This document shows, one piece after another, positions 1 through 56,629 of a stretch of 56,629 bases of DNA. The translations under genes were made by a program, and so were the position numbers. The notes below the pieces were generated by a model. It was not told the DNA's origin and made no database searches. It saw nothing but the letters and a program-made list of their open reading frames with translations. How positions within the stretch are numbered: the first letter of the stretch is position 1; every line of letters starts with the position of its first letter. The stretch is from Bacillota bacterium (lineage in GTDB: Bacteria > Bacillota > Sulfobacillia > RBS10-35 > JAJYVN01), in NCBI GenBank assembly GCA_021806565.1, contig JAJZXK010000007.1:1-56629 (forward strand). The letters are read 5' to 3'.

Positions 1-88
1 TCCCGAACACGGCCGTGCCCCCCTCCAGCGCCCATGGTACTGAGCGGGAAGCCGCTTGGGAGAGTCGGTCGCCGCCGGAGCATCTTTC

Positions 89-132
89 ACGGGGTCGGTC
101 CCTCACGGGACCGGCCCCGTTCCGTTTGGTTT
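89..132 (+). terminator. Terminator-like hairpin at left edge
   Basis: A 14-bp stem (89-102 with 107-120, one G-T pair) closes on a four-base TCAC loop and is followed by a T-richer stretch (TCCGTTTGGTTT). It probably ends a transcript entering from outside the window. Positions 1-265 otherwise show no gene I can recognise. Confidence 0.6.
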
Positions 133-265
133 CGCCGGGTCGCGACGGCGGGCGACCGCCCTGGCCGGGGTCCGGGTGCGGCAGGACCGGGCTCGCGCTT
201 GGCCAACTGAATGCCGGAAGACGAGCGCGGCGACCAATCCGGATGCGGGAAAGGGTCGGAGGTCC

Positions 266-1312
266 TTGATCGGTGTGGGGATCGTCGGATACGGATACGC
301 GGGAAGGTGTTTTCACAGCTACCTTGTGCCGCTGGCCGACGGGTTGCGCCTGGAGGCGATCGCCAGCAGCGATCCGGCCAAGCGGGCGCGGATCACGGCC
401 GACGTGGGCTGTCGCGCGGTCGCGACGCCGCAGGAGCTGTTTGCGGATCCCGCGGTGGACCTGGTGGTGCTGGCGACGCCGCACGACACGCACGCCAGCT
501 TGACCATCGCGGCGCTGGAGGCGGGCAAGCACGTCGTGACCGACAAGGCGATGTGCCTGACGGTGGCCGAAGCGGACGCGATGATCGCGGCAAGCCGCAG
601 GGCGGACCGGTTGTTCAGCGTCTTCCATAACCGGCGGTGGGATTGGGACTACCTCACCCTGCGCCAGGCGCTGGCGGCGGGACTGCTGGGCCAACCCTAC
701 CTGTTCGAGTCGGCCGTGCTGACGCACGGCTCGCCGCGGGGCTGGCGCGCCGACGAGCGGCAGCGGGGCGGAGTCATGTACGACTGGGGCGCCCACCTGC
801 TCGACCAGGCGTTGCAACTGGTTGCCGGCGCCGTCGTTTCGGTGCGGTACGAGGAGGCGCGGGTGCGGCCCGAGGCGCGCGCGGAGGGCGGCGTCGCGGA
901 CTACGGCTGCATGGGACTGCGCTTCGAGGACGGGACGTTGTTCGAAATCGCCTGCGGCGCGCTCGCCGCGCAGCCGAAGCCGCGCTGGTACGTGCTCGGC
1001 GACCGGGGGGCCCTGACCAAGGAGGGCGTCGATCCCCAGGAAAAGGCGATGTTGCAGCGGCAGATCCTGGCGGCGCGCGAGGATCCCGCCCAGAGGGCCC
1101 GCGTCCGCACGCAGCTCGCCGGATCGGCCGCGGACCTCGTCCTGGAGAGCGTGCGCGGCCGTTGGACCGCCTACTACCAGAACATCAGCGATGTGCTGCA
1201 CGGCAAGGCCGAACTGGCCGTGACGCCCGAGAGCGTGCGGCGTCAGATTGCCGTCCTGGAGGCCGCCGGCCAGGCCCTGGTCGCCGGCGGGTCGGTCAGC
1301 GTACGGATCTGA
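266..1312 (+). CDS. Gfo/Idh/MocA family oxidoreductase
   Basis: This is a predicted NAD(P)-dependent dehydrogenase of about 348 residues, typical for the family. The N-terminus is a Rossmann fold with a GYGYAG dinucleotide loop at about residues 8-13. A TDKAMCLT segment near residue 93 sits where the family has its EKP catalytic-lysine motif. The C-terminal half has the mixed sheet of the family, with HNRRWDWDY and the YDWGAHLLDQ segment that usually holds the substrate-side Asp/His. I chose TTG 266 because GGAGG at 258-262 lies just before it; the in-frame GTG at 275 is the alternative. The substrate (a sugar or inositol-like polyol) cannot be told. It stands alone, followed by a differently styled lipoprotein gene. 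Confidence 0.85.
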   Translation: MIGVGIVGYGYAGRCFHSYLVPLADGLRLEAIASSDPAKRARITADVGCRAVATPQELFADPAVDLVVLATPHDTHASLTIAALEAGKHVVTDKAMCLTVAEADAMIAASRRADRLFSVFHNRRWDWDYLTLRQALAAGLLGQPYLFESAVLTHGSPRGWRADERQRGGVMYDWGAHLLDQALQLVAGAVVSVRYEEARVRPEARAEGGVADYGCMGLRFEDGTLFEIACGALAAQPKPRWYVLGDRGALTKEGVDPQEKAMLQRQILAAREDPAQRARVRTQLAGSAADLVLESVRGRWTAYYQNISDVLHGKAELAVTPESVRRQIAVLEAAGQALVAGGSVSVRI

Positions 1313-1450
1313 GTCCCTTGCGCATTACATTTGTGTAACGTGGACGGGGCGGGGAGCTGTTTTCGGCCTCCCGCCCCTATACTGCGGGTAGATCGTGCCG
1401 TGCCCGTGGGGCGCTTTTCCGGAACGGCCGGTGGTCGAAAGGGGACGGCC

Positions 1451-2662
1451 ATGGCTGGCGGGACGATGCGCGCGATGGCGGTGGGCTGCCTGGCGGTGCT
1501 GGGCGCCCTCGCCTCGGGGTGCGGTGTGGCGCCGCGGGCGGCGCTTGCGCCGACGCGCGCCCTGCCCGCTGCGGCATCCCTCCCGGCGCTCGCCCTGCGG
1601 CGCGTTTGGACCGCGACCCTGCGCCGCCCCTCACGGGTGACCGTGGCGCCGGACGGCAGCGTGGCGGCGGGACTGGCCTCCGGCGGCGGCGGGGCGGTCC
1701 CCTGGGCCCGGAGCGCTTCTGGCCGGCCGGTCCCGCTGACCGCCACCGGTGCGGGAGCGGTGGTCGCCCTGGCCGGTGGCCATGTGCTTCTCGGCCCCGG
1801 GGTGGCGGACCGGCCGGGCCCCATGCGCCTGGTCACCCTCGACGGGCGGGTGCTGTGGGAGCATGCGGCGGTCGGCCCGATCTTCGGCGCGTCGGATGCG
1901 CGTGGCAACCGCGTGGCCGTGCTCGACGTCGGGGCGGCCAGGGTGGTCGAACTCCGCGTGGGCAGCCAGGGCGCGCAGCCGCTTGCGGCACCGGCCCTGG
2001 CCAGTCTGGACGGCGGGACGTCCATCCAGTTCGATGCCGCGGGCGACGCCTTGGTGCAGACACCGCACCGGATCGCCCTGTTGAGCGCCAGCGGCGCGAC
2101 CAAGTGGCGGCTGCGCCTGGGTGTGGGGATGCCCAGCCGGGTGCTGGTCCTCGACCAGGGTGGGGGGTTGGCGACGGTCGCAACGCGTGGCGGCAGCGCT
2201 AACCTTTACGGTTTTCGCCTCGGCGGCCGCCAGCCGGGACCGCGCTGGAGCACAGCCCTGCCGGCGGGCGGTCGGCCGCGGCTCGCGGCCGGTCCGGCGG
2301 CCCGGGTGGCCGTCTGGGGGGTGGGCCGGACGCCGGCGGTTGCGGTGTATGCGGACCGCACCGGCAGGCAGGACTGGCGGGACGTGCTGCGGCCCGCCGG
2401 CGGTAGCGTGGCGACGCGGGTGCGCCGGGTCGCCTTTACCGCGGGCGGGGCGGTGGTTGTGGCCGCCGAAGGCTGTGACGCGGCGGGACGTCCCTGCATT
2501 CTGCTGCTTGGTCCGACAGGGGTGCCACTGGGAGTGCGGCTGCTGAGCCCTGGGGCGACGGTGCACCTGGCGGCCGACGGGCGGACCGCGCTGGTCGTGG
2601 AGCCGGTCGGGGGTGGGGGTGCGCGCTCGCGCGTCGTCTGGTATGATCTACCGAGCAAGTAG
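1451..2662 (+). CDS. Lipoprotein with beta-propeller-like repeats
   Basis: A protein of about 403 residues begins with a lipoprotein signal peptide: a charged start, a hydrophobic stretch (MAVGCLAVLGALASGC) and an LASGC lipobox, so it should be lipid-anchored outside the membrane. The rest is rich in Gly, Ala and Val with repeated short strands of the type VLLGPGVADRPGPMRLVTLDG and ILDV-like blades, as in WD40/PQQ-type propellers. I see no catalytic motif. ATG 1451 follows an AAAGGGGA ribosome site. A TATACT hexamer at 1378-1383 could be its -10, but no convincing -35 lies upstream. A short inverted repeat (TTACA-tttg-TGTAA, 1325-1338) lies between it and the oxidoreductase gene. Function unknown; a surface sensor or scaffold is possible. 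Confidence 0.75.
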   Translation: MAGGTMRAMAVGCLAVLGALASGCGVAPRAALAPTRALPAAASLPALALRRVWTATLRRPSRVTVAPDGSVAAGLASGGGGAVPWARSASGRPVPLTATGAGAVVALAGGHVLLGPGVADRPGPMRLVTLDGRVLWEHAAVGPIFGASDARGNRVAVLDVGAARVVELRVGSQGAQPLAAPALASLDGGTSIQFDAAGDALVQTPHRIALLSASGATKWRLRLGVGMPSRVLVLDQGGGLATVATRGGSANLYGFRLGGRQPGPRWSTALPAGGRPRLAAGPAARVAVWGVGRTPAVAVYADRTGRQDWRDVLRPAGGSVATRVRRVAFTAGGAVVVAAEGCDAAGRPCILLLGPTGVPLGVRLLSPGATVHLAADGRTALVVEPVGGGGARSRVVWYDLPSK

Positions 2663-3046
2663 CGGCCTGCTGGCGCATGATGGCGGAGCGCATCGGGTAT
2701 GGTTTGGGCAGAAGGAAATACCGCCACGCACCCGAAGTCGATTCTGCGACCCGCCGACGATTCGCCGTGGTCTGTCGCCTGCCGTTGGCGATCCTATCCG
2801 CATCCAGGAGGCGGTAATCCCATAGTTCGAGCCTGTTGGCCCGTCCGTGCGGAAGCGTCCGTCGCGTGCCCGCATGACAGCGCCTGCCGGATGCGGCGCA
2901 GCAAAGTGACCATGAACACCCCGCACCTTGCGTCATGAAGCCTGGCCGACGCGGCTCGTCGGCGCTGCATACGCCCATCTGCGAAGCGCCAAGCCCAAGG
3001 GGTGGAGGACTGGCATGTCCGCATATCGCACGCAGGAGGAATCCAT
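2663..3046. other. Long untranslated region before rho
   Basis: These 384 bases hold no recognisable gene on either strand. A TG-G-TATGAT extended -10-like sequence (2639-2647) overlaps the end of the lipoprotein gene but lacks a clear -35. The length before rho would suit the long leader through which Rho regulates itself in several bacteria, but I cannot point to a specific structure. Confidence 0.4.
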
Positions 3047-4336
3047 GTGAGCAAGACGGCGCCGGCCACGGAGCATCCCGACCTGGAAGCCATGACGCTG
3101 CGGGATCTTTACCGCTTGGCCAGGGAGTTGGAGATCGGCGGCTACTCGTCCCTGCGCAAGCGCGAGTTGATCATCGAGATCACCAAGGCGCGGACGGAGA
3201 AGGACGGCCTGATCTTCGCCCAGGGCATCCTGGACATCATGCCGGAAGGCTATGGGTTCCTGCGACCGATCGCGTACCTGCCGAGCAACGAGGACATCTA
3301 CGTCTCTCCCTCGCAGATCCGCCGTTTCGATCTGCGCACCGGTGACCTCGTCGCCGGACACGCCAGACCTCCCAAGGAGAACAGTCCGGAGCGCTACTTC
3401 GGGATGCTGCGCATCGAGCAGATCAACGAAATGAGTCCGGAAGAGGCCGCCGAGCGGCTGCCGTTCGATACGCTGACGCCGATCTTCCCCAACGAACGCT
3501 TCACCCTGGAGACCAGCCCGATCAAGATGCCGTCGCGGTTGATCGACCTGGTCGCCCCGCTGGGCAAGGGGCAGCGGGCGATGATCGTATCGCCGCCGAA
3601 GGCCGGCAAGACCATGCTCCTCAAGGAGATCGCCAACAGCATCACCCGCAACTACCCCGACGCCCACATCATGGTCCTGCTGATCGACGAACGGCCCGAA
3701 GAGGTCACCGATATGGAGCGCTCCGTCCAGGGGGAGGTCCTGGCGTCCACCTTCGACAACCAGCCGGAAAACCACGTCAAACTGGCCGAGATCGTGATCG
3801 AGCGCGCCAAGCGCCTCGTCGAGCACCGGCGCGACGTCGTCGTCCTGCTGGACAGCATCACGCGCCTGGCCCGCGCCTACAACCTCGTCACTCCGCCCTC
3901 CGGCCGCACGCTGTCGGGCGGGTTGGACCCCGCCTCGTTGCACAAGCCGAAGCGCTTCCTCGGCGCGGCGCGGAACATGGAGGAGGGCGGCAGCCTGACG
4001 ATCGTGGCCACCGCCTTGGTGAACACCGAGAGCCGCATGGACGATGTGATCTACGAGGAGTTCAAGGGAACCGGCAACCTGGAGCTGCATCTGGACCGCA
4101 AGCTCTCGGAACGGCGCATGTTCCCCGCGATCGACATCAAGAAGTCGGGTACGCGCCGGGAGGAACTCCTGCTGTCGCAGGTGGAGCTTGAGGTGATGTG
4201 GCTCTTCCGGCGGACGACGGCCAACATGGATCCGACCCAGGTGCTTGAGTTGATGATGGACCGTCTGCAGAAGACCAAGAACAATCAGGAGTTCCTCGAG
4301 ATGATCCGGCGCGAGGCCCGGCTGCCCGGGGCGTGA
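3047..4336 (+). CDS. rho: Transcription termination factor Rho
   Basis: This is the hexameric RNA-dependent ATPase that releases untranslated transcripts. The 429 residues hold an N-terminal Rho domain ([15 protein letters not shown]), an OSB-type RNA-binding domain with GYGFLR and [10 protein letters not shown], then the RecA-like motor with the P-loop PPKAGKT near residue 182, Walker [12 protein letters not shown] and the Q/R-loop region [13 protein letters not shown] 3047 follows a strong AGGAGGA site by six bases. An ATG at 3045 reads straight into TGA, so it cannot be the start. rho is followed by rpmE, prfA and prmC, the usual Bacillota order. Confidence 0.98.
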
Positions 4337-4341
4337 CGCGG

Positions 4342-4370
4342 TTGCGCCTTGAGCGGCCGCATGCTAGAAT
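4342..4370 (+). promoter_or_regulatory. Sigma-A promoter before rpmE
   Basis: TTGCGC (4342-4347) and TAGAAT (4365-4370) are 17 bases apart, and TGC just before the -10 makes an extended -10. It begins inside the short rho-rpmE gap and should drive rpmE and possibly the genes after it. Confidence 0.75.
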
Positions 4371-4420
4371 TCTTATCTGCAATGCTTGGCGCAGCCACGC
4401 GCCCGGGAGGCGGTGAGATC

Positions 4421-4645
4421 GTGAAGCCTGGATTGCATCCGAACACCGTCGCGGCTCGCGCCACCTGCGCCTGCGGCGCGACGTATGAGATGCGTTCCGT
4501 GAAGGCGGTCCAGCACCTGGACGTTTGCGGGGCGTGCCACCCCTTTTACACCGGAAAGCAGCGGATCGTCGACACCGGCGGGCGCGTGGAGCGCTTCCGC
4601 AAGAGATACGAGCAGGCCAAGGCCCGCGCGGCGGCGCGCGGCTAG
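4421..4645 (+). CDS. rpmE: Ribosomal protein bL31, zinc-binding type
   Basis: A large-subunit ribosomal protein of 74 residues. Two Cys pairs (CACG near residues 16-18 and CGAC near 37-40) form the zinc site of the C+ form of L31. The tail CHPFYTGKQ...[10 protein letters not shown] is the family signature. GTG 4421 is chosen because the product [10 protein letters not shown] matches the usual L31 N-terminus, and GGTGAG lies a few bases upstream. Its neighbours rho and prfA are the conserved context. Confidence 0.96.
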
Positions 4646-4654
4646 GTATTCCGT

Positions 4655-4700
4655 GAACGGCACGGTGCGGACCCGCGCGGGCGGGCGCACCGTGCCGTTC
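4655..4700 (+). terminator. Perfect 15-bp hairpin between rpmE and prfA
   Basis: GAACGGCACGGTGCG (4655-4669) is an exact inverted repeat of 4686-4700 around a 16-base GC-rich loop that itself contains a CCCGCGCGGG palindrome. No T-tract follows, so it may act as a weak terminator, an attenuator or an mRNA 3' stabiliser rather than a classical intrinsic terminator. Confidence 0.6.
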
Positions 4701-4801
4701 CATGTCCCGGGCCGGGGTCGCCGCAGCGGCGGACCGGGCGGTGTGAAAGGGGGAGCGGTCCCGGGCCCCACCGTCGCCAAGGGGGGCTCCGGGCTCAGAG
4801 C

Positions 4802-5884
4802 GTGCAGGACGATTTGCAACCGAGGCTCGCTGCCGTCGCCGAGCGGCTCGGGGCGTTGGAGCGGGAGTTGTGCGATCCGGTCGTGGTGCAGGACCAGCCC
4901 CGCTGGCGGGAACTGCTGCGCCTGCGGGCGCGGTTGGAGCCGGTCCAGGAGCGCGCGGCGCAGCGGCGGGCCATGCAGTCCGACCGCGATGCCGCGCAGG
5001 CCATGCTGGAAGCGGCGGAGGGCGACGAACGCGGGTGGCTGCTGGCGGAAGTCGAGCGGCTCGACGCGGGGCTGGCCGCCGCGGAGACGGACCTGCGGAC
5101 GCTGCTCTTGCCGCACGATCCGCGGGATGAGCGCGGGGTGGTCGTGGAGGTGCGCGCCGGGGCCGGCGGGGACGAGGCGGCGCTCTTTGCGGCGGACCTG
5201 CTGCGTATGTATGCGCGGTACGCCGAGCGGCGCGGCTGGAAGGCCGAACTGCTGGGCGGTACGCCGACGGACATCGGCGGGTTTCGCGAGGCGGAGCTCG
5301 GGATCGAGGGCGACGGCGTCTTCAGCCGGCTGAAGTTCGAGCGGGGCGTGCACCGGGTGCAGCGCGTCCCGGCGACCGAGGCGAGCGGCCGGCTCCATAC
5401 GAGCACGGCGACGGTGGCCGTGCTGCCGGAGGCCGACGAGGTGGAGGTCGAGATCCGACCGGAGGACCTGGAGGTGGACACCTACCGCGCCAGTGGCGCG
5501 GGCGGTCAGCACATCAACCGCACCGAGTCCGCCATCCGCATCACCCATCGGCCGTCCGGCCTGGTGGTCACCTGCCAGGACGAACGCAGTCAGATCAAGA
5601 ACCGGGCCAAGGCCCTCAAGGTGCTGCGGGCCCGACTCTACGACCAGCGCATGGGCGAGCGGGAGCGCCAGATCGCCCAGGAGCGGCGGTCCCAGGTGGG
5701 CAGCGGCGAACGCAGCGAACGCATCCGCACGTACAACTTCCCGCAGAACCGCGTCAGCGAAGAGCGCATCGCCCTCAACCTGTACCAACTGCGCTCGGTC
5801 CTGGACGGCGACCTCGATCCGCTGGTCGAGCCCCTGCTGGTCGAGGATCAGGCCCGACGCTTGCGCGAGGCTCCCACGCTGTGA
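4802..5884 (+). CDS. prfA: Peptide chain release factor 1
   Basis: The protein releases finished peptides at UAA and UAG. Its 360 residues have the helical N-terminal domain, the PAT codon-reading tripeptide in RVPATEASGRLHTS, which marks RF1 rather than RF2, and the catalytic GGQ at residues 234-236 (GAGGQHINRTESA). The Gln is the site methylated by PrmC, encoded next. The C-terminal RTYNFPQNRV block is typical. GTG 4802 is the first plausible start after the rpmE hairpin; its ribosome site is weak. The stop overlaps the prmC start (GTGA). Confidence 0.97.
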   Translation: MQDDLQPRLAAVAERLGALERELCDPVVVQDQPRWRELLRLRARLEPVQERAAQRRAMQSDRDAAQAMLEAAEGDERGWLLAEVERLDAGLAAAETDLRTLLLPHDPRDERGVVVEVRAGAGGDEAALFAADLLRMYARYAERRGWKAELLGGTPTDIGGFREAELGIEGDGVFSRLKFERGVHRVQRVPATEASGRLHTSTATVAVLPEADEVEVEIRPEDLEVDTYRASGAGGQHINRTESAIRITHRPSGLVVTCQDERSQIKNRAKALKVLRARLYDQRMGERERQIAQERRSQVGSGERSERIRTYNFPQNRVSEERIALNLYQLRSVLDGDLDPLVEPLLVEDQARRLREAPTL

Positions 5885-6723
5885 CGGCGCGCGACGCCTG
5901 GCGGCACGGCGCGACGGCCCTGGCCGCGGCTGGCCTGCCGGAGCCGTCGCGCGAGGCGCGGGCCCTGGTGCGGGCGGCCTCCGGGGTCGATCCATGGCTC
6001 GATCCGGGCGCGGTGCTCGATCCGGCGGCTGAGGTGCGCTATCACGGGTGGTTGGGCCGGCGGGCCGCCCGCGAACCCTACGCGTACATCAGCGGGAGCC
6101 GCCCGTTCCACCGCGTGCGAATCCGTGTCCGTCCAGGGGTGCTGATCCCGAGGCCGGAGACCGAACTCCTCGTGGACGCCGCCGACCGGTTGGCCCCCCA
6201 CGGGGCGCACGTTTGCGACCTCTGCACCGGCAGCGGGGCGATCGCCCTGGCGCTGGCGGCGGCACGACCGGACCTGCGCCTGGACGCGACGGACATCTCC
6301 GGGGCCGCCCTGGCGGTGGCGGCGGAGAATGCCTACCAACTCGCCCTCACGGAGCGGGTGCGGCTGTACGGGGGGGACCTCTGGGAGGCGCTGCCGCCGA
6401 CGCAGGCCGGCCGGTACGCGGTCTGCGTCTGTAATCCCCCGTACGTGGAGCCGCGCGAACTGGCGGGCTTGGAGCCGGAGGTCCGTGACCACGAGCCCCG
6501 GCTGGCGCTGGTGGCGGAGCGGGGCTTTGGCGAGATGTACCGGCGGATCGCCGCCGGCGCGGGCCGCTGGTTGTGTGCCGGGGGGTGGCTCGTGGCCGAG
6601 GTGGGCGCCGACCAGGCCGATGCGGTGGAAGCCCTGTGGGCGGAGCACGGATTCAGCGACCGCTTCCGCCTGCGGGACCTCGACGGCGTGGAGCGCGTGG
6701 TGGGTGGGAGGTGGGCCGGTTGA
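5881..6723 (+). CDS. prmC: Release factor glutamine methyltransferase
   Basis: This SAM-dependent enzyme methylates the Gln of the GGQ motif in release factors. In its 280 residues, an N-terminal helical domain is followed by a class I methyltransferase fold with the SAM loop CDLCTGSGAIALAL near residues 112-125 and the catalytic NPPY motif (CNPPYVEPREL) near residue 183, diagnostic of the N5-glutamine methylase family. Translation is coupled to prfA through the GTGA overlap, and its own stop overlaps the TTG start of the Sua5 gene. Confidence 0.95.
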   Translation: MTARDAWRHGATALAAAGLPEPSREARALVRAASGVDPWLDPGAVLDPAAEVRYHGWLGRRAAREPYAYISGSRPFHRVRIRVRPGVLIPRPETELLVDAADRLAPHGAHVCDLCTGSGAIALALAAARPDLRLDATDISGAALAVAAENAYQLALTERVRLYGGDLWEALPPTQAGRYAVCVCNPPYVEPRELAGLEPEVRDHEPRLALVAERGFGEMYRRIAAGAGRWLCAGGWLVAEVGADQADAVEALWAEHGFSDRFRLRDLDGVERVVGGRWAG

Positions 6724-7676
6724 AGGCGCGGCTGCTCTCCGATCCTGTGGAGGCGGCGCGATGGCTGCGCCAGGGGCGGCTGGTCGCCTTCCCGACCGAG
6801 ACGGTGTACGGGCTGGGGGCCGACGCGGCGGACGAGCGGGCGGTGGCCGCCGTGTATACCGCCAAGGGCCGGCCCCTGGATAACCCACTGATCCTGCACG
6901 TGGCCGAGGTTGGGGACGCGCAGGCGGTGGCCGTCTGGAACGAGCGCGCCCTGGAACTAGCCCGGCGCTTCTGGCCGGGCCCGCTGACCCTGGTCCTGCC
7001 CGCGCGTCCCGGCGTCCCGGCGGCCATCCGTGCCGGTAAGCCCACGGTCGCCGTGCGCTGTCCGGATCACGACTTGGCGCGGGCCTTTCTCGCGGCCGCC
7101 GGCCGTCCGGTTCCCGCGCCGTCGGCCAACCGCTCCGGCCGGCCGAGCCCCACGACGGCGGCGGCCGTGCTTGAGGAGCTCGGAGACCGCATCGACGCCG
7201 TCCTGGACGGGGGGCCGTGCCGCATGGGCGTGGAGTCCACGGTGGTCGACGCCAGCGGCGCGCGGCTGCGGCTGCTGCGGCTCGGGGCCACCCCGGCGGA
7301 GGACCTGGGGCTGGAGCCGCGGGCCGATCCGGATGTCGAAGGGCTCAGTCCCGGGACGCGCCATCGCCACTATGCGCCGTCGATTCCCGTGCACGTCGTC
7401 GACGACGTGGAGGCCGGCCTGCGCTCCCACCCCGACGCCGCCGTGCTCTGCGGCGCCTCGGCTGCGGCGCGCCTCGGGCTGCGGCCCGGGCCTGCGGTCT
7501 GCGTGTTGCCCGACGACCCCGCGGGCCGCGCCGCGGGCCTGTTTGACGCGCTGCGGCGGTTGGAGCGGTCGGGGCGGGCCTGCATCGTCGCCCCGCGGCT
7601 GGAGCCGGCGGGGCTGGACGCCGCCACCGCGGACCGCCTGAGGCGGGCCTCTTCAGGGACCAGGATGGATCCCTAG
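6720..7676 (+). CDS. ywlC: L-threonylcarbamoyladenylate synthase (Sua5/YwlC)
   Basis: This makes threonylcarbamoyl-AMP, the first step of t6A37 modification of ANN-decoding tRNAs. The 318 residues comprise an N-terminal YrdC domain (FPTETVYGLGADA; KGRPLDNPLILHV; PSANRSGRPSPT) and a C-terminal Sua5 domain, so it is the long form. The linker SPGTRHRHYAPSIPV is the usual hinge. TTG 6720 is preferred because GGAGG at 6707-6711 lies eight bases before it and the start overlaps the prmC stop. The position matches ywlC of Bacillus, downstream of prfA-prmC. Confidence 0.94.
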   Translation: MKARLLSDPVEAARWLRQGRLVAFPTETVYGLGADAADERAVAAVYTAKGRPLDNPLILHVAEVGDAQAVAVWNERALELARRFWPGPLTLVLPARPGVPAAIRAGKPTVAVRCPDHDLARAFLAAAGRPVPAPSANRSGRPSPTTAAAVLEELGDRIDAVLDGGPCRMGVESTVVDASGARLRLLRLGATPAEDLGLEPRADPDVEGLSPGTRHRHYAPSIPVHVVDDVEAGLRSHPDAAVLCGASAAARLGLRPGPAVCVLPDDPAGRAAGLFDALRRLERSGRACIVAPRLEPAGLDAATADRLRRASSGTRMDP

Positions 7677-7690
7677 CGGCCGTATAGCGT

Positions 7691-7721
7691 TTGGCTCCCG
7701 GGTCGTCCCGCGTGCTACACT
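7691..7721 (+). promoter_or_regulatory. Probable extended -10 promoter before cupin PGI gene
   Basis: TACACT (7716-7721) is preceded by TGC, giving an extended -10. A TTGGCT at 7691-7696 is a possible -35 with a long 19-base spacer. It lies in the 120-base gap after the Sua5 gene. Confidence 0.45.
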
Positions 7722-7796
7722 GGGTCTCGGGCCCGTCCGGCTCCCACGGCCCTCGGGGTGCCGCGGTCGGACCGGGTACCCGCAGGGGGTGCGTGC

Positions 7797-8582
7797 ATGC
7801 GGGATCTTGAGGGGACAAGCGGGCTGCCGCTCCGACTCGCCGACGACGGCCGCGTGGTGTTCGGTGGAGACCTGCCGCCCGTGGAGCCGGCGGTGCGGAC
7901 CCGGACCGAGATGCGCGAGGTACTCGCGGATGCGGACGCCGCCGGGCCCGAGCAGTTGTATTACATGTATCGGGACGTCGGCCGGCCGCAGGACAAGGCG
8001 CGCACGGCGCCGCGCGGCCTGCGCTACGACATCACGGTCATCGCCCCCGGGCGGCTGGGCCAGGAGTGGAACAAGACCTTCGGCCACTACCACCCGAAGG
8101 ACCCGGAGGGACAGTTTTATCCGGAGGTCTACGAGGTGATCTCCGGTAGCGCCATCTATCTCCTGCAACGCCGCGGAGCGGACGGACGCATCGACGACGT
8201 CCTCGCCGTCCCGGCCGGGCCCGGCGACAAGGTCTTCATGCTGCCCGGGTACGGGCATGCCACCATCAATGTCGGCGACGAACCGCTGGTGATGGCCAAC
8301 TGGGTGGCCGGCGAGTTCTCCTCGGAGTACGGGGACTACCGCGAGCGGCACGGTGCCGCCTACTACGCCCTCACCGGCGGCGACGCCGTGCGCTGGAGTC
8401 CCAATGCCCATTATCCCTCGGTCCCGGAGGCGCGGATCCGCGCCCCCCGCTGTCCCGTCGACACGACCGGACTGCAGGCGGGCCGGCCCATGTACCTGGA
8501 CGGCGTGGCGCACCCCGAGCGGCTGGACTATCTGGTGCGGGCCGCCCGCTACCGCGGCGACTGGGCGGAACTGGTCGGGTGA
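7797..8582 (+). CDS. Cupin-type glucose-6-phosphate isomerase
   Basis: This protein interconverts glucose-6-phosphate and fructose-6-phosphate. At 261 residues it belongs to the metal-dependent cupin phosphoglucose isomerases best known from archaea, unrelated to the classical Pgi fold. The cupin metal site is visible as FGHYHP and the following Glu in FYPEVYEVISG, with the second cupin motif around LPGYGHATINVG. ATG 7797 has CAGGGGG as ribosome site; an upstream in-frame GTG at 7758 is less likely. Its stop overlaps the next start (GTGA), so it is co-translated with the phosphatase fusion. Confidence 0.9.
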   Translation: MRDLEGTSGLPLRLADDGRVVFGGDLPPVEPAVRTRTEMREVLADADAAGPEQLYYMYRDVGRPQDKARTAPRGLRYDITVIAPGRLGQEWNKTFGHYHPKDPEGQFYPEVYEVISGSAIYLLQRRGADGRIDDVLAVPAGPGDKVFMLPGYGHATINVGDEPLVMANWVAGEFSSEYGDYRERHGAAYYALTGGDAVRWSPNAHYPSVPEARIRAPRCPVDTTGLQAGRPMYLDGVAHPERLDYLVRAARYRGDWAELVG

Positions 8583-9442
8583 GCGAGCCGGTGTTGGATC
8601 TCGCCGCCGTTCCGGAGCGCGTGGTCTTCGTTTGCTCCGGTAACACCTGCAGGTCGCCGTTGGCCGAGGTGCTTGCCCGCAGCCTGCTGCGGGCAAGCGG
8701 CCTGGACATCGACGTGACCTCCGCGGGCCTGGACGCGGCGGCGGGGATGCCAGCCGCAGCCGCCGCGCGTGCGGTGGCGCGCGATGCGGGTCTTTGCCTG
8801 GACGAGCATCGCAGCCGCGGGGTGGCCGCCGTCCCGGGCGGGGCGGGCACGCTCTGGATCACCATGGCTCCCTGGCAGGCGGAGGCGCTACGCGCGCAGC
8901 TGGGGCGGGATGCCTGGGTGGAGCCGCTCCTGGAACTGGCCCGGCGGCACGGTGCTCCGGTGGAACAGGCGCAGGTGGACGACCCGGTCAACTCGGACCA
9001 GGACGAGTACCGCCGGGTGTTCGCCGTCCTGCGCGCCGCGATCGAGCCGTTGGTCGCCGGCTGGGCGATGGCGGCCGCGGCGGCCCCCCGCGGGCTGCAG
9101 ACCAAGACGCTGGCCCTGCCGCGCCTCGACGGCCTGACGCCGACGCTCGAGTCGACCGCGCTCAAACTTCTGGAAGAAGCTGGTGAACTTGCCGAGAACA
9201 TCGGAAAGTACCGCGCCCTTTCGGGTGAGCGGCGCACCTCCCCGCCCCAACAGGTGATGACCTCCATCGGCCAAGAACTTTTGGATGTCGCCCAGACGGC
9301 CATAACCATGATGTTTGTTCTCGAAGAGCAGTACGGGATGGACCTGCAGGGGTTGCTGCACGACCACGTGCGCAAGCTCGCGGCCAAGGGCTACCTTGGC
9401 GCCGGCGGCCCATCCATGCCGACCCCTGGGGTCCCAGACTGA
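8579..9442 (+). CDS. YwlE-like arginine phosphatase fused to MazG-like domain
   Basis: A 287-residue two-domain protein. Residues 1 to about 150 are a low-molecular-weight phosphatase: the P-loop VCSGNTCRSPLAE has the CX5R(S/T) signature, and DDPVNSDQDEYRRVF supplies the general-acid Asp. The Thr before the second Cys is the residue that in Bacillus YwlE selects phospho-arginine, where tyrosine phosphatases have Ile, and gene order matches ywlE. Residues about 180-270 resemble MazG-type nucleotide pyrophosphohydrolases: LKLLEEAGELAEN and QELLDVAQTAI give the EExxE...ExxD metal-binding pattern. The reading frame is continuous, so this looks like a real fusion. That it removes arginine phosphate is an inference. 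Confidence 0.85.
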   Translation: MSEPVLDLAAVPERVVFVCSGNTCRSPLAEVLARSLLRASGLDIDVTSAGLDAAAGMPAAAAARAVARDAGLCLDEHRSRGVAAVPGGAGTLWITMAPWQAEALRAQLGRDAWVEPLLELARRHGAPVEQAQVDDPVNSDQDEYRRVFAVLRAAIEPLVAGWAMAAAAAPRGLQTKTLALPRLDGLTPTLESTALKLLEEAGELAENIGKYRALSGERRTSPPQQVMTSIGQELLDVAQTAITMMFVLEEQYGMDLQGLLHDHVRKLAAKGYLGAGGPSMPTPGVPD

Positions 9443-9569
9443 CGGCCTGTCCAATACTTGGGGGCTTGTCAAGTGGGTGGCGGGTCGCCACACTGCATCC
9501 AAGGCCCTAGAGCGGGCGGGGAGGATTCCGGCCCGGGCCGATCTTGATGCATCGGGGGCAGCAGAACGG

Positions 9570-10727
9570 ATGGCATTCACCGATGCGTTCCTTGCCGCCC
9601 TGGTGGTGGCGCTGGCCAGCACACCCCTGCTGCGCCGGGTCGCGTTGCGCTTCGGCGCGGTCGACCGTCCGGGGGCGCGCAGCACCCACGTGCGCGACGT
9701 ACCGTACCTGGGGGGGCTCGCGATCTTCCTGGCCTGCGCCGCTGGCCTGGGGGTTCTGCTGCTGCGCGGCGGCGGGGCGATGCACCAGGAGCAGTTGCGC
9801 GGTGTGCTCTACGGCGGACTGATCGTGGTGATCGCCGGTGTCGCCGACGACCTCGGCCAGCTCTGGGCCAGATTCGCGCCGTGGCTTTCGGACCGCGAGG
9901 GCCGCGGCGTGCGGCCGGCGGTGAAGATCCTGGCGCAGGTCCTGGGCGCCACAGTGCTCTTCACGCATGGCGTGCGCATCGTCGACATGCAGAATCCCTT
10001 CGCGCACTATGACTACATCGAGTTCGGCTGGGCGGCCTACCCCCTCACGGTCCTCTGGGTGGTCGCCGTCTCCAACGCGGTGAATTTGGTGGACGGGCTG
10101 GACGGCCTGGCGGCGGGCCTCTCGTCCATCGCCGCCGCGACGCTGCTGGTCGTGGCCTGGATCAGCGGCATGTGGCTGGCGGCGCTGTTCAGCGCGGTGC
10201 TGCTCGGTGCCTGTCTCGGGTTCTTGCCGTGGAACTTCCATCCCGCCCGCATCTTTATGGGCGACGCCGGGGCGCTGTTTCTGGGGTTCGCCCTTGGAGC
10301 GGTCTCGGTGATCGGGCCCCTCAAGAGTCCCACCCTCGTCGCGCTGGCCGTGCCCGCCCTGGCGCTGGGCCTGCCGGTCTTTGACACCGCCCTGGCGATC
10401 CTGCGCCGCTGGCGCAAGGGACAGGGCGTGGCGGCCGCCGATCACGCTCACGTACACCACCGCCTGCTCGACCTCGGTTTCAGCCACCGCGACGCGGTGC
10501 TGGCACTGTATGTGGTCAGCGGCTGGCTCGGTGTGAGCGCGCTGGCGGTGGCCCGCGTCGGCCCGTTGCTCGGGGGCGCGATCGTCGCCTTTGTGGTGCT
10601 CTCGGTCGGTCTGGCCGCCCGCTGGGCCGGGATGACGGGTGGGCGTCGCGAACAACGCCCGCGGGCGGACGGGGATTCCGGGCCGGCGACGCTGCCGCTG
10701 GCCGCCCCACCACCCCCTCCGCTCTGA
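9570..10727 (+). CDS. tagO: Undecaprenyl-phosphate GlcNAc-1-phosphate transferase (TagO/WecA family)
   Basis: This polytopic membrane enzyme starts teichoic-acid or other wall-glycan synthesis by loading a GlcNAc-1-phosphate-type sugar on undecaprenyl phosphate. The 385 residues hold about eleven membrane segments and the family's catalytic loops: GVADDLGQL (the DD motif), NAVNLVDGLDGLAAG, FLPWNFHPARIFMGDAGALFLG and the HAHVHHRLLDLG loop near the end. ATG 9570 is chosen because the first membrane helix starts right after it. The proline-rich tail after the last helix is probably cytoplasmic. It pairs with the epimerase gene wecB, as in other Bacillota next to the atp operon. Confidence 0.94.
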   Translation: MAFTDAFLAALVVALASTPLLRRVALRFGAVDRPGARSTHVRDVPYLGGLAIFLACAAGLGVLLLRGGGAMHQEQLRGVLYGGLIVVIAGVADDLGQLWARFAPWLSDREGRGVRPAVKILAQVLGATVLFTHGVRIVDMQNPFAHYDYIEFGWAAYPLTVLWVVAVSNAVNLVDGLDGLAAGLSSIAAATLLVVAWISGMWLAALFSAVLLGACLGFLPWNFHPARIFMGDAGALFLGFALGAVSVIGPLKSPTLVALAVPALALGLPVFDTALAILRRWRKGQGVAAADHAHVHHRLLDLGFSHRDAVLALYVVSGWLGVSALAVARVGPLLGGAIVAFVVLSVGLAARWAGMTGGRREQRPRADGDSGPATLPLAAPPPPPL

Positions 10728-10762
10728 GCCGAATGGCCCGGGGGGAGGGAGGGGATCTGCGG

Positions 10763-11893
10763 GTGCACGTCGCGTTGGTGCTCGGTACCCGGCCCGAGGC
10801 GACCAAGCTTGCCCCCGTCATCCTGGCGCTACGCGAGCAGGCGGGTGTGGAGGCCACGGTGATCAGCACCGGGCAGCACCGCGAACTGTTGCCGCAGACG
10901 CTGGCCGTCTTCGGGTTGCGCGCCGATGTGGACCTCGCGGTCATGGCCGCGCGCCAGACCTTGACGCAGATCACGACCCGCGTCCTGGACGGGTGTGCCC
11001 GGGTCTTTGCCGAACTGCGGCCGGACGTCGTGCTGGTGCACGGCGACACCACGACGACGCTGGCGGGGGCGTTGGCCGCCTTCTATGCGGGGCTGCCCGT
11101 CGGCCACGTCGAGGCGGGCCTGCGTACCGGCGACCGCTGGTCCCCGTTTCCTGAAGAGATGAACCGTCTGCTCGCCGACCGCTTGGCGACGGTGCACTTC
11201 GCGCCGACGGCCCTGGCCGCCGCCAACCTGCGGCGCGAAGGCGTCGCGGCCGCGAGTGTATTTGTCACTGGCAACACCGGCATCGACGCTGTGCGCATGG
11301 TGGCCGGCCCGCGGCGGCGCCGCCCGGCCGGCTCCACCCGCCTGGTGTTGGTCGAGGCGCACCGCCATGAGAACCTGGGTGAACCGATGGCCCGCATCGC
11401 CCAGGGTGTGGTGGCGCTCGTGCGCGCCCGCGGTGACGTCGAGGTGGAGTGGTCGTTGCACCCGAATCCCGCGGTGCAGCAGCCCGTGCGGCGGGTCGCG
11501 GGCGGCGAGGACCGCATCAGCCTGATCGACCCGCCGGCGTTCGACGTCTGGGCGCGGCGCATGGCGGAGGCGGACGTGCTCCTGACCGATTCCGGTGGAA
11601 TGCAGGAAGAGTCCACCGCCATCGGCCTGCCCGTGCTCGTTCTGCGCGGAGAGACCGAACGCCCCGAGGTGATCGCGTCGGGCGCCGGGCGGTTGGTCGG
11701 GACCGAATCGGCCCGCATCGCCTCCGAGACCGCGCGGCTCTTGGACGACCCCGCCGCCTACGCGCGGATGGCCGAGGCCGGCTGCGCGGTCGGCGACGGT
11801 CAGGCGGCTCGGCGCACCGTCGAGGCGCTGCTCTATCACATGGGCCACGCGGCGCAAGCACCGGAAGCATTCGCCAGCGCGGTTGTCGATTGA
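10763..11893 (+). CDS. wecB: UDP-GlcNAc 2-epimerase, non-hydrolysing
   Basis: A GT-B-fold enzyme converting UDP-GlcNAc to UDP-ManNAc for wall-polymer synthesis. The 376 residues start at VHVALVLGTRPEATKLAPVI, the normal family N-terminus, followed by STGQHRELL, VHGDTTTTLAGALAAFY, HVEAGLRTGDRWSPFPEEMNR and LTDSGGMQEESTAIGLP, all family motifs. GTG 10763 is preferred over ATG 10733 because a GGGGGAGGGAGGGG tract sits eight bases upstream of it. It probably works with the adjacent tagO product. Its TGA overlaps the -35 of the atp operon promoter. Confidence 0.94.
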   Translation: MHVALVLGTRPEATKLAPVILALREQAGVEATVISTGQHRELLPQTLAVFGLRADVDLAVMAARQTLTQITTRVLDGCARVFAELRPDVVLVHGDTTTTLAGALAAFYAGLPVGHVEAGLRTGDRWSPFPEEMNRLLADRLATVHFAPTALAAANLRREGVAAASVFVTGNTGIDAVRMVAGPRRRRPAGSTRLVLVEAHRHENLGEPMARIAQGVVALVRARGDVEVEWSLHPNPAVQQPVRRVAGGEDRISLIDPPAFDVWARRMAEADVLLTDSGGMQEESTAIGLPVLVLRGETERPEVIASGAGRLVGTESARIASETARLLDDPAAYARMAEAGCAVGDGQAARRTVEALLYHMGHAAQAPEAFASAVVD

Positions 11894-11917
11894 CCGTCCG
11901 CGCGCGCGCATGCTATG
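11890..11917 (+). promoter_or_regulatory. ATP synthase operon promoter
   Basis: TTGACC (11890-11895) and TATGCT (11912-11917) are 16 bases apart, with TGC directly before the -10. The -35 overlaps the stop codon of wecB. A leader of about 90 bases would precede atpZ. Confidence 0.72.
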
Positions 11918-12010
11918 CTGCCCAGGGCGTTCGCAAGGCGCCGTTCTTTTGTGTAAAGGGGTATTCGCGGCTGAGCCGGGCCAGTGCAGACCAGCGGCGC
12001 CGCGCGGGGT

Positions 12011-12238
12011 ATGAGGGTGGACGGATCGGTTTGGCGGGCTTTCGCCATCGCGAGTTCGTTCGGGTTCCTGGCGGCCGGCCTGGTGGCCGGAGGGGTTGTC
12101 GGTGGGCGGTGGCTGGATCGCGTCACGCACACCTCGCCCCTGTTCACGATTGTCGGTCTGCTGTCCGGGTTGGTTGTGGGCGGCCTGGTGTTCCTGAGGC
12201 AGGTGGCGCGGCTGGGCGGGGGTTCGGATAAACCGTGA
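12011..12238 (+). CDS. atpZ: AtpZ/AtpI-type small membrane protein
   Basis: A protein of 75 residues with two membrane helices (FAIASSFGFLAAGLVAGGVVG and FTIVGLLSGLVVGGLVF) joined by a short RWLDRVTHTSP loop, the layout of AtpZ proteins encoded first in F-type ATPase operons, where they help c-ring assembly and Mg uptake. Starts at GTG 11984, ATG 12011 or GTG 12017 are all possible, and no clear ribosome site decides. It is co-translated with atpI by a GTGA overlap. Confidence 0.75.
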   Translation: MRVDGSVWRAFAIASSFGFLAAGLVAGGVVGGRWLDRVTHTSPLFTIVGLLSGLVVGGLVFLRQVARLGGGSDKP

Positions 12239-12606
12239 CCGGTGGCGTACAGGCGGCGGTGCGGGCCGGGAGAACCGCCTGGTGGTGGCTGGCGGGCGGT
12301 TTGGGACTCGCGGCCTGCTCCGGGGCGGGTTGGGCGCCGGCGACGACGGCGGGCCTGGGTGCCGGCCTGATCGTGGGCGGACTTTATGTCTGGCTGCTGC
12401 TGCGGCGTACGGCGACCCTGCACCGCCTGCCCCCGCGTCAGGCGGTGGCCGCCGCGCAGTTCGCTGCGGTCCTGCGCTTCTGTTTCGTATTCGCGGCGTT
12501 CGGCGCGGTGGCGCGCCTCTGGCCGTGGGTGCACTTGGGCGCGGGCGCGGGCGCCTTCCTGGTACCACTGGCGACGAGCATGGTGCTTTTGGGGCGGAGG
12601 GTCTGA
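12235..12606 (+). CDS. atpI: ATP synthase subunit I
   Basis: A 123-residue protein with four predicted membrane helices (two in the first 55 residues, then FAAVLRFCFVFAAFGAVARL and AGAFLVPLATSMVLL). The LRF pattern in helix 3 is typical of the AtpI family, a c-ring assembly factor encoded before atpB. The GTG start overlaps the atpZ stop. Sequence is weakly conserved, so the call rests on topology and position. Confidence 0.78.
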   Translation: MTGGVQAAVRAGRTAWWWLAGGLGLAACSGAGWAPATTAGLGAGLIVGGLYVWLLLRRTATLHRLPPRQAVAAAQFAAVLRFCFVFAAFGAVARLWPWVHLGAGAGAFLVPLATSMVLLGRRV

Positions 12607-12609
12607 GCG

Positions 12610-13353
12610 GTGCACGGCAATGCCCACCACAGTGTCATGGCCTGTAAGGGGAGCACCTGGATCCTGCTCGGGTTGCATCTATGCAGCACGACGCTCATCC
12701 AGACCTGGGTGATCATGGCGGTGATCGGCATCCTCGGGGTGCTGGCGGCGCGCTCGGCGGTCAACGGCGTGCCGGGCAGGCTGCAGAACCTGTTCGAGTT
12801 GCTGATCGGCTTCGTCAGCGGCTTCATCGGGGGGCCGGCGGAGGCGGGGCCAGAGCACGCCACCCGGCGCCAGCGGTTGCTGTTCGAATACCTGGCCACC
12901 CTCTTTCTGTTCGTACTCGTGGCCAACATGCTGGACGTCATCCCGCCGTACACCGCCCCCACCAACACTCTGAACACCACCCTCGGCTTGGCGCTGCTCA
13001 CTTTCCTCTTCACGCACCTGGCCGGGCTGCGCCGCCACGGGCGCCGCTACGGCCGGACCTTCATCCACACCCCCGGGTTGCTCGGGTACGTGTTCCTCAT
13101 CATTGTGGCCATCGAGGAGTTGAGCAAGCCGCTCACCCTCGCCTTCCGTCTGTTCGGCAACATCTTTGCCGGGGAGTTGATGATCGATGTACTGCTCAAG
13201 CTGATCCCCTTCCGCTGGTACTACATCACCGGAGGATTCGCGCCGCACGTGGGGTGGCTGCTGTTCAGCGTCTTCGTGGGCGCCGTGCAGGCCTTCATTT
13301 TCATGGTGCTCTCTCTGGCCTATGTCGGCCAGGCCACGGCGGACGTGCACTAG
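12610..13353 (+). CDS. atpB: ATP synthase F0 subunit a
   Basis: The stator subunit that carries protons to and from the c-ring. Its 247 residues have five or six membrane helices and the invariant LAFRLFGNIFAGELM segment with the essential Arg. GGAGGG about nine bases upstream supports GTG 12610. The N-terminus before the first helix is short, as in other Bacillota. Confidence 0.96.
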   Translation: MHGNAHHSVMACKGSTWILLGLHLCSTTLIQTWVIMAVIGILGVLAARSAVNGVPGRLQNLFELLIGFVSGFIGGPAEAGPEHATRRQRLLFEYLATLFLFVLVANMLDVIPPYTAPTNTLNTTLGLALLTFLFTHLAGLRRHGRRYGRTFIHTPGLLGYVFLIIVAIEELSKPLTLAFRLFGNIFAGELMIDVLLKLIPFRWYYITGGFAPHVGWLLFSVFVGAVQAFIFMVLSLAYVGQATADVH

Positions 13354-13653
<300 letters not shown>

Positions 13654-13742
13654 GGTCGTCCCCACCCGGGGTCGGCCGGCCGCAGCTGGGCGCGGGCGAT
13701 GGAGCCGCCGCCCGCGCGACGCGAGGAGGTTCGTCAACCGCC

Positions 13743-14258
13743 ATGGGCAGCATCCTGGCCGCGCTGCATATCAACGGGACCCTGCTGGCCGAGATCGTGA
13801 ACTTCCTGCTGTTGTTGCTGTTTCTGCGAGCCTACGCCTGGCCGCCGCTGGTCAAGGCCATGGAGGCCCGGCGCCAGCGCATCCAGGAGCAGTTGACGGC
13901 CGCGGAGGATGAGCGCGAGGAGTCCGTGCGGCTGCGGGAGCAGGAGCAAAAGGCTCTGGCGGAGGCACGGGCACAGGCCCAGGCCATCGTGGAGCGCGCC
14001 CACCGTTCCGCGGCCGAACAGGCGCGGGAGCTTCTGGAGCAGGCGCAGGCCCAGGCGGAGCGCACGCAGCGCCAGATGAAAGAAGAACTCGCCCGCGAGC
14101 GCGACGCGGCGGTGGCCGCGCTGCGCAACGAGGTCGCGGACCTGGTGCTGGAGGCGACGGGGAAGGTGCTGCGGGCCCGCGTCGACGGCGCCGAGGACCG
14201 CAGACTCGTGGAGGGCGTGCTGGCCGCGGCCGGCGGCGCAACGGGGGGACGGCGGTGA
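13743..14258 (+). CDS. atpF: ATP synthase F0 subunit b
   Basis: The 171-residue peripheral stalk. One N-terminal membrane helix (TLLAEIVNFLLLLLFLRAYA) leads into a long charged coiled coil of Glu, Arg, Gln and Ala. GAGGAGGT at 13723-13730 is the likely ribosome site though its 12-base spacing is long. The stop overlaps the atpH start (GTGA). Confidence 0.95.
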   Translation: MGSILAALHINGTLLAEIVNFLLLLLFLRAYAWPPLVKAMEARRQRIQEQLTAAEDEREESVRLREQEQKALAEARAQAQAIVERAHRSAAEQARELLEQAQAQAERTQRQMKEELARERDAAVAALRNEVADLVLEATGKVLRARVDGAEDRRLVEGVLAAAGGATGGRR

Positions 14259-14806
14259 ACCCGGCGGCACGTCCGTATGCCGAAGCCCTTTACGCGGCCG
14301 CGAGTGAGGCTGGTGTGGCGGACACGGTGCTCGCGGAACTGGACGTGGTCGTGGCTGGCCTGGCGGAGGTTCCGACGGCCCGGGGGTTGCTGGAGCATCC
14401 GAGCCTGAAACCGGCGGAGGCCGCCGAGCTGGCGGGAGCGCTGGGTAACGGCCGGCACGCGATCGTGGCCGGTTTCCTGCGGCTGCTGTTGAGCAAGCGG
14501 CGGTTCGCGCTGTTGGACGACGTTGTGGCTGCGCTACGGGCGCGGCTCGACGCCGTGGAGGGCCGGGCGCGCGCGACGTTGCAATCGGCGCGGACGCTGG
14601 AGGCCGGCGAGGTGCAGGCCCTTTCCGAGGCGCTGGGCCGGCGGTGGGATAAGCGGGTCACGGTCACGACGCAGGTGCGGCCCGAACTGATCGGCGGCGT
14701 CCGCATCGTCAGCGGCGACCGCATCCTGGATGGCAGTGTGGCGGGCCAACTGGCGGCCCTGGGCCGGCGGCTGCACGCGCCGACGGCTCTGGGGCCGCGG
14801 GGGTAG
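14255..14806 (+). CDS. atpH: ATP synthase F1 subunit delta
   Basis: The 183-residue protein links the b stalk to the top of F1. The N-terminal helical bundle begins ARPYAEALYAAA and the C-terminal part holds LIGGVRIVSGDRILDGSVAGQL, the usual delta signature. It is translationally coupled to atpF. An extra, poorly conserved tail of about eight residues ends the protein. Confidence 0.95.
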   Translation: MNPAARPYAEALYAAASEAGVADTVLAELDVVVAGLAEVPTARGLLEHPSLKPAEAAELAGALGNGRHAIVAGFLRLLLSKRRFALLDDVVAALRARLDAVEGRARATLQSARTLEAGEVQALSEALGRRWDKRVTVTTQVRPELIGGVRIVSGDRILDGSVAGQLAALGRRLHAPTALGPRG

Positions 14807-14878
14807 GGATCAGGCGGAGGTGTCCGAGTCCGGTAACCAGGCGGGCCCGACGGGGCCGCGCGAAGGTGGGGGTGGCGG

Positions 14879-16387
14879 GTGAGCATCCGGCCTGAGGAGA
14901 TCAGCGCCGTGCTGCGCCAGCAGATCGCGCAGTATGACGGACAGATGCAGATGGACGAGGTCGGCGTCGTCCTGCGGGTCGGCGACGGCATCGCGGCCGT
15001 GTACGGGCTCAAGGACGCCATGGTCGGTGAACTGCTGGAGTTTCCCGGCGGCTTGCGGGGCATGGTGCTCAACCTCGAAGAGGAGACGCTCGGTTGCGTG
15101 CTTTTCGGCTCGGAGGTCGGGGTCAAGGAGGGCGACACGGTCCGGAGGACCGGCGCCATCGCCCGCGTGCCGGTCGGTGAGGCCCTGGTCGGACGCGTGG
15201 TCAACGCCCTGGGCGAGCCGCTGGACGGGCGCGGCCCGATTGAGACGACGGAGACGCGGCCGGTGGAATCGCCGGCGCCGGGCGTCATTCAGCGGCAGAA
15301 CGTGTATGAGCCGCTGCAGACCGGGCTGAAGGCGATCGACACCATGATCCCGGTGGGCCGCGGCCAGCGCGAGTTGATCATCGGTGACCGCCAGACCGGT
15401 AAGACGGCCGTCGGCGTCGACACGATCCTCAACCAAAAGGGTCAGGACGTCATCTGCATCTACGTCGCCATCGGCCAGAAGGCCTCGTCGGTGGCGCGGC
15501 TGGTCCGCACGCTCGAGGAGCACGGCGCCATGGAGTACTCCATCGTCGTCGTCGCCGGCGCGTCGGACCCGGCGCCGCTGCAGTACCTGGCGCCGTATAC
15601 CGGTTGCGCGATGGGCGAGTACTTCATGTACAGCAAGCGCCACGCGCTGTGCGTCTACGACGACCTCAGCAAGCACGCCCAGGCCTACCGCGCCATGTCG
15701 CTCTTGCTGCGGCGCCCCCCGGGACGCGAGGCGTACCCCGGCGACGTCTTCTACCTCCACAGCCGGCTACTGGAGCGGGCCGCCAAGCTCGGCGAAGAGA
15801 TGGGCGCGGGCTCGTTGACGGCGCTTCCGGTCATCGAGACCCTGGCCGGAGACGTCTCGGCCTACATCCCGACGAACGTCATCTCGATCACCGACGGCCA
15901 GATCTACCTGGAGACCGACCTTTTCTACGCCGGCGTGCGGCCCGCCGTCAACGTCGGCCTTTCGGTGTCGCGCGTCGGCGGCGACGCCCAAGTCGGCACC
16001 ATCAAGAAGGTCAGCGGCGGCCTGCGCTTGGATCTGGCACAGTACCGGGAACTGGCGGCGTTCACCCTGTTCGCCTCCGACCTGGACAAGGCGACCCAGG
16101 CGCGGTTGGCGCGCGGCCGCCGGCTGACGGAGCTGCTCAAGCAGCCGCAGTATGAGCCGCTCCGGGTGGAAGAGCAGGTGGCGGTGATCTACGCCGGTAC
16201 CGGCGGCTACCTCGACGAGGTGCCCGTGGACCGGATCGGCGCCTTCGAGCGCGAGTTCCTGCTGTTTCTGAGGTCGGACCGCAAGGACTTGCTCGAGCAG
16301 GTGCGTTCGGCCAAGAAGCTGACGCCCGAGGTCGAGTCGGGACTGCAGGATGCGGTCACCACGTTTCTCAAAGGGTTTGCCGTCTGA
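14879..16387 (+). CDS. atpA: ATP synthase F1 subunit alpha
   Basis: The regulatory nucleotide-binding subunit of F1. Its 502 residues have the beta-barrel, the P-loop GDRQTGKT near residues 170-177, [12 protein letters not shown] and the arginine finger in [15 protein letters not shown] 14879 follows a purine-rich AAGGTGGGGGTGG ribosome site. Length and motif order are standard. Confidence 0.98.
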
Positions 16388-16408
16388 GGCGGGGGGAGGG
16401 GCGCGACC

Positions 16409-18803
<2,395 letters not shown>

Positions 18804-18825
18804 GTCGGATAGGGGGGGAGACCCG

Positions 18826-19137
18826 ATGGCCCTGATCGCGGTGGAGGTCGTCACGCCCGAGCGGCAGGTCTGGTCGGGTCCGGCGGAGATGGTGATCGCC
18901 CGTGGCGCGGAGGGTGAACTCGGGGTGCTGCCCCATCACGCGCCGCTGATCACCTTCCTCGTGGACGGGCCGTTGCGCATTCGGCGGCCGGGCGGCGGGG
19001 AACTGGTGATCGGCACACGGGGCGGCTTTCTGGAGGTCAAGCCGGACCGCCTCACGGTGCTGGCGTCGGAGGCCGAGTTGCCCGAGGGCGCGGCGCAGGA
19101 GGACGGCGGGAACACGGTGGCGGTCGTGGAACGCTAG
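18826..19137 (+). CDS. atpC: ATP synthase F1 subunit epsilon, short form
   Basis: The rotor foot subunit, only 103 residues. The N-terminal beta-sandwich is complete (VEVVTPERQVWSG, GELGVLPHHAPLITFL, GGFLEVKPDRLTVLA), but the protein stops shortly after it. The C-terminal two-helix domain of about 40-50 residues, which in most bacteria inhibits ATP hydrolysis, is absent. The next gene starts 17 bases downstream with no sign of a frameshifted remnant. Confidence 0.95.
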   Translation: MALIAVEVVTPERQVWSGPAEMVIARGAEGELGVLPHHAPLITFLVDGPLRIRRPGGGELVIGTRGGFLEVKPDRLTVLASEAELPEGAAQEDGGNTVAVVER

Positions 19138-19154
19138 GTTCGGGGGTGGTCACG

Positions 19155-19463
19155 ATGGCGATCGCGGAGGAAGCGGTCAAGGAGGCCCTCACCGGGGTGA
19201 ACGACCCGGAGATCGGCATGAACATCGTCGACCTCGGACTGGTGTATGACATCCTCATCGACGGCGACGACCACGTGAAGGTCGAGATGACCCTGACGAG
19301 CCCCGGCTGCCCGCTGGGAGAGGTGATCGCGCAGCAGGTGGACGCCGCCGTGCGGGGCGTGGGCGCGAAGTCGGCCGAGGTGGAGATCGTCTGGAGCCCG
19401 CCCTGGACTCCGGAGATGATGTCCGAAGAAGCCAAGGAGCGTCTGGGCTGGGGCATCCGCTGA
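19155..19463 (+). CDS. sufT: SufT/MIP18-family Fe-S maturation protein
   Basis: A 102-residue single-domain DUF59 protein. The family signature is visible: DPEIGMNIVDLGLVYDI near the N-terminus and TLTSPGCPLGEVI with the conserved Cys. SufT-type proteins help load iron-sulfur clusters on target enzymes. ATG 19155 is chosen over GTG 19146 because a G-rich ribosome site lies seven bases before it. It sits 17 bases after atpC and is the last gene before a strong terminator. Confidence 0.88.
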   Translation: MAIAEEAVKEALTGVNDPEIGMNIVDLGLVYDILIDGDDHVKVEMTLTSPGCPLGEVIAQQVDAAVRGVGAKSAEVEIVWSPPWTPEMMSEEAKERLGWGIR

Positions 19464-19483
19464 GCGGGGCGGTGAGGCACAGG

Positions 19484-19520
19484 GGGGCGCCGGCGGCATG
19501 GACCGCCGGCGTCCCTTTTT
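19484..19520 (+). terminator. Intrinsic terminator after atpC-sufT
   Basis: A 13-bp GC-rich stem (19484-19496 with 19503-19515, one G-T pair) closes on a CATGGA loop and is followed at once by TTTTT. This is the clearest Rho-independent terminator in the window and closes the ATP synthase transcript. Confidence 0.92.
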
Positions 19521-19588
19521 CACGGGGCGGCCAGCCGCGCATCGGCTGGGTGGGCAACTGGCGCGGGTGGTGAAATTCGGGCCCACGT

Positions 19589-19618
19589 GCATAAATGCCG
19601 CCATACCTGGAACCATCC
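19589..19618 (+). promoter_or_regulatory. Possible sigma-F/G promoter of spoIIQ
   Basis: GCATA (19589-19593) followed after 15 bases by GGAACCATCC (19609-19618) partly matches the forespore sigma consensus (GYATA-N15-GGnnAnAnT). Transcription would start about 27 bases before the gene, just upstream of its ribosome site. The -10 match is incomplete. Confidence 0.35.
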
Positions 19619-19651
19619 CCCCGGAAGCCACAGATATGGGAGGGATGGGCG

Positions 19652-20641
19652 ATGGGGCGGCACTCCGGCCCTTCGACCCTGAAGCGATGGTGGAAGGCGC
19701 GCGTCCGGCCTGGGATGGCCGAAGAACCGCCCGGAGGGAACGCCGGGCGTCCGCGCCAGGGGACTCGGCGTGCCCTGATCCCAGTGGGATTGGGGCTGGT
19801 CGCGGCGGGGACCTACGCGGTGGTGGTGTTACTCGGCCATACCGGGACGCGTTCCAACCACATCCCGGCGCACCCGGTGACGACGGGATCGGTGGGCGTG
19901 GTGCCGCAGGGACTCGGCCACGCGTCCGCGTCTACGCAGTCTACGGCGACCGCGACCTCCGGGTCCGCGGCCGATGCGGGGGCCGCCCCGACCCCGCTTC
20001 CCGCCCGCGCCACCCTCCCTTCGTCCACGGCGGCGAACGGCGGCGGAGCGGCGTCGGATCTCCAGGTGGGCGCCCGGTCGGCCGCCCGTCCAGGCGCCGC
20101 TGTCCAGAGCGCCCCGGCCACGTCGGCAGCGGCGGTGTCCGCGGCCGCACAGCCGCCGGCCGCCGGTACCCCGGTTTCGGGCCAGGCGGCGTCCGGGACC
20201 GCCGCGGTGACGGGCCGGACGGCGGCCGCGCCGCCACCGGTGCTGATCCCTCCGGTGGTCGGCCCGGTGCTGTCGGGTTTTGGCTGGCAGTATTCGACGG
20301 TGTTCGGGGATTGGCAGGAGCATACCGGGGTGGATCTGGCCGCGCGCGCCGGCCAGACGGCGGTTTCGCCGGGTGCCGGGCAGGTGCTGGCGGTGGTCCA
20401 AGACAGCCTCTGGGGCTGGGTGGTGAGCATCGGGCTCGACCGCGGCTATTCGACCAACGTGTCGGGCCTGGAGCGCGTGAGCGTGCACGCGGGTCAGGCG
20501 GTGCAGGCCGGGACGCCGCTCGGGGTGGTGGGCAAGGCGCCGCCGGCCGAGGTCGGCCTGGCGCCCCACGTGTTCTGGCAGCTGTTCGCGGGATCACGCG
20601 CCCTGAATCCTGAACTCGGGGCCGGTGCGGCGGGCGGATGA
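19652..20641 (+). CDS. spoIIQ: SpoIIQ-like sporulation protein, M23 fold
   Basis: A 329-residue protein: basic cytoplasmic start, one membrane helix (ALIPVGLGLVAAGTYAVVVL) near residues 40-60, a long low-complexity Ala/Thr/Gly/Pro linker, then a LytM/M23 domain (FGWQYSTVFGDWQEHTGVDLA...APHVFWQLF). The HxxxD half of the zinc site is kept, but the second His of the final HxH is Phe, so it is probably not an active peptidase. SpoIIQ is such a degenerate M23 protein that pairs with SpoIIIAH across the forespore membranes. Its place after atp and before spoIIID matches Bacillus. ATG 19652 follows GGGAGG by nine bases. Confidence 0.8.
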   Translation: MGRHSGPSTLKRWWKARVRPGMAEEPPGGNAGRPRQGTRRALIPVGLGLVAAGTYAVVVLLGHTGTRSNHIPAHPVTTGSVGVVPQGLGHASASTQSTATATSGSAADAGAAPTPLPARATLPSSTAANGGGAASDLQVGARSAARPGAAVQSAPATSAAAVSAAAQPPAAGTPVSGQAASGTAAVTGRTAAAPPPVLIPPVVGPVLSGFGWQYSTVFGDWQEHTGVDLAARAGQTAVSPGAGQVLAVVQDSLWGWVVSIGLDRGYSTNVSGLERVSVHAGQAVQAGTPLGVVGKAPPAEVGLAPHVFWQLFAGSRALNPELGAGAAGG

Positions 20642-20665
20642 GGGGCGGGCCACCACGGTGCGGCC

Positions 20666-21322
20666 TCAGCGGTAGAGGGCGACCCGGCGTTCCAGCATGG
20701 CGCCCAAGCGCGTCAGAGGCCAGTTCAGGAGGATGTAGGCGACGGCCGCCATGCCGTACAGCACCAGCGGTTGGGCGATGGTGTTCACGCCCAGCCGCAT
20801 GCGGTACATGATGTCGGGCACGCCGATGGTGTAGATCAGGGACGACGCCTTGAGTTGCAGGACGAGGAAACTGGTCAGCGCCGGCAGCACCACGGCGACG
20901 GCCTGGGGTAACACCACCCGCCGGAAGGTCGAACCTGCCGACAGGCCGAGGGCCCTGGCCGCCTCGCGCTGCCCGCCGGCCACGCCGGCGATGCCGGCCC
21001 GGAAGATCTCGACCGCGTAGGCCCCGCCGTACAGCGCCAACCAGATGAAGGCCGCCTGCATGGGGTGCAGGATGATGTGGAACTGCGTGAGTCCGAAGTA
21101 GATCACGAACAACTGCAGGATCTGCGGGGTGCCGCGCACGGTTTCCACATAGGCGGTGGCCAGGGCGACCAGCGGCCGGAGCGGCGCGAGCCGCGCGGCG
21201 GCCCCGATGACCCCGATCCCCAGGGCGACCGCCGTCGCGGCGGCCGTCACCTCGACGGTGACCACGGCCCCGCGCGCCAGGGATCCCGAATAGAGTTGCA
21301 CCACCTGCACTGCCGACGTCAT
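20666..21322 (-). CDS. Polar amino-acid/ectoine-type ABC permease
   Basis: An integral membrane subunit of 218 residues with about five helices, of the His/Glu/Gln/Arg/opine permease family. The EAA loop is REAARALGLSAGSTFRRVVLPQA, where the ATPase docks, and the segment YVETVRGTPQILQLFVIYFG is a family hallmark. Its ATG overlaps the stop of the ATPase gene (ATGA). It is the last gene of the minus-strand ectoine/transport cluster and ends 24 bases from the convergent spoIIQ stop; no clear terminator separates them. Confidence 0.9.
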   Translation of the reverse strand: MTSAVQVVQLYSGSLARGAVVTVEVTAAATAVALGIGVIGAAARLAPLRPLVALATAYVETVRGTPQILQLFVIYFGLTQFHIILHPMQAAFIWLALYGGAYAVEIFRAGIAGVAGGQREAARALGLSAGSTFRRVVLPQAVAVVLPALTSFLVLQLKASSLIYTIGVPDIMYRMRLGVNTIAQPLVLYGMAAVAYILLNWPLTRLGAMLERRVALYR

Positions 21323-22164
21323 GAACGCACCGCCTCGGAATCCGCCGCCGGCGGTGCGTCCGGCGCGTCGTCGCCCTCCTGCAGCAGCACGCGGCGCAGG
21401 AAGGAGCGGGTGCGCGGCTCGCGGGGTGACGTGAGCACCTCGCGGGCCGGCCCGCGTTCGACGATGCGGCGTTCGGCCATGAACACGACCGTGTCCGCCA
21501 CGTCGCGCGCAAACGACATCTCATGGGTCGCCAGCAGCATGGTCATGCCTTCCTCGGCCAACTCGCGGATGACGGCCAGGACGTCGCCGACGAGCTCCGG
21601 GTCGAGCATCGAGGTCGGTTCGTCGAACAGCATCACCTGCGGCTGCATGGCCAGCGCGCGGCAGATGGCCACCCGCTGCTGCTGGCCGCCGGATAGGCGG
21701 CGCGGGTAGGCCGAGGCCTTGTCGCGCAGTCCGACGCGTCCCAGGAGTTCCATGGCCGTGGCCTCGGCCTCCGCCCGGGGGCGGTGCAGCACCTCGGTCG
21801 GCGCCAGCGTGATGTTCTGCAGCACGGTGAGGTGCGGGAAGAGGTTGAACGTCTGGAACACCATGCCGATGTGCGTGCGGATCTCCACCAGCGTCGCGTG
21901 CGGCGGCCGCCGGTATTCCGCTTCCCGGGTACCGGTGAGCCGGTGGCCGAGCACGTCGATGCGGCCGGATTCGAACGGCTGCAGGTAGTTGACGCAGCGC
22001 AGCAGGGTGCTCTTGCCGGCCCCACTGGGTCCGATCACCGCTACGACCTCTCCGGGCTGGATGTCGAGCGTGACATCCTCCAGCACGCTCTGTTTGGCGA
22101 AGCGTTTGCACAGACCGCGCACCGCGATCGCGGGTTCCCGGCCGGTCTCAGTGGCGTTGGGCAT
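21319..22164 (-). CDS. Polar amino-acid/ectoine-type ABC ATPase
   Basis: The 281-residue ATP-binding subunit. Walker A is GPSGAGKST near residues 45-53, the Q-loop lies in IGMVFQTFNLFPHLTV, the signature is LSGGQQQRVAICRAL, Walker B is VMLFDEPTSMLDPEL and the switch His is in LLATHEMSFA. It groups with GlnQ/HisP-type ATPases. The ATG lies 17 bases inside the end of the upstream permease gene, so the three subunits are translated together. Confidence 0.94.
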   Translation of the reverse strand: MPNATETGREPAIAVRGLCKRFAKQSVLEDVTLDIQPGEVVAVIGPSGAGKSTLLRCVNYLQPFESGRIDVLGHRLTGTREAEYRRPPHATLVEIRTHIGMVFQTFNLFPHLTVLQNITLAPTEVLHRPRAEAEATAMELLGRVGLRDKASAYPRRLSGGQQQRVAICRALAMQPQVMLFDEPTSMLDPELVGDVLAVIRELAEEGMTMLLATHEMSFARDVADTVVFMAERRIVERGPAREVLTSPREPRTRSFLRRVLLQEGDDAPDAPPAADSEAVRS

Positions 22165-22801
22165 AAGCGAACTCCCACCTCCGCAGAACGTGTGACAGCA
22201 GATAGCAGATGAGGAAATAGAGGATGCCGGCGAGGGCGAACATGTCCATGGGCAGGAAGGTGGTGCTGGCCGCGCCGTAGGCGTGGTACATCAGGTCGGC
22301 GACCGCGATGGTGACCACCAGCGAGGTGTCCTTCACGAGGTCGGCGGCCGCGTTCGTGGCCGGCGGCAGGATCGTCGTCACGGTCTGCGGGAGGATCACG
22401 CGGCGCATGGTGGTCGAGGGCGTCAGTCCCAGGGCCTGCGCCGCCTCGGTCTGGCCGCGCCCGACGCCCTCGATGCCGCCGCGGAAGATCTCGCCGTAGA
22501 TGGTGGCGTAAAAGATGCCAAGCACGCCGGACGCGGCGACGAACCCGGGCAGCACGATCCCGGCCTGCGGCAGGCCGTAGTACGCGAGGATGATCAGGAC
22601 CAGCACCGGGGTGGCGCGGATGATCTCGATGTAGGTGGACGCGACGCCGCGCAGCAGCCCCTGGCGCGACATGCGCGCCAGGGCCGTGAGAAAGCCGAGT
22701 GCGACGGCCAGCGCCAGGGCGGCCGCCGTCAGTTCCAGCGTGATGAGCGTGCCGTGTAGGAAGCGCGGCAGATAGTGCTCCCAGAGACGCAGGATCTTCA
22801 C
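22148..22801 (-). CDS. Polar amino-acid/ectoine-type ABC permease
   Basis: A second permease of 217 residues with the same family features: IEIIRATPVLVLIILAYYGLP and the EAA loop TEAAQALGLTPSTTMRRVIL. GTG 22801 is chosen because GGGAGGGG precedes it; the open frame continues 15 codons upstream without homology. Two different permeases with one ATPase and one binding protein is the EhuABCD composition. Confidence 0.9.
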   Translation of the reverse strand: MKILRLWEHYLPRFLHGTLITLELTAAALALAVALGFLTALARMSRQGLLRGVASTYIEIIRATPVLVLIILAYYGLPQAGIVLPGFVAASGVLGIFYATIYGEIFRGGIEGVGRGQTEAAQALGLTPSTTMRRVILPQTVTTILPPATNAAADLVKDTSLVVTIAVADLMYHAYGAASTTFLPMDMFALAGILYFLICYLLSHVLRRWEFAYAQRH

Positions 22802-22871
22802 GGGCCCCTCCCTACCCCCTGCGCGGGTCCCGGGGCCGGCTCGCACCGGCCCCGGGACCCGCGCGATGGAC

Positions 22872-23798
22872 TCAGCAGATGCCGGACAGGTACGAGGATC
22901 CGGTCAACGCGTAGTGGGTCAGATAGCTCTTGGTCTTGCCGGACTTGCAGGACTTGGCCAGGAAGGCGTTCAGCTTGGTGAGGAAGGTCTTGGAGTACGT
23001 ACCCTTGGCGACGGCGTAGAAGCCCTGCGGCTTCTGGGCGGCTCCGGCGGCCGAGCGCGGAATGGCCCCGAGCACCTTCAGGTGCAGGGACGGGTTCTGG
23101 TGCATGTCATACTGCGCGTACATGACGGGCTGGAACGCCGCCGCGACCCGTCCGGTGGAGACCGCCAGGAACGATTCCTCGGCGGTGCTGAAGCTCACGT
23201 TCGTCGCGTGCGGGATCTTCGGCACGAAGGCCTGTTCGGCACAGCCGCGGCAGGTGCCGATCCGCTTGCCCGAGAGCGCGGAGACGGAGTCCGTGGTCAC
23301 CTGGGGGTGTTGCGCGTTGACGATGACGCCGTCGACGTAGTTGAGGACCGGCTTGCTGAAGGCGACGATCTTGGCGCGCTTGGCCGTCTTGAAGATGTTG
23401 GCGGTGATGTCGGCGCGGTGCACGCTGACCGCCTGGATGGTGGCCGCGAACGGCAGCGCCTGGATGGAGAGGTGGGCGCCGAGGGAGTGGGCGAACGCCC
23501 CCAGCATGCTGATGTCGAAGCCTTCCCATTGCTTGGTCTTCTTGCTCTGGAACTCCAACGGCGCAAACGGGGCCAGAGCCACCGTCAACTTACGGGTCGA
23601 TTGCACCTTCTGCAGGAGCGTAGTGCCGCCCCCCCCCGCCGCGGCCGGCGTGGAGGTCTTGGTGGCGCCTGACGCGGCGGACGTCGCCGCCGAGTGAGTG
23701 CCGCCGGAAGGCGCGCTACCGGCAGCACACGCCGTCAGACCCAGGGCGAGTCCGACTGCGGCGAATCCGAGTAGCGGGCGTCGAAACTTCGAGTGCAT
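22872..23798 (-). CDS. ABC solute-binding lipoprotein (Ehu-like?)
   Basis: A 308-residue family 3 binding protein. The signal peptide (LLGFAAVGLALGLTAC) ends in an LTAC lipobox, followed by a Ser/Thr/Ala/Gly linker to about residue 48 and the two-lobed domain (LTVALAPFAPLEF; WEGFDISMLGAFAHSLG; GKRIGTC). It should be lipid-anchored and capture the ligand for the downstream permeases. The location directly after ectABCD suggests ectoine or hydroxyectoine, as in the Ehu system, but ligand residues cannot be assigned and an amino-acid ligand is possible. ATG 23798 has a GGAAAGG ribosome site. Confidence 0.88.
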   Translation of the reverse strand: MHSKFRRPLLGFAAVGLALGLTACAAGSAPSGGTHSAATSAASGATKTSTPAAAGGGGTTLLQKVQSTRKLTVALAPFAPLEFQSKKTKQWEGFDISMLGAFAHSLGAHLSIQALPFAATIQAVSVHRADITANIFKTAKRAKIVAFSKPVLNYVDGVIVNAQHPQVTTDSVSALSGKRIGTCRGCAEQAFVPKIPHATNVSFSTAEESFLAVSTGRVAAAFQPVMYAQYDMHQNPSLHLKVLGAIPRSAAGAAQKPQGFYAVAKGTYSKTFLTKLNAFLAKSCKSGKTKSYLTHYALTGSSYLSGIC

Positions 23799-23839
23799 GC
23801 GGGCATCCAACCTTTCCAGATCCCTTGATCCCTCGGTCT

Positions 23840-23861
23840 CTCGCTCCCGGCGGGCAGCGAG
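23840..23861 (-). promoter_or_regulatory. Stem-loop between ectD and binding-protein gene
   Basis: CTCGCT (23840-23845) pairs with AGCGAG (23856-23861), with a further CCC/GGG pairing inside across one unpaired base. It lies in the 82-base gap upstream of the binding-protein gene on the minus strand. It could protect the highly needed binding-protein mRNA or partly terminate the ect transcript; there is no T-tract. Confidence 0.4.
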
Positions 23862-23880
23862 CCTGCGCGGCCCTCCCCCT

Positions 23881-24780
23881 TCAGAGGGCGGCCGGGCGGC
23901 GGCAGGCGATGTGTTCGGGGCGCGGCGGCACATCCGCGAAGGGTGCACCGAGGGTGTTTTCCAGGCTGTTGTAGACCATGAAGACATTGCGCCGGGAAAG
24001 CGGTGTGATGTTGCTGTTGGACCCGTGCAGGATGTTGCATTCGAACATCAGCACCGAGCCGGCCGGACCGGTCGGCATGGCGATCCCGCATTGCTCGTAC
24101 ATGCGGGTCAAACTCTCTGGATCCGGCACCCCATACTCCTGGCGGCGCAGCGACTGCTTGTAGTGGTCGGCGGGGGTGCGCCCGACGCAGGAGATGTAGT
24201 GGTGGTGGGAGCCGGGCATCACCATCAGCGGGCCGTTATAGGGGAGGTTGTCGTCGAGCAGCAGCGAGAAACTGATCGCGCGCATGTGCGGCATGCCGTC
24301 TTCCACGTGCCAGGTCTCGAAGTCGGAATGCCAGTAGAACTCCTTGCCAATGAAGCCGGGCTTGAAGTTCACGCGCGACTGGTGGATGTAGACGTCCCCA
24401 CCCAGGATCTGACGGGCCACCCCGCACAGGCGGGGGTCGCGCGCCATCGCGGCGAAGACGGGCTGACCCTCGTGCACGGCGAAGATGGAGCGCACCGCCG
24501 TACCGCCGGGTTCGCGGACCATCTGCGGCTCCGAATCGTCCCTGGACGCCGCGCTCTGCATGCCGTCGAGCTCGCGCCGGAAGCGTTCGACCTCGGCCGG
24601 AGTGAAACGGCCCGGCCAGAAGAGGTACCCGTTCTTATCGAAGAAAGCCAGTTCGTCCGCCGACAGGGGGCCGGCGCGCAACTGGGCCTCGGTGGCGTGC
24701 AGCACCGGGTCCTGGCGCGGCGTGATGCCGGCCTGGTCGGCCACGCGGGAAGGATAGAGGTCGGTCGTCATCATGGTCAT
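23881..24780 (-). CDS. ectD: Ectoine 5-hydroxylase
   Basis: A Fe(II)/2-oxoglutarate dioxygenase that converts ectoine to 5-hydroxyectoine, 299 residues. The EctD signature around FYWHSDFETWHVEDGMPHMR gives the His and Asp iron ligands, and ILHGSNSNITPLSRRN supplies the second His and the 2-oxoglutarate Arg. Its ATG overlaps the ectC stop (ATGA). Confidence 0.97.
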   Translation of the reverse strand: MTMMTTDLYPSRVADQAGITPRQDPVLHATEAQLRAGPLSADELAFFDKNGYLFWPGRFTPAEVERFRRELDGMQSAASRDDSEPQMVREPGGTAVRSIFAVHEGQPVFAAMARDPRLCGVARQILGGDVYIHQSRVNFKPGFIGKEFYWHSDFETWHVEDGMPHMRAISFSLLLDDNLPYNGPLMVMPGSHHHYISCVGRTPADHYKQSLRRQEYGVPDPESLTRMYEQCGIAMPTGPAGSVLMFECNILHGSNSNITPLSRRNVFMVYNSLENTLGAPFADVPPRPEHIACRRPAAL

Positions 24781-25208
24781 GCACCCCTTTCAGCCTGGGC
24801 GGCGGGCGGATCCGTCCGCTGCGTGTCTCCCAGCAGTGGGTAGACGCCGTCCGCGTCATGCACCTCGGCGCCGGTGCATGCGGGCGTGAAGACGCAGATC
24901 AACCGCAACTCGCTGCGGGCCCGCACCCGGTGCCGCTCGTGGCCGTCCAGCACGTAGAGCGTCCCGGGGTTGAGCGGATACGTGCGGCCGTGGTCGAGAT
25001 CGATCAACTCTCCCTCGCCGCCGATGCAATACACCGACTCGACGTGGTGGCGATACCACATGGTCGTCTCGGTGCCGGCCCGTATCACCGTGTCGTGCAG
25101 GGAATACCCGCGGCCGTCGTCGCGCAGCAGCAACCGGCGGCTCGACCAAGTCTCGGCCCGCACATCGCGTTCACTGCCAACGATCGATTCCAGATGGCGC
25201 ACCAGCAT
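24777..25208 (-). CDS. ectC: L-ectoine synthase
   Basis: The 143-residue cupin that closes N-gamma-acetyl-diaminobutyrate to ectoine. It starts MLVRHLESIVGSERDV and holds the family motifs TTMWYRHHVESVYCIGGEGEL and LDGHERHRVRA that form the metal-binding barrel. ATG 25208 is preferred because AAGGAGG lies six bases upstream; the open frame extends further without homology. Confidence 0.97.
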   Translation of the reverse strand: MLVRHLESIVGSERDVRAETWSSRRLLLRDDGRGYSLHDTVIRAGTETTMWYRHHVESVYCIGGEGELIDLDHGRTYPLNPGTLYVLDGHERHRVRARSELRLICVFTPACTGAEVHDADGVYPLLGDTQRTDPPAAQAERGA

Positions 25209-25273
25209 CGGCATCCTCCTTCGCATCTGTCCTTGGCGCTTGCGGTACCTGCGCCGGGAAGTGGGGCGAAGGA

Positions 25274-26563
25274 TCAGGCGGTCTCGACGCACTGGCCGAC
25301 GGCTTCGGCCAGAATGTCGAAGCCTTCGCGCAGCACGTGGTCCGGGCCGGTCAGCGGCGGCAGGAGTTTGACGACCTCGGACGCCGGACCGGAGGTTTCT
25401 ACCAGCAGGCCGGCGGCAAAGGCGGCCGCGCAGATCTTCTGGGCCAGGGAGGGCGGCGTGCAGGCCAGGCCGAGGATCATGCCGCGGCCGCGTACCCCCT
25501 GGATCGCCCCGGAGTGGCGGGCGGCCAACTCCATCAGCCAGTCGGTCAGCATCCGGCTCCGGCGCGCCGTCGCTTCCTCAAGGGCCCCGTCCCGCCAGAA
25601 GGTCTCCAGGGCGGCACGCCCGGTGACGAACGCCGGGTTGTGGCCGCGGAAGGTGCCGTTGTGTTCGCCCGGTTCCCATGCGCGGTCCAGGTCCGGCCGG
25701 ATCAGCGTGACGGCCAGCGGCAGTCCGTAGCCGCTGAGCGACTTGGAGAGGCAGACGACGTCCGGGCGGATGCCGGCGACCTCGAAGCTGAAGAACCGCC
25801 CGGTGCGGCCGCAACCGGTCTGCACGTCGTCGACGATCAGAGGCAGGTCGCGGCCGCGGCAGATGCGCGCCAGGCGTCGCAGCCAGGCCACACTGGCCGT
25901 GGCAAGTCCCCCCTCGCCCTGCACGGTTTCGCAGATGACGCCGGCCGGCGCGGGCATGCCGCTGCCGCCGTCGTCCAGGAACCGCTCCAGGTAGTCGAGG
26001 GATTCCCCGCCCTCCGGGAGGAAGCCCGCGAACGGCACGGAGACACTGCCCTGCAGCGGCATGCCGGCCCCGTTCCGCTTGAAGCGGTTGCCGCTCACCG
26101 CCAGCGACCCGATGGTCATGCCGTGGAAGGCGTTGGTGAAGGCGATGATGGTCTGGCGGCCGGTCACCTTGCGGGCGAGCTTCAGGGCGGCCTCGACGGC
26201 GTTGGTGCCCGTCGGGCCGGGGAACTGCACGCGGTATTCCAGCCCACGCGGTGCCAGCACCAGGTCGCGCAGCGCCTCCAGGAAGGCGCCCTTGGCCACC
26301 GTGGCCATGTCCAGGCTGTGGGTGATGCCGTCCGCCTCGAGGTATTCCAGCAGGTGTGCCTTGAGCGCCGGATGGTTGTGCCCGTAATTCAGGGCTCCGG
26401 CGCCTGAGAAAAAGTCCACATATCGTTGGCCGGCGGTGTCCCAGATATAGGGCCCTCTGGCCTTTGCGAACACGGTCGGGAAACTGCGCACATAACTGCG
26501 AACCTCGGATTCCATCGCTTCGATCACTTCGAGTTCGGGAAGGCGCTCGACCGCGGTCTGCAT
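25274..26563 (-). CDS. ectB: Diaminobutyrate-2-oxoglutarate transaminase
   Basis: A PLP-dependent class III aminotransferase of 429 residues that turns aspartate semialdehyde into diaminobutyrate, the first committed step of ectoine synthesis. GPTGTNAVEAALKLARK, LIVDDVQTGCGRTG and the PLP lysine in VVCLSKSLSGYGLPLA are clear. ATG 26563 has AGGAGGT ten bases upstream. A 65-base gap separates it from ectC. Confidence 0.96.
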   Translation of the reverse strand: MQTAVERLPELEVIEAMESEVRSYVRSFPTVFAKARGPYIWDTAGQRYVDFFSGAGALNYGHNHPALKAHLLEYLEADGITHSLDMATVAKGAFLEALRDLVLAPRGLEYRVQFPGPTGTNAVEAALKLARKVTGRQTIIAFTNAFHGMTIGSLAVSGNRFKRNGAGMPLQGSVSVPFAGFLPEGGESLDYLERFLDDGGSGMPAPAGVICETVQGEGGLATASVAWLRRLARICRGRDLPLIVDDVQTGCGRTGRFFSFEVAGIRPDVVCLSKSLSGYGLPLAVTLIRPDLDRAWEPGEHNGTFRGHNPAFVTGRAALETFWRDGALEEATARRSRMLTDWLMELAARHSGAIQGVRGRGMILGLACTPPSLAQKICAAAFAAGLLVETSGPASEVVKLLPPLTGPDHVLREGFDILAEAVGQCVETA

Positions 26564-26654
26564 CAGGGCATCGACCTCCTCATCGCCAGATGTGCGTGGC
26601 GGTATACGGTGGACACCACCTCCTTGAGATTCCCCGGACGCCGCGCGGCCCGGC

Positions 26655-27191
26655 CTACGCGCCGCGCGACCCGTCCAGCGGACCGACGCGCAGCCAATCC
26701 TCGCCCTCATGGGCGCCCGGGAAGCAGCCCGGATCGAACCCTGGGTGGATGTGCAGCGGGGCGCCGCGTTCGGCGGCCAGGCGCTGGAAGAGGGCCCGGG
26801 ATGCCTGGTTTTTGGGTCCCACCGTTGCTTCGATGAAGCGGACCTCCGCCGTCGCGGGGTGGGTTAGGACAAAGCGCAGCAATCGGCCGGCGACGCCGCG
26901 CCGCCGCGCCGCCGCTGCGACCGCGACTTGCCAGACGAAGAGCGATTCCGGGTGCGCCGCCGGGGTCAGCGCGGAGAGAAAGCCCACCACGCCGAGCCCC
27001 GGCGCCTCCGCCACCGCGCAGGTCTCGCGCAGGTGGGAACACAGCAGCAGATAGCAGTATGAGGAGTTGAGGTCCAGCGGGGGACAGGCGCCTACCAGCC
27101 GCCACACCGCAACCGCATCCGACCGGTCGGGCATGCGGATGTCGATCGCCTCCGCCTTGCGTGCATCGTTCTGGTGGGTCGTGCTCGGCAT
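26655..27191 (-). CDS. ectA: Diaminobutyrate acetyltransferase
   Basis: A GNAT-fold enzyme of 178 residues that acetylates diaminobutyrate. CPPLDLNSSYCYLLLC is the EctA signature, and the acetyl-CoA loop is ARRRGVAGRLL. ATG 27191 fits the usual length and has GGGGG upstream. The gene lies first in the cluster, 97 bases or so downstream of a good promoter, and 91 bases before ectB. Confidence 0.95.
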   Translation of the reverse strand: MPSTTHQNDARKAEAIDIRMPDRSDAVAVWRLVGACPPLDLNSSYCYLLLCSHLRETCAVAEAPGLGVVGFLSALTPAAHPESLFVWQVAVAAAARRRGVAGRLLRFVLTHPATAEVRFIEATVGPKNQASRALFQRLAAERGAPLHIHPGFDPGCFPGAHEGEDWLRVGPLDGSRGA

Positions 27192-27252
27192 CAAGGCAAA
27201 ACCCCCATGAAAACATGGATTATCAAGGTGGCGACCCATACGCAGCCGCACC

Positions 27253-27263
27253 GAGATAATCTC
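27253..27263. promoter_or_regulatory. Palindrome in ectA leader
   Basis: GAGATAATCTC is a perfect 11-base palindrome with a central A, about 25-35 bases downstream of the predicted ectA transcription start. It is a plausible repressor or osmotic-regulator site; no regulator gene such as ectR is in the window. Confidence 0.35.
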
Positions 27264-27294
27264 TCGAAGATCGTATGTTCCGCGGCGCATCGTT

Positions 27295-27324
27295 ATTATA
27301 TGCCACAAGCACTCGGAGTTGCAA
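27295..27324 (-). promoter_or_regulatory. Sigma-A promoter of the ectABCD-transporter cluster
   Basis: On the minus strand TTGCAA (27324-27319) and a perfect TATAAT (27300-27295) are 18 bases apart. Transcription should begin near 27288, leaving a leader of about 97 bases before ectA. A CATGATCATG palindrome (27326-27335) lies directly upstream of the -35, a good place for an activator or repressor. The region is much richer in A and T than its surroundings. Confidence 0.82.
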
Positions 27325-27722
27325 GCATGATCATGTCGAAGCACGCAGTCATCGTGCGAAGTATTAGGAAGAAGCCGCCTCTACTTCTCAACGGTACACG
27401 AGACGGACACTCGCATCAACGCATACAGCGGTGTCTCTTCGTGAGCTACGTGAGGATGGATGCAGCAAATCAGCCGTTTCACAGCGTATATCCGGACTGA
27501 GGGCGTCAGGTGGCTTCTGGAGGATCCGGTGGGGCTCCGCTGGTGCGGTGTGGCAGATACGATGGTTCATGATCGGCGCGAGAAGGCGGTCGCGGAGATG
27601 CGACACCAGGTTCCGCGGCGTTTCGCGTCCCGGGCGGTGTCCCCTTGCGTCGCGTGGGTCTGCCATCTTGCGGCTGCACATATCGATTGGCTAAACGTTT
27701 CGGAGGGACGGGGGGCGAGCCC

Positions 27723-27753
27723 GTGAAGGACCATATCTGGAAGCGGGTTCTGG
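27723..27753 (+). pseudogene. spoIIID: spoIIID, 5' segment (codons 1-10) cut off by the element
   Basis: GTG 27723 begins the reading VKDHIWKRVLE, matching the strongly conserved SpoIIID N-terminus (MKDYIxxRVLEV...). After that the frame runs into unrelated sequence of the inserted element and stops at 27920. GGGGGCGAG (27710-27718) is a suitable ribosome site. The missing continuation EVSRYISRTKSTVR lies 4.9 kb downstream at 32642. I treat this as one gene interrupted rather than decayed, because joining the two ends in frame gives a full-length 95-residue SpoIIID. Confidence 0.88.
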
Positions 27754-27780
27754 AAAGGAGTGCTCCGCAGCCCCAACGCC
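27734..27780. repeat. attL: left junction of the spoIIID element
   Basis: The left junction contains CGGGTtcTGGA (27744-27754), matching CGGGTcaTGGA at the right junction in 9 of 11 positions. Element-side arm 27766-27780 is the inverted partner (13 of 15 bases) of 32616-32630. The two arms are each 12.5 to 26.5 bases from the GA of TGGA, so GA at 27753-27754 is the best crossover dinucleotide. Confidence 0.8.
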
Positions 27781-27883
27781 CGGGGCACGTTGCGGCTGCG
27801 CGCCCGGGGGGCAGGACCGCGGACGCCGCGCGCGGAATGCCGACGCCTCGAAGTATGTCGACCGACCTTGGAGGAATGCGCGC

Positions 27884-28675
27884 GTGCCAGGTTTGGCGGT
27901 GCACCTGGAGACCCACCTGAAGGATCGTCCGTTCGGTGAGCGGTGGCGGACCGGCAAGGCCCTGGGGTTTGCCGCCTGTGAGTTCGTGTGGCGTGGCAAG
28001 GACATGGCGGAGGCCGCCGCCCTGCGGTCCGAGACGGGGATGGCGGTGACCTGCATGGGCGGGACCACCGGCGGTGCACCCGGACACGGCAGGCCCGCGC
28101 TGGTCGCCCCGCAGGACCGCGAGCAACTTGCCTCGGATCTGGACGCCGCGGTCGCGGCGGCGCACGCGGTGGACTGCCCCTTTCTTGTGATGGTCCCGGG
28201 CGACCACGTGGAGGGATGGTCCGAGGCGGAGCACCACGCGGTGGTGGTGGCCTCCCTGCGTGCGGTGGTGCCGCAGCTCGAGGCCGCCGGCGTGACCGCG
28301 CTACTCGAGCCGCTCAACACCCGCGTCAATCACCCCACCTGCTGGTGCGATACGTCGACCAAGGCGTTCGCGGTCGTGGAGGCCGTGGGGTCGCGCTCCG
28401 TCAGGGTGCTGTATGACCTGTACCACATGAAGGTGATGGGAGACGACCTGCAGGCCGTCGTGCGCGCCCACCACCCGTTGATCGGCTACTACCACGTCGC
28501 TGGCGTGCCGGGCCGCCATGAGCCGACCGGCGGCGAGGTGGACTTCAGGCCGGTGCTCGATACCATCGAGGCGACGGGATACCGGGGCTTCGTCGGCCTG
28601 GAATACAGCCCGTCCATCGCGCCGGAGGACTCCCTGCGCCTGGTGCGCGGCGCGTTTCCGGACCCGGCGTCCTGA
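27884..28675 (+). CDS. Hydroxypyruvate-isomerase-like TIM-barrel protein
   Basis: A 263-residue sugar isomerase/epimerase of the xylose-isomerase-like TIM-barrel superfamily, closest in motifs to Hyi: LLEPLNTRVNHP, VLYDLYHMKVMGDDL, HVAGVPGRHEPTGGEVDF and GYRGFVGLEYSP, with the metal-binding Glu, Asp, His and Glu expected at the strand ends. Substrate is unknown. GTG 27884 follows GGAGGA by eight bases. The start overlaps the runaway frame of the truncated spoIIID 5' end. It is the first cargo gene of the element and may be cotranscribed with the next two. Confidence 0.85.
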   Translation: MPGLAVHLETHLKDRPFGERWRTGKALGFAACEFVWRGKDMAEAAALRSETGMAVTCMGGTTGGAPGHGRPALVAPQDREQLASDLDAAVAAAHAVDCPFLVMVPGDHVEGWSEAEHHAVVVASLRAVVPQLEAAGVTALLEPLNTRVNHPTCWCDTSTKAFAVVEAVGSRSVRVLYDLYHMKVMGDDLQAVVRAHHPLIGYYHVAGVPGRHEPTGGEVDFRPVLDTIEATGYRGFVGLEYSPSIAPEDSLRLVRGAFPDPAS

Positions 28676-28835
28676 CCCCGCGGCCCAAGCACCCCGGAGG
28701 TCTGCCCCCCGTCCGTCCGGCCTGGGTGCCTGAGGTGGCGCCCCGACGGCGGATGTGCATCGCAAAGCAAGGGAGGGAGGCGCGGCCCCATCCCGCGGCG
28801 GAAGCCGGGGCATCGGCGGACCGCGCCGAGATCGG

Positions 28836-29672
28836 GTGAAGGTGTTGATCACAGGGGCGGGCGGCAGCCTTGGTGCCGGCCTCGCCGCGAGCCTCGCGCC
28901 CAGGCATGCCCTGCGCCTGTCCGATGTCCGGGACGTGGAGACGCCGCACGCGTTCGTCCGGGCGGACATCCGGCGGCGCGAGGAGGTCCTGCCCCTGGCC
29001 GCCGGGATGGACGTCGTCGTGCACACGCCGGCCTGGCATGGCATCCACCTGCGCTCGCACGGGCAGGGCGATTTCTGGGATGTGAACGTCGACGGGACGT
29101 TCAACGTCCTGCAGTCCGTGGTGGCCCACGGCGTCCGGCGGGTTGTGTGGATCTCCAGCATGTCGGTGCGCGACCGGAACAACATCTACGGACTCAGCAA
29201 GGTGATCGGCGAGGAACTCTGCGCGTTCTACCACCGCGGCGCCGGTGTCCGCTTCATCCTCCTGCGCCCGGCCGACTTCACGCCCTACCCGAACCGCAGG
29301 CGCTACGGGGAACGGTTGTTGCGCGGCGGGGTCGACCGCCGGGACGTCGTCGCGGCGGCGGAACTGGCTGTGGAACACGCGGATGCGGCCTTCGAGGCGT
29401 TGCCGGTCCTGCGCCAGGACCCGTTCACCGAACAGGACGTGAACGCGTGGGCCGCCGATCCGGCGGCGGTCCTGGAACGCCACCGCCCGGGCGCAGCCGA
29501 CCTCGTGCGGCGCTACGCGTTGAGCCTCCCCGAGCGCATCGGCCGCCCCGATCCCGTCGAGGCGAGGGCGTGCCTCGGCTACCGGCCCCGGTACAACTTC
29601 TTCTCCTTCCTGGAAGACCTCGCCGCCCACGACGCGGCCGGGGATGCGGAAGCCTGGCTTTCCGGGGTCTGA
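28836..29672 (+). CDS. NAD-dependent epimerase/dehydratase (extended SDR)
   Basis: A 278-residue extended short-chain dehydrogenase. VKVLITGAGGSLGAGLA gives the GxxGxxG cofactor loop; the catalytic set is the Ser in VVWISSMSV and YGLSK (YxxxK). It resembles nucleotide-sugar 4-epimerases or uronate dehydrogenases, but the C-terminal substrate lobe is divergent. GTG 28836 fits the Rossmann start; the ribosome site is weak, and an upstream in-frame GTG at 28755 cannot be excluded. Second cargo gene of the element. Confidence 0.82.
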   Translation: MKVLITGAGGSLGAGLAASLAPRHALRLSDVRDVETPHAFVRADIRRREEVLPLAAGMDVVVHTPAWHGIHLRSHGQGDFWDVNVDGTFNVLQSVVAHGVRRVVWISSMSVRDRNNIYGLSKVIGEELCAFYHRGAGVRFILLRPADFTPYPNRRRYGERLLRGGVDRRDVVAAAELAVEHADAAFEALPVLRQDPFTEQDVNAWAADPAAVLERHRPGAADLVRRYALSLPERIGRPDPVEARACLGYRPRYNFFSFLEDLAAHDAAGDAEAWLSGV

Positions 29673-29789
29673 TACGCGGCCGGGCGCGGCGGATCCGCCC
29701 GTGCCCGCCGGGTCGGCTCCCCCGCCCGGGCACGAGCAGCATGGCGGCGTGCCCCCGGTCGGGATGCGCGGCCGCCGGCGGGGGGGGGG

Positions 29790-30833
29790 ATGATCGTGGC
29801 CGACGCCGCCTTTGGCGCCTTCCTCGCCGACTGGCGCGCCGTGCTGCAGTTGCGCCTGGACGAGGCAGTGGGCCGCATCACGGCCGTCCCGTCCGTCTGC
29901 GGCGTCCTGGTCGCCGGCAGTCTTGGCGGTGGAGCACCCTGGCCGCTGTCGGACATCGACCTCCTGCCGCTGTATCGCGACGGGGAGGCGGAGGCGGGCC
30001 GCGCGGCGGTCGAGGCGGTACGGCGCGCCCTGCTGGACCGCTGGCTGGCCGAAGGCGTGCGTACCCCGCTGGATGTGGGCTGGCTCTCTTTCGAGCAGCG
30101 GGAGGTGGAAGCGGCGGTCGCCGATCCGCCGGCGGCCCTGATCGGCCGCTTCGACGACGCGCGCTGGCTGCACGCGGCGGATAAGGCCTTTGGCGGTTAC
30201 GGCGCCGGCGCCGGCTCCGGGGGGCGCCTCGCGTCGGCGTTCGCCGCCTGGCTGACGGCGGCGCGCTTCCTGCCCGAGGTCGCGTCCGACCGCGTCCGCC
30301 GCGCGCTACGGGAGCGGGAGCGCGCCTGGCGCGCCCTGGAGGCGGCGCTGAGCGCAGATGGCGACGGTGATGCCGGGGGGGCTGCGGCGCGCCTGGCCGA
30401 TTTCGCCGCTGCCTCCCTGGGGTGGGCCATGGCCGCCTGGGGGGTGCGGGACAACTCCTACGCCCGCATCCTGACCCGCTTCGAGCGCGCCGCCGGGGAG
30501 CGGGGCCGCACAGACCTTGTGGACGCCGTGCATGAAGCGTTCGACCTGCGGCCGGACCGTTGCCAGGCACGCCTCGCGCTGGCGCCTCCCTGGTTGCGCG
30601 AGCGCGTCGACCGGCAGTGGGCCGCCCGCGTAGCGGTTGCTGAGCGGGTCGCTGCGGACGGTAACCGGCGAGATGTGCTCCACGTGTTCAGCGATCAGGA
30701 ACGGCGGCACGGGGCGGCGCCGTTTGCCGCCTGGGTCGGTCTGGACGCCCCGCCGCAGGTTGCGGCCCCGCGCGCGCGGGGCCTGCGCGCCGCGGTGCAG
30801 GCAGCGCACGCGTATGGGCCCCCGCAGGGGTAG
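29790..30833 (+). CDS. Nucleotidyltransferase-domain protein
   Basis: A 347-residue protein with a DNA-polymerase-beta-like nucleotidyltransferase core: VAGSLGGGAPWPLSDIDLLPLY has the GS...DxD pattern, and LDVGWLSFEQREVE supplies a third acidic strand. The C-terminal two thirds are helical and Ala/Arg-rich with no known motif. It could adenylylate a small molecule, RNA or protein. The ATG is directly preceded by a run of ten G (29780-29789), which serves as ribosome site but is also slippage-prone. Third cargo gene of the spoIIID element. Confidence 0.7.
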   Translation: MIVADAAFGAFLADWRAVLQLRLDEAVGRITAVPSVCGVLVAGSLGGGAPWPLSDIDLLPLYRDGEAEAGRAAVEAVRRALLDRWLAEGVRTPLDVGWLSFEQREVEAAVADPPAALIGRFDDARWLHAADKAFGGYGAGAGSGGRLASAFAAWLTAARFLPEVASDRVRRALRERERAWRALEAALSADGDGDAGGAAARLADFAAASLGWAMAAWGVRDNSYARILTRFERAAGERGRTDLVDAVHEAFDLRPDRCQARLALAPPWLRERVDRQWAARVAVAERVAADGNRRDVLHVFSDQERRHGAAPFAAWVGLDAPPQVAAPRARGLRAAVQAAHAYGPPQG

Positions 30834-30899
30834 GCACCCCCTGTCCCCCGATGGAGGCGGCGTCCCGCCCCGGCGCCGTCCTTTCCAAGCCGTCCGGCG

Positions 30900-30907
30900 C
30901 ATAGCCT
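30900..30907 (+). promoter_or_regulatory. Weak sigma-E/K-like -10 before recombinase genes
   Basis: CATAGCCT shares CATA and the final T with the mother-cell sigma-E -10 (CATACAnT) and fits CATAnnnT of sigma-K. No good -35 is visible. Position is suitable, about 30 bases before the small gene at 30939. Reported only because mother-cell control is expected for an excision gene. Confidence 0.22.
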
Positions 30908-30938
30908 GTCCGCGATCGGCGGTTGGGGGGGACCATGC

Positions 30939-31109
30939 ATGGCGCGACCGTCGGAGATCCGGGTGGTCGTCAGGGCGTCCTTGGCGGACAAGGTTCGGGC
31001 CTTGCAGGGCCTGCGCGCGCTGTATGGGCGGCGGTGGCGCGAACGGCTCGCGGCGCCGGCGCCCGGGGAGGGTTCGGGTGGGCGGAGCCGGCCGCCCGCC
31101 CGGAACTAG
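30939..31109 (+). CDS. Small basic protein before recombinase (candidate excision factor)
   Basis: A 56-codon frame: MARPSEIRVVVRASLADKV followed by an Arg-rich helical segment and a Gly/Pro/Arg tail. GGTTGGGGGGG upstream serves as ribosome site. Its stop lies 11 bases before the chosen recombinase start, so the two are probably cotranslated. I recognise no family. Size, charge and position recall small recombination directionality factors such as SprB of SPbeta (58 residues), which switch large serine recombinases to excision. That role is an inference from context only. Confidence 0.5.
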   Translation: MARPSEIRVVVRASLADKVRALQGLRALYGRRWRERLAAPAPGEGSGGRSRPPARN

Positions 31110-31120
31110 GGGTGGCGCCT

Positions 31121-32563
31121 GTGGGCGAGGTCGCCGCCATCTACGCGCGTGTCAGCACGGATGAGCAGGCCGAGCACGGGACCAGCCTGGACGAGCAGGT
31201 GCGCCTCTGCCGCCAGCGGTTGCAGCCCGGGCAGGAGGCGCGCGTCTTCATCGATGCCGGTCTGAGCGGCACGACCCTGGAGCGGCCGCAGTTACAGGCC
31301 GTTGTGGACGGGGCGCGGCGCGGTATGTTCGGCCGCCTGATCGCCTATGATCCGGATCGGCTGTCGCGCAACGCCGCCCACCTGCTGCTTTTGGTGGACG
31401 AACTGCGGGCGGCCGGGATCGTGGTCGAGTTCGTCAACTTCACGACCGACCTTTCGCCCGACGGCCGCCTCCTGTTCACGGTCCGGGGCGCGATCAGCGA
31501 GTTCGAAGCGCATCGCATCAAGCAGCGCCTCTATTCCGGCAAGCAGGCCCGGGCGCGGGCCAACCAGGTGTCGGCCGGCACGTGCATTTACGGCTATCGC
31601 CTCGACCGCGTTACCAAGCAGTGGGAGTTGGAACCCCGCGAGGCACAGGTGGTGCGCCTGCTGTTCGAGTGGGCGGCGGAGGCAGGGACCTGGGAGTTGG
31701 CGCGGCGCCTGAACGCCGATGAGGTGCCCGCCCGCTTCGGGGGCCGCTGGAGTCCGAGCAGTGTCGCCGGGATCCTGCGCAACCCGACGTACCTGGGCCG
31801 CATGCCGCAAATGGGCGGCCTCGGGTCGGTCCCCGTGCCGGTGCTCGTGAACCCGGAGCAGTTCGAGCGGGTGCAGGCCGCCCGCACGGCGCGCCTGACG
31901 CGGCCGACCGGCCGGCCGACGCACCCGTACCTGCTCACCGGACGCTTGCGGTGTGCCGCGTGCGGCCGCTCCATGTGCGGCGGGTACGGCCGGCCCACGC
32001 GTTCCGGTGTGACCACCTATTACGGCTGTCCGGCGCGCGCGAAGCCGGCCCCGGACGGTGAACGCTGCGGCAACCGCTATTGGCGCAGCGACCTGATGGA
32101 CGCCCAGGTGTGGCGGCACGTGTTTGCCTGCGTCGGCGATGCCGAGGCGATGCGGGCCGTCTGTGCCGAGCCGGTCGGGGACGTGCGGCGGATGGAGGAC
32201 CTGGACTCCCAACTGCGGGCGATCGAACGCGACCGCGGCCGCCTGCGGCGGGAGTGGGAGCGGGTGCTGGGCGCCTTCCGCCGTGGACTGATCGCTGAGC
32301 GGGACCTGGAGGCGCAGCAGCGGGAATTGGGCGCCGAGGCCCGGGTCCTGGACCAGCGTCAGGAAGCGGTGGACGCGCAGTGCCGGGCGGCGGCACCGCA
32401 GGCGGAGGGCGGCGGCGAGGCGGTGCTCCGCAGGATGCTCGCGGACGCGCCGCGCCTGGAGGGCGCGCAAGTCCGCCGCGACGTGCTGGCCGCCCTCGGA
32501 GTGCGCGCCAGCGTCTCCCCGTCTGGGGAGATCGAGGTGCGCCTCGGTGTTCCGGAATCCTGA
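31121..32563 (+). CDS. Large serine recombinase of the spoIIID element
   Basis: A 480-residue site-specific recombinase. The N-terminal resolvase domain begins VAAIYARVSTDEQ with catalytic Ser12, then DRLSRNAAHLLLLVDEL and the long E-helix; a recombinase domain follows (GYRLDRVTKQ...FGGRWSPSSVAGILRNPTYLG), then a zinc ribbon with CAACGRSMCGG and GERCGNRYW, and a C-terminal coiled coil. This layout matches phage integrases and SpoIVCA. GTG 31121 has AGGGGTGG upstream; GTG 31112 is an alternative. It ends 78 bases from the right junction, the usual place for an integrase gene. Confidence 0.95.
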   Translation: MGEVAAIYARVSTDEQAEHGTSLDEQVRLCRQRLQPGQEARVFIDAGLSGTTLERPQLQAVVDGARRGMFGRLIAYDPDRLSRNAAHLLLLVDELRAAGIVVEFVNFTTDLSPDGRLLFTVRGAISEFEAHRIKQRLYSGKQARARANQVSAGTCIYGYRLDRVTKQWELEPREAQVVRLLFEWAAEAGTWELARRLNADEVPARFGGRWSPSSVAGILRNPTYLGRMPQMGGLGSVPVPVLVNPEQFERVQAARTARLTRPTGRPTHPYLLTGRLRCAACGRSMCGGYGRPTRSGVTTYYGCPARAKPAPDGERCGNRYWRSDLMDAQVWRHVFACVGDAEAMRAVCAEPVGDVRRMEDLDSQLRAIERDRGRLRREWERVLGAFRRGLIAERDLEAQQRELGAEARVLDQRQEAVDAQCRAAAPQAEGGGEAVLRRMLADAPRLEGAQVRRDVLAALGVRASVSPSGEIEVRLGVPES

Positions 32564-32615
32564 GCGGGGGCGATTCCAGACCTCCGCCCCGCCGCCGGGC
32601 GCGGTCCCCGCCTGA

Positions 32616-32662
32616 GGCGTTGCGGCCGCGTCCGGGTCATGGAGGTGAGCCGTTACATCTCG
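32616..32662. repeat. attR: right junction of the spoIIID element
   Basis: CGGGTcaTGGA (32633-32643) is the counterpart of the left junction. The element-side arm GGCGTTGCGGCCGCG (32616-32630) is the inverted partner of 27766-27780. On the chromosomal side, spoIIID coding sequence begins, and GA at 32642-32643 is the predicted crossover pair. Confidence 0.8.
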
Positions 32663-32899
32663 CGCACCAAGTCGACTGTGCGCGAGACGGCCAAGGCTTT
32701 CGGGGTCAGCAAGTCGACCGTCCACAAAGACGTCACGGAGCGGCTTCCCAAGTTGAATCGCGACCTTGCCGCCCGCGTCAAGAAGGTGTTGGACACCAAC
32801 AAGGCGGAGCGCCATCTCCGGGGGGGGGAGGCGACGCGGCGCAAATACATGGACGAGGGCCAGCCCATGCCGTCCGAGGGGATGCCGCTGCTGCACTGA
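32639..32899 (+). pseudogene. spoIIID: spoIIID, main segment lacking its first codons
   Basis: SpoIIID is the mother-cell transcription regulator that acts between sigma-E and sigma-K. The segment reads EVSRYISRTKSTVRETAK, then the helix-turn-helix AFGVSKSTVHKDVTERLP and the basic tail AERHLRGGEATRRKYM, all diagnostic. An ATG at 32639 gives 86 residues, but it replaces only codon 10 and no ribosome site precedes it. The first helix (MKDHIWKRVL) lies 4.9 kb upstream. After excision the protein would be 95 residues, close to the 93 of Bacillus subtilis. A run of nine G (32820-32828) falls in the RGGE codons. mbl, which follows in Bacillus, is absent. Confidence 0.93.
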
Positions 32900-33170
32900 G
32901 GCCGTGGCCGGCATCCCCTGCCCCAGGACGCGCCACAGGTCGCCCACCGTCAGCCTCCACGGCGATGGTGCCGGCCTGTGGCCGCAGTCCGGCCCCTCCA
33001 ACCCTCCACCCCTCCCGCCCACCGCAAACCCGATGGCAGGCGGAGCCATTGGGGCAGGAATCGGCGTTGAGACGCTGAATGGGACTCCATTTGGTTCTGG
33101 GTCGCATCCTGGGAAAACGGGACAAGCGGTCGGCGGCTGGTCCGGTGATCCGCGGCGGGGGGCGATTGGG

Positions 33171-33941
33171 ATGATTCGGGGCCTGTACAGCGCGGCGTCC
33201 GGGTTGTTGTCGACGCAGCTCCAGGAGGGTGTGATCGCGGACAACCTCGCCAACAGCGGCACTGCCGGATACAAGTCCCGCCACGTCACCTTCGCGGCCT
33301 TCGGCCCCATGGCCCTGGACCGGGTGGGCTCGGTGGCGTTGGCGGCGGGTGCCGCTCCGATCGGGACGGTCTCCAGCGGCGCGCTGGTCGATCAGACCGC
33401 CATCCAATGGACGCCCGGGCCCCTGCGGGCCACCGACAACCCCTTGGCCGCCGCCATCTCGGGTCCGGGGATGTTCGCGGTGCGCACCCCGCAGGGGGTT
33501 CGGTATACCCGCGCGGGCGAGTTCCGCATCGACGGCGCGGGGGTACTCGTCAATCCGGCGGGAGATGCGGTGCTGGGCCCAGGCGGCCATGCCCTGCACG
33601 TGCCGGCGTCTCTGGCCGGCGCCACGGGGGCGATTCAGGCGGACGGCACCGTTCGGGTACGCGGACAGTCGATCGGTGTGGTGGGCGTCTTCGCGCCCCC
33701 GCTGGCGCGGTTGACCCCCGTCGGCGGCAGTCTGTTCGCGCTACCCGCCGGCGCGGCCGCTCCGGCCGCAATCGGCGCATCCCTGCGGCCCGGCTTTGTC
33801 GAACAGGCCAATGTGGACGTGGTCGCGCAAATGGCGTCCCTGTTGCAGGTGCAGCAGGCCTACGCCTCCGACCAGCGGGCGGTGCAGATCGCCGACCATA
33901 CGATGAAGGCGGCCCTGACGGATGTCGGAACGCTGCCCTAG
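33171..33941 (+). CDS. flhO: Flagellar basal-body rod/hook protein FlhO
   Basis: A 256-residue axial flagellar protein of the FlgF/FlgG type. The N-terminal rod motif (MIRGLYSAASGLLSTQL...VIADNLANSGTAGYK) and the C-terminal EQANVDVVAQMASLLQVQQAY helix form the coiled-coil core; SGPGMFAVRTPQGVRYTRAGEF is the domain fold. Its place after spoIIID and before flhP matches Bacillus. ATG 33171 fits the motif. The 271 bases after spoIIID show no gene. Confidence 0.92.
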   Translation: MIRGLYSAASGLLSTQLQEGVIADNLANSGTAGYKSRHVTFAAFGPMALDRVGSVALAAGAAPIGTVSSGALVDQTAIQWTPGPLRATDNPLAAAISGPGMFAVRTPQGVRYTRAGEFRIDGAGVLVNPAGDAVLGPGGHALHVPASLAGATGAIQADGTVRVRGQSIGVVGVFAPPLARLTPVGGSLFALPAGAAAPAAIGASLRPGFVEQANVDVVAQMASLLQVQQAYASDQRAVQIADHTMKAALTDVGTLP

Positions 33942-33964
33942 TCGCGGCGTGAGGGAGTGGCCGG

Positions 33965-34753
33965 ATGTCTGGCAACCTGTGGATTTCGGCGTCCGGGATG
34001 GAGACCCGTTCGTGGCAGATCTCCGGGCTGGCCAACGATATCGCGAACACGGACACGCCGGGCTTCAAGGCGCAATTGCCGGTTTCCGGCGAGGCGGCGC
34101 CCCGGGCCGCGTATCCGGGCGGTGTGGCCGGCGGGCCGGCCGCCCCGGGGGCGGTGCTGGCGGGCGGAGGCGTCGTGCCGCTGTCGCTGCGGGTGGACTT
34201 CAGTGAGGGTCCGTTGCAGCACACCGGCCGGCCCCTGGACTTGGCCGTCGTCGGCAACGGTCTGTTTGCGCTACGCGATGCGGCGGGGGCCACGGTGTAT
34301 ACCCGCCAGGGGGCGTTTTCGGTGGACGCCGCGGGCCACCTCGTCGACGGGGCCGGCCGGTTGCTGCTCGGGTTGGGGGGTAAGCCGCTGACGCTGCCGG
34401 CCGGCGCGACGGGTGTCTCGGTCGACCGTGCGGGCGTCGTGTCCGCCCTCGTCGGCGGCCGGAGTCAGACGGTGGGCCATCTCGGTCTGGCCGTGCCGGC
34501 GGATCCCCAGGGGCTGACCGGAGCGGGGCCCGGTGTCTGGCGGGCCGGACCGGCGGCCGGCGCCGTGGCGATGCTTTCACCCGGTAGCGGGGCGGCCGGC
34601 CACCTGGCCGGCGGCTTCCTGGAGCAGAGCAATGCGAGCCTGACGACCCTGCTGCCCTCACTGCTCTCGGCCCAGCGCGCCTACCAGATGAACGCGCGGG
34701 CTTTTTCGGTCGGACTGCAGGTGTGGAACCTGGCGAATCAACTCCTGGCGTAG
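33965..34753 (+). CDS. flhP: Flagellar basal-body rod/hook protein FlhP
   Basis: A 262-residue paralogue of flhO. The N-terminus ([31 protein letters not shown]) and C-terminus ([29 protein letters not shown]) carry the rod-protein helices, and [24 protein letters not shown] the central fold. A GAGGGAG ribosome site lies before ATG 33965. It is 23 bases after flhO and probably in the same transcript. Confidence 0.92.
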
Positions 34754-34823
34754 CGCGTCGCAGGAATCCGCTCCGCCCGGCCGGAACCGGCCAGCCGACC
34801 GCCATGACGCGGCGGTCGGTGAG

Positions 34824-35318
34824 GTGGTGGTATCCGTGGCGGATGCGGGGGATGCCGGGCAGTCGGGGCAGGAGATCCTGCGCCTGCTGCCGCACCGGCC
34901 GCCCTTCCTGTTCGTGGACCGCCTGGAGTCCTGCGAACCGGGACGGCGTGCCGTCGGGATCAAGTGCGTCGCGGCGAACGAACCCTTTTTCCAGGGCCAT
35001 TTCCCTGGCCGTCCGATCTTCCCCGGGGTGTTGCTGCTGGAGGCGCTGGCGCAGGTCGGCGCCGTCGCGCTGCTTTCCCTGCCGGAGTTTGCCGGGCGCA
35101 TCGCCTATTTCGGCGGGGTGGACCGGGTACGCTTCCGCCGTCCCGTCGTACCCGGGGATGTGCTGCGGTTGGAGGTGGAGATCGTGCGGCGCCACGGCCG
35201 GCTCGGCAAGGGCCGCGGGACGGTGACCGTCGACGGTGCGCGGGTCGCGGAGGCGGAGTTGACCTTTGCGGTGGAGGCCGGCGGCGCCGAACTTGCACCC
35301 CAGGAGCCGACGGCGTAA
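34824..35318 (+). CDS. fabZ: 3-hydroxyacyl-ACP dehydratase FabZ
   Basis: The hotdog-fold dehydratase of fatty-acid synthesis, 164 residues. [14 protein letters not shown] and the catalytic [20 protein letters not shown] (His and Glu) are the FabZ signature. GTG 34824 and GTG 34836 are both possible; the first 15 residues are not conserved. In Bacillus a fabZ homologue (ywpB) also follows flhO-flhP. Confidence 0.95.
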
Positions 35319-35373
35319 CCTGGAACACGGTGGCAACCGTCACCGTCAACCTTTCCTTCGGAGGGCCATCCCC

Positions 35374-36606
35374 ATGACCGACACGTCCGGGTCCTCGCGC
35401 CTGTCGCTTCGTGTCCGCGGCCTGGCGCCGTCGCCGACCATGGCCATGGATTCGCGCGCCAAGGCCCTCAAGGCCCAGGGGCGCGATCTGGTCAACCTGA
35501 CGGCGGGGGAGCCCGACTTCCCCACGGTGCGCGCCGCCGCGACGGCCGCCGTCGAAGCGATCCGCGAGGGCTTCACCCGCTACACCGAGGCCGCCGGCAT
35601 CCGGCCGCTGCGAGAGGCCATCGCCGCGAAGCTCGCGCGCGACAACGGCCTGAGCTACCGCCCTGAGGAGGTCGCCGTCACACCGGGGGCCAAGTTCGCG
35701 CTGTATGCCGCGATGCAGGTGCTGTGCGACCCGGGGGACGAGGTGCTCGTCCCCGCCCCGTACTGGGTCTCCTATCCGGAGCAGGCGAAGCTGGCCGGAG
35801 CGGTGCCGGTAGTGGTGCCGACCGCGGAATCCGACGGCTTTGTGGTACGGGCCGCGGAGATCGCCGCGCGCCTGACGCCGCGTAGCCGCCTGCTGGTGCT
35901 CAACAGCCCCTCCAACCCGACCGGGGCGGTGATCCCGCCGGATGAACTGGAGCGCATCGGAGAGGTCGTGCTGCGCCACCCGCGCCTGTGGGTGCTGTCC
36001 GACGAGATCTACGAGCGGTTGGCCTACGACGGGACGCGGCCGCGGAGCTTCGCGGCCCTGTCCCCGGAGCTCTGGGCCAGGACCGTCACCATCAACGGCT
36101 TTTCCAAGGCATACGCCATGACCGGCTGGCGCGTCGGCTACACGGCGGCTCCGGACCCCGTCGCGCGTCCGCTGGCGAACTTCCTCAGCCAGACGACGTC
36201 GAACGCCACCTCCGTCGCGCAGTCCGCCGCGCTTGCCGCCCTGGGCGGCGGCGAGCCGGAGGTGGCCGCCATGGTCGCCGAGTTCGGGCGCCGGCGCGAC
36301 TACGTGTTGGAGCGGCTGCGGGCGCTGCCGGGCGTGCGGTGCACCACCCCGGGCGGCGCTTTCTACGTGTTTCCGAACATGCGGGGTGTGCTGGGCCAGG
36401 GCGCCGCCGCGGACGGCAAGGTGGTGGCGGACACCGAATCCCTGGCGCTACGCCTGCTCGAAGAGGCCGGACTCGCCACCGTTCCGGGGGAAGGCTTCGG
36501 GGCGCCGGGCTTCATCCGACTTTCGTACGCGGCCTCCATGGAGACGCTGGCGGAAGGGTGCAACCGCCTGGCCCACTTCCTGGAGGGGCTGCGCCGCGCC
36601 GGTTAG
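35374..36606 (+). CDS. Aspartate aminotransferase, class I
   Basis: A 410-residue PLP enzyme moving the amino group between aspartate and 2-oxoglutarate. LVNLTAGEPDFPT, FTRYTEAAGIRPLREAIAAK, LNSPSNPTGAV, VLSDEIYERLAYD and the PLP lysine in NGFSKAYAMTGWRVGY place it in the subgroup I-gamma (Thermus/Bacillus type). ATG 35374 has GGAGGG eight bases upstream. It may also accept prephenate or aromatic acids, as relatives do. Confidence 0.94.
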   Translation: MTDTSGSSRLSLRVRGLAPSPTMAMDSRAKALKAQGRDLVNLTAGEPDFPTVRAAATAAVEAIREGFTRYTEAAGIRPLREAIAAKLARDNGLSYRPEEVAVTPGAKFALYAAMQVLCDPGDEVLVPAPYWVSYPEQAKLAGAVPVVVPTAESDGFVVRAAEIAARLTPRSRLLVLNSPSNPTGAVIPPDELERIGEVVLRHPRLWVLSDEIYERLAYDGTRPRSFAALSPELWARTVTINGFSKAYAMTGWRVGYTAAPDPVARPLANFLSQTTSNATSVAQSAALAALGGGEPEVAAMVAEFGRRRDYVLERLRALPGVRCTTPGGAFYVFPNMRGVLGQGAAADGKVVADTESLALRLLEEAGLATVPGEGFGAPGFIRLSYAASMETLAEGCNRLAHFLEGLRRAG

Positions 36607-36743
36607 CGGGTGTGTGAACGGTGTGTGACGCCGCCGTTGCCGGCGTGTTACCGATCGTTGGGAACGGCGGCGAATCCTCCAGGCGCGTCGCCACGACCGG
36701 GCGCACCCGCCAAGCCGCCGGCCAGATGGCGGTCTGCGGGGCT

Positions 36744-36773
36744 TTAGACAGGTTGTGGTAGTCCTGCTAGCAC
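36744..36773 (+). promoter_or_regulatory. Probable promoter of the CAP-domain gene
   Basis: TTAGAC (36744-36749) and TAGCAC (36768-36773) are 18 bases apart with TGC before the -10. Transcription would start about 55 bases before ATG 36834. Confidence 0.5.
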
Positions 36774-36833
36774 CTTACGCTCTCTCCGGAATCCCCCACG
36801 CGTGCCGGCGCTGGGGGGGGAAGGGGAGATCGC

Positions 36834-37622
36834 ATGCATCGCTTGCGCCGCTCGATCCGCGCCATGGCCTCGCTGCTTGCCGCCTGCGCCGTCGCTTCCG
36901 CCGCCGCGCCCGCCGCGGCCGCAACCTCTGCGGTGACCGTTTACTCGGGCACATTCACCCCTACACCCATAGCCGCACCCTACTCCGGATGGTCCACGTA
37001 TGGGTCCTGGAACTATCTTTCCGCGTACGGCGGTTGGCAGACGCCGTCGGGATCCCAGGGGAGTGGGGGCGGTTCCGCCCCGTCCTCGACTGGCTCCACC
37101 GTCTGGATCCGTTGGAACGCCCCCGCCACCATGGCCGGTGGCAATAGTGCCGGCGGAAGTGGCGCGGCGGCCGCCCAGGGGTCGTCCGGCGCCTCTGCCG
37201 GCTCCCACGCCTCGATGCCGGGTGGCCCCGCCAACGAGGCGTCGGCGGCGCGGCAAATCCTGCAATGGACCAACCAGACGCGTTCCCAGCACGGCGTGCC
37301 GGCAGTGACAGAGAGCAGCCTGCTGGACAAGGTTGCGTTGGCCAAATGCCAGGATATGATCGTCAACCACTACTTCAGCGATCAGTCGCCGACCTATGGT
37401 TCGCCGCTCCAGATGCAGCAGGCGTTTGGGGTTCAGGCTCGAACTATGGGAGCGGAGAACATCGCGGGTGCACAGACGCCGCAACTCGCCTACTTTATGT
37501 TGACGGCGAGCGCACCCCACCTGGCCAACATCGTCGACCGCAGCCTGACGAACATCGGAGTGGCAGTGGTGCCTTACGGTGTCTACGGTGTGTATGTCTG
37601 CCAGGAGTTCACCGGCAACTGA
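36834..37622 (+). CDS. Secreted CAP/SCP-domain protein (YkwD-like)
   Basis: A 262-residue exported protein. The signal peptide (basic start, then [19 protein letters not shown]) is cleaved after an Ala-rich stretch. A Ser/Gly/Ala-rich region to about residue 135 precedes the CAP domain ([43 protein letters not shown]-like [27 protein letters not shown]). Bacterial CAP proteins often bind the wall or the spore coat; the exact role is unknown. AAGGGGAG precedes the ATG. Base composition in the linker is somewhat lower in G+C than its neighbours. Confidence 0.88.
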
Positions 37623-37735
37623 CGGCAGGGCGGATGCCGCCCGGCGCCGTAACCCGTGTTAGCGCGCTTGCGGCCGCGCCTTTGGCGCGGCGCAGGCGTG
37701 TTTGCGGGACAGCACGAGGGCGGGAGGCGCCAGAG

Positions 37736-38938
37736 GTGGACGACGTTACACTCTTCACATCGGAGTCTGTGACCGAGGGGCATCCGGACAAGGTTTGTGA
37801 TCAGATCGCGGACGCGCTCCTGGACGCCTACCTGGCGGAGGACCCGCTGGTGCGCACGGCCATCGAGGTCGTCGCCAGCACCGGGCTGGTGTTTGTCATG
37901 GGGCAGGTCACCTCGAAGGTGCGCGTGGACGTCGACGGCGTCGTGCGCCGGACGCTGCGCGAGATCGGCTACACCGGCACGGACGGCTTCGACGCCGGCA
38001 GCGTGGCGGTGCTGGCGGCGCTGGAGGGCCAGTCGCCGGATATCGCCTGCGGCGTGGACGTCGCCCTTGAGGCACGCGGCGAGGCCGGCGGTGAGGACGC
38101 CGACCGGGTGGGCGCCGGCGACCAGGGCATGATGTTCGGGTATGCCTGTGATGAGACGCCGGAACTCATGCCGCTGCCGATCGCGTTGTCGCACCGCCTG
38201 GCCAGGCGGCTGGCGCAGGTGCGCAAGGACGGTACGTTGCCCTACCTGCGTCCGGACGGCAAGACCCAGGTGACGGTGGCCTATCGCGACGGCCGGCCGG
38301 TGCGGGTCGACACCGTCGTCATGTCCACGCAGCACGCGCCGGAGGTCGACCGCGCCCGCATCGAGGCCGACCTGCGCCGCGCGGTGATCGAGCCCGTGCT
38401 GCCCAAGCAGTGGCTGGACGGCGACCTGCGCCTGCTGGTCAACCCCACCGGCCGTTTCGTCGTGGGTGGTCCCCAGGGCGACACCGGCCTGACGGGCCGC
38501 AAGATCATCGTGGACACGTACGGCGGTTACGCGCGCCATGGCGGCGGCGCCTTCTCGGGTAAGGACCCGACCAAGGTCGACCGCTCGGCCAGCTACGCGG
38601 CGCGGTACGTCGCCAAGAACTTGGTGGCTGCGGGCCTGTGCCGCCGCTGCGAGGTGCGCGTCGCCTACGCGATCGGCGTCGCCCGCCCGATCGCCGTGAG
38701 CGTCGACGCCCAGGGGACGGGGCTGTTGCCCGACCCGGCCCTGGGCGCGATCGTCCAGGAGGTCTTCGACCTGCGCCCGGCGGCGTTGATCCGCGACCTC
38801 GATCTGCGGCGTCCCCTGTATCGTTGGCTCGGCGCGTACGGCCACTTCGGTCGGCCGGACCTCGACCTTCCCTGGGAGGCGACCGATCGCGCCCCGCAAC
38901 TGGCGGCCGCGGCCACCCGGCTCGGCGTGCACGCCTGA
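37736..38938 (+). CDS. metK: S-adenosylmethionine synthetase
   Basis: This makes SAM from methionine and ATP; 400 residues. [42 protein letters not shown] and [23 protein letters not shown] are the nucleotide and metal-binding signatures. GTG 37736 follows GGGAGG by eight bases. I looked for a SAM riboswitch in the 113 bases upstream and saw none. Confidence 0.97.
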
Positions 38939-38949
38939 CGCCGTCCGCT

Positions 38950-38972
38950 GGGGCGGGCAGCAAGCCCGCTCC
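38950..38972 (+). terminator. Hairpin after metK
   Basis: GGGGCGGGC (38950-38958) pairs with GCCCGCTCC (38964-38972; one G-T pair) around an AGCAA loop. No T-tract follows, so termination may be weak or Rho-dependent. Confidence 0.5.
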
Positions 38973-39022
38973 CGCATAGGCTGTTCCTCGCGGCGACGCC
39001 GTCGCGGGGGGCGGGTGCGGCG

Positions 39023-39448
39023 ATGATGCTGGATCCCGGTTGCGCGATGCATGCGTTACTGGCGGCGATGGCCTTCGCCCTTGTGGTGGCCCTCGTTCCC
39101 TGGGGGGGGCGGGGGTCGGGTCATATGGGGATCTGCCTGGTGGTGCGGGACGGCGCCGAGCACCTGGAGGCCGAGGTGCGCGAGGCGTTCGGCCTGTTGC
39201 ACCGCCTCGGGGCGCGCGGCGCCGGCTTTGTGGTCGTGGACCGCGCGGCGTCGGCCGAGACCCACGCGTTGCTGGTCGCTCTGTCCCGCGACTATCCGGG
39301 GCTCACAATTCTCCGCGAGCCTGACGATATAGGCGGTGAGGGCGTCGGTATGGAGGGCGTTTTCCGCCTGTGTGACGCCCCCTGGGTACTGGTCCGGGTG
39401 GTGGCGGCGCGTCGGATCGCCGTCGACGGGCTCCCGGCGGAAGGGTGA
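39023..39448 (+). CDS. Uncharacterised single-helix membrane protein
   Basis: A 141-residue protein with an N-terminal membrane helix (ALLAAMAFALVVALVPW) followed by an alpha/beta domain (GICLVVRDGAEHLEAEVREA...GFVVVDRAASAETHALL) that vaguely recalls the first beta-alpha-beta unit of family 2 glycosyltransferases but has no DxD motif. Two adjacent ATG codons (39023 and 39026) follow GGGGGCGGGTG. Its end overlaps the yvyF start by four bases (GTGA), so it belongs to the flagellar operon. In Bacillus the equivalent place is held by comFC, which this is not. Confidence 0.65.
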   Translation: MMLDPGCAMHALLAAMAFALVVALVPWGGRGSGHMGICLVVRDGAEHLEAEVREAFGLLHRLGARGAGFVVVDRAASAETHALLVALSRDYPGLTILREPDDIGGEGVGMEGVFRLCDAPWVLVRVVAARRIAVDGLPAEG

Positions 39449-39867
39449 GGGGGCTGCTGCGCAACTGCCCGGGCTGTGGCGGACTGTTGACGTCCCCACC
39501 CGGGGTTCCGTGTCCCCGCTGCATGCAGGAGGAGGAGGCCGCGGTCGGGCGGATCGACGCCTTCCTTAAAGAAGGCGGTGCGCCGACGCTGGCGGCGGTC
39601 ACTGCGGCGACCGGCGTCCGGCCGGCGGTGGTCCGGCGGCTGGTGCGCAGCGGGCGCGTGGTGCTGCAGGAAGGCACGATCCAGCAGTGCCTGCTGTGCG
39701 GCCGGCGCCTGCAACTGGGGACGCGGTTGTGCCCGCAATGCGCTCAGCGCGCGGCGGCCACGCGCAGAGCCGAAGGACCGGCCCACACCACATCCAAGCC
39801 GGCGGCACGCGGGCGCGGCCTGTATAGCCAGGAGGTTCCGGAGGGCGGGGCCGGTTACGAACGGTGA
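39445..39867 (+). CDS. yvyF: Flagellar operon protein YvyF
   Basis: A 140-residue protein of the YvyF/TIGR03826 type. An N-terminal zinc ribbon (NCPGCGGLL...CPRCMQEEE) is followed by a small helical domain (IDAFLKEGGAPTLAAVTAATGV...LVRSGRVVL) and a second Cys pair set (CLLCGRRL...CPQCAQ). Such proteins are encoded directly before flgM in Bacillota; their role is poorly known. The GTG start overlaps the upstream stop. Confidence 0.85.
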   Translation: MRGLLRNCPGCGGLLTSPPGVPCPRCMQEEEAAVGRIDAFLKEGGAPTLAAVTAATGVRPAVVRRLVRSGRVVLQEGTIQQCLLCGRRLQLGTRLCPQCAQRAAATRRAEGPAHTTSKPAARGRGLYSQEVPEGGAGYER

Positions 39868-39916
39868 GCGGCCGGCGATCCGGTCGGTTTGGCTCGGGAT
39901 GGGGGGATGAGGCGTC

Positions 39917-40231
39917 ATGATGATCTCGGGTGGCGAGGTCACGAGCGTGATGGCGACGCGGTCCCGGGGCGGCCCGGCCGCGGGGGCGCTGCCGCTTCCG
40001 GCCACGGGTGCGGCCGGCGGCGGCAAGCAGGACGCGGTCGCCGTGTCGCCGCGTGCCGCCACGATGGCCCACTGGCTCTCTGCCCTCAGGGGATTGCCGG
40101 AGGTCCGGTCGGCGCGGGTGGATGCGGCCAAGGCCCGCCTCGCGTCCGGCACGAAGGTTCCGGCCGCGGATGTCGCCCGCCAAATGCTGCGACGGTCTCT
40201 GAGCGACCGCATCGGCGGGGCGGGTGGCTGA
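39917..40231 (+). CDS. flgM: Anti-sigma-28 factor FlgM
   Basis: A 104-residue protein binding the flagellar sigma factor until hook completion. The C-terminal half (LRGLPEVRSARVDAAKARLASGTKVPAADVARQMLRR) carries the FlgM pattern R...V...K..l..G...v....A..ml. The N-terminal half is disordered and Ala/Gly-rich. It lies between yvyF and flgN, as in Bacillus. Confidence 0.85.
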   Translation: MMISGGEVTSVMATRSRGGPAAGALPLPATGAAGGGKQDAVAVSPRAATMAHWLSALRGLPEVRSARVDAAKARLASGTKVPAADVARQMLRRSLSDRIGGAGG

Positions 40232-40751
40232 CGTGGGTGACGGCCTGGAGCCCGACCGCCTCTGCCGGGCCCTGCTGGCGGCCCTGACGCGGCAGCGGGA
40301 TGTCCAGGCTCTGCTGATGGAGCAGGTGGGGCGCATGCGCGATGCGGTGGTCCGGCGCGACTCCGCCGCGGTGCAGGCCGTGGTGGCCGAGCAACACGAG
40401 GCCCTGGCGGTGCTCGAACCCCTACCCGAGCGCAGCCGGCTGGCCGCCCAGGCCCTGGCGGTGCGCCTGGGGTTGGCCGTGGATGCCCCGTCGGCGTTGC
40501 TGGCGCGGCGGATGGCCGCCGCCGGACATCCCGACCTCGCCGCACAGTTGCGCAGCCTTGCGGCGGTGGTGGACGAGGGGGCGGCGGGGTTGCGGCAGGC
40601 CAACGCCCTCAACGCCCTGCTGTTGCGGCAAGCACTGGCGTTCACCGCTTTCGGCCTGCGGTTGCTGACCCAGACCGATCCCGGCGGCTACACGGAGGCC
40701 GGGACGGCCCGAGTCGCGGGCCAGCGGCAGATGCTGGACGCCAGCGGCTGA
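40224..40751 (+). CDS. flgN: Flagellar chaperone FlgN
   Basis: A 175-residue, almost wholly helical protein, the export chaperone of FlgK and FlgL. The helical pattern, QRDVQALLMEQVGRMRDAVVRRD...VVAEQHEALAVLE and the place between flgM and flgK support the call; the family is weakly conserved. GTG 40224 overlaps the flgM end by eight bases; GTG 40233 is an alternative. Confidence 0.82.
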   Translation: MADVGDGLEPDRLCRALLAALTRQRDVQALLMEQVGRMRDAVVRRDSAAVQAVVAEQHEALAVLEPLPERSRLAAQALAVRLGLAVDAPSALLARRMAAAGHPDLAAQLRSLAAVVDEGAAGLRQANALNALLLRQALAFTAFGLRLLTQTDPGGYTEAGTARVAGQRQMLDASG

Positions 40752-40775
40752 ACTGCGGCAGGAAGGGGCACGGCG

Positions 40776-42203
40776 ATGGGCGGCAGTCTCTTCACCGGTC
40801 TGCAGATCGCCCTCAGCGGGCTTGAATCCCAGCAGACCGTGATGGCAGTGACCTCGCACAACGTCGCGAACGCGACCACTCCCGGCTACGAGCGGCAGCA
40901 GGCGGACCTCGCGCCGAACCCGCCCTATACCCCGCCGTCCCTGCAGCAGGTTCAGGGGGCCGAGCAGCTCGGCATGGGCGTGACCGTGGCATCCATCCAG
41001 CGGTCCAACAGCCGCTTTCTCCACCTGCAGCAGTGGGCCAACGCCAGCGACCTCGGCGCGACGGGCCAGCAGGCGCAGACGCTCGGCCAGGTGCAGTCCA
41101 TGGTCAATGAGCCGTCGAGCACCGGCCTCAACAGCGCGCTCTCCGCCTTCTGGAACGCATGGCAGAACCTGTCCGACCACCCCCAGAATGTGGCGGCCCG
41201 CAGCCAGGTGGTGGCGGCGGGCCAGGCCCTGGCGTCGCAATTCCACACCCTCAGCGGCGACCTGACCTCCCTGCAGTCCTCCCTCGACCAAGCCGTGGGC
41301 GCCCAGATCGGCCGCGTGAACACCTATGCCTCGCAGATCGCCGACCTCAACCGCCAGATCCGGTCTTCCCAGGCGGCCGGCCAGGCGCCCAACGACCTGC
41401 TGGACGCCCGCGCGGTGGCGATTTCCAACCTCTCCAATCTGGTGCCGGTTAACGTCACCTGGAACAAGGACGGGACCGCCTCGGTGAGCGTCGGCTCGGT
41501 CGATGTGGTGGCGGGTACGCAGGTCACGCCGCTGGTCGGCAGGGCACAGGCGTCCAACCACGGGTTCCTGCAGCCGCAGTGGACCCCGCCCGGTCTGGTC
41601 GCGCAGCTGCATGGCGGCAGTCTCGGCGCCCTGCTCACGCTCCGCGACCAGACCCTGCCGGGCTACCTCGCGTCGCTGAACGCCCTGGCGGGGGGTGTGG
41701 CCTCGAGCGTCAACGCCCTGCATACCTCCGGCTACGACCTGAACGGCAACCCCGGAGCGGCCTATTTCGTCGCCCCGGCGGGCGGCGGCATCAGCGCCGC
41801 GAACCTCGGCGTGAACCCGGCCATCGCGTCCAATCCATCCCTGGTCGCCGCAGCCTCCTCGGCCTCGTCCGGGCCCGGGGACGGCCATAACGCCCTGGCC
41901 ATCGCCGATCTGCAGAGCCAGGCCCTGCCGGTCCTGGCCGGGGGCGGCACGGGCACCGCCTCGGGTGCCTGGGCCGCCATGGTGGGCGGCATCGGGAGTG
42001 CCGCCCAGGCGGCCGGTTCCGCCCAGCAAAACCAGCAGGTGCTGGCCCAAAGCATCCAAAGCCAGCAGCAGCAGGTGTCCGGGGTGTCGATCAACGAGGA
42101 GATGACCAACATGGTCGTGGCGCAGAACGCCTATGCCGCCGCGGCCAAGGTCTCTAGCACCATCGACAGCATGCTCGGCTCACTGATCGCCATGGTGCCG
42201 TGA
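40776..42203 (+). CDS. flgK: Flagellar hook-associated protein 1 FlgK
   Basis: A 475-residue hook-filament junction protein. The N-terminus (LFTGLQIALSGLESQQTVMAVTSHNVANATTPGY) and the C-terminal SINEEMTNMVVAQNAYAAAAKV helix are the axial-protein signatures. GGAAGGGG lies before ATG 40776. It is cotranscribed with flgN and flgL. Confidence 0.95.
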   Translation: MGGSLFTGLQIALSGLESQQTVMAVTSHNVANATTPGYERQQADLAPNPPYTPPSLQQVQGAEQLGMGVTVASIQRSNSRFLHLQQWANASDLGATGQQAQTLGQVQSMVNEPSSTGLNSALSAFWNAWQNLSDHPQNVAARSQVVAAGQALASQFHTLSGDLTSLQSSLDQAVGAQIGRVNTYASQIADLNRQIRSSQAAGQAPNDLLDARAVAISNLSNLVPVNVTWNKDGTASVSVGSVDVVAGTQVTPLVGRAQASNHGFLQPQWTPPGLVAQLHGGSLGALLTLRDQTLPGYLASLNALAGGVASSVNALHTSGYDLNGNPGAAYFVAPAGGGISAANLGVNPAIASNPSLVAAASSASSGPGDGHNALAIADLQSQALPVLAGGGTGTASGAWAAMVGGIGSAAQAAGSAQQNQQVLAQSIQSQQQQVSGVSINEEMTNMVVAQNAYAAAAKVSSTIDSMLGSLIAMVP

Positions 42204-42222
42204 TCGCGGGGAGGGACGCCGG

Positions 42223-43101
42223 GTGCGTGTGTCGCAGACCATGCTGGGTTCCATGCTGCAATCGGACCTCCAAAACGTGCAGGCACAGATGCTGCAGACG
42301 CAGCAGGAGCTGGCGACCGGCCACCGCATCCTGCAGCCGAGCGACCACCCGGTGGCCACCGAAAACGTACTGCAGTGGCAGGCCGGTCTGGCACAGAACA
42401 CCCAGTATCAGACCAACGCGTCGGACGCCTCCAATTGGCTGTCGCAGAGCCAGTCGGCCCTGCAAAGCGCAGTCGGCCTCGCGCAGAAGGTGCGCACCCT
42501 CGCGGTCGGCGCGGGATCCGGCACGCTCACCTCGGCGGAGCGGGCGGCCATCGTCCAGCAGATCCAGTCGGTGCAGTCCAGCCTGCTCGACGTGGCCAAT
42601 ACGCGCGTGGGCGCCCACTACCTCTTCAGCGGGGAGCAGACGGCGACGCAGCCGTTCGTTTCCGGCCCGAGCGGCGTGGCGTACGCCGGCGGCGGCGGGA
42701 GCATCGTGCGGGAGATCGGCCCCGGCGTGACGGTTCAGGTCAACACGCAGGGCAGCGCCTTCACGCCCGTGTTCGGCGCCATTGGGCAGATCCTCTCGGA
42801 CCTCGGGTCGTCGGCCACCGTCGGCAACGTGGCGGGCAGCGACCTTGGCCAACTCGACCAGGCGCTCAACGGCCTGATCTTCGCCCAGGGCCAATCGGGG
42901 GCGGTGTCGCAGCAGGTGACCCAGGCACAGGGCCAGCTTCAGGCCATGGCCGCCTCGCTGCAGTCGCTGCGGGCGTCCGGGCTGGACACGAACGTGGCGC
43001 GCACCGTCGTACGGCTTCAGGAGGAGCAGACCAGTTACCAGAGCGCCCTGGCCGTCGGCGCGCAGTTGCTGCAGCCGACCCTGGCGAAGTATCTACCGTA
43101 G
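42223..43101 (+). CDS. flgL: Flagellar hook-associated protein 3 FlgL
   Basis: A 292-residue flagellin-like junction protein. The N-terminal helix (VSQTMLGSMLQSDLQNVQAQMLQTQQELATGHRILQPSDHP) has the FlgL pattern and the C-terminal helix (ARTVVRLQEEQTSYQSALAVGAQLLQPTLAKYL) closes the core. GGGGAGGG precedes GTG 42223. fliW, csrA and hag, which follow in Bacillus, are not here. Confidence 0.94.
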   Translation: MRVSQTMLGSMLQSDLQNVQAQMLQTQQELATGHRILQPSDHPVATENVLQWQAGLAQNTQYQTNASDASNWLSQSQSALQSAVGLAQKVRTLAVGAGSGTLTSAERAAIVQQIQSVQSSLLDVANTRVGAHYLFSGEQTATQPFVSGPSGVAYAGGGGSIVREIGPGVTVQVNTQGSAFTPVFGAIGQILSDLGSSATVGNVAGSDLGQLDQALNGLIFAQGQSGAVSQQVTQAQGQLQAMAASLQSLRASGLDTNVARTVVRLQEEQTSYQSALAVGAQLLQPTLAKYLP

Positions 43102-43246
43102 CCGCGGGCGCCGGGCACACCATCCCGCGTGTCGAACCAGCGCGGAACTCGGACGGCACATCGGACGGCGTAAAGGAATGGTTCCGTGCCTCACCGAACG
43201 TGGCGTGGCACACTAGGTGGTGCCATCGCGCGGAGGGGGCGGGATC

Positions 43247-44509
43247 GTGGGCGAGGACTGGCGCGGCTCCCTCCGGCCCACGGACGCCGAGGGCGAGGAC
43301 GAACTGGAATCCTTTCCGCTGCCACCGGAGGCCCGGGACGCCGAGGCCGCGGCCGTGACCACGGTGCTGGAGCGAATCGGACGCCAGACGCCCCCCGGCG
43401 GCGGCACCGCCCAGCCGCGCGACGGGGACCAGGACACCGGGCCGGATGCTCCGGAGCCCTCCGGGGCCGCTGCGGATGCTCCGGAGCCCTCCGGGGCCGC
43501 TGCGGATGCCGCGGAGCCCGATGGGCGCGCCCAGGCGCCTGCGGCCGCTGACGACGGCGGGGACGCCGAGCCGGCCGGCCTGTCCCCGGTGATCGACGCC
43601 GAGGTGCGGCGTTACCACGAAGAGATGGGGCTGGTCGCGCCGGCGGAGGCACCGCTGCCCGCGCCCGCCGGTGGCGGGGGGCAGGGGGGCGGCGGCCCGC
43701 TGGTACCGTCGTCCGGCGCGCCGGGGGACGGCGGCGGCCCCGGCCGCCGCAAGCGCTGGATTGAGATCACCGACCGGCCGATGACGGTGTTTGAGCATCT
43801 GGACGAGTTGCGCCGGCGCCTGGTGTGGGCGGTCCTGGCCTTCGTCGTCGGCATGGGCACCACGTTCCTGTTCGTGCAGCCGCTCTTGGTGTTCACCGAG
43901 CGCAACGCCGCCCGAAGCTTCCACATCCACATCATCGCCGGCGCTCCGATGGCCCCCATGTTCGCCTCCATCCGCATCGCCGCCGTCGGGGGGCTCCTGC
44001 TGGGGTCGCCGGTCATCCTCTACCAGATCGTGGCCTACGTGCTGCCCGCCCTCACTTCGAAGGAACGCAAGATGATGTTCGGCTACCTGCCCGTGACCGC
44101 GGTGCTCTTCGCCGTCGGGCTCGCGTTTGGCTTTTTCGTCTTCGAGCCCGTGGCACTGCGGGTCTCGGTGCTGTGGCTGTCGGTCATCTCGCCGATCTAC
44201 ACGCTCGACCAGTGGGTGCAGTTCCTGCTGGCCTACGCCACACCGTTCGGGCTGATCTTCGAGCTGCCGGTCGTCATCGCGCTCTTGGTCAAGCTCGGGG
44301 TGCTGACGCCGGATACCTTGGTGCGCGGGCGGCGCTGGGCCCTGATGCTCGCGGTCGTGGTCGCGATGATGTTCGCGCCGCCGGCCGACCCGATCGTGAC
44401 CCCGTCGCTCATCGCCGGCCCCGTCTACGGACTGTATGAAATCAGCATCTTTGTCGCCCGCGTCGCCTATCGCCAGCGCCAGCGCGCGCTTGCGGCCGAC
44501 GAAGGATGA
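43247..44509 (+). CDS. tatC: Sec-independent translocase subunit TatC with long N-terminal extension
   Basis: The last 245 or so residues are a normal TatC: MTVFEHLDELRRRLVWAVLAF, six membrane helices and the conserved SPVILYQIVAYVLPALTSKERK loop. It receives twin-arginine signal peptides. The first 175 residues are an unusual acidic and Ala/Pro/Gly-rich extension with a repeated DAPEPSGAAA unit; it must lie in the cytoplasm. GTG 43247 has GGAGGG nine bases upstream. tatA is not in the window. Confidence 0.93.
   Translation: MGEDWRGSLRPTDAEGEDELESFPLPPEARDAEAAAVTTVLERIGRQTPPGGGTAQPRDGDQDTGPDAPEPSGAAADAPEPSGAAADAAEPDGRAQAPAAADDGGDAEPAGLSPVIDAEVRRYHEEMGLVAPAEAPLPAPAGGGGQGGGGPLVPSSGAPGDGGGPGRRKRWIEITDRPMTVFEHLDELRRRLVWAVLAFVVGMGTTFLFVQPLLVFTERNAARSFHIHIIAGAPMAPMFASIRIAAVGGLLLGSPVILYQIVAYVLPALTSKERKMMFGYLPVTAVLFAVGLAFGFFVFEPVALRVSVLWLSVISPIYTLDQWVQFLLAYATPFGLIFELPVVIALLVKLGVLTPDTLVRGRRWALMLAVVVAMMFAPPADPIVTPSLIAGPVYGLYEISIFVARVAYRQRQRALAADEG
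43445..43504 (+). repeat. Perfect 30-bp tandem duplication inside tatC
   Basis: Two identical 30-base units (43445-43474 and 43475-43504), each encoding DAPEPSGAAA, followed by a third degenerate copy (DAAEPDG). The number of units may vary between strains. Confidence 0.95.
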
Positions 44510-44564
44510 CGGGCGCCGTCACGCGGTGCGGGACCGGCGCCCGGCGGCGGCGCCGTCCACACCC

Positions 44565-44625
44565 TTGTCCACACGCGGACCCCCTGAGCTAGAGGTTGTG
44601 CACAGGGTTATCCACACTATCCACA
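44565..44625. promoter_or_regulatory. Cluster of four DnaA-box-like 9-mers
   Basis: TTGTCCACA (44565-44573), TTGTGCACA (44596-44604), TTATCCACA (44608-44616) and CTATCCACA (44617-44625) all lie on the plus strand within 61 bases. TTATCCACA matches the E. coli consensus exactly, and TTGTCCACA is the common form in GC-rich genomes. The set lies about 60 bases upstream of the uvrA promoter. Confidence 0.65.
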
Positions 44626-44683
44626 GGCCGGACGGGGTCGACGGCGAGCGCCCGCCGGGTGCCGCACCAGCCGACGGCGCGCG

Positions 44684-44712
44684 TTGCGGTGCCCGCGGGC
44701 GTCCGTGATAAT
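44684..44712 (+). promoter_or_regulatory. Sigma-A promoter of uvrA
   Basis: TTGCGG (44684-44689) and GATAAT (44707-44712) are 17 bases apart. A start near 44719 makes the ATG at 44723 nearly leaderless, so GTG 44744 behind GGGAAGGG is the likelier translation start. No LexA-type box is evident. Confidence 0.62.
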
Positions 44713-44743
44713 CGAGGGGAAGATGCGGGAAGGGTGCGGTCAA

Positions 44744-47593
<2,850 letters not shown>

Positions 47594-47609
47594 CGTGGGG
47601 GTGGGGCCC

Positions 47610-48470
47610 GTGCGCGCCCTGGTGACCGGTGCCGGTGGATACCTCGGCGGGGCGGTGGTGCCGGGGCTGCGGGCCGAGGGCATCGACGTGCGGGCCCTGG
47701 TGCACCGCTCCCGCCCCGCCCACCTGCGGGGTGTGGCATGCGTCGAGGGGGACGTGGTCGGCGGGGACGGACTGGAAGCGGCCTGCCAGGGGTGCGACGG
47801 GGTCGTCCACCTGGTCGGGGCGTTGCGCGCGCCTTCCGACGCGGCGTTTCACGCCATCCACGCGGTGGCGGCCCAACGTGTGGCCGAGGCCGCCCGCCGG
47901 GCCGGCGCGCGCCGCTTCGTCTTGGTGAGTGCCGCCGGCGTGGGCCCGCAGGGAACCGCCTACCAGCGCAGCAAGTGGCAGGGCGAGCAGGCGGTCGCCG
48001 CGGCCGGTTTGGACCACACCATCCTGCGGCCCTGCCCAGTGTTCGGTCCAGGGGGGCCGGGCACCAACCTGGTCCGTGAACTGGGAGGCATGCTGCGCGC
48101 ACCCCTGATGCCGGTGATCGGGGACGGCCGCTACCTGCTGCAGCCGGTCGCGAGCGGAGATGTGGCGCTGGGGGTGGCGCGCGCCCTGCAGCGGCCGGTG
48201 GCCGTCGGCCGCACCTACCCGGTGGGTGGGCCGGAGGCCCTGACGTATCTGGAGGTGCTGCGGCGCATCGCGGCGGCCCAGGGCAGACCGCTGCGCACCG
48301 TATCGCTGCCGGTGGGCTGGATGCGGGCCGCGATGCCCGTGTTGCAGCGGCTGCCGGGTTTCCCGCTGACGGTTGACCAGTTACGGATGCTGCTCGCGGG
48401 CAGCACAGCGGACCCATCGGCCTTCTGCGCCGATCTTGGGATAGAGCTGCAGCCGTTTGCCGGCCGATGA
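47610..48470 (+). CDS. NAD(P)-binding atypical SDR (NmrA/NDUFA9-like)
   Basis: A 286-residue Rossmann protein beginning VRALVTGAGGYLGGAVVPGL (GxxGxxG). SAAGVGPQGTAYQRSKWQGEQAV keeps Tyr and Lys in an altered active site, typical of the atypical-5 SDR group (NDUFA9-like), which often bind cofactor without strong catalysis. GTG 47610 has GGGGTGGGG upstream; GTG 47595 is possible. It lies 17 bases after uvrA, so it may share its transcript. Confidence 0.82.
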   Translation: MRALVTGAGGYLGGAVVPGLRAEGIDVRALVHRSRPAHLRGVACVEGDVVGGDGLEAACQGCDGVVHLVGALRAPSDAAFHAIHAVAAQRVAEAARRAGARRFVLVSAAGVGPQGTAYQRSKWQGEQAVAAAGLDHTILRPCPVFGPGGPGTNLVRELGGMLRAPLMPVIGDGRYLLQPVASGDVALGVARALQRPVAVGRTYPVGGPEALTYLEVLRRIAAAQGRPLRTVSLPVGWMRAAMPVLQRLPGFPLTVDQLRMLLAGSTADPSAFCADLGIELQPFAGR

Positions 48471-48598
48471 GGGCGGGGGCTTGCGCACCCACCAACCCTC
48501 GTGCCCACGCCACGCATCCGCCGCGGTTGCGCCGGGTGGCCCGGCCGGATACCCTGGGGTGCAAGCGGTTCACTACGTCTGCGTCGGGGGGGCGCGCC

Positions 48599-48781
48599 GT
48601 GTCGCCCAAGCGCCGTCCCGGACGTCCGTTGGCCCTGGCGGCGGGGTTCGTCGCCATGGCGCTCGCCGTGTTGTTGCTGCTGCTGCCGAACCTGCCGATG
48701 CGCTGGGGATTGACCCTGGACATCGTGATGATTGTCAGCCTCGGGGTGATGTTCGCGGCGACGCGCTGGCGCGGCCGCTGA
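48599..48781 (+). CDS. Small two-helix membrane protein
   Basis: A 60-residue protein: a basic start (SPKRRPGRP) then two hydrophobic helices (LALAAGFVAMALAVLLLLLP and LTLDIVMIVSLGVMFAATRW) with a short loop. TCGGGGGGG precedes GTG 48599. No family recognised. It is tucked four bases before uvrC. Confidence 0.65.
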   Translation: MSPKRRPGRPLALAAGFVAMALAVLLLLLPNLPMRWGLTLDIVMIVSLGVMFAATRWRGR

Positions 48782-48785
48782 GGCG

Positions 48786-50732
48786 GTGGGGGTGGATGAG
48801 CCAGTGGGGCGTGCGGGCGTCGACGACGAGGCCCTCAACGCCAAGCTGGCACGACTGCCCGAACGCCCCGGGGTCTACCTGTTCCGCGACGCGGCGGGCA
48901 CCATCCTGTATGTGGGCAAGGCGGTCTCGCTGCGCAGCCGCGTCCGCTCCTACTTCCAGTCCGGTCGCGGTCTGGAGGCCAAGACGCAGCGGCTGGTCGC
49001 GGTGGTCGCCGACCTGGAGTGGATCGTCACCGACTCCGAGGTCGAGGCGTTGCTGGTCGAAAACAACCTCATCAAGAAGCACCGGCCGAAATACAACATC
49101 CGCCTGCGCGACGACAAGCAGTATCCATACCTGCGCCTGGACCTGACGGACTCCTGGCCGACGCTGCAGTTGGTGCGCCGCCCCGCCGCCGACGGCGCCC
49201 GCTACTTCGGCCCCTATCCCCACAGCGCCGCGGTCTGGGAGACGATGGCCGCCCTGCGCCGTGTCTTTCCATACCGCAGTTGCTCGGACCGGCGCCTGGG
49301 CCAGCCGCATCCCTGCCTCTACTACCACATCCACCGCTGCCTGGCGCCGTGCATCTCGGCCACGACGCCGGGGGCGTATGCCGACATGGCGCAGCAGTTG
49401 GCCCAGTTCCTCGACGGCAAGGGCGACGATGTGCTGGGCCGGCTGGAGGCGCAGATGCAGGAGGCGTCTGAGGCGCTGCGCTTCGAGGACGCCGCCCAGC
49501 TACGCGACCGCCTCGCGGCGCTGCGGTCCGTGCTCCAGAAGCAGAAAGTGCAGCGGGCCGGCGGCGGCGATCGGGACGCGCTGGCGGTGGCCCGCGGACC
49601 GCACGGCGAGGCGGCGGTGCAGATCTTCTTCTTCCGCGAGGGCAAACTGGCGGGACGCGAGGGGCACCTTCTGGACGGTGGCGAGGGACGGGCGGACGCC
49701 GAGGTGCTGTCCGCCTTCGTGCAGCAGTTCTACGGCGGCGGCGGCGCGGCCGTGCCGGCGGAGTTGCTGCTGGAATCCGAGCCTTCTGATCCCGAATCGC
49801 TGACGGCCCTGCTGCGGCGCTGCCGCAGTGGGGCCGTGCGGCTACGCGTGCCCCAGCGCGGCGAGAAGCGGCAGGTCGTGGAGATGGTGCGGCGCAACGC
49901 CGAGTCCTTTCTGGAGGCGCAACGCTGGCAGCGGGAGCAAAGCCGCGACGCCGTCGACGCCGCGCTCACGGAACTGGCGGGGGTGCTCGGACTCGCGGGA
50001 CCGCCCCGCCGCATCGAGTGCTACGACAACTCCAACCTGCACGGCCTGCATCCGGTGGCCGCGATGGTGGTGTTCGAAGACGGCCTGCCCCGCAAGGCGG
50101 AGTATCGGAAGTTCAAGGTGCGTACGGTGGCGGGGTCGGACGACTTCGCCACCATGGAGGAGATCGTCGGCCGCCGCTTCGCCCGCGCCGCCCGCGAACG
50201 CCGTGAACTGGCCGAGGGCAACCCGGACGGCGAGGTGCCGCCGGTGGAGGGGGGCTTCGCCCGCCTGCCGGACCTGGTGCTGATCGACGGCGGGCGCGGC
50301 CAGCTCTCCCACGCGCGCGCGGCGATGCGGGCCGTGGGGATGGAGAAGATCCCGACCTTCGCGCTGGCCAAGGAGAACGAGTGGATCTTCGTGGAGGACC
50401 GCCCCGAGCCCATCGTCCTGCCGCGCACCTCGCCGGGCTTGCGCCTGCTGCAGCGGGCGCGGGACGAGGCGCACCGCTTCGGGCTCGGATTCCACCGCCA
50501 GTTGCGGGGGCGGGCGGCGGTGGCCTCGGTGCTGGAGGATGTTCCCGGAATCGGACCCCGCCGACGCAAGGCCCTGCTGCAGGCCTTCGGTTCCCTGGCG
50601 GCGATCCGCGACGCCGACCTGGAGGCGCTGGCCGGCGTCCGCGGGATGAACCGCGCGGCGGCCGAGGAGTTGCTGCAGTATCTGCGCCAGACGCCCGGGG
50701 TGGCGTCCGGCCCGCAGTCCGGAAGCGAATGA
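48786..50732 (+). CDS. uvrC: Excinuclease ABC subunit C
   Basis: The nuclease that makes both cuts in nucleotide excision repair, 648 residues. The GIY-YIG domain (GVYLFRDAAGTILYVGKAVSL) is near residues 28-47, then a UVR segment near residues 220-250, the RNase H-like domain (ECYDNSNLHG; LVLIDGGRGQLSHA) and two C-terminal HhH motifs (VPGIGPRRRKALL; LAGVRGMN). GTG 48786 or 48792 are both possible; the first 20 residues are not conserved. Confidence 0.96.
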   Translation: MGVDEPVGRAGVDDEALNAKLARLPERPGVYLFRDAAGTILYVGKAVSLRSRVRSYFQSGRGLEAKTQRLVAVVADLEWIVTDSEVEALLVENNLIKKHRPKYNIRLRDDKQYPYLRLDLTDSWPTLQLVRRPAADGARYFGPYPHSAAVWETMAALRRVFPYRSCSDRRLGQPHPCLYYHIHRCLAPCISATTPGAYADMAQQLAQFLDGKGDDVLGRLEAQMQEASEALRFEDAAQLRDRLAALRSVLQKQKVQRAGGGDRDALAVARGPHGEAAVQIFFFREGKLAGREGHLLDGGEGRADAEVLSAFVQQFYGGGGAAVPAELLLESEPSDPESLTALLRRCRSGAVRLRVPQRGEKRQVVEMVRRNAESFLEAQRWQREQSRDAVDAALTELAGVLGLAGPPRRIECYDNSNLHGLHPVAAMVVFEDGLPRKAEYRKFKVRTVAGSDDFATMEEIVGRRFARAARERRELAEGNPDGEVPPVEGGFARLPDLVLIDGGRGQLSHARAAMRAVGMEKIPTFALAKENEWIFVEDRPEPIVLPRTSPGLRLLQRARDEAHRFGLGFHRQLRGRAAVASVLEDVPGIGPRRRKALLQAFGSLAAIRDADLEALAGVRGMNRAAAEELLQYLRQTPGVASGPQSGSE

Positions 50733-50746
50733 TCGCTTGCGCGCAA

Positions 50747-50766
50747 CAATGTTACATGCAACATTG
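50747..50766. promoter_or_regulatory. PadR-type operator
   Basis: A near-perfect 20-base palindrome with CAATGTT and AACATTG arms around ACATGC. It contains ATGT-N8-ACAT, the core bound by many PadR-family repressors. It overlaps the -35 of the promoter below, so binding should block transcription. Confidence 0.65.
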
Positions 50767-50792
50767 ACGATGTCTATCTCCAGGCATACGAT
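50764..50792 (+). promoter_or_regulatory. Sigma-A promoter of DUF2089-yvlB
   Basis: TTGACG (50764-50769) and TACGAT (50787-50792) are 17 bases apart. Predicted start near 50799 favours ATG 50813 as the first start codon of the gene. Confidence 0.68.
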
Positions 50793-50812
50793 GGTCCATG
50801 GGTGGTGCGGAA

Positions 50813-51220
50813 ATGGAACCGACGCTTGTCGGCCGCTGCCCTGCGTGCGGCGGCGCGCTGGCCGTGCGGCGGCTGCAGTGTCCACAGTGTGAGACGGCGG
50901 TGGAGGGGCGCTTCGCGCCCTCGCCCTACGACGCCCTCACGCCGGATCAGGCCGCCTTCCTCGAGGTGTTCCTGCGCAGCCGGGGCAACCTGCGGGAGGT
51001 CGAGCGCACCCTGGCGCTGTCCTATCCGGCGGTGCGGGCACGGCTGGACGCCCTCCTGGAGGCCCTCGGGCTCGGTGCGGCGGGGGAGGATGCGTCGGCA
51101 CCCGGCGCGGGTGAGCGTCGCGCGGTGCTGGCGGCGCTGGAGCGCGGGGAGATCGGTGCGGTGGAGGCGGCGGCCAGACTCCGCGGTGAGTCCCGGGGAC
51201 CCGACGTCGACGGGGGCTGA
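50813..51220 (+). CDS. DUF2089 protein, zinc ribbon plus HTH-like domain
   Basis: A 135-residue protein. The zinc ribbon CPACGGALAVRRLQCPQC near residues 9-26 is followed by FAPSPYDALTPDQAAFLEVFLRSRGNLREVERTLALSYPAVRARLD, a helical unit like a helix-turn-helix that defines DUF2089. A short acidic C-terminal segment (LAALERGEIGAVEAAARL) resembles a SHOCT helix pair. Such genes commonly precede yvlB-like genes and may regulate them. Confidence 0.8.
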   Translation: MEPTLVGRCPACGGALAVRRLQCPQCETAVEGRFAPSPYDALTPDQAAFLEVFLRSRGNLREVERTLALSYPAVRARLDALLEALGLGAAGEDASAPGAGERRAVLAALERGEIGAVEAAARLRGESRGPDVDGG

Positions 51221-51276
51221 TGCGCATCCTGGGGGCCCGAGAGGGACCGGATGGCGACGGAGGGGACGGGTAAACC

Positions 51277-52473
51277 ATGGCGGACGGCGGCGATCCGGTG
51301 GAGGCGGGACCGGCGAGTGAGCGGTTGGTCGTCCTGCGGCTGTTGGAGGCGGGACGGATCACCGCGGCCGAAGCCGCGGAGTTGCTGCGGGCCCTCGGCG
51401 AGGGTGAGCCGGCGACCGGCCCCGGCGGGCACCGGGCACCCGATTGGGTCGAGCAGGCGGCGCAACGCGCCGCGGAACGGGCACAGCGCGCCGCCGCCCA
51501 CGGGCGGCGTTCCGCCGAGTTCTGGGCCCGGCGCGCCGATGATCTGGCGGGCCGGGCCGCCGGCCAGGCGGCGCGGACGGCGGAGCAGATCGGGGAGAAC
51601 GTCGGGCGGATCTTCACCAACCTGCCGGACTGGTTGGACCGGGCGGCGCGCGCCGGGTGGGGCAACCTCGGCGTCGGCCACCACTTCGAGGACGTCGTCG
51701 AGGGTGACCTCGAAGGGGGCGACGGTCCGGCGGGTCTGGATCTGGAGGCGTGGAACGGCAGGGTGACCCTCCGCACCTGGGAGGGTTCACGGGTGCGCCT
51801 GGTGCTGCGCAAGACCGTGCACGCTCCGAGCGAGGAACAGGCCCGCCGCCTGGCCGCCGCCATTTCGGCCGAGGTGATCGGCCGCCAGGTGGTGGTGCGG
51901 GCCGCGGCGGACATCGGCGTGTGGCCCGGCGGGCTTTCGATGGAGGCGGACCTGCCGCGGGAGGCGGTGTGGGGGGGCGTGGTCCGCAGCGGCAACGGGC
52001 GCATCGAGGTCCTGGGGCTGCACGTGCGCGGGTTGCGCCTGGAGACGAGCAACGGCCGCGTCACCGTGACCGGCGGCACGCTGGACGACCTGACCGCGGT
52101 GACCAGCAACGGCCGCATCGAGGTCGATGGGTTGCGCGGGCACGCGCTACTGCGCACCAGCAACGGCGGCATCACCATCACCCTGGCGGACGGCGGTCCA
52201 GAGGTGGATGTCGATGCCTCCACCAGCAACGGCGGTATCGAACTGGCGCTGGCCGGCGCCATGGCGATGGATGTGGAGGCGAATACCAGTAACGGCCGCA
52301 TCGACGCCGCCGGCCTCGGGCCGGAGGCGCCGATGCCGACGGCGCCCCGCTACACCGGCCGCGCCAGCCTCCGCTGGCGCTCAGCCGACTGGGAGCAGGC
52401 CGAGCGCCGCTGCCGCCTGGCCCTGCAAACCAGCAATGGGGGCATCCGCTTCCAGGGGGTCGAGCGGATCTAG
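51277..52473 (+). CDS. yvlB: YvlB-like DUF4097 protein
   Basis: A 398-residue protein. A SHOCT-like helical start (LVVLRLLEAGRITAAEAAELL) leads to an Ala/Arg-rich coiled region to about residue 110, then a right-handed beta-repeat domain with at least six SNGRI/SNGGI turns (SGNGRIEV, TSNGRVTV, TSNGRIEV, TSNGGITI, TSNGGIEL, TSNGRIDA), typical of DUF4097. In Bacillus yvlABCD is an envelope-stress operon of the sigma-W regulon. There is no signal peptide. The stop overlaps that of a convergent gene. Confidence 0.82.
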   Translation: MADGGDPVEAGPASERLVVLRLLEAGRITAAEAAELLRALGEGEPATGPGGHRAPDWVEQAAQRAAERAQRAAAHGRRSAEFWARRADDLAGRAAGQAARTAEQIGENVGRIFTNLPDWLDRAARAGWGNLGVGHHFEDVVEGDLEGGDGPAGLDLEAWNGRVTLRTWEGSRVRLVLRKTVHAPSEEQARRLAAAISAEVIGRQVVVRAAADIGVWPGGLSMEADLPREAVWGGVVRSGNGRIEVLGLHVRGLRLETSNGRVTVTGGTLDDLTAVTSNGRIEVDGLRGHALLRTSNGGITITLADGGPEVDVDASTSNGGIELALAGAMAMDVEANTSNGRIDAAGLGPEAPMPTAPRYTGRASLRWRSADWEQAERRCRLALQTSNGGIRFQGVERI

Positions 52474-52721
52474 GCCTGGCCACCGTTCTCCCCGGATGGG
52501 GGCGGGGTGTCGGTCTGACCCGAGTCGCCGTCCTGGTGCGCGTCGGGGTCCGGCCCGCCGGCGGCGGTACGCTGCGTGCCGCCGCTGGCGGCCGCCCACC
52601 ACCAGACCAGCCCGACGATCGCCGCGATGCCCAGGACCCACCACCAGATGTTTCCGGTCGTTGCCGCCACCGTGTTGGCGAGGTTCAATCCGCTACCCGT
52701 CGCCGCGATCCAGCCGTCCAA
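52470..52721 (-). CDS. Small single-helix membrane protein
   Basis: An 83-residue frame with one aromatic-flanked helix (IWWWVLGIAAIVGLVWWWAA) and a hydrophilic tail rich in Gly, Asp, Pro and Thr. TTG 52721 has GGAGG six to seven bases upstream; GTG 52730 is an alternative. Its TAG shares the CTAG tetranucleotide with the stop of the convergent yvlB. No family recognised. Confidence 0.5.
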   Translation of the reverse strand: MDGWIAATGSGLNLANTVAATTGNIWWWVLGIAAIVGLVWWWAAASGGTQRTAAGGPDPDAHQDGDSGQTDTPPPSGENGGQA

Positions 52722-52918
52722 GAGGTGCACCTCCGTGGTCTTCCCTCTATGGCCCGCACCGTACGATGACGGCGGCGGCCTGGAAGGAGGATGCCCGTCT
52801 GGGCGGTAGCTGATGTGCCGATCCGGTATCGGGTGCTCTGCGCGCGACCCATGGCGATCGACGGGCACCCTGCGGCGATCCGCCGCCCGGTACGCCGTCA
52901 TAACGGAGGTGGAGGCGG

Positions 52919-53248
52919 TTGATTGCGCGCTGGCTTGTCAACGCCGTGGCCCTGTATCTGACGGCCCTGATCCTGCCCGGGATCTCCCTGCGCGGCATTG
53001 GCGCCACGTTGATCGCCGCGGCCGTGCTGGGCATCGCCAACGCGGTGATCCGCCCGGTGCTGCTCATCCTGACCCTGCCGTTGAACGTCCTGACGCTGGG
53101 GCTCTTCACCTTTGTGGTCAACGCGCTGATGTTGTGGCTGGTCAGCGCCGTCGTGCCCGGCTTCGTGGTGCGCGGCTTCGTGCCGGCGCTGGTAGGGGCC
53201 GTGGTGCTGAGCCTGATCAGCTTCGTGCTGACCCGCCTGATCCACTGA
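52919..53248 (+). CDS. yvlD: YvlD-like phage-holin-family membrane protein
   Basis: A 109-residue protein with four membrane helices (ARWLVNAVALYLTALILPG; LIAAAVLGIANAVIRPVLL; LGLFTFVVNALMLWLVSAVV; LVGAVVLSLISFVLTRL). The ANAVIRPVL and LPLNVLTLGLFTFVVNA segments are family marks. GGAGGTGGAGG precedes TTG 52919. Together with the yvlB-like gene it recreates most of yvlABCD. Confidence 0.88.
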   Translation: MIARWLVNAVALYLTALILPGISLRGIGATLIAAAVLGIANAVIRPVLLILTLPLNVLTLGLFTFVVNALMLWLVSAVVPGFVVRGFVPALVGAVVLSLISFVLTRLIH

Positions 53249-53280
53249 ACGGCCGGTGTGCGCGGCGGCGGCGAGCCGGA

Positions 53281-53309
53281 TGGCGCCGGAGCGGGCGCTT
53301 TGGTATCGT
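53281..53309 (+). promoter_or_regulatory. Possible extended -10 promoter before HAD gene
   Basis: TATCGT (53304-53309) preceded by TGG, with TGGCGC 17 bases upstream. The -35 match is poor. Confidence 0.35.
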
Positions 53310-53349
53310 GGCCGCGGGCTTGCGCGGGGTGCGCCGGGGGGGCGGGACG

Positions 53350-54138
53350 GTGGCGGTCCGGTTGGTGGCCCTGGATCTGGACGGGACGGTGCTCGGACCG
53401 GGGACGGAGATCGCGGCGGAACTACCGGGGGTGCTGCGGCGGGCGGCGGATGCCGGGGTGTGGATCACCCTGGCCACCGGCCGCATGCTGCTTTCCGCGG
53501 CTGGGGTGCAGCGGCGGTTGGGGATCGAGGGGCCGCTTCTGGCTTACAACGGCGGGGCGGTGCGCCTGACCGACGGCGCTGGCTGGAGCGAGGGGATCCC
53601 CCTGGCGGCGGCCCACGCCATCGGCCGGCTCTGCCGCGAGCGCGGGTATTTCCTCCAGTGCTACCTGGGGGACGAAGTGTTTGTCTCGGCGGCCGACCCG
53701 CGCGCCGACGCCTACTCCGCCCTGGCCGGGGTAGGGTACCGCGTGGACCCCGAGACCGCCTTCTTTCCCGCCTCGGAGCCGGCGAAGCTGCTGGTCATCG
53801 AGCCGGTGGAGCGCCAGCCGCAGGTGCGCGCGGCGGTGGCCGAGGCGGCGGCCGGAGCGGTATCGCTGTTCCACTCCTATCCCCACTACCTCGAAATCGT
53901 CCGGGCCGGCGTGGACAAGGGGACCGCGCTGGCACGATTGACGGCGCGACTGGGACTGGAGCCGGCGGAGGTGATGGCGGTGGGTGACGCGGAAAACGAT
54001 CTGCCGATGGTGACCTATGCCGGGATCGGCGTTGCCGTCGCCAACGCCGGTGCGGTCCTGCGCTCGGCGGCCGACTACGTCTGCGAGGCCCCGTGCGGCG
54101 CCGGGGTGGCGGAGGCGATTCGCCGCTTCGCGCTCTGA
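53350..54138 (+). CDS. Cof-type HAD hydrolase
   Basis: A 262-residue phosphatase of HAD subfamily IIB. Motif I LVALDLDGTVLG with the nucleophile Asp, motif II TLATGRM, motif III Lys in DKGTALARL and motif IV VGDAENDLPM are all present. Substrates are usually sugar or nucleotide phosphates. GTG 53350 follows GGGGGGGCGGGAC. Confidence 0.9.
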   Translation: MAVRLVALDLDGTVLGPGTEIAAELPGVLRRAADAGVWITLATGRMLLSAAGVQRRLGIEGPLLAYNGGAVRLTDGAGWSEGIPLAAAHAIGRLCRERGYFLQCYLGDEVFVSAADPRADAYSALAGVGYRVDPETAFFPASEPAKLLVIEPVERQPQVRAAVAEAAAGAVSLFHSYPHYLEIVRAGVDKGTALARLTARLGLEPAEVMAVGDAENDLPMVTYAGIGVAVANAGAVLRSAADYVCEAPCGAGVAEAIRRFAL

Positions 54139-54177
54139 AGCGGTGTGCGCGGCCCGCGGGCATGGGGGTGGGCGGTC

Positions 54178-55614
54178 GTGGCGGTGCCGATCTCGGGTCC
54201 GGACGGTGCGCCGGAGTCCTGGCCGGACGACGTGGCGGCGGCCGCCGTCGTCGGGATCGGTGAGGAGGCCGGCGACGAGGAGCAGACGGATGCACTGGTG
54301 GCCGAGGGGATCGGTGCCGTCGTCTACTTCGCCTCGGCGCTGCGAGACCCGGCGGCGGCCGCCAACCGCAGTGCGTCCCTGGCGCGCGCCGCCCTGCGCG
54401 GCCCCACGCAGCAGCCGTTGCTGATCGCCGCCGACCAGGAAGGCGGACGGGTGGCTCGCCTGCCGCCGGGGCCGGCATCCCTGCCCGGGGCGATGGCGCT
54501 TGCGGCGACGGGCGATCTGGATCTGATCCGCGCCGCCGGGCGGGCCACCGCCGGCCAACTCCTGGCCGTGGGGGTGTGCTGGGACCTGGCGCCGGTCTGC
54601 GACCTCTGGTCCCGGGACAATCCGGCCCTGGGCAGCCGCTGCTTCGCGGCCGACCCCGAAGGATGCGGCCAAGCGGCGGCCGCCTTCGCCGCCGGCCTGC
54701 AGGATGGCGGCGTCATCGCCTGCGCCAAGCACTTTCCGGGCCACGGGGACACCGAGGTGGACAGCCACTTCGGGCTGCCGCTACTCCGCGCCTCCCGGGA
54801 CAGGCTCCAGGCCCGGGAGTGGGTCCCGTTCCACCACGCCGTGCGGGCCGGCGCCGGCTCCCTCATGCTCGGCCACCTGCAGGTGCCCGACCTCGGACCG
54901 CTGCCGGCGAGCCTGGAGCCCGCGGCTTACGCCGCGGCGCGGGAGGCTCTGGGCTTTGACGGGTTGCTGGTGACAGACGCCCTGGGCATGGCCGGGGCCC
55001 TCCAGGCTGTAGGCGGCGACGTGGGCGCGGCGGCGGTGCGGGCCATCGCCGCCGGCGCGGACCTCGTTCTGGTGGCTCACGGCCCGCGCGAGCACCGCCA
55101 GGCACTGGGGGCGATCCGTGCCGCCCTGGCCTCCGGGTCCCTGCTCAGGGCAAGGGTGGACGAGGCCTGCCGGCGGTTGATCGCGGCCAGGGCCCGCTGG
55201 CGGATCGGCCGGGGCGCCGCGCCGGACGGGGGGGCGGCGCCGCACCTGCTGCGGCGCCCATCCGATATCGCCCTGGCGCGGCGGGCCGCGCGCGCCGGCA
55301 TCACCGAACTGCGGGTTGGGCCCTGCGCCGCGGGGCCCCCCGGCCGCTGGACTTGGGGCAGCCGGTGCCCGGAGGCCCTGCGCGAGGCGGTGCGTTCCCT
55401 GTGGCCGGAGGCGGGGGCCGCCCAGGAGGGCGATCTGCCGGGGGTCTGCCTGGATGGGGGGAACTGCCATCTGCTGGTGGGGCCGCCCCTGCCGCCGTCC
55501 CTGCCGTCCGGCCGGGTCCTTTTGGCCTACGACACGGCGCCCGCCTCTTTGGAGGCGCTGTGCCAGGCGGGCGTGGGCGCCTTTGCCCCCGGCGGCCGCC
55601 TGCCGCGGGCCTGA
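54178..55614 (+). CDS. nagZ: Glycoside hydrolase family 3, NagZ-like
   Basis: A 478-residue protein. The GH3 barrel carries the NagZ signature ACAKHFPGHGDTEVDSH (the acid/base His-Asp dyad) and the nucleophile Asp in LLVTDALGMAGAL; AADQEGGRVARL is also typical. It should remove beta-N-acetylglucosamine from wall muropeptides. No signal peptide is visible, so it may be cytosolic. The last 130 residues form a poorly conserved second domain. GTG 54178 has GGGGGTGG six bases upstream. Confidence 0.87.
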   Translation: MAVPISGPDGAPESWPDDVAAAAVVGIGEEAGDEEQTDALVAEGIGAVVYFASALRDPAAAANRSASLARAALRGPTQQPLLIAADQEGGRVARLPPGPASLPGAMALAATGDLDLIRAAGRATAGQLLAVGVCWDLAPVCDLWSRDNPALGSRCFAADPEGCGQAAAAFAAGLQDGGVIACAKHFPGHGDTEVDSHFGLPLLRASRDRLQAREWVPFHHAVRAGAGSLMLGHLQVPDLGPLPASLEPAAYAAAREALGFDGLLVTDALGMAGALQAVGGDVGAAAVRAIAAGADLVLVAHGPREHRQALGAIRAALASGSLLRARVDEACRRLIAARARWRIGRGAAPDGGAAPHLLRRPSDIALARRAARAGITELRVGPCAAGPPGRWTWGSRCPEALREAVRSLWPEAGAAQEGDLPGVCLDGGNCHLLVGPPLPPSLPSGRVLLAYDTAPASLEALCQAGVGAFAPGGRLPRA

Positions 55615-55842
55615 CGGCCGGCGTCCCCGGAGCGCGCCGCGCCCCCACCGCACCCGTGGACGCGGGCCGCCCGGTGGCAGGAGCGCGTGGATCCTTCCGT
55701 GCATTACCGTATCGCCTCCTGACCTCTGACCTCGGCTGGCCATCCGGCTTCCGCCCACCTTGCCTTGTCCCACCCCAATCCCACGTCGCCCCGCCGCCGG
55801 TGCGCCCGGCCCAGGCCGGTGCGCCCTTCCGCCTCGCCGTCC

Positions 55843-55871
55843 TTGCCATGGAGGCGGAAACGGTGTAAGCT
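55843..55871 (+). promoter_or_regulatory. Sigma-A promoter of the HTH gene
   Basis: TTGCCA (55843-55848) and TAAGCT (55866-55871) are 17 bases apart. Predicted start is near 55878, leaving a leader of about 48 bases. Confidence 0.6.
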
Positions 55872-55900
55872 GCAATAGCTGCAAAGAAGTCTGACGACTT
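55868..55900. repeat. Direct and inverted repeats near the HTH gene start site
   Basis: AGCTGCAA occurs twice in tandem (55868-55875 and 55877-55884, one base apart), directly followed by AAGTC-TGAC-GACTT (55887-55900). They overlap the -10 and the start site and could be an autoregulatory site or a leader hairpin. Confidence 0.5.
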
Positions 55901-55925
55901 TATCGCGGCGTTGGAGGTGTTGCGT

Positions 55926-56450
55926 GTGGAAGATGCGATGGAGGCGCGTGATGCTGAGGGCGAAGCCGAGGCGGAGATCGAACTGGGGCGGACGGCTGGG
56001 GCCGAGAGGGCCGAGGAACCGTCCGCGGGCGCAGAAGGGGATCCGCCCGCGCCGGTGGCGGCGGCCGTTGGGACGGAGCCGCATCGCCTGTCTGCGCGGG
56101 CCCAGAAGCTGAAGGACGAACTGTTGGGGGAGTTCTCGCTGACGGTGGACGACGTGGCGGGTGTGCTGGAGGTGGACCGCAGCACCATCTACCGCTACAT
56201 CCAGGACGGTTCCCTGGTGGCGCTCAAGCTCGGGCGCGAGTACCGCCTGTCCGAGCGCGACGTGCGGGCCTTCCTCGAGGGGTTGATCGTGCGGGAGCGG
56301 GAGCGGGTGGCGGGCCTGCGCGGGCCGCAGGGGGAGCCGGAGCCGGAGCGCGGGCCCAAGGGACGCAAGGGCCCCAAGCACCACGGCCACCACGGTCCGC
56401 ACGGTCTCCACGGGACGAAGGGGCACGGGCCCGCCGCCGGCGAGGTGTGA
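55926..56450 (+). CDS. Excisionase-type HTH protein with His/Gly-rich tail
   Basis: A 174-residue protein. The N-terminal 60 residues are acidic and disordered. The centre is a winged-helix excisionase/MerR-type domain (SLTVDDVAGVLEVDRSTIYRYIQDGSLVAL, then KLGREYRLSERDVRAFLE). The C-terminal tail of about 45 residues is Gly-Pro-Lys and then His-rich (KHHGHHGPHGLHGTKGHG), which may bind metal. GTG 55926 is chosen because GGAGGT lies seven bases upstream. The domain is common in gene regulators, so no link to a mobile element is implied. Confidence 0.8.
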   Translation: MEDAMEARDAEGEAEAEIELGRTAGAERAEEPSAGAEGDPPAPVAAAVGTEPHRLSARAQKLKDELLGEFSLTVDDVAGVLEVDRSTIYRYIQDGSLVALKLGREYRLSERDVRAFLEGLIVRERERVAGLRGPQGEPEPERGPKGRKGPKHHGHHGPHGLHGTKGHGPAAGEV

Positions 56451-56514
56451 TCGCTGTTGCGGGAGGCGAGCGAGCCCGCGCGCCGAAGGCGACCGCCGGG
56501 TGGTGGTGCTGCAC

Positions 56515-56629
56515 ATGCGCCTGCGGGTGGTGCGGGTGGTGGCGTTGGTCGGCCTGCTCTGTGCCGGCTGCGCGGCCCCGGGCGGCGGCCTGCCCGGGGC
56601 GGTCGCTCCCGTGGTGGCGGTCCGGCCCG
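56515..56629 (+). CDS. Lipoprotein, N-terminal part only
   Basis: A frame running off the window: a basic start (MRLRVVRV), a hydrophobic stretch (VALVGLLCAGC) with an LCAGC lipobox, then Gly/Pro/Val-rich mature sequence. In-frame GTG codons shortly upstream are alternative starts. The function cannot be told from 38 residues. Confidence 0.6.
   Translation, partial: MRLRVVRVVALVGLLCAGCAAPGGGLPGAVAPVVAVRP

What the first reader, a model, noticed from the sequence alone, without database searches (positions are those of the whole stretch)
27723..32899. spoIIID is split by a 4.9-kb skin-like element
Seen: codons reading MKDHIWKRVL at 27723-27752 and EVSRYISRTKSTVR... from 32642 are the two parts of one SpoIIID, in the same orientation and compatible frame. 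Between them is a compact set of five same-strand genes ending in a large serine recombinase. Joining at the shared TGGA core gives a 95-residue SpoIIID with the normal N-terminal helix. Known: sigK (skin) and spsM (SPbeta) in Bacillus are interrupted by elements that serine recombinases excise in the mother cell. Inference: spoIIID here is rebuilt the same way, making the sigma-E to sigma-K stage depend on DNA excision. I know of no described element in spoIIID.
Basis: partly seen in the sequence, partly recalled or inferred. Interest (0 to 1): 0.97.

Follow-up and report, generated by a model that had tools for sequence, protein, structure and literature searches.

The report
Self-excising DNA switch splitting spoIIID
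In several groups of little-known bacteria that carry spore-forming genes, the gene for the sporulation regulator SpoIIID is cut in two by a small DNA element with its own recombinase, which is predicted to cut the element out, most likely in the mother cell, so that the gene would become whole only while a spore is being made.

Summary
spoIIID is split after codon 10 by a 4,889-bp element (27753-32641) ending in an intact large serine recombinase. The pieces share TGGA and join into a 95-aa SpoIIID. No second spoIIID was found in the genome (92.6% complete). In the class, 14 of 128 genomes with a SpoIIID match lack the N-terminal piece, in three families, cut at the same codon, each with a related recombinase beside a spoIIID piece. 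Two more genomes show only the 5' piece plus recombinase. One genome of the window's family has the uninterrupted gene and no such recombinase. The smallest elements are 1.7-2.2 kb. Deduced circle junctions are dyad-symmetric about a GA core in the two families tested. In the window's family a conserved 56-65-aa ORF precedes the recombinase in 5 of 5 elements (candidate directionality factor), with a mother-cell-type promoter-like site upstream. sigK is also split in this genome, so two excisions are probably needed. Excision itself was not observed; mother-cell timing is inferred. It works like skin, SPbeta/spsM and gin; six paper searches listed no element in spoIIID.

The parts
27658..27687 (+). 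promoter-like site of spoIIID, left with the 5' piece (GTCTGC ... CATATCGAT)
   Evidence: a CATAT box at this place is seen by eye in all 6 family genomes read; promoter identity is inference
27723..27752 (+). 5' piece of spoIIID, codons 1-10
27725..27785 (+). left junction (attL); GA core 27753-27754; conserved element arm to the right
27753..32641 (+). intervening element, 4,889 bp
27884..28675 (+). cargo: hydroxypyruvate isomerase-like TIM-barrel protein
   Evidence: PF01261 4.5e-34; TIGR03234 162 bits, below its cut-off of 353
28836..29672 (+). cargo: NAD-dependent epimerase/dehydratase-like protein
   Evidence: PF01370 8.4e-17
29790..30833 (+). cargo: 347-aa protein without family match
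   Evidence: no Pfam, NCBIfam or PHROG match at E 0.01
30878..30907 (+). promoter-like site GTC...CATAGCCT before the small ORF and recombinase
   Evidence: a like site in 5 of 5 family elements
30939..31109 (+). 56-aa ORF, candidate recombination directionality factor
   Evidence: conserved in 5 of 5 family elements; 9 database relatives
31121..32563 (+). large serine recombinase, 480 aa
   Evidence: PF00239, PF07508, PF13408; relatives beside split spoIIID
32612..32670 (+). right junction (attR); GA core 32642-32643
32639..32899 (+). 3' piece of spoIIID (own part from Glu codon at 32642)
   Evidence: PF12116 and TIGR02844; 2l0k from chain residue 11

Best explanation
spoIIID is split after codon 10 by a 4,889-bp element whose own large serine recombinase is predicted to excise it at a GA core, most likely in the mother cell, which would rejoin spoIIID into one 95-codon reading frame. 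Predicted order: sigma-E starts both the spoIIID promoter, left with the 5' piece, and the small-ORF/recombinase operon. The recombinase, turned to excision by the small protein, recombines attL with attR. The circle with its metabolic cargo is lost from a cell that will die, while the forespore keeps the split copy. SpoIIID would then appear only after this step, so the sigma-E to sigma-K relay would wait for DNA excision. In this genome sigK is split as well, so a second excision should follow. Shown: the split, the joined frame, the shared site, the recombinase association, the dyad att sites, the kept 5' piece, the uninterrupted relative. Inferred: excision, the directionality factor, promoter identity and mother-cell timing.
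For: Joined frame of 95 aa in 4 of 4 family genomes where both pieces were read, 84 aa in 5 of 5 of the second family, and open in G055. One spoIIID only in the own genome. G002 uninterrupted and without this recombinase. 14 of 128 class genomes with a SpoIIID match lack the N-terminus, each with a related recombinase beside a piece (in G060 only part of it at a contig end). Both pieces with the recombinase between them on one contig in 8 genomes. Circle-junction dyad about G|A: 57 of 96 over four genomes, 0 of 5,000 shuffles reaching it; 65 against 42 for the next centre in the second family. 5'-piece pattern once in each of 6 family genomes and in 9 of 11 of the other families. Conserved ORF before the recombinase in 5 of 5 at the place of skr in skin (PMC6957869 passages). 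CATANNNT 37-41 bases before it in 4 of 5, a GTC...CATANNNT site in 5 of 5. spoIVA present.
Against: No excised junction or circle was seen; the two viral-contig pattern scans were empty and no read data were available. All genomes are drafts. In G004 and G056 no 3' piece, in G060 and G063 no 5' piece was found. The dyad is not distinct in G003 (9 of 24, tied with other centres), and no shuffle was run for the second family. The 5' pieces were found with a pattern that fixes KDHIWKR, so their identity is partly built in. The -35 has no ATA of sigma-E (one search gives ATA for sigma-E, AC for sigma-K). The small ORF was not found in the second family by a motif search. In the window itself the 3' piece happens to begin with ATG.
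Confidence: 0.88

Rival explanations
1. The 3' piece is a working short SpoIIID started at the junction, and the 5' piece is a remnant.
For: In the window, G001, G003 and G005 the junction supplies an ATG in frame, and database gene calls use it.
Against: In G057 there is no ATG, GTG or TTG between the cut and the stop or 25-codon limit upstream; in G058 the nearest is 22 codons away. By eye no ribosome-site-like sequence stands before the junction start of the window's family. The 5' piece keeps its start, ribosome-site region and coding letters while the sequence beyond the cut drifts.
Confidence: 0.04
2. spoIIID is broken by a selfish element and these lineages no longer need it.
For: Serine integrases do insert in genes; G006 of the same order has no proper SpoIIID match.
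Against: Both pieces and an open recombinase frame are kept at the same codon in three families; spoIVA is present in the window's genome.
Confidence: 0.04
3. Excision is real but not tied to the mother cell: a heritable on/off switch or an element that also moves between cells.
For: Uninterrupted SpoIIIDs close to split ones exist (P0002 against P0028; G002); cargo differs between elements.
Against: Mother-cell-type promoter-like sites before the recombinase operon in 5 of 5 family elements; all known elements of this sort that I read about act in the mother cell; smallest elements have no visible transfer genes.
Confidence: 0.04
4. Assembly artefact (chimeric contig).
For: All family members are draft assemblies.
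Against: The same order of parts on single contigs in 8 genomes, including two named public records; the window's short form is listed from 4 contigs, the longest 88,028 bases.
Confidence: 0.005

Closest known systems
skin element in sigK with SpoIVCA and Skr (B. subtilis; PMC6957869 passages) and skinCd (C. difficile; PMC5025042 passages)
   Same: Sporulation gene in two same-strand pieces, large serine recombinase in the element, small ORF directly before it, mother-cell-type promoter-like site.
   Different: Target is spoIIID, upstream of sigK; recombinases form a clade apart from the sigK recombinases of the same genomes; no phage genes in the window's element; elements down to 1.7-2.2 kb.
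gin element in gerE of B. cereus ATCC10987 (PMC5595907 passages)
   Same: Non-phage element inside a small mother-cell regulator gene, serine recombinase plus small factor.
   Different: gin is 28.6 kb with three serine recombinases; here one recombinase, in three families at one site.
SPbeta in spsM, SprA/SprB (PMC4191935, PMC6957869: listing and passages)
   Same: Recombinase plus small directionality factor; gene rebuilt in the mother cell.
   Different: SPbeta is an active phage; recombinase here is only remotely alike (PDB 9dxh, E 0.00058).
fdxN element / XisF of heterocyst-forming cyanobacteria (function recalled)
   Same: Excision from a terminal cell by a serine recombinase; the NCBIfam XisF model matches (79.9 bits).
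   Different: Far below the model's cut-off of 375 bits; another phylum and target.

Membership tests
Sporulation gene-intervening (skin-type) elements | Sporulation gene in two same-strand pieces that join in frame | tested here: met
Sporulation gene-intervening (skin-type) elements | Site-specific recombinase gene inside the element | tested here: met
Sporulation gene-intervening (skin-type) elements | Uninterrupted gene in relatives | tested here: met
   G002 and 113 of 128 class genomes with a match start at residue 1-3
Sporulation gene-intervening (skin-type) elements | Directionality factor encoded in the element | tested here: inconclusive
   conserved small ORF in 5 of 5 family elements, function unproven; not found in the second family by motif
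Sporulation gene-intervening (skin-type) elements | Expression by a mother-cell sigma factor | tested here: inconclusive
   sites like the sigma-E/sigma-K -10, -35 without ATA
Sporulation gene-intervening (skin-type) elements | Excision in the mother cell during sporulation | not testable with these tools
   no reads, no culture
Large serine recombinases (serine integrases) | Resolvase, Recombinase and zinc-ribbon domains | tested here: met
   PF00239 1.3e-31, PF07508 3.3e-13, PF13408 2e-10
Large serine recombinases (serine integrases) | Dyad-symmetric attP around a 2-bp core | tested here: met
   not distinct in G003
Orthologues of the sigK (skin) recombinases of these genomes | Groups with them in a tree | tested here: not met
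   separate clades (quick tree of 86 rows, 6 of 26 loci without a usable frame left out)
XisF (fdxN element recombinase) | NCBIfam cut-off | tested here: not met
   79.9 of 375 bits
Prophage-derived elements | Phage structural or replication genes in the element | tested here: not met
   of five window ORFs only the recombinase matches a phage function; two cargo ORFs match an epimerase family and one of unknown function

The most novel reading that the evidence does not exclude
In this class the mother-cell cascade itself is built on programmed DNA excision. An old, domesticated, about 2-kb self-excising cassette sits in spoIIID across several families, and in some genera (window genome, G003) a second cassette sits in sigK, so that spore formation runs through two serial, irreversible excisions: spoIIID first, driven by sigma-E alone, then sigK, driven with the help of SpoIIID. 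Some lineages have turned the spoIIID cassette into a cargo bay for metabolic genes that the spore line keeps and the mother cell throws away.
Probability: 0.5. Interest if true: 0.93.

Novelty: new variant of a known kind. Interest (0 to 1): 0.9.

Why it matters
Excision elements in sporulation genes are mostly known as scattered prophage-like insertions. Here one sits at a single codon of the regulator between sigma-E and sigma-K, in three families, and in its smallest form is hardly more than a recombinase and its ends. That points to a maintained developmental switch and makes the old question, parasite or timer, directly testable: G002 lacks the spoIIID element while sister genera keep it, and the sigK split varies independently of it. 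It also means that gene callers report a truncated SpoIIID in these genomes.

Tried and rejected
Short-form SpoIIID: rejected on start codons and the kept 5' piece. Second intact spoIIID: none found. Phage origin: viral contigs gave only 4 remote loci, 24-34% identity; a circle-junction pattern and a 5'-piece pattern gave 0. First survey of 80 public loci: I passed L044 and L080 as continuous because their frame runs on upstream; two searches showed a recombinase and the 5' piece there, so that reading was wrong. A fold search of the small protein was not run: the model is one helix, mean pLDDT 75, pTM 0.40. The fixed-column comparison understates the CATAT box because of small indels. The Fisher test (p 7e-17; 13, 1, 0, 113) ignores relatedness, uses a cut-off chosen afterwards and leaves out G006, so I do not lean on it. 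The promoter windows and pattern were set after seeing four of the sites.
Full report
What is there. The window carries GTG-KDHIWKRVL at 27723-27752 and (ATG)EVSRYIS...stop at 32639-32899 on the same strand. The 3' piece matches SpoIIID from profile position 9 on (PF12116 5.7e-36; TIGR02844 124.8 bits, over the cut-off of 111.5). Against the solved SpoIIID 2l0k it aligns from chain residue 11. Joined at the shared TGGA, the two give a 95-residue SpoIIID with the spacing of the uninterrupted gene of G002. The only SpoIIID match in the window's own genome is this one (4.0 Mb, 213 contigs, 92.6% complete). The genome has spoIVA (716 bits) and several sigma-factor genes, so it very probably sporulates.

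The element. Between the pieces lie five same-strand ORFs: a hydroxypyruvate isomerase-like protein, an epimerase-like protein, a 347-aa protein without family, a 56-aa ORF and a 480-aa large serine recombinase with its three domains. PHROGs finds a phage function only in the recombinase, and viral contigs hold only 4 remote relatives (24-34% identity). GC of the element is 0.735, against 0.688 and 0.712 in the 10 kb on either side.

Relatives in the same family. Five of six family genomes have a SpoIIID match. G002 is uninterrupted. G001, G003 and G005 begin at the same codon as the window and carry the recombinase at 59-68% identity beside it. G004 has the 5' piece and the recombinase on one contig, but no 3' piece was found. 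The 5'-piece pattern occurs exactly once in each of the six genomes, 0 for the control pattern. In G003 both pieces and the recombinase stand on one contig, element 7,450 bp. In G001 and G005 the pieces lie on two contigs; if those two are its ends, the G001 element is at least 16.8 kb (12,790 + 4,073 bases).

Wider class. Of 154 class genomes, 128 have a match. Fourteen align only from query residue 6-9: G000, G001, G003, G005; G055; and G057-G065. G006 has only weak matches. The other 113 start at residue 1-3. I first took the family of G057-G065 for a divergent N-terminus, but a related recombinase stands just upstream, and the 5' piece lies about 2.1 kb upstream in the public records L044 and L080. 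The 5'-piece pattern is found in 9 of 11 genomes of G055-G065, not in G060 and G063. Five elements read whole are 2,069-2,157 bp. G055, of a third family, has a 1,747-bp element with the recombinase on the other strand. Both pieces with the recombinase between them on one contig are seen in 8 genomes: G000, G003, G055, G058, G061, G062, G064, G065. A strict class search for the recombinase (at most 10 candidates scored per genome) gives 15 genomes at E below 1e-72. Thirteen of these are among the fourteen; G004 and G056 have the 5' piece beside the recombinase. The fourteenth, G060, has part of a recombinase at a contig end. The next six genomes (E 4.8e-71 to 2.5e-58) are not split: five have a SpoIIID starting at residue 1 and G020 has no match. 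I placed this cut after seeing the table.

Attachment sites. In the window's family the element arm right of the left junction is alike in the five genera, and the arm left of the right junction carries GTTG or a like motif. The deduced circle junction is dyad-symmetric about G|A of TGGA: 57 of 96 arm positions pair over four genomes; the shuffle mean of the best centre is 34, and 0 of 5,000 shuffles reach 57. By genome it is 15 (G000), 9 (G003), 16 (G005) and 17 (G001) of 24; in G003 other centres score as high. In the second family, where GA and few neighbours are shared, the same centre leads, 65 against 42 for the next (five genomes, no shuffle run). A GA core puts the crossover at 27753-27754 and 32642-32643, in the Glu codon 11.

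The orphan 5' piece. Eleven 5' pieces read in split genomes encode VKDHIWKR; codons 1-8 are 95.8% identical pairwise, against 35% and 49% in the two 30-base blocks before them. The pieces were found with a pattern that fixes KDHIWKR, so this figure is partly built in. Not built in are that the pattern occurs once per genome, that it lies on the outer side of the recombinase, and that the sequence before it is kept (67% for the ribosome-site block in the window's family, against 26-31% further up). In the window's family identity falls from 92% in the coding stretch to 57% in the element arm and 26-30% beyond. A ten-codon orphan with its start signals is hard to explain unless it is used. The short form cannot be general: G057 has no start codon between the cut and the limit of the search upstream, and in G058 the nearest is 22 codons away. 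By eye no ribosome-site-like sequence stands before the junction ATG of the window's family. Among the best 120 database proteins listed of 3,527, 15 lack the N-terminal piece by my sorting; a few of these may be cut by contig ends.

Control of excision. In 5 of 5 family elements a 56-65-aa ORF stands before the recombinase, with invariant A13, D17, K18, A21, L25, Y29 and R36. Its 9 database relatives include two whose longest contigs, 33,113 and 6,176 bases, have the lengths listed for recombinase relatives P0122 and P0137. It has no Pfam match (5 members); the window's own has no PHROG match. It models as one helix. Its place is that of skr, the 64-aa directionality factor of skin, just upstream of and overlapping spoIVCA (passages of PMC6957869). 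A CATANNNT box stands 37-41 bases before it in 4 of 5 (0 of 20,000 shuffles reach 4). A GTC...CATANNNT site stands upstream in all five, in G003 171 bases before the ORF; these are 5 of the 10 hits in 295 kb scanned, and another of the ten lies before the sigK 5' piece. [quoted passage not shown] our -35 has no ATA, so I claim only a mother-cell-type -10. spoIIID is a sigma-E target in B. subtilis (abstract of PMC517825 in listings), and a sigma-E-type promoter is shown for it in C. difficile (figure legend passage of PMC5025042).

sigK. The own genome also has sigK in two pieces on two contigs, C79 (profile 3-116, with a recombinase on the contig) and C34 (111-225), cut at CIEN|EILMHL, the skin site of B. 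subtilis as I recall it. G002 is cut at the same place. G003 shows the 3' piece next to a recombinase; its 5' piece was not listed. G001, G004 and G005 run on over that site. So the two splits vary independently; G000 has both and G003 very probably. The sigK recombinases form a clade apart from the 40-row clade that holds the five spoIIID recombinases of the window's family and database relatives (quick tree; those of the second family are not in it).

Cargo. It differs between elements: sugar enzymes here; an HlyD/ABC/MacB-type exporter in G003; GH76, DeoC-type aldolase, Gfo/Idh/MocA, PfkB and GH38 proteins in G001. In the 2.1-kb elements I looked only for frames of 300 codons or more and for the small-ORF motif, and saw no convincing second gene.

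Known or new. The targets named in the papers I saw are sigK, spsM, spoVFB, gerE and yabG (passages of PMC10747680, and PMC5595907). Six full-text searches listed no paper on an element inside spoIIID; most subscription papers and preprints are not in that library. I rate it a new variant of a known kind: it works like skin, at a new target further up the cascade, with compact non-phage elements in three families. Excision, timing and the role of the small protein remain to be shown. The class includes a genome whose single contig has the length listed for Caldinitratiruptor microaerophilus (G130), so these are relatives of Symbiobacteriaceae.

Noticed in passing
G000 contigs C79 (L196) and C34 (L197); G002 C49/C193; G003 C40: sigK is split at CIEN|EILMHL in the window's genome and G002, and by its 3' piece in G003, with large serine recombinases on C79, C193 and C40.
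   Followed up: partly
G009 C16/C17, G010 C8/C285: sigK falls into two stretches at another point, profile 145/143, next to a serine recombinase: a possible second kind of sigK element.
   Followed up: no
G058 contigs C9, C28, C43, C61, C73: Besides one full sigK-type match, several partial C-terminal sigK-like stretches; unexplained.
   Followed up: no
G004 C293 (L176): sigK runs over the CIEN site but its C-terminus differs after SRIE.
   Followed up: no
window 21319-27344: By reading, the genes before spoIIID look like an ectoine uptake and synthesis cluster; no family search was run on them.
   Followed up: no
L088 18486-18908: In G003 the gene before the spoIIID 5' piece reads like a SpoIIQ-type M23 peptidase (by eye); in the window other genes lie there.
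   Followed up: no
P0026 and P0033: Two database proteins agree in the SpoIIID part but have different junction arms (ARILEVSRY, MEVSRY), as if two element versions sit at one site in near-identical hosts.
   Followed up: no
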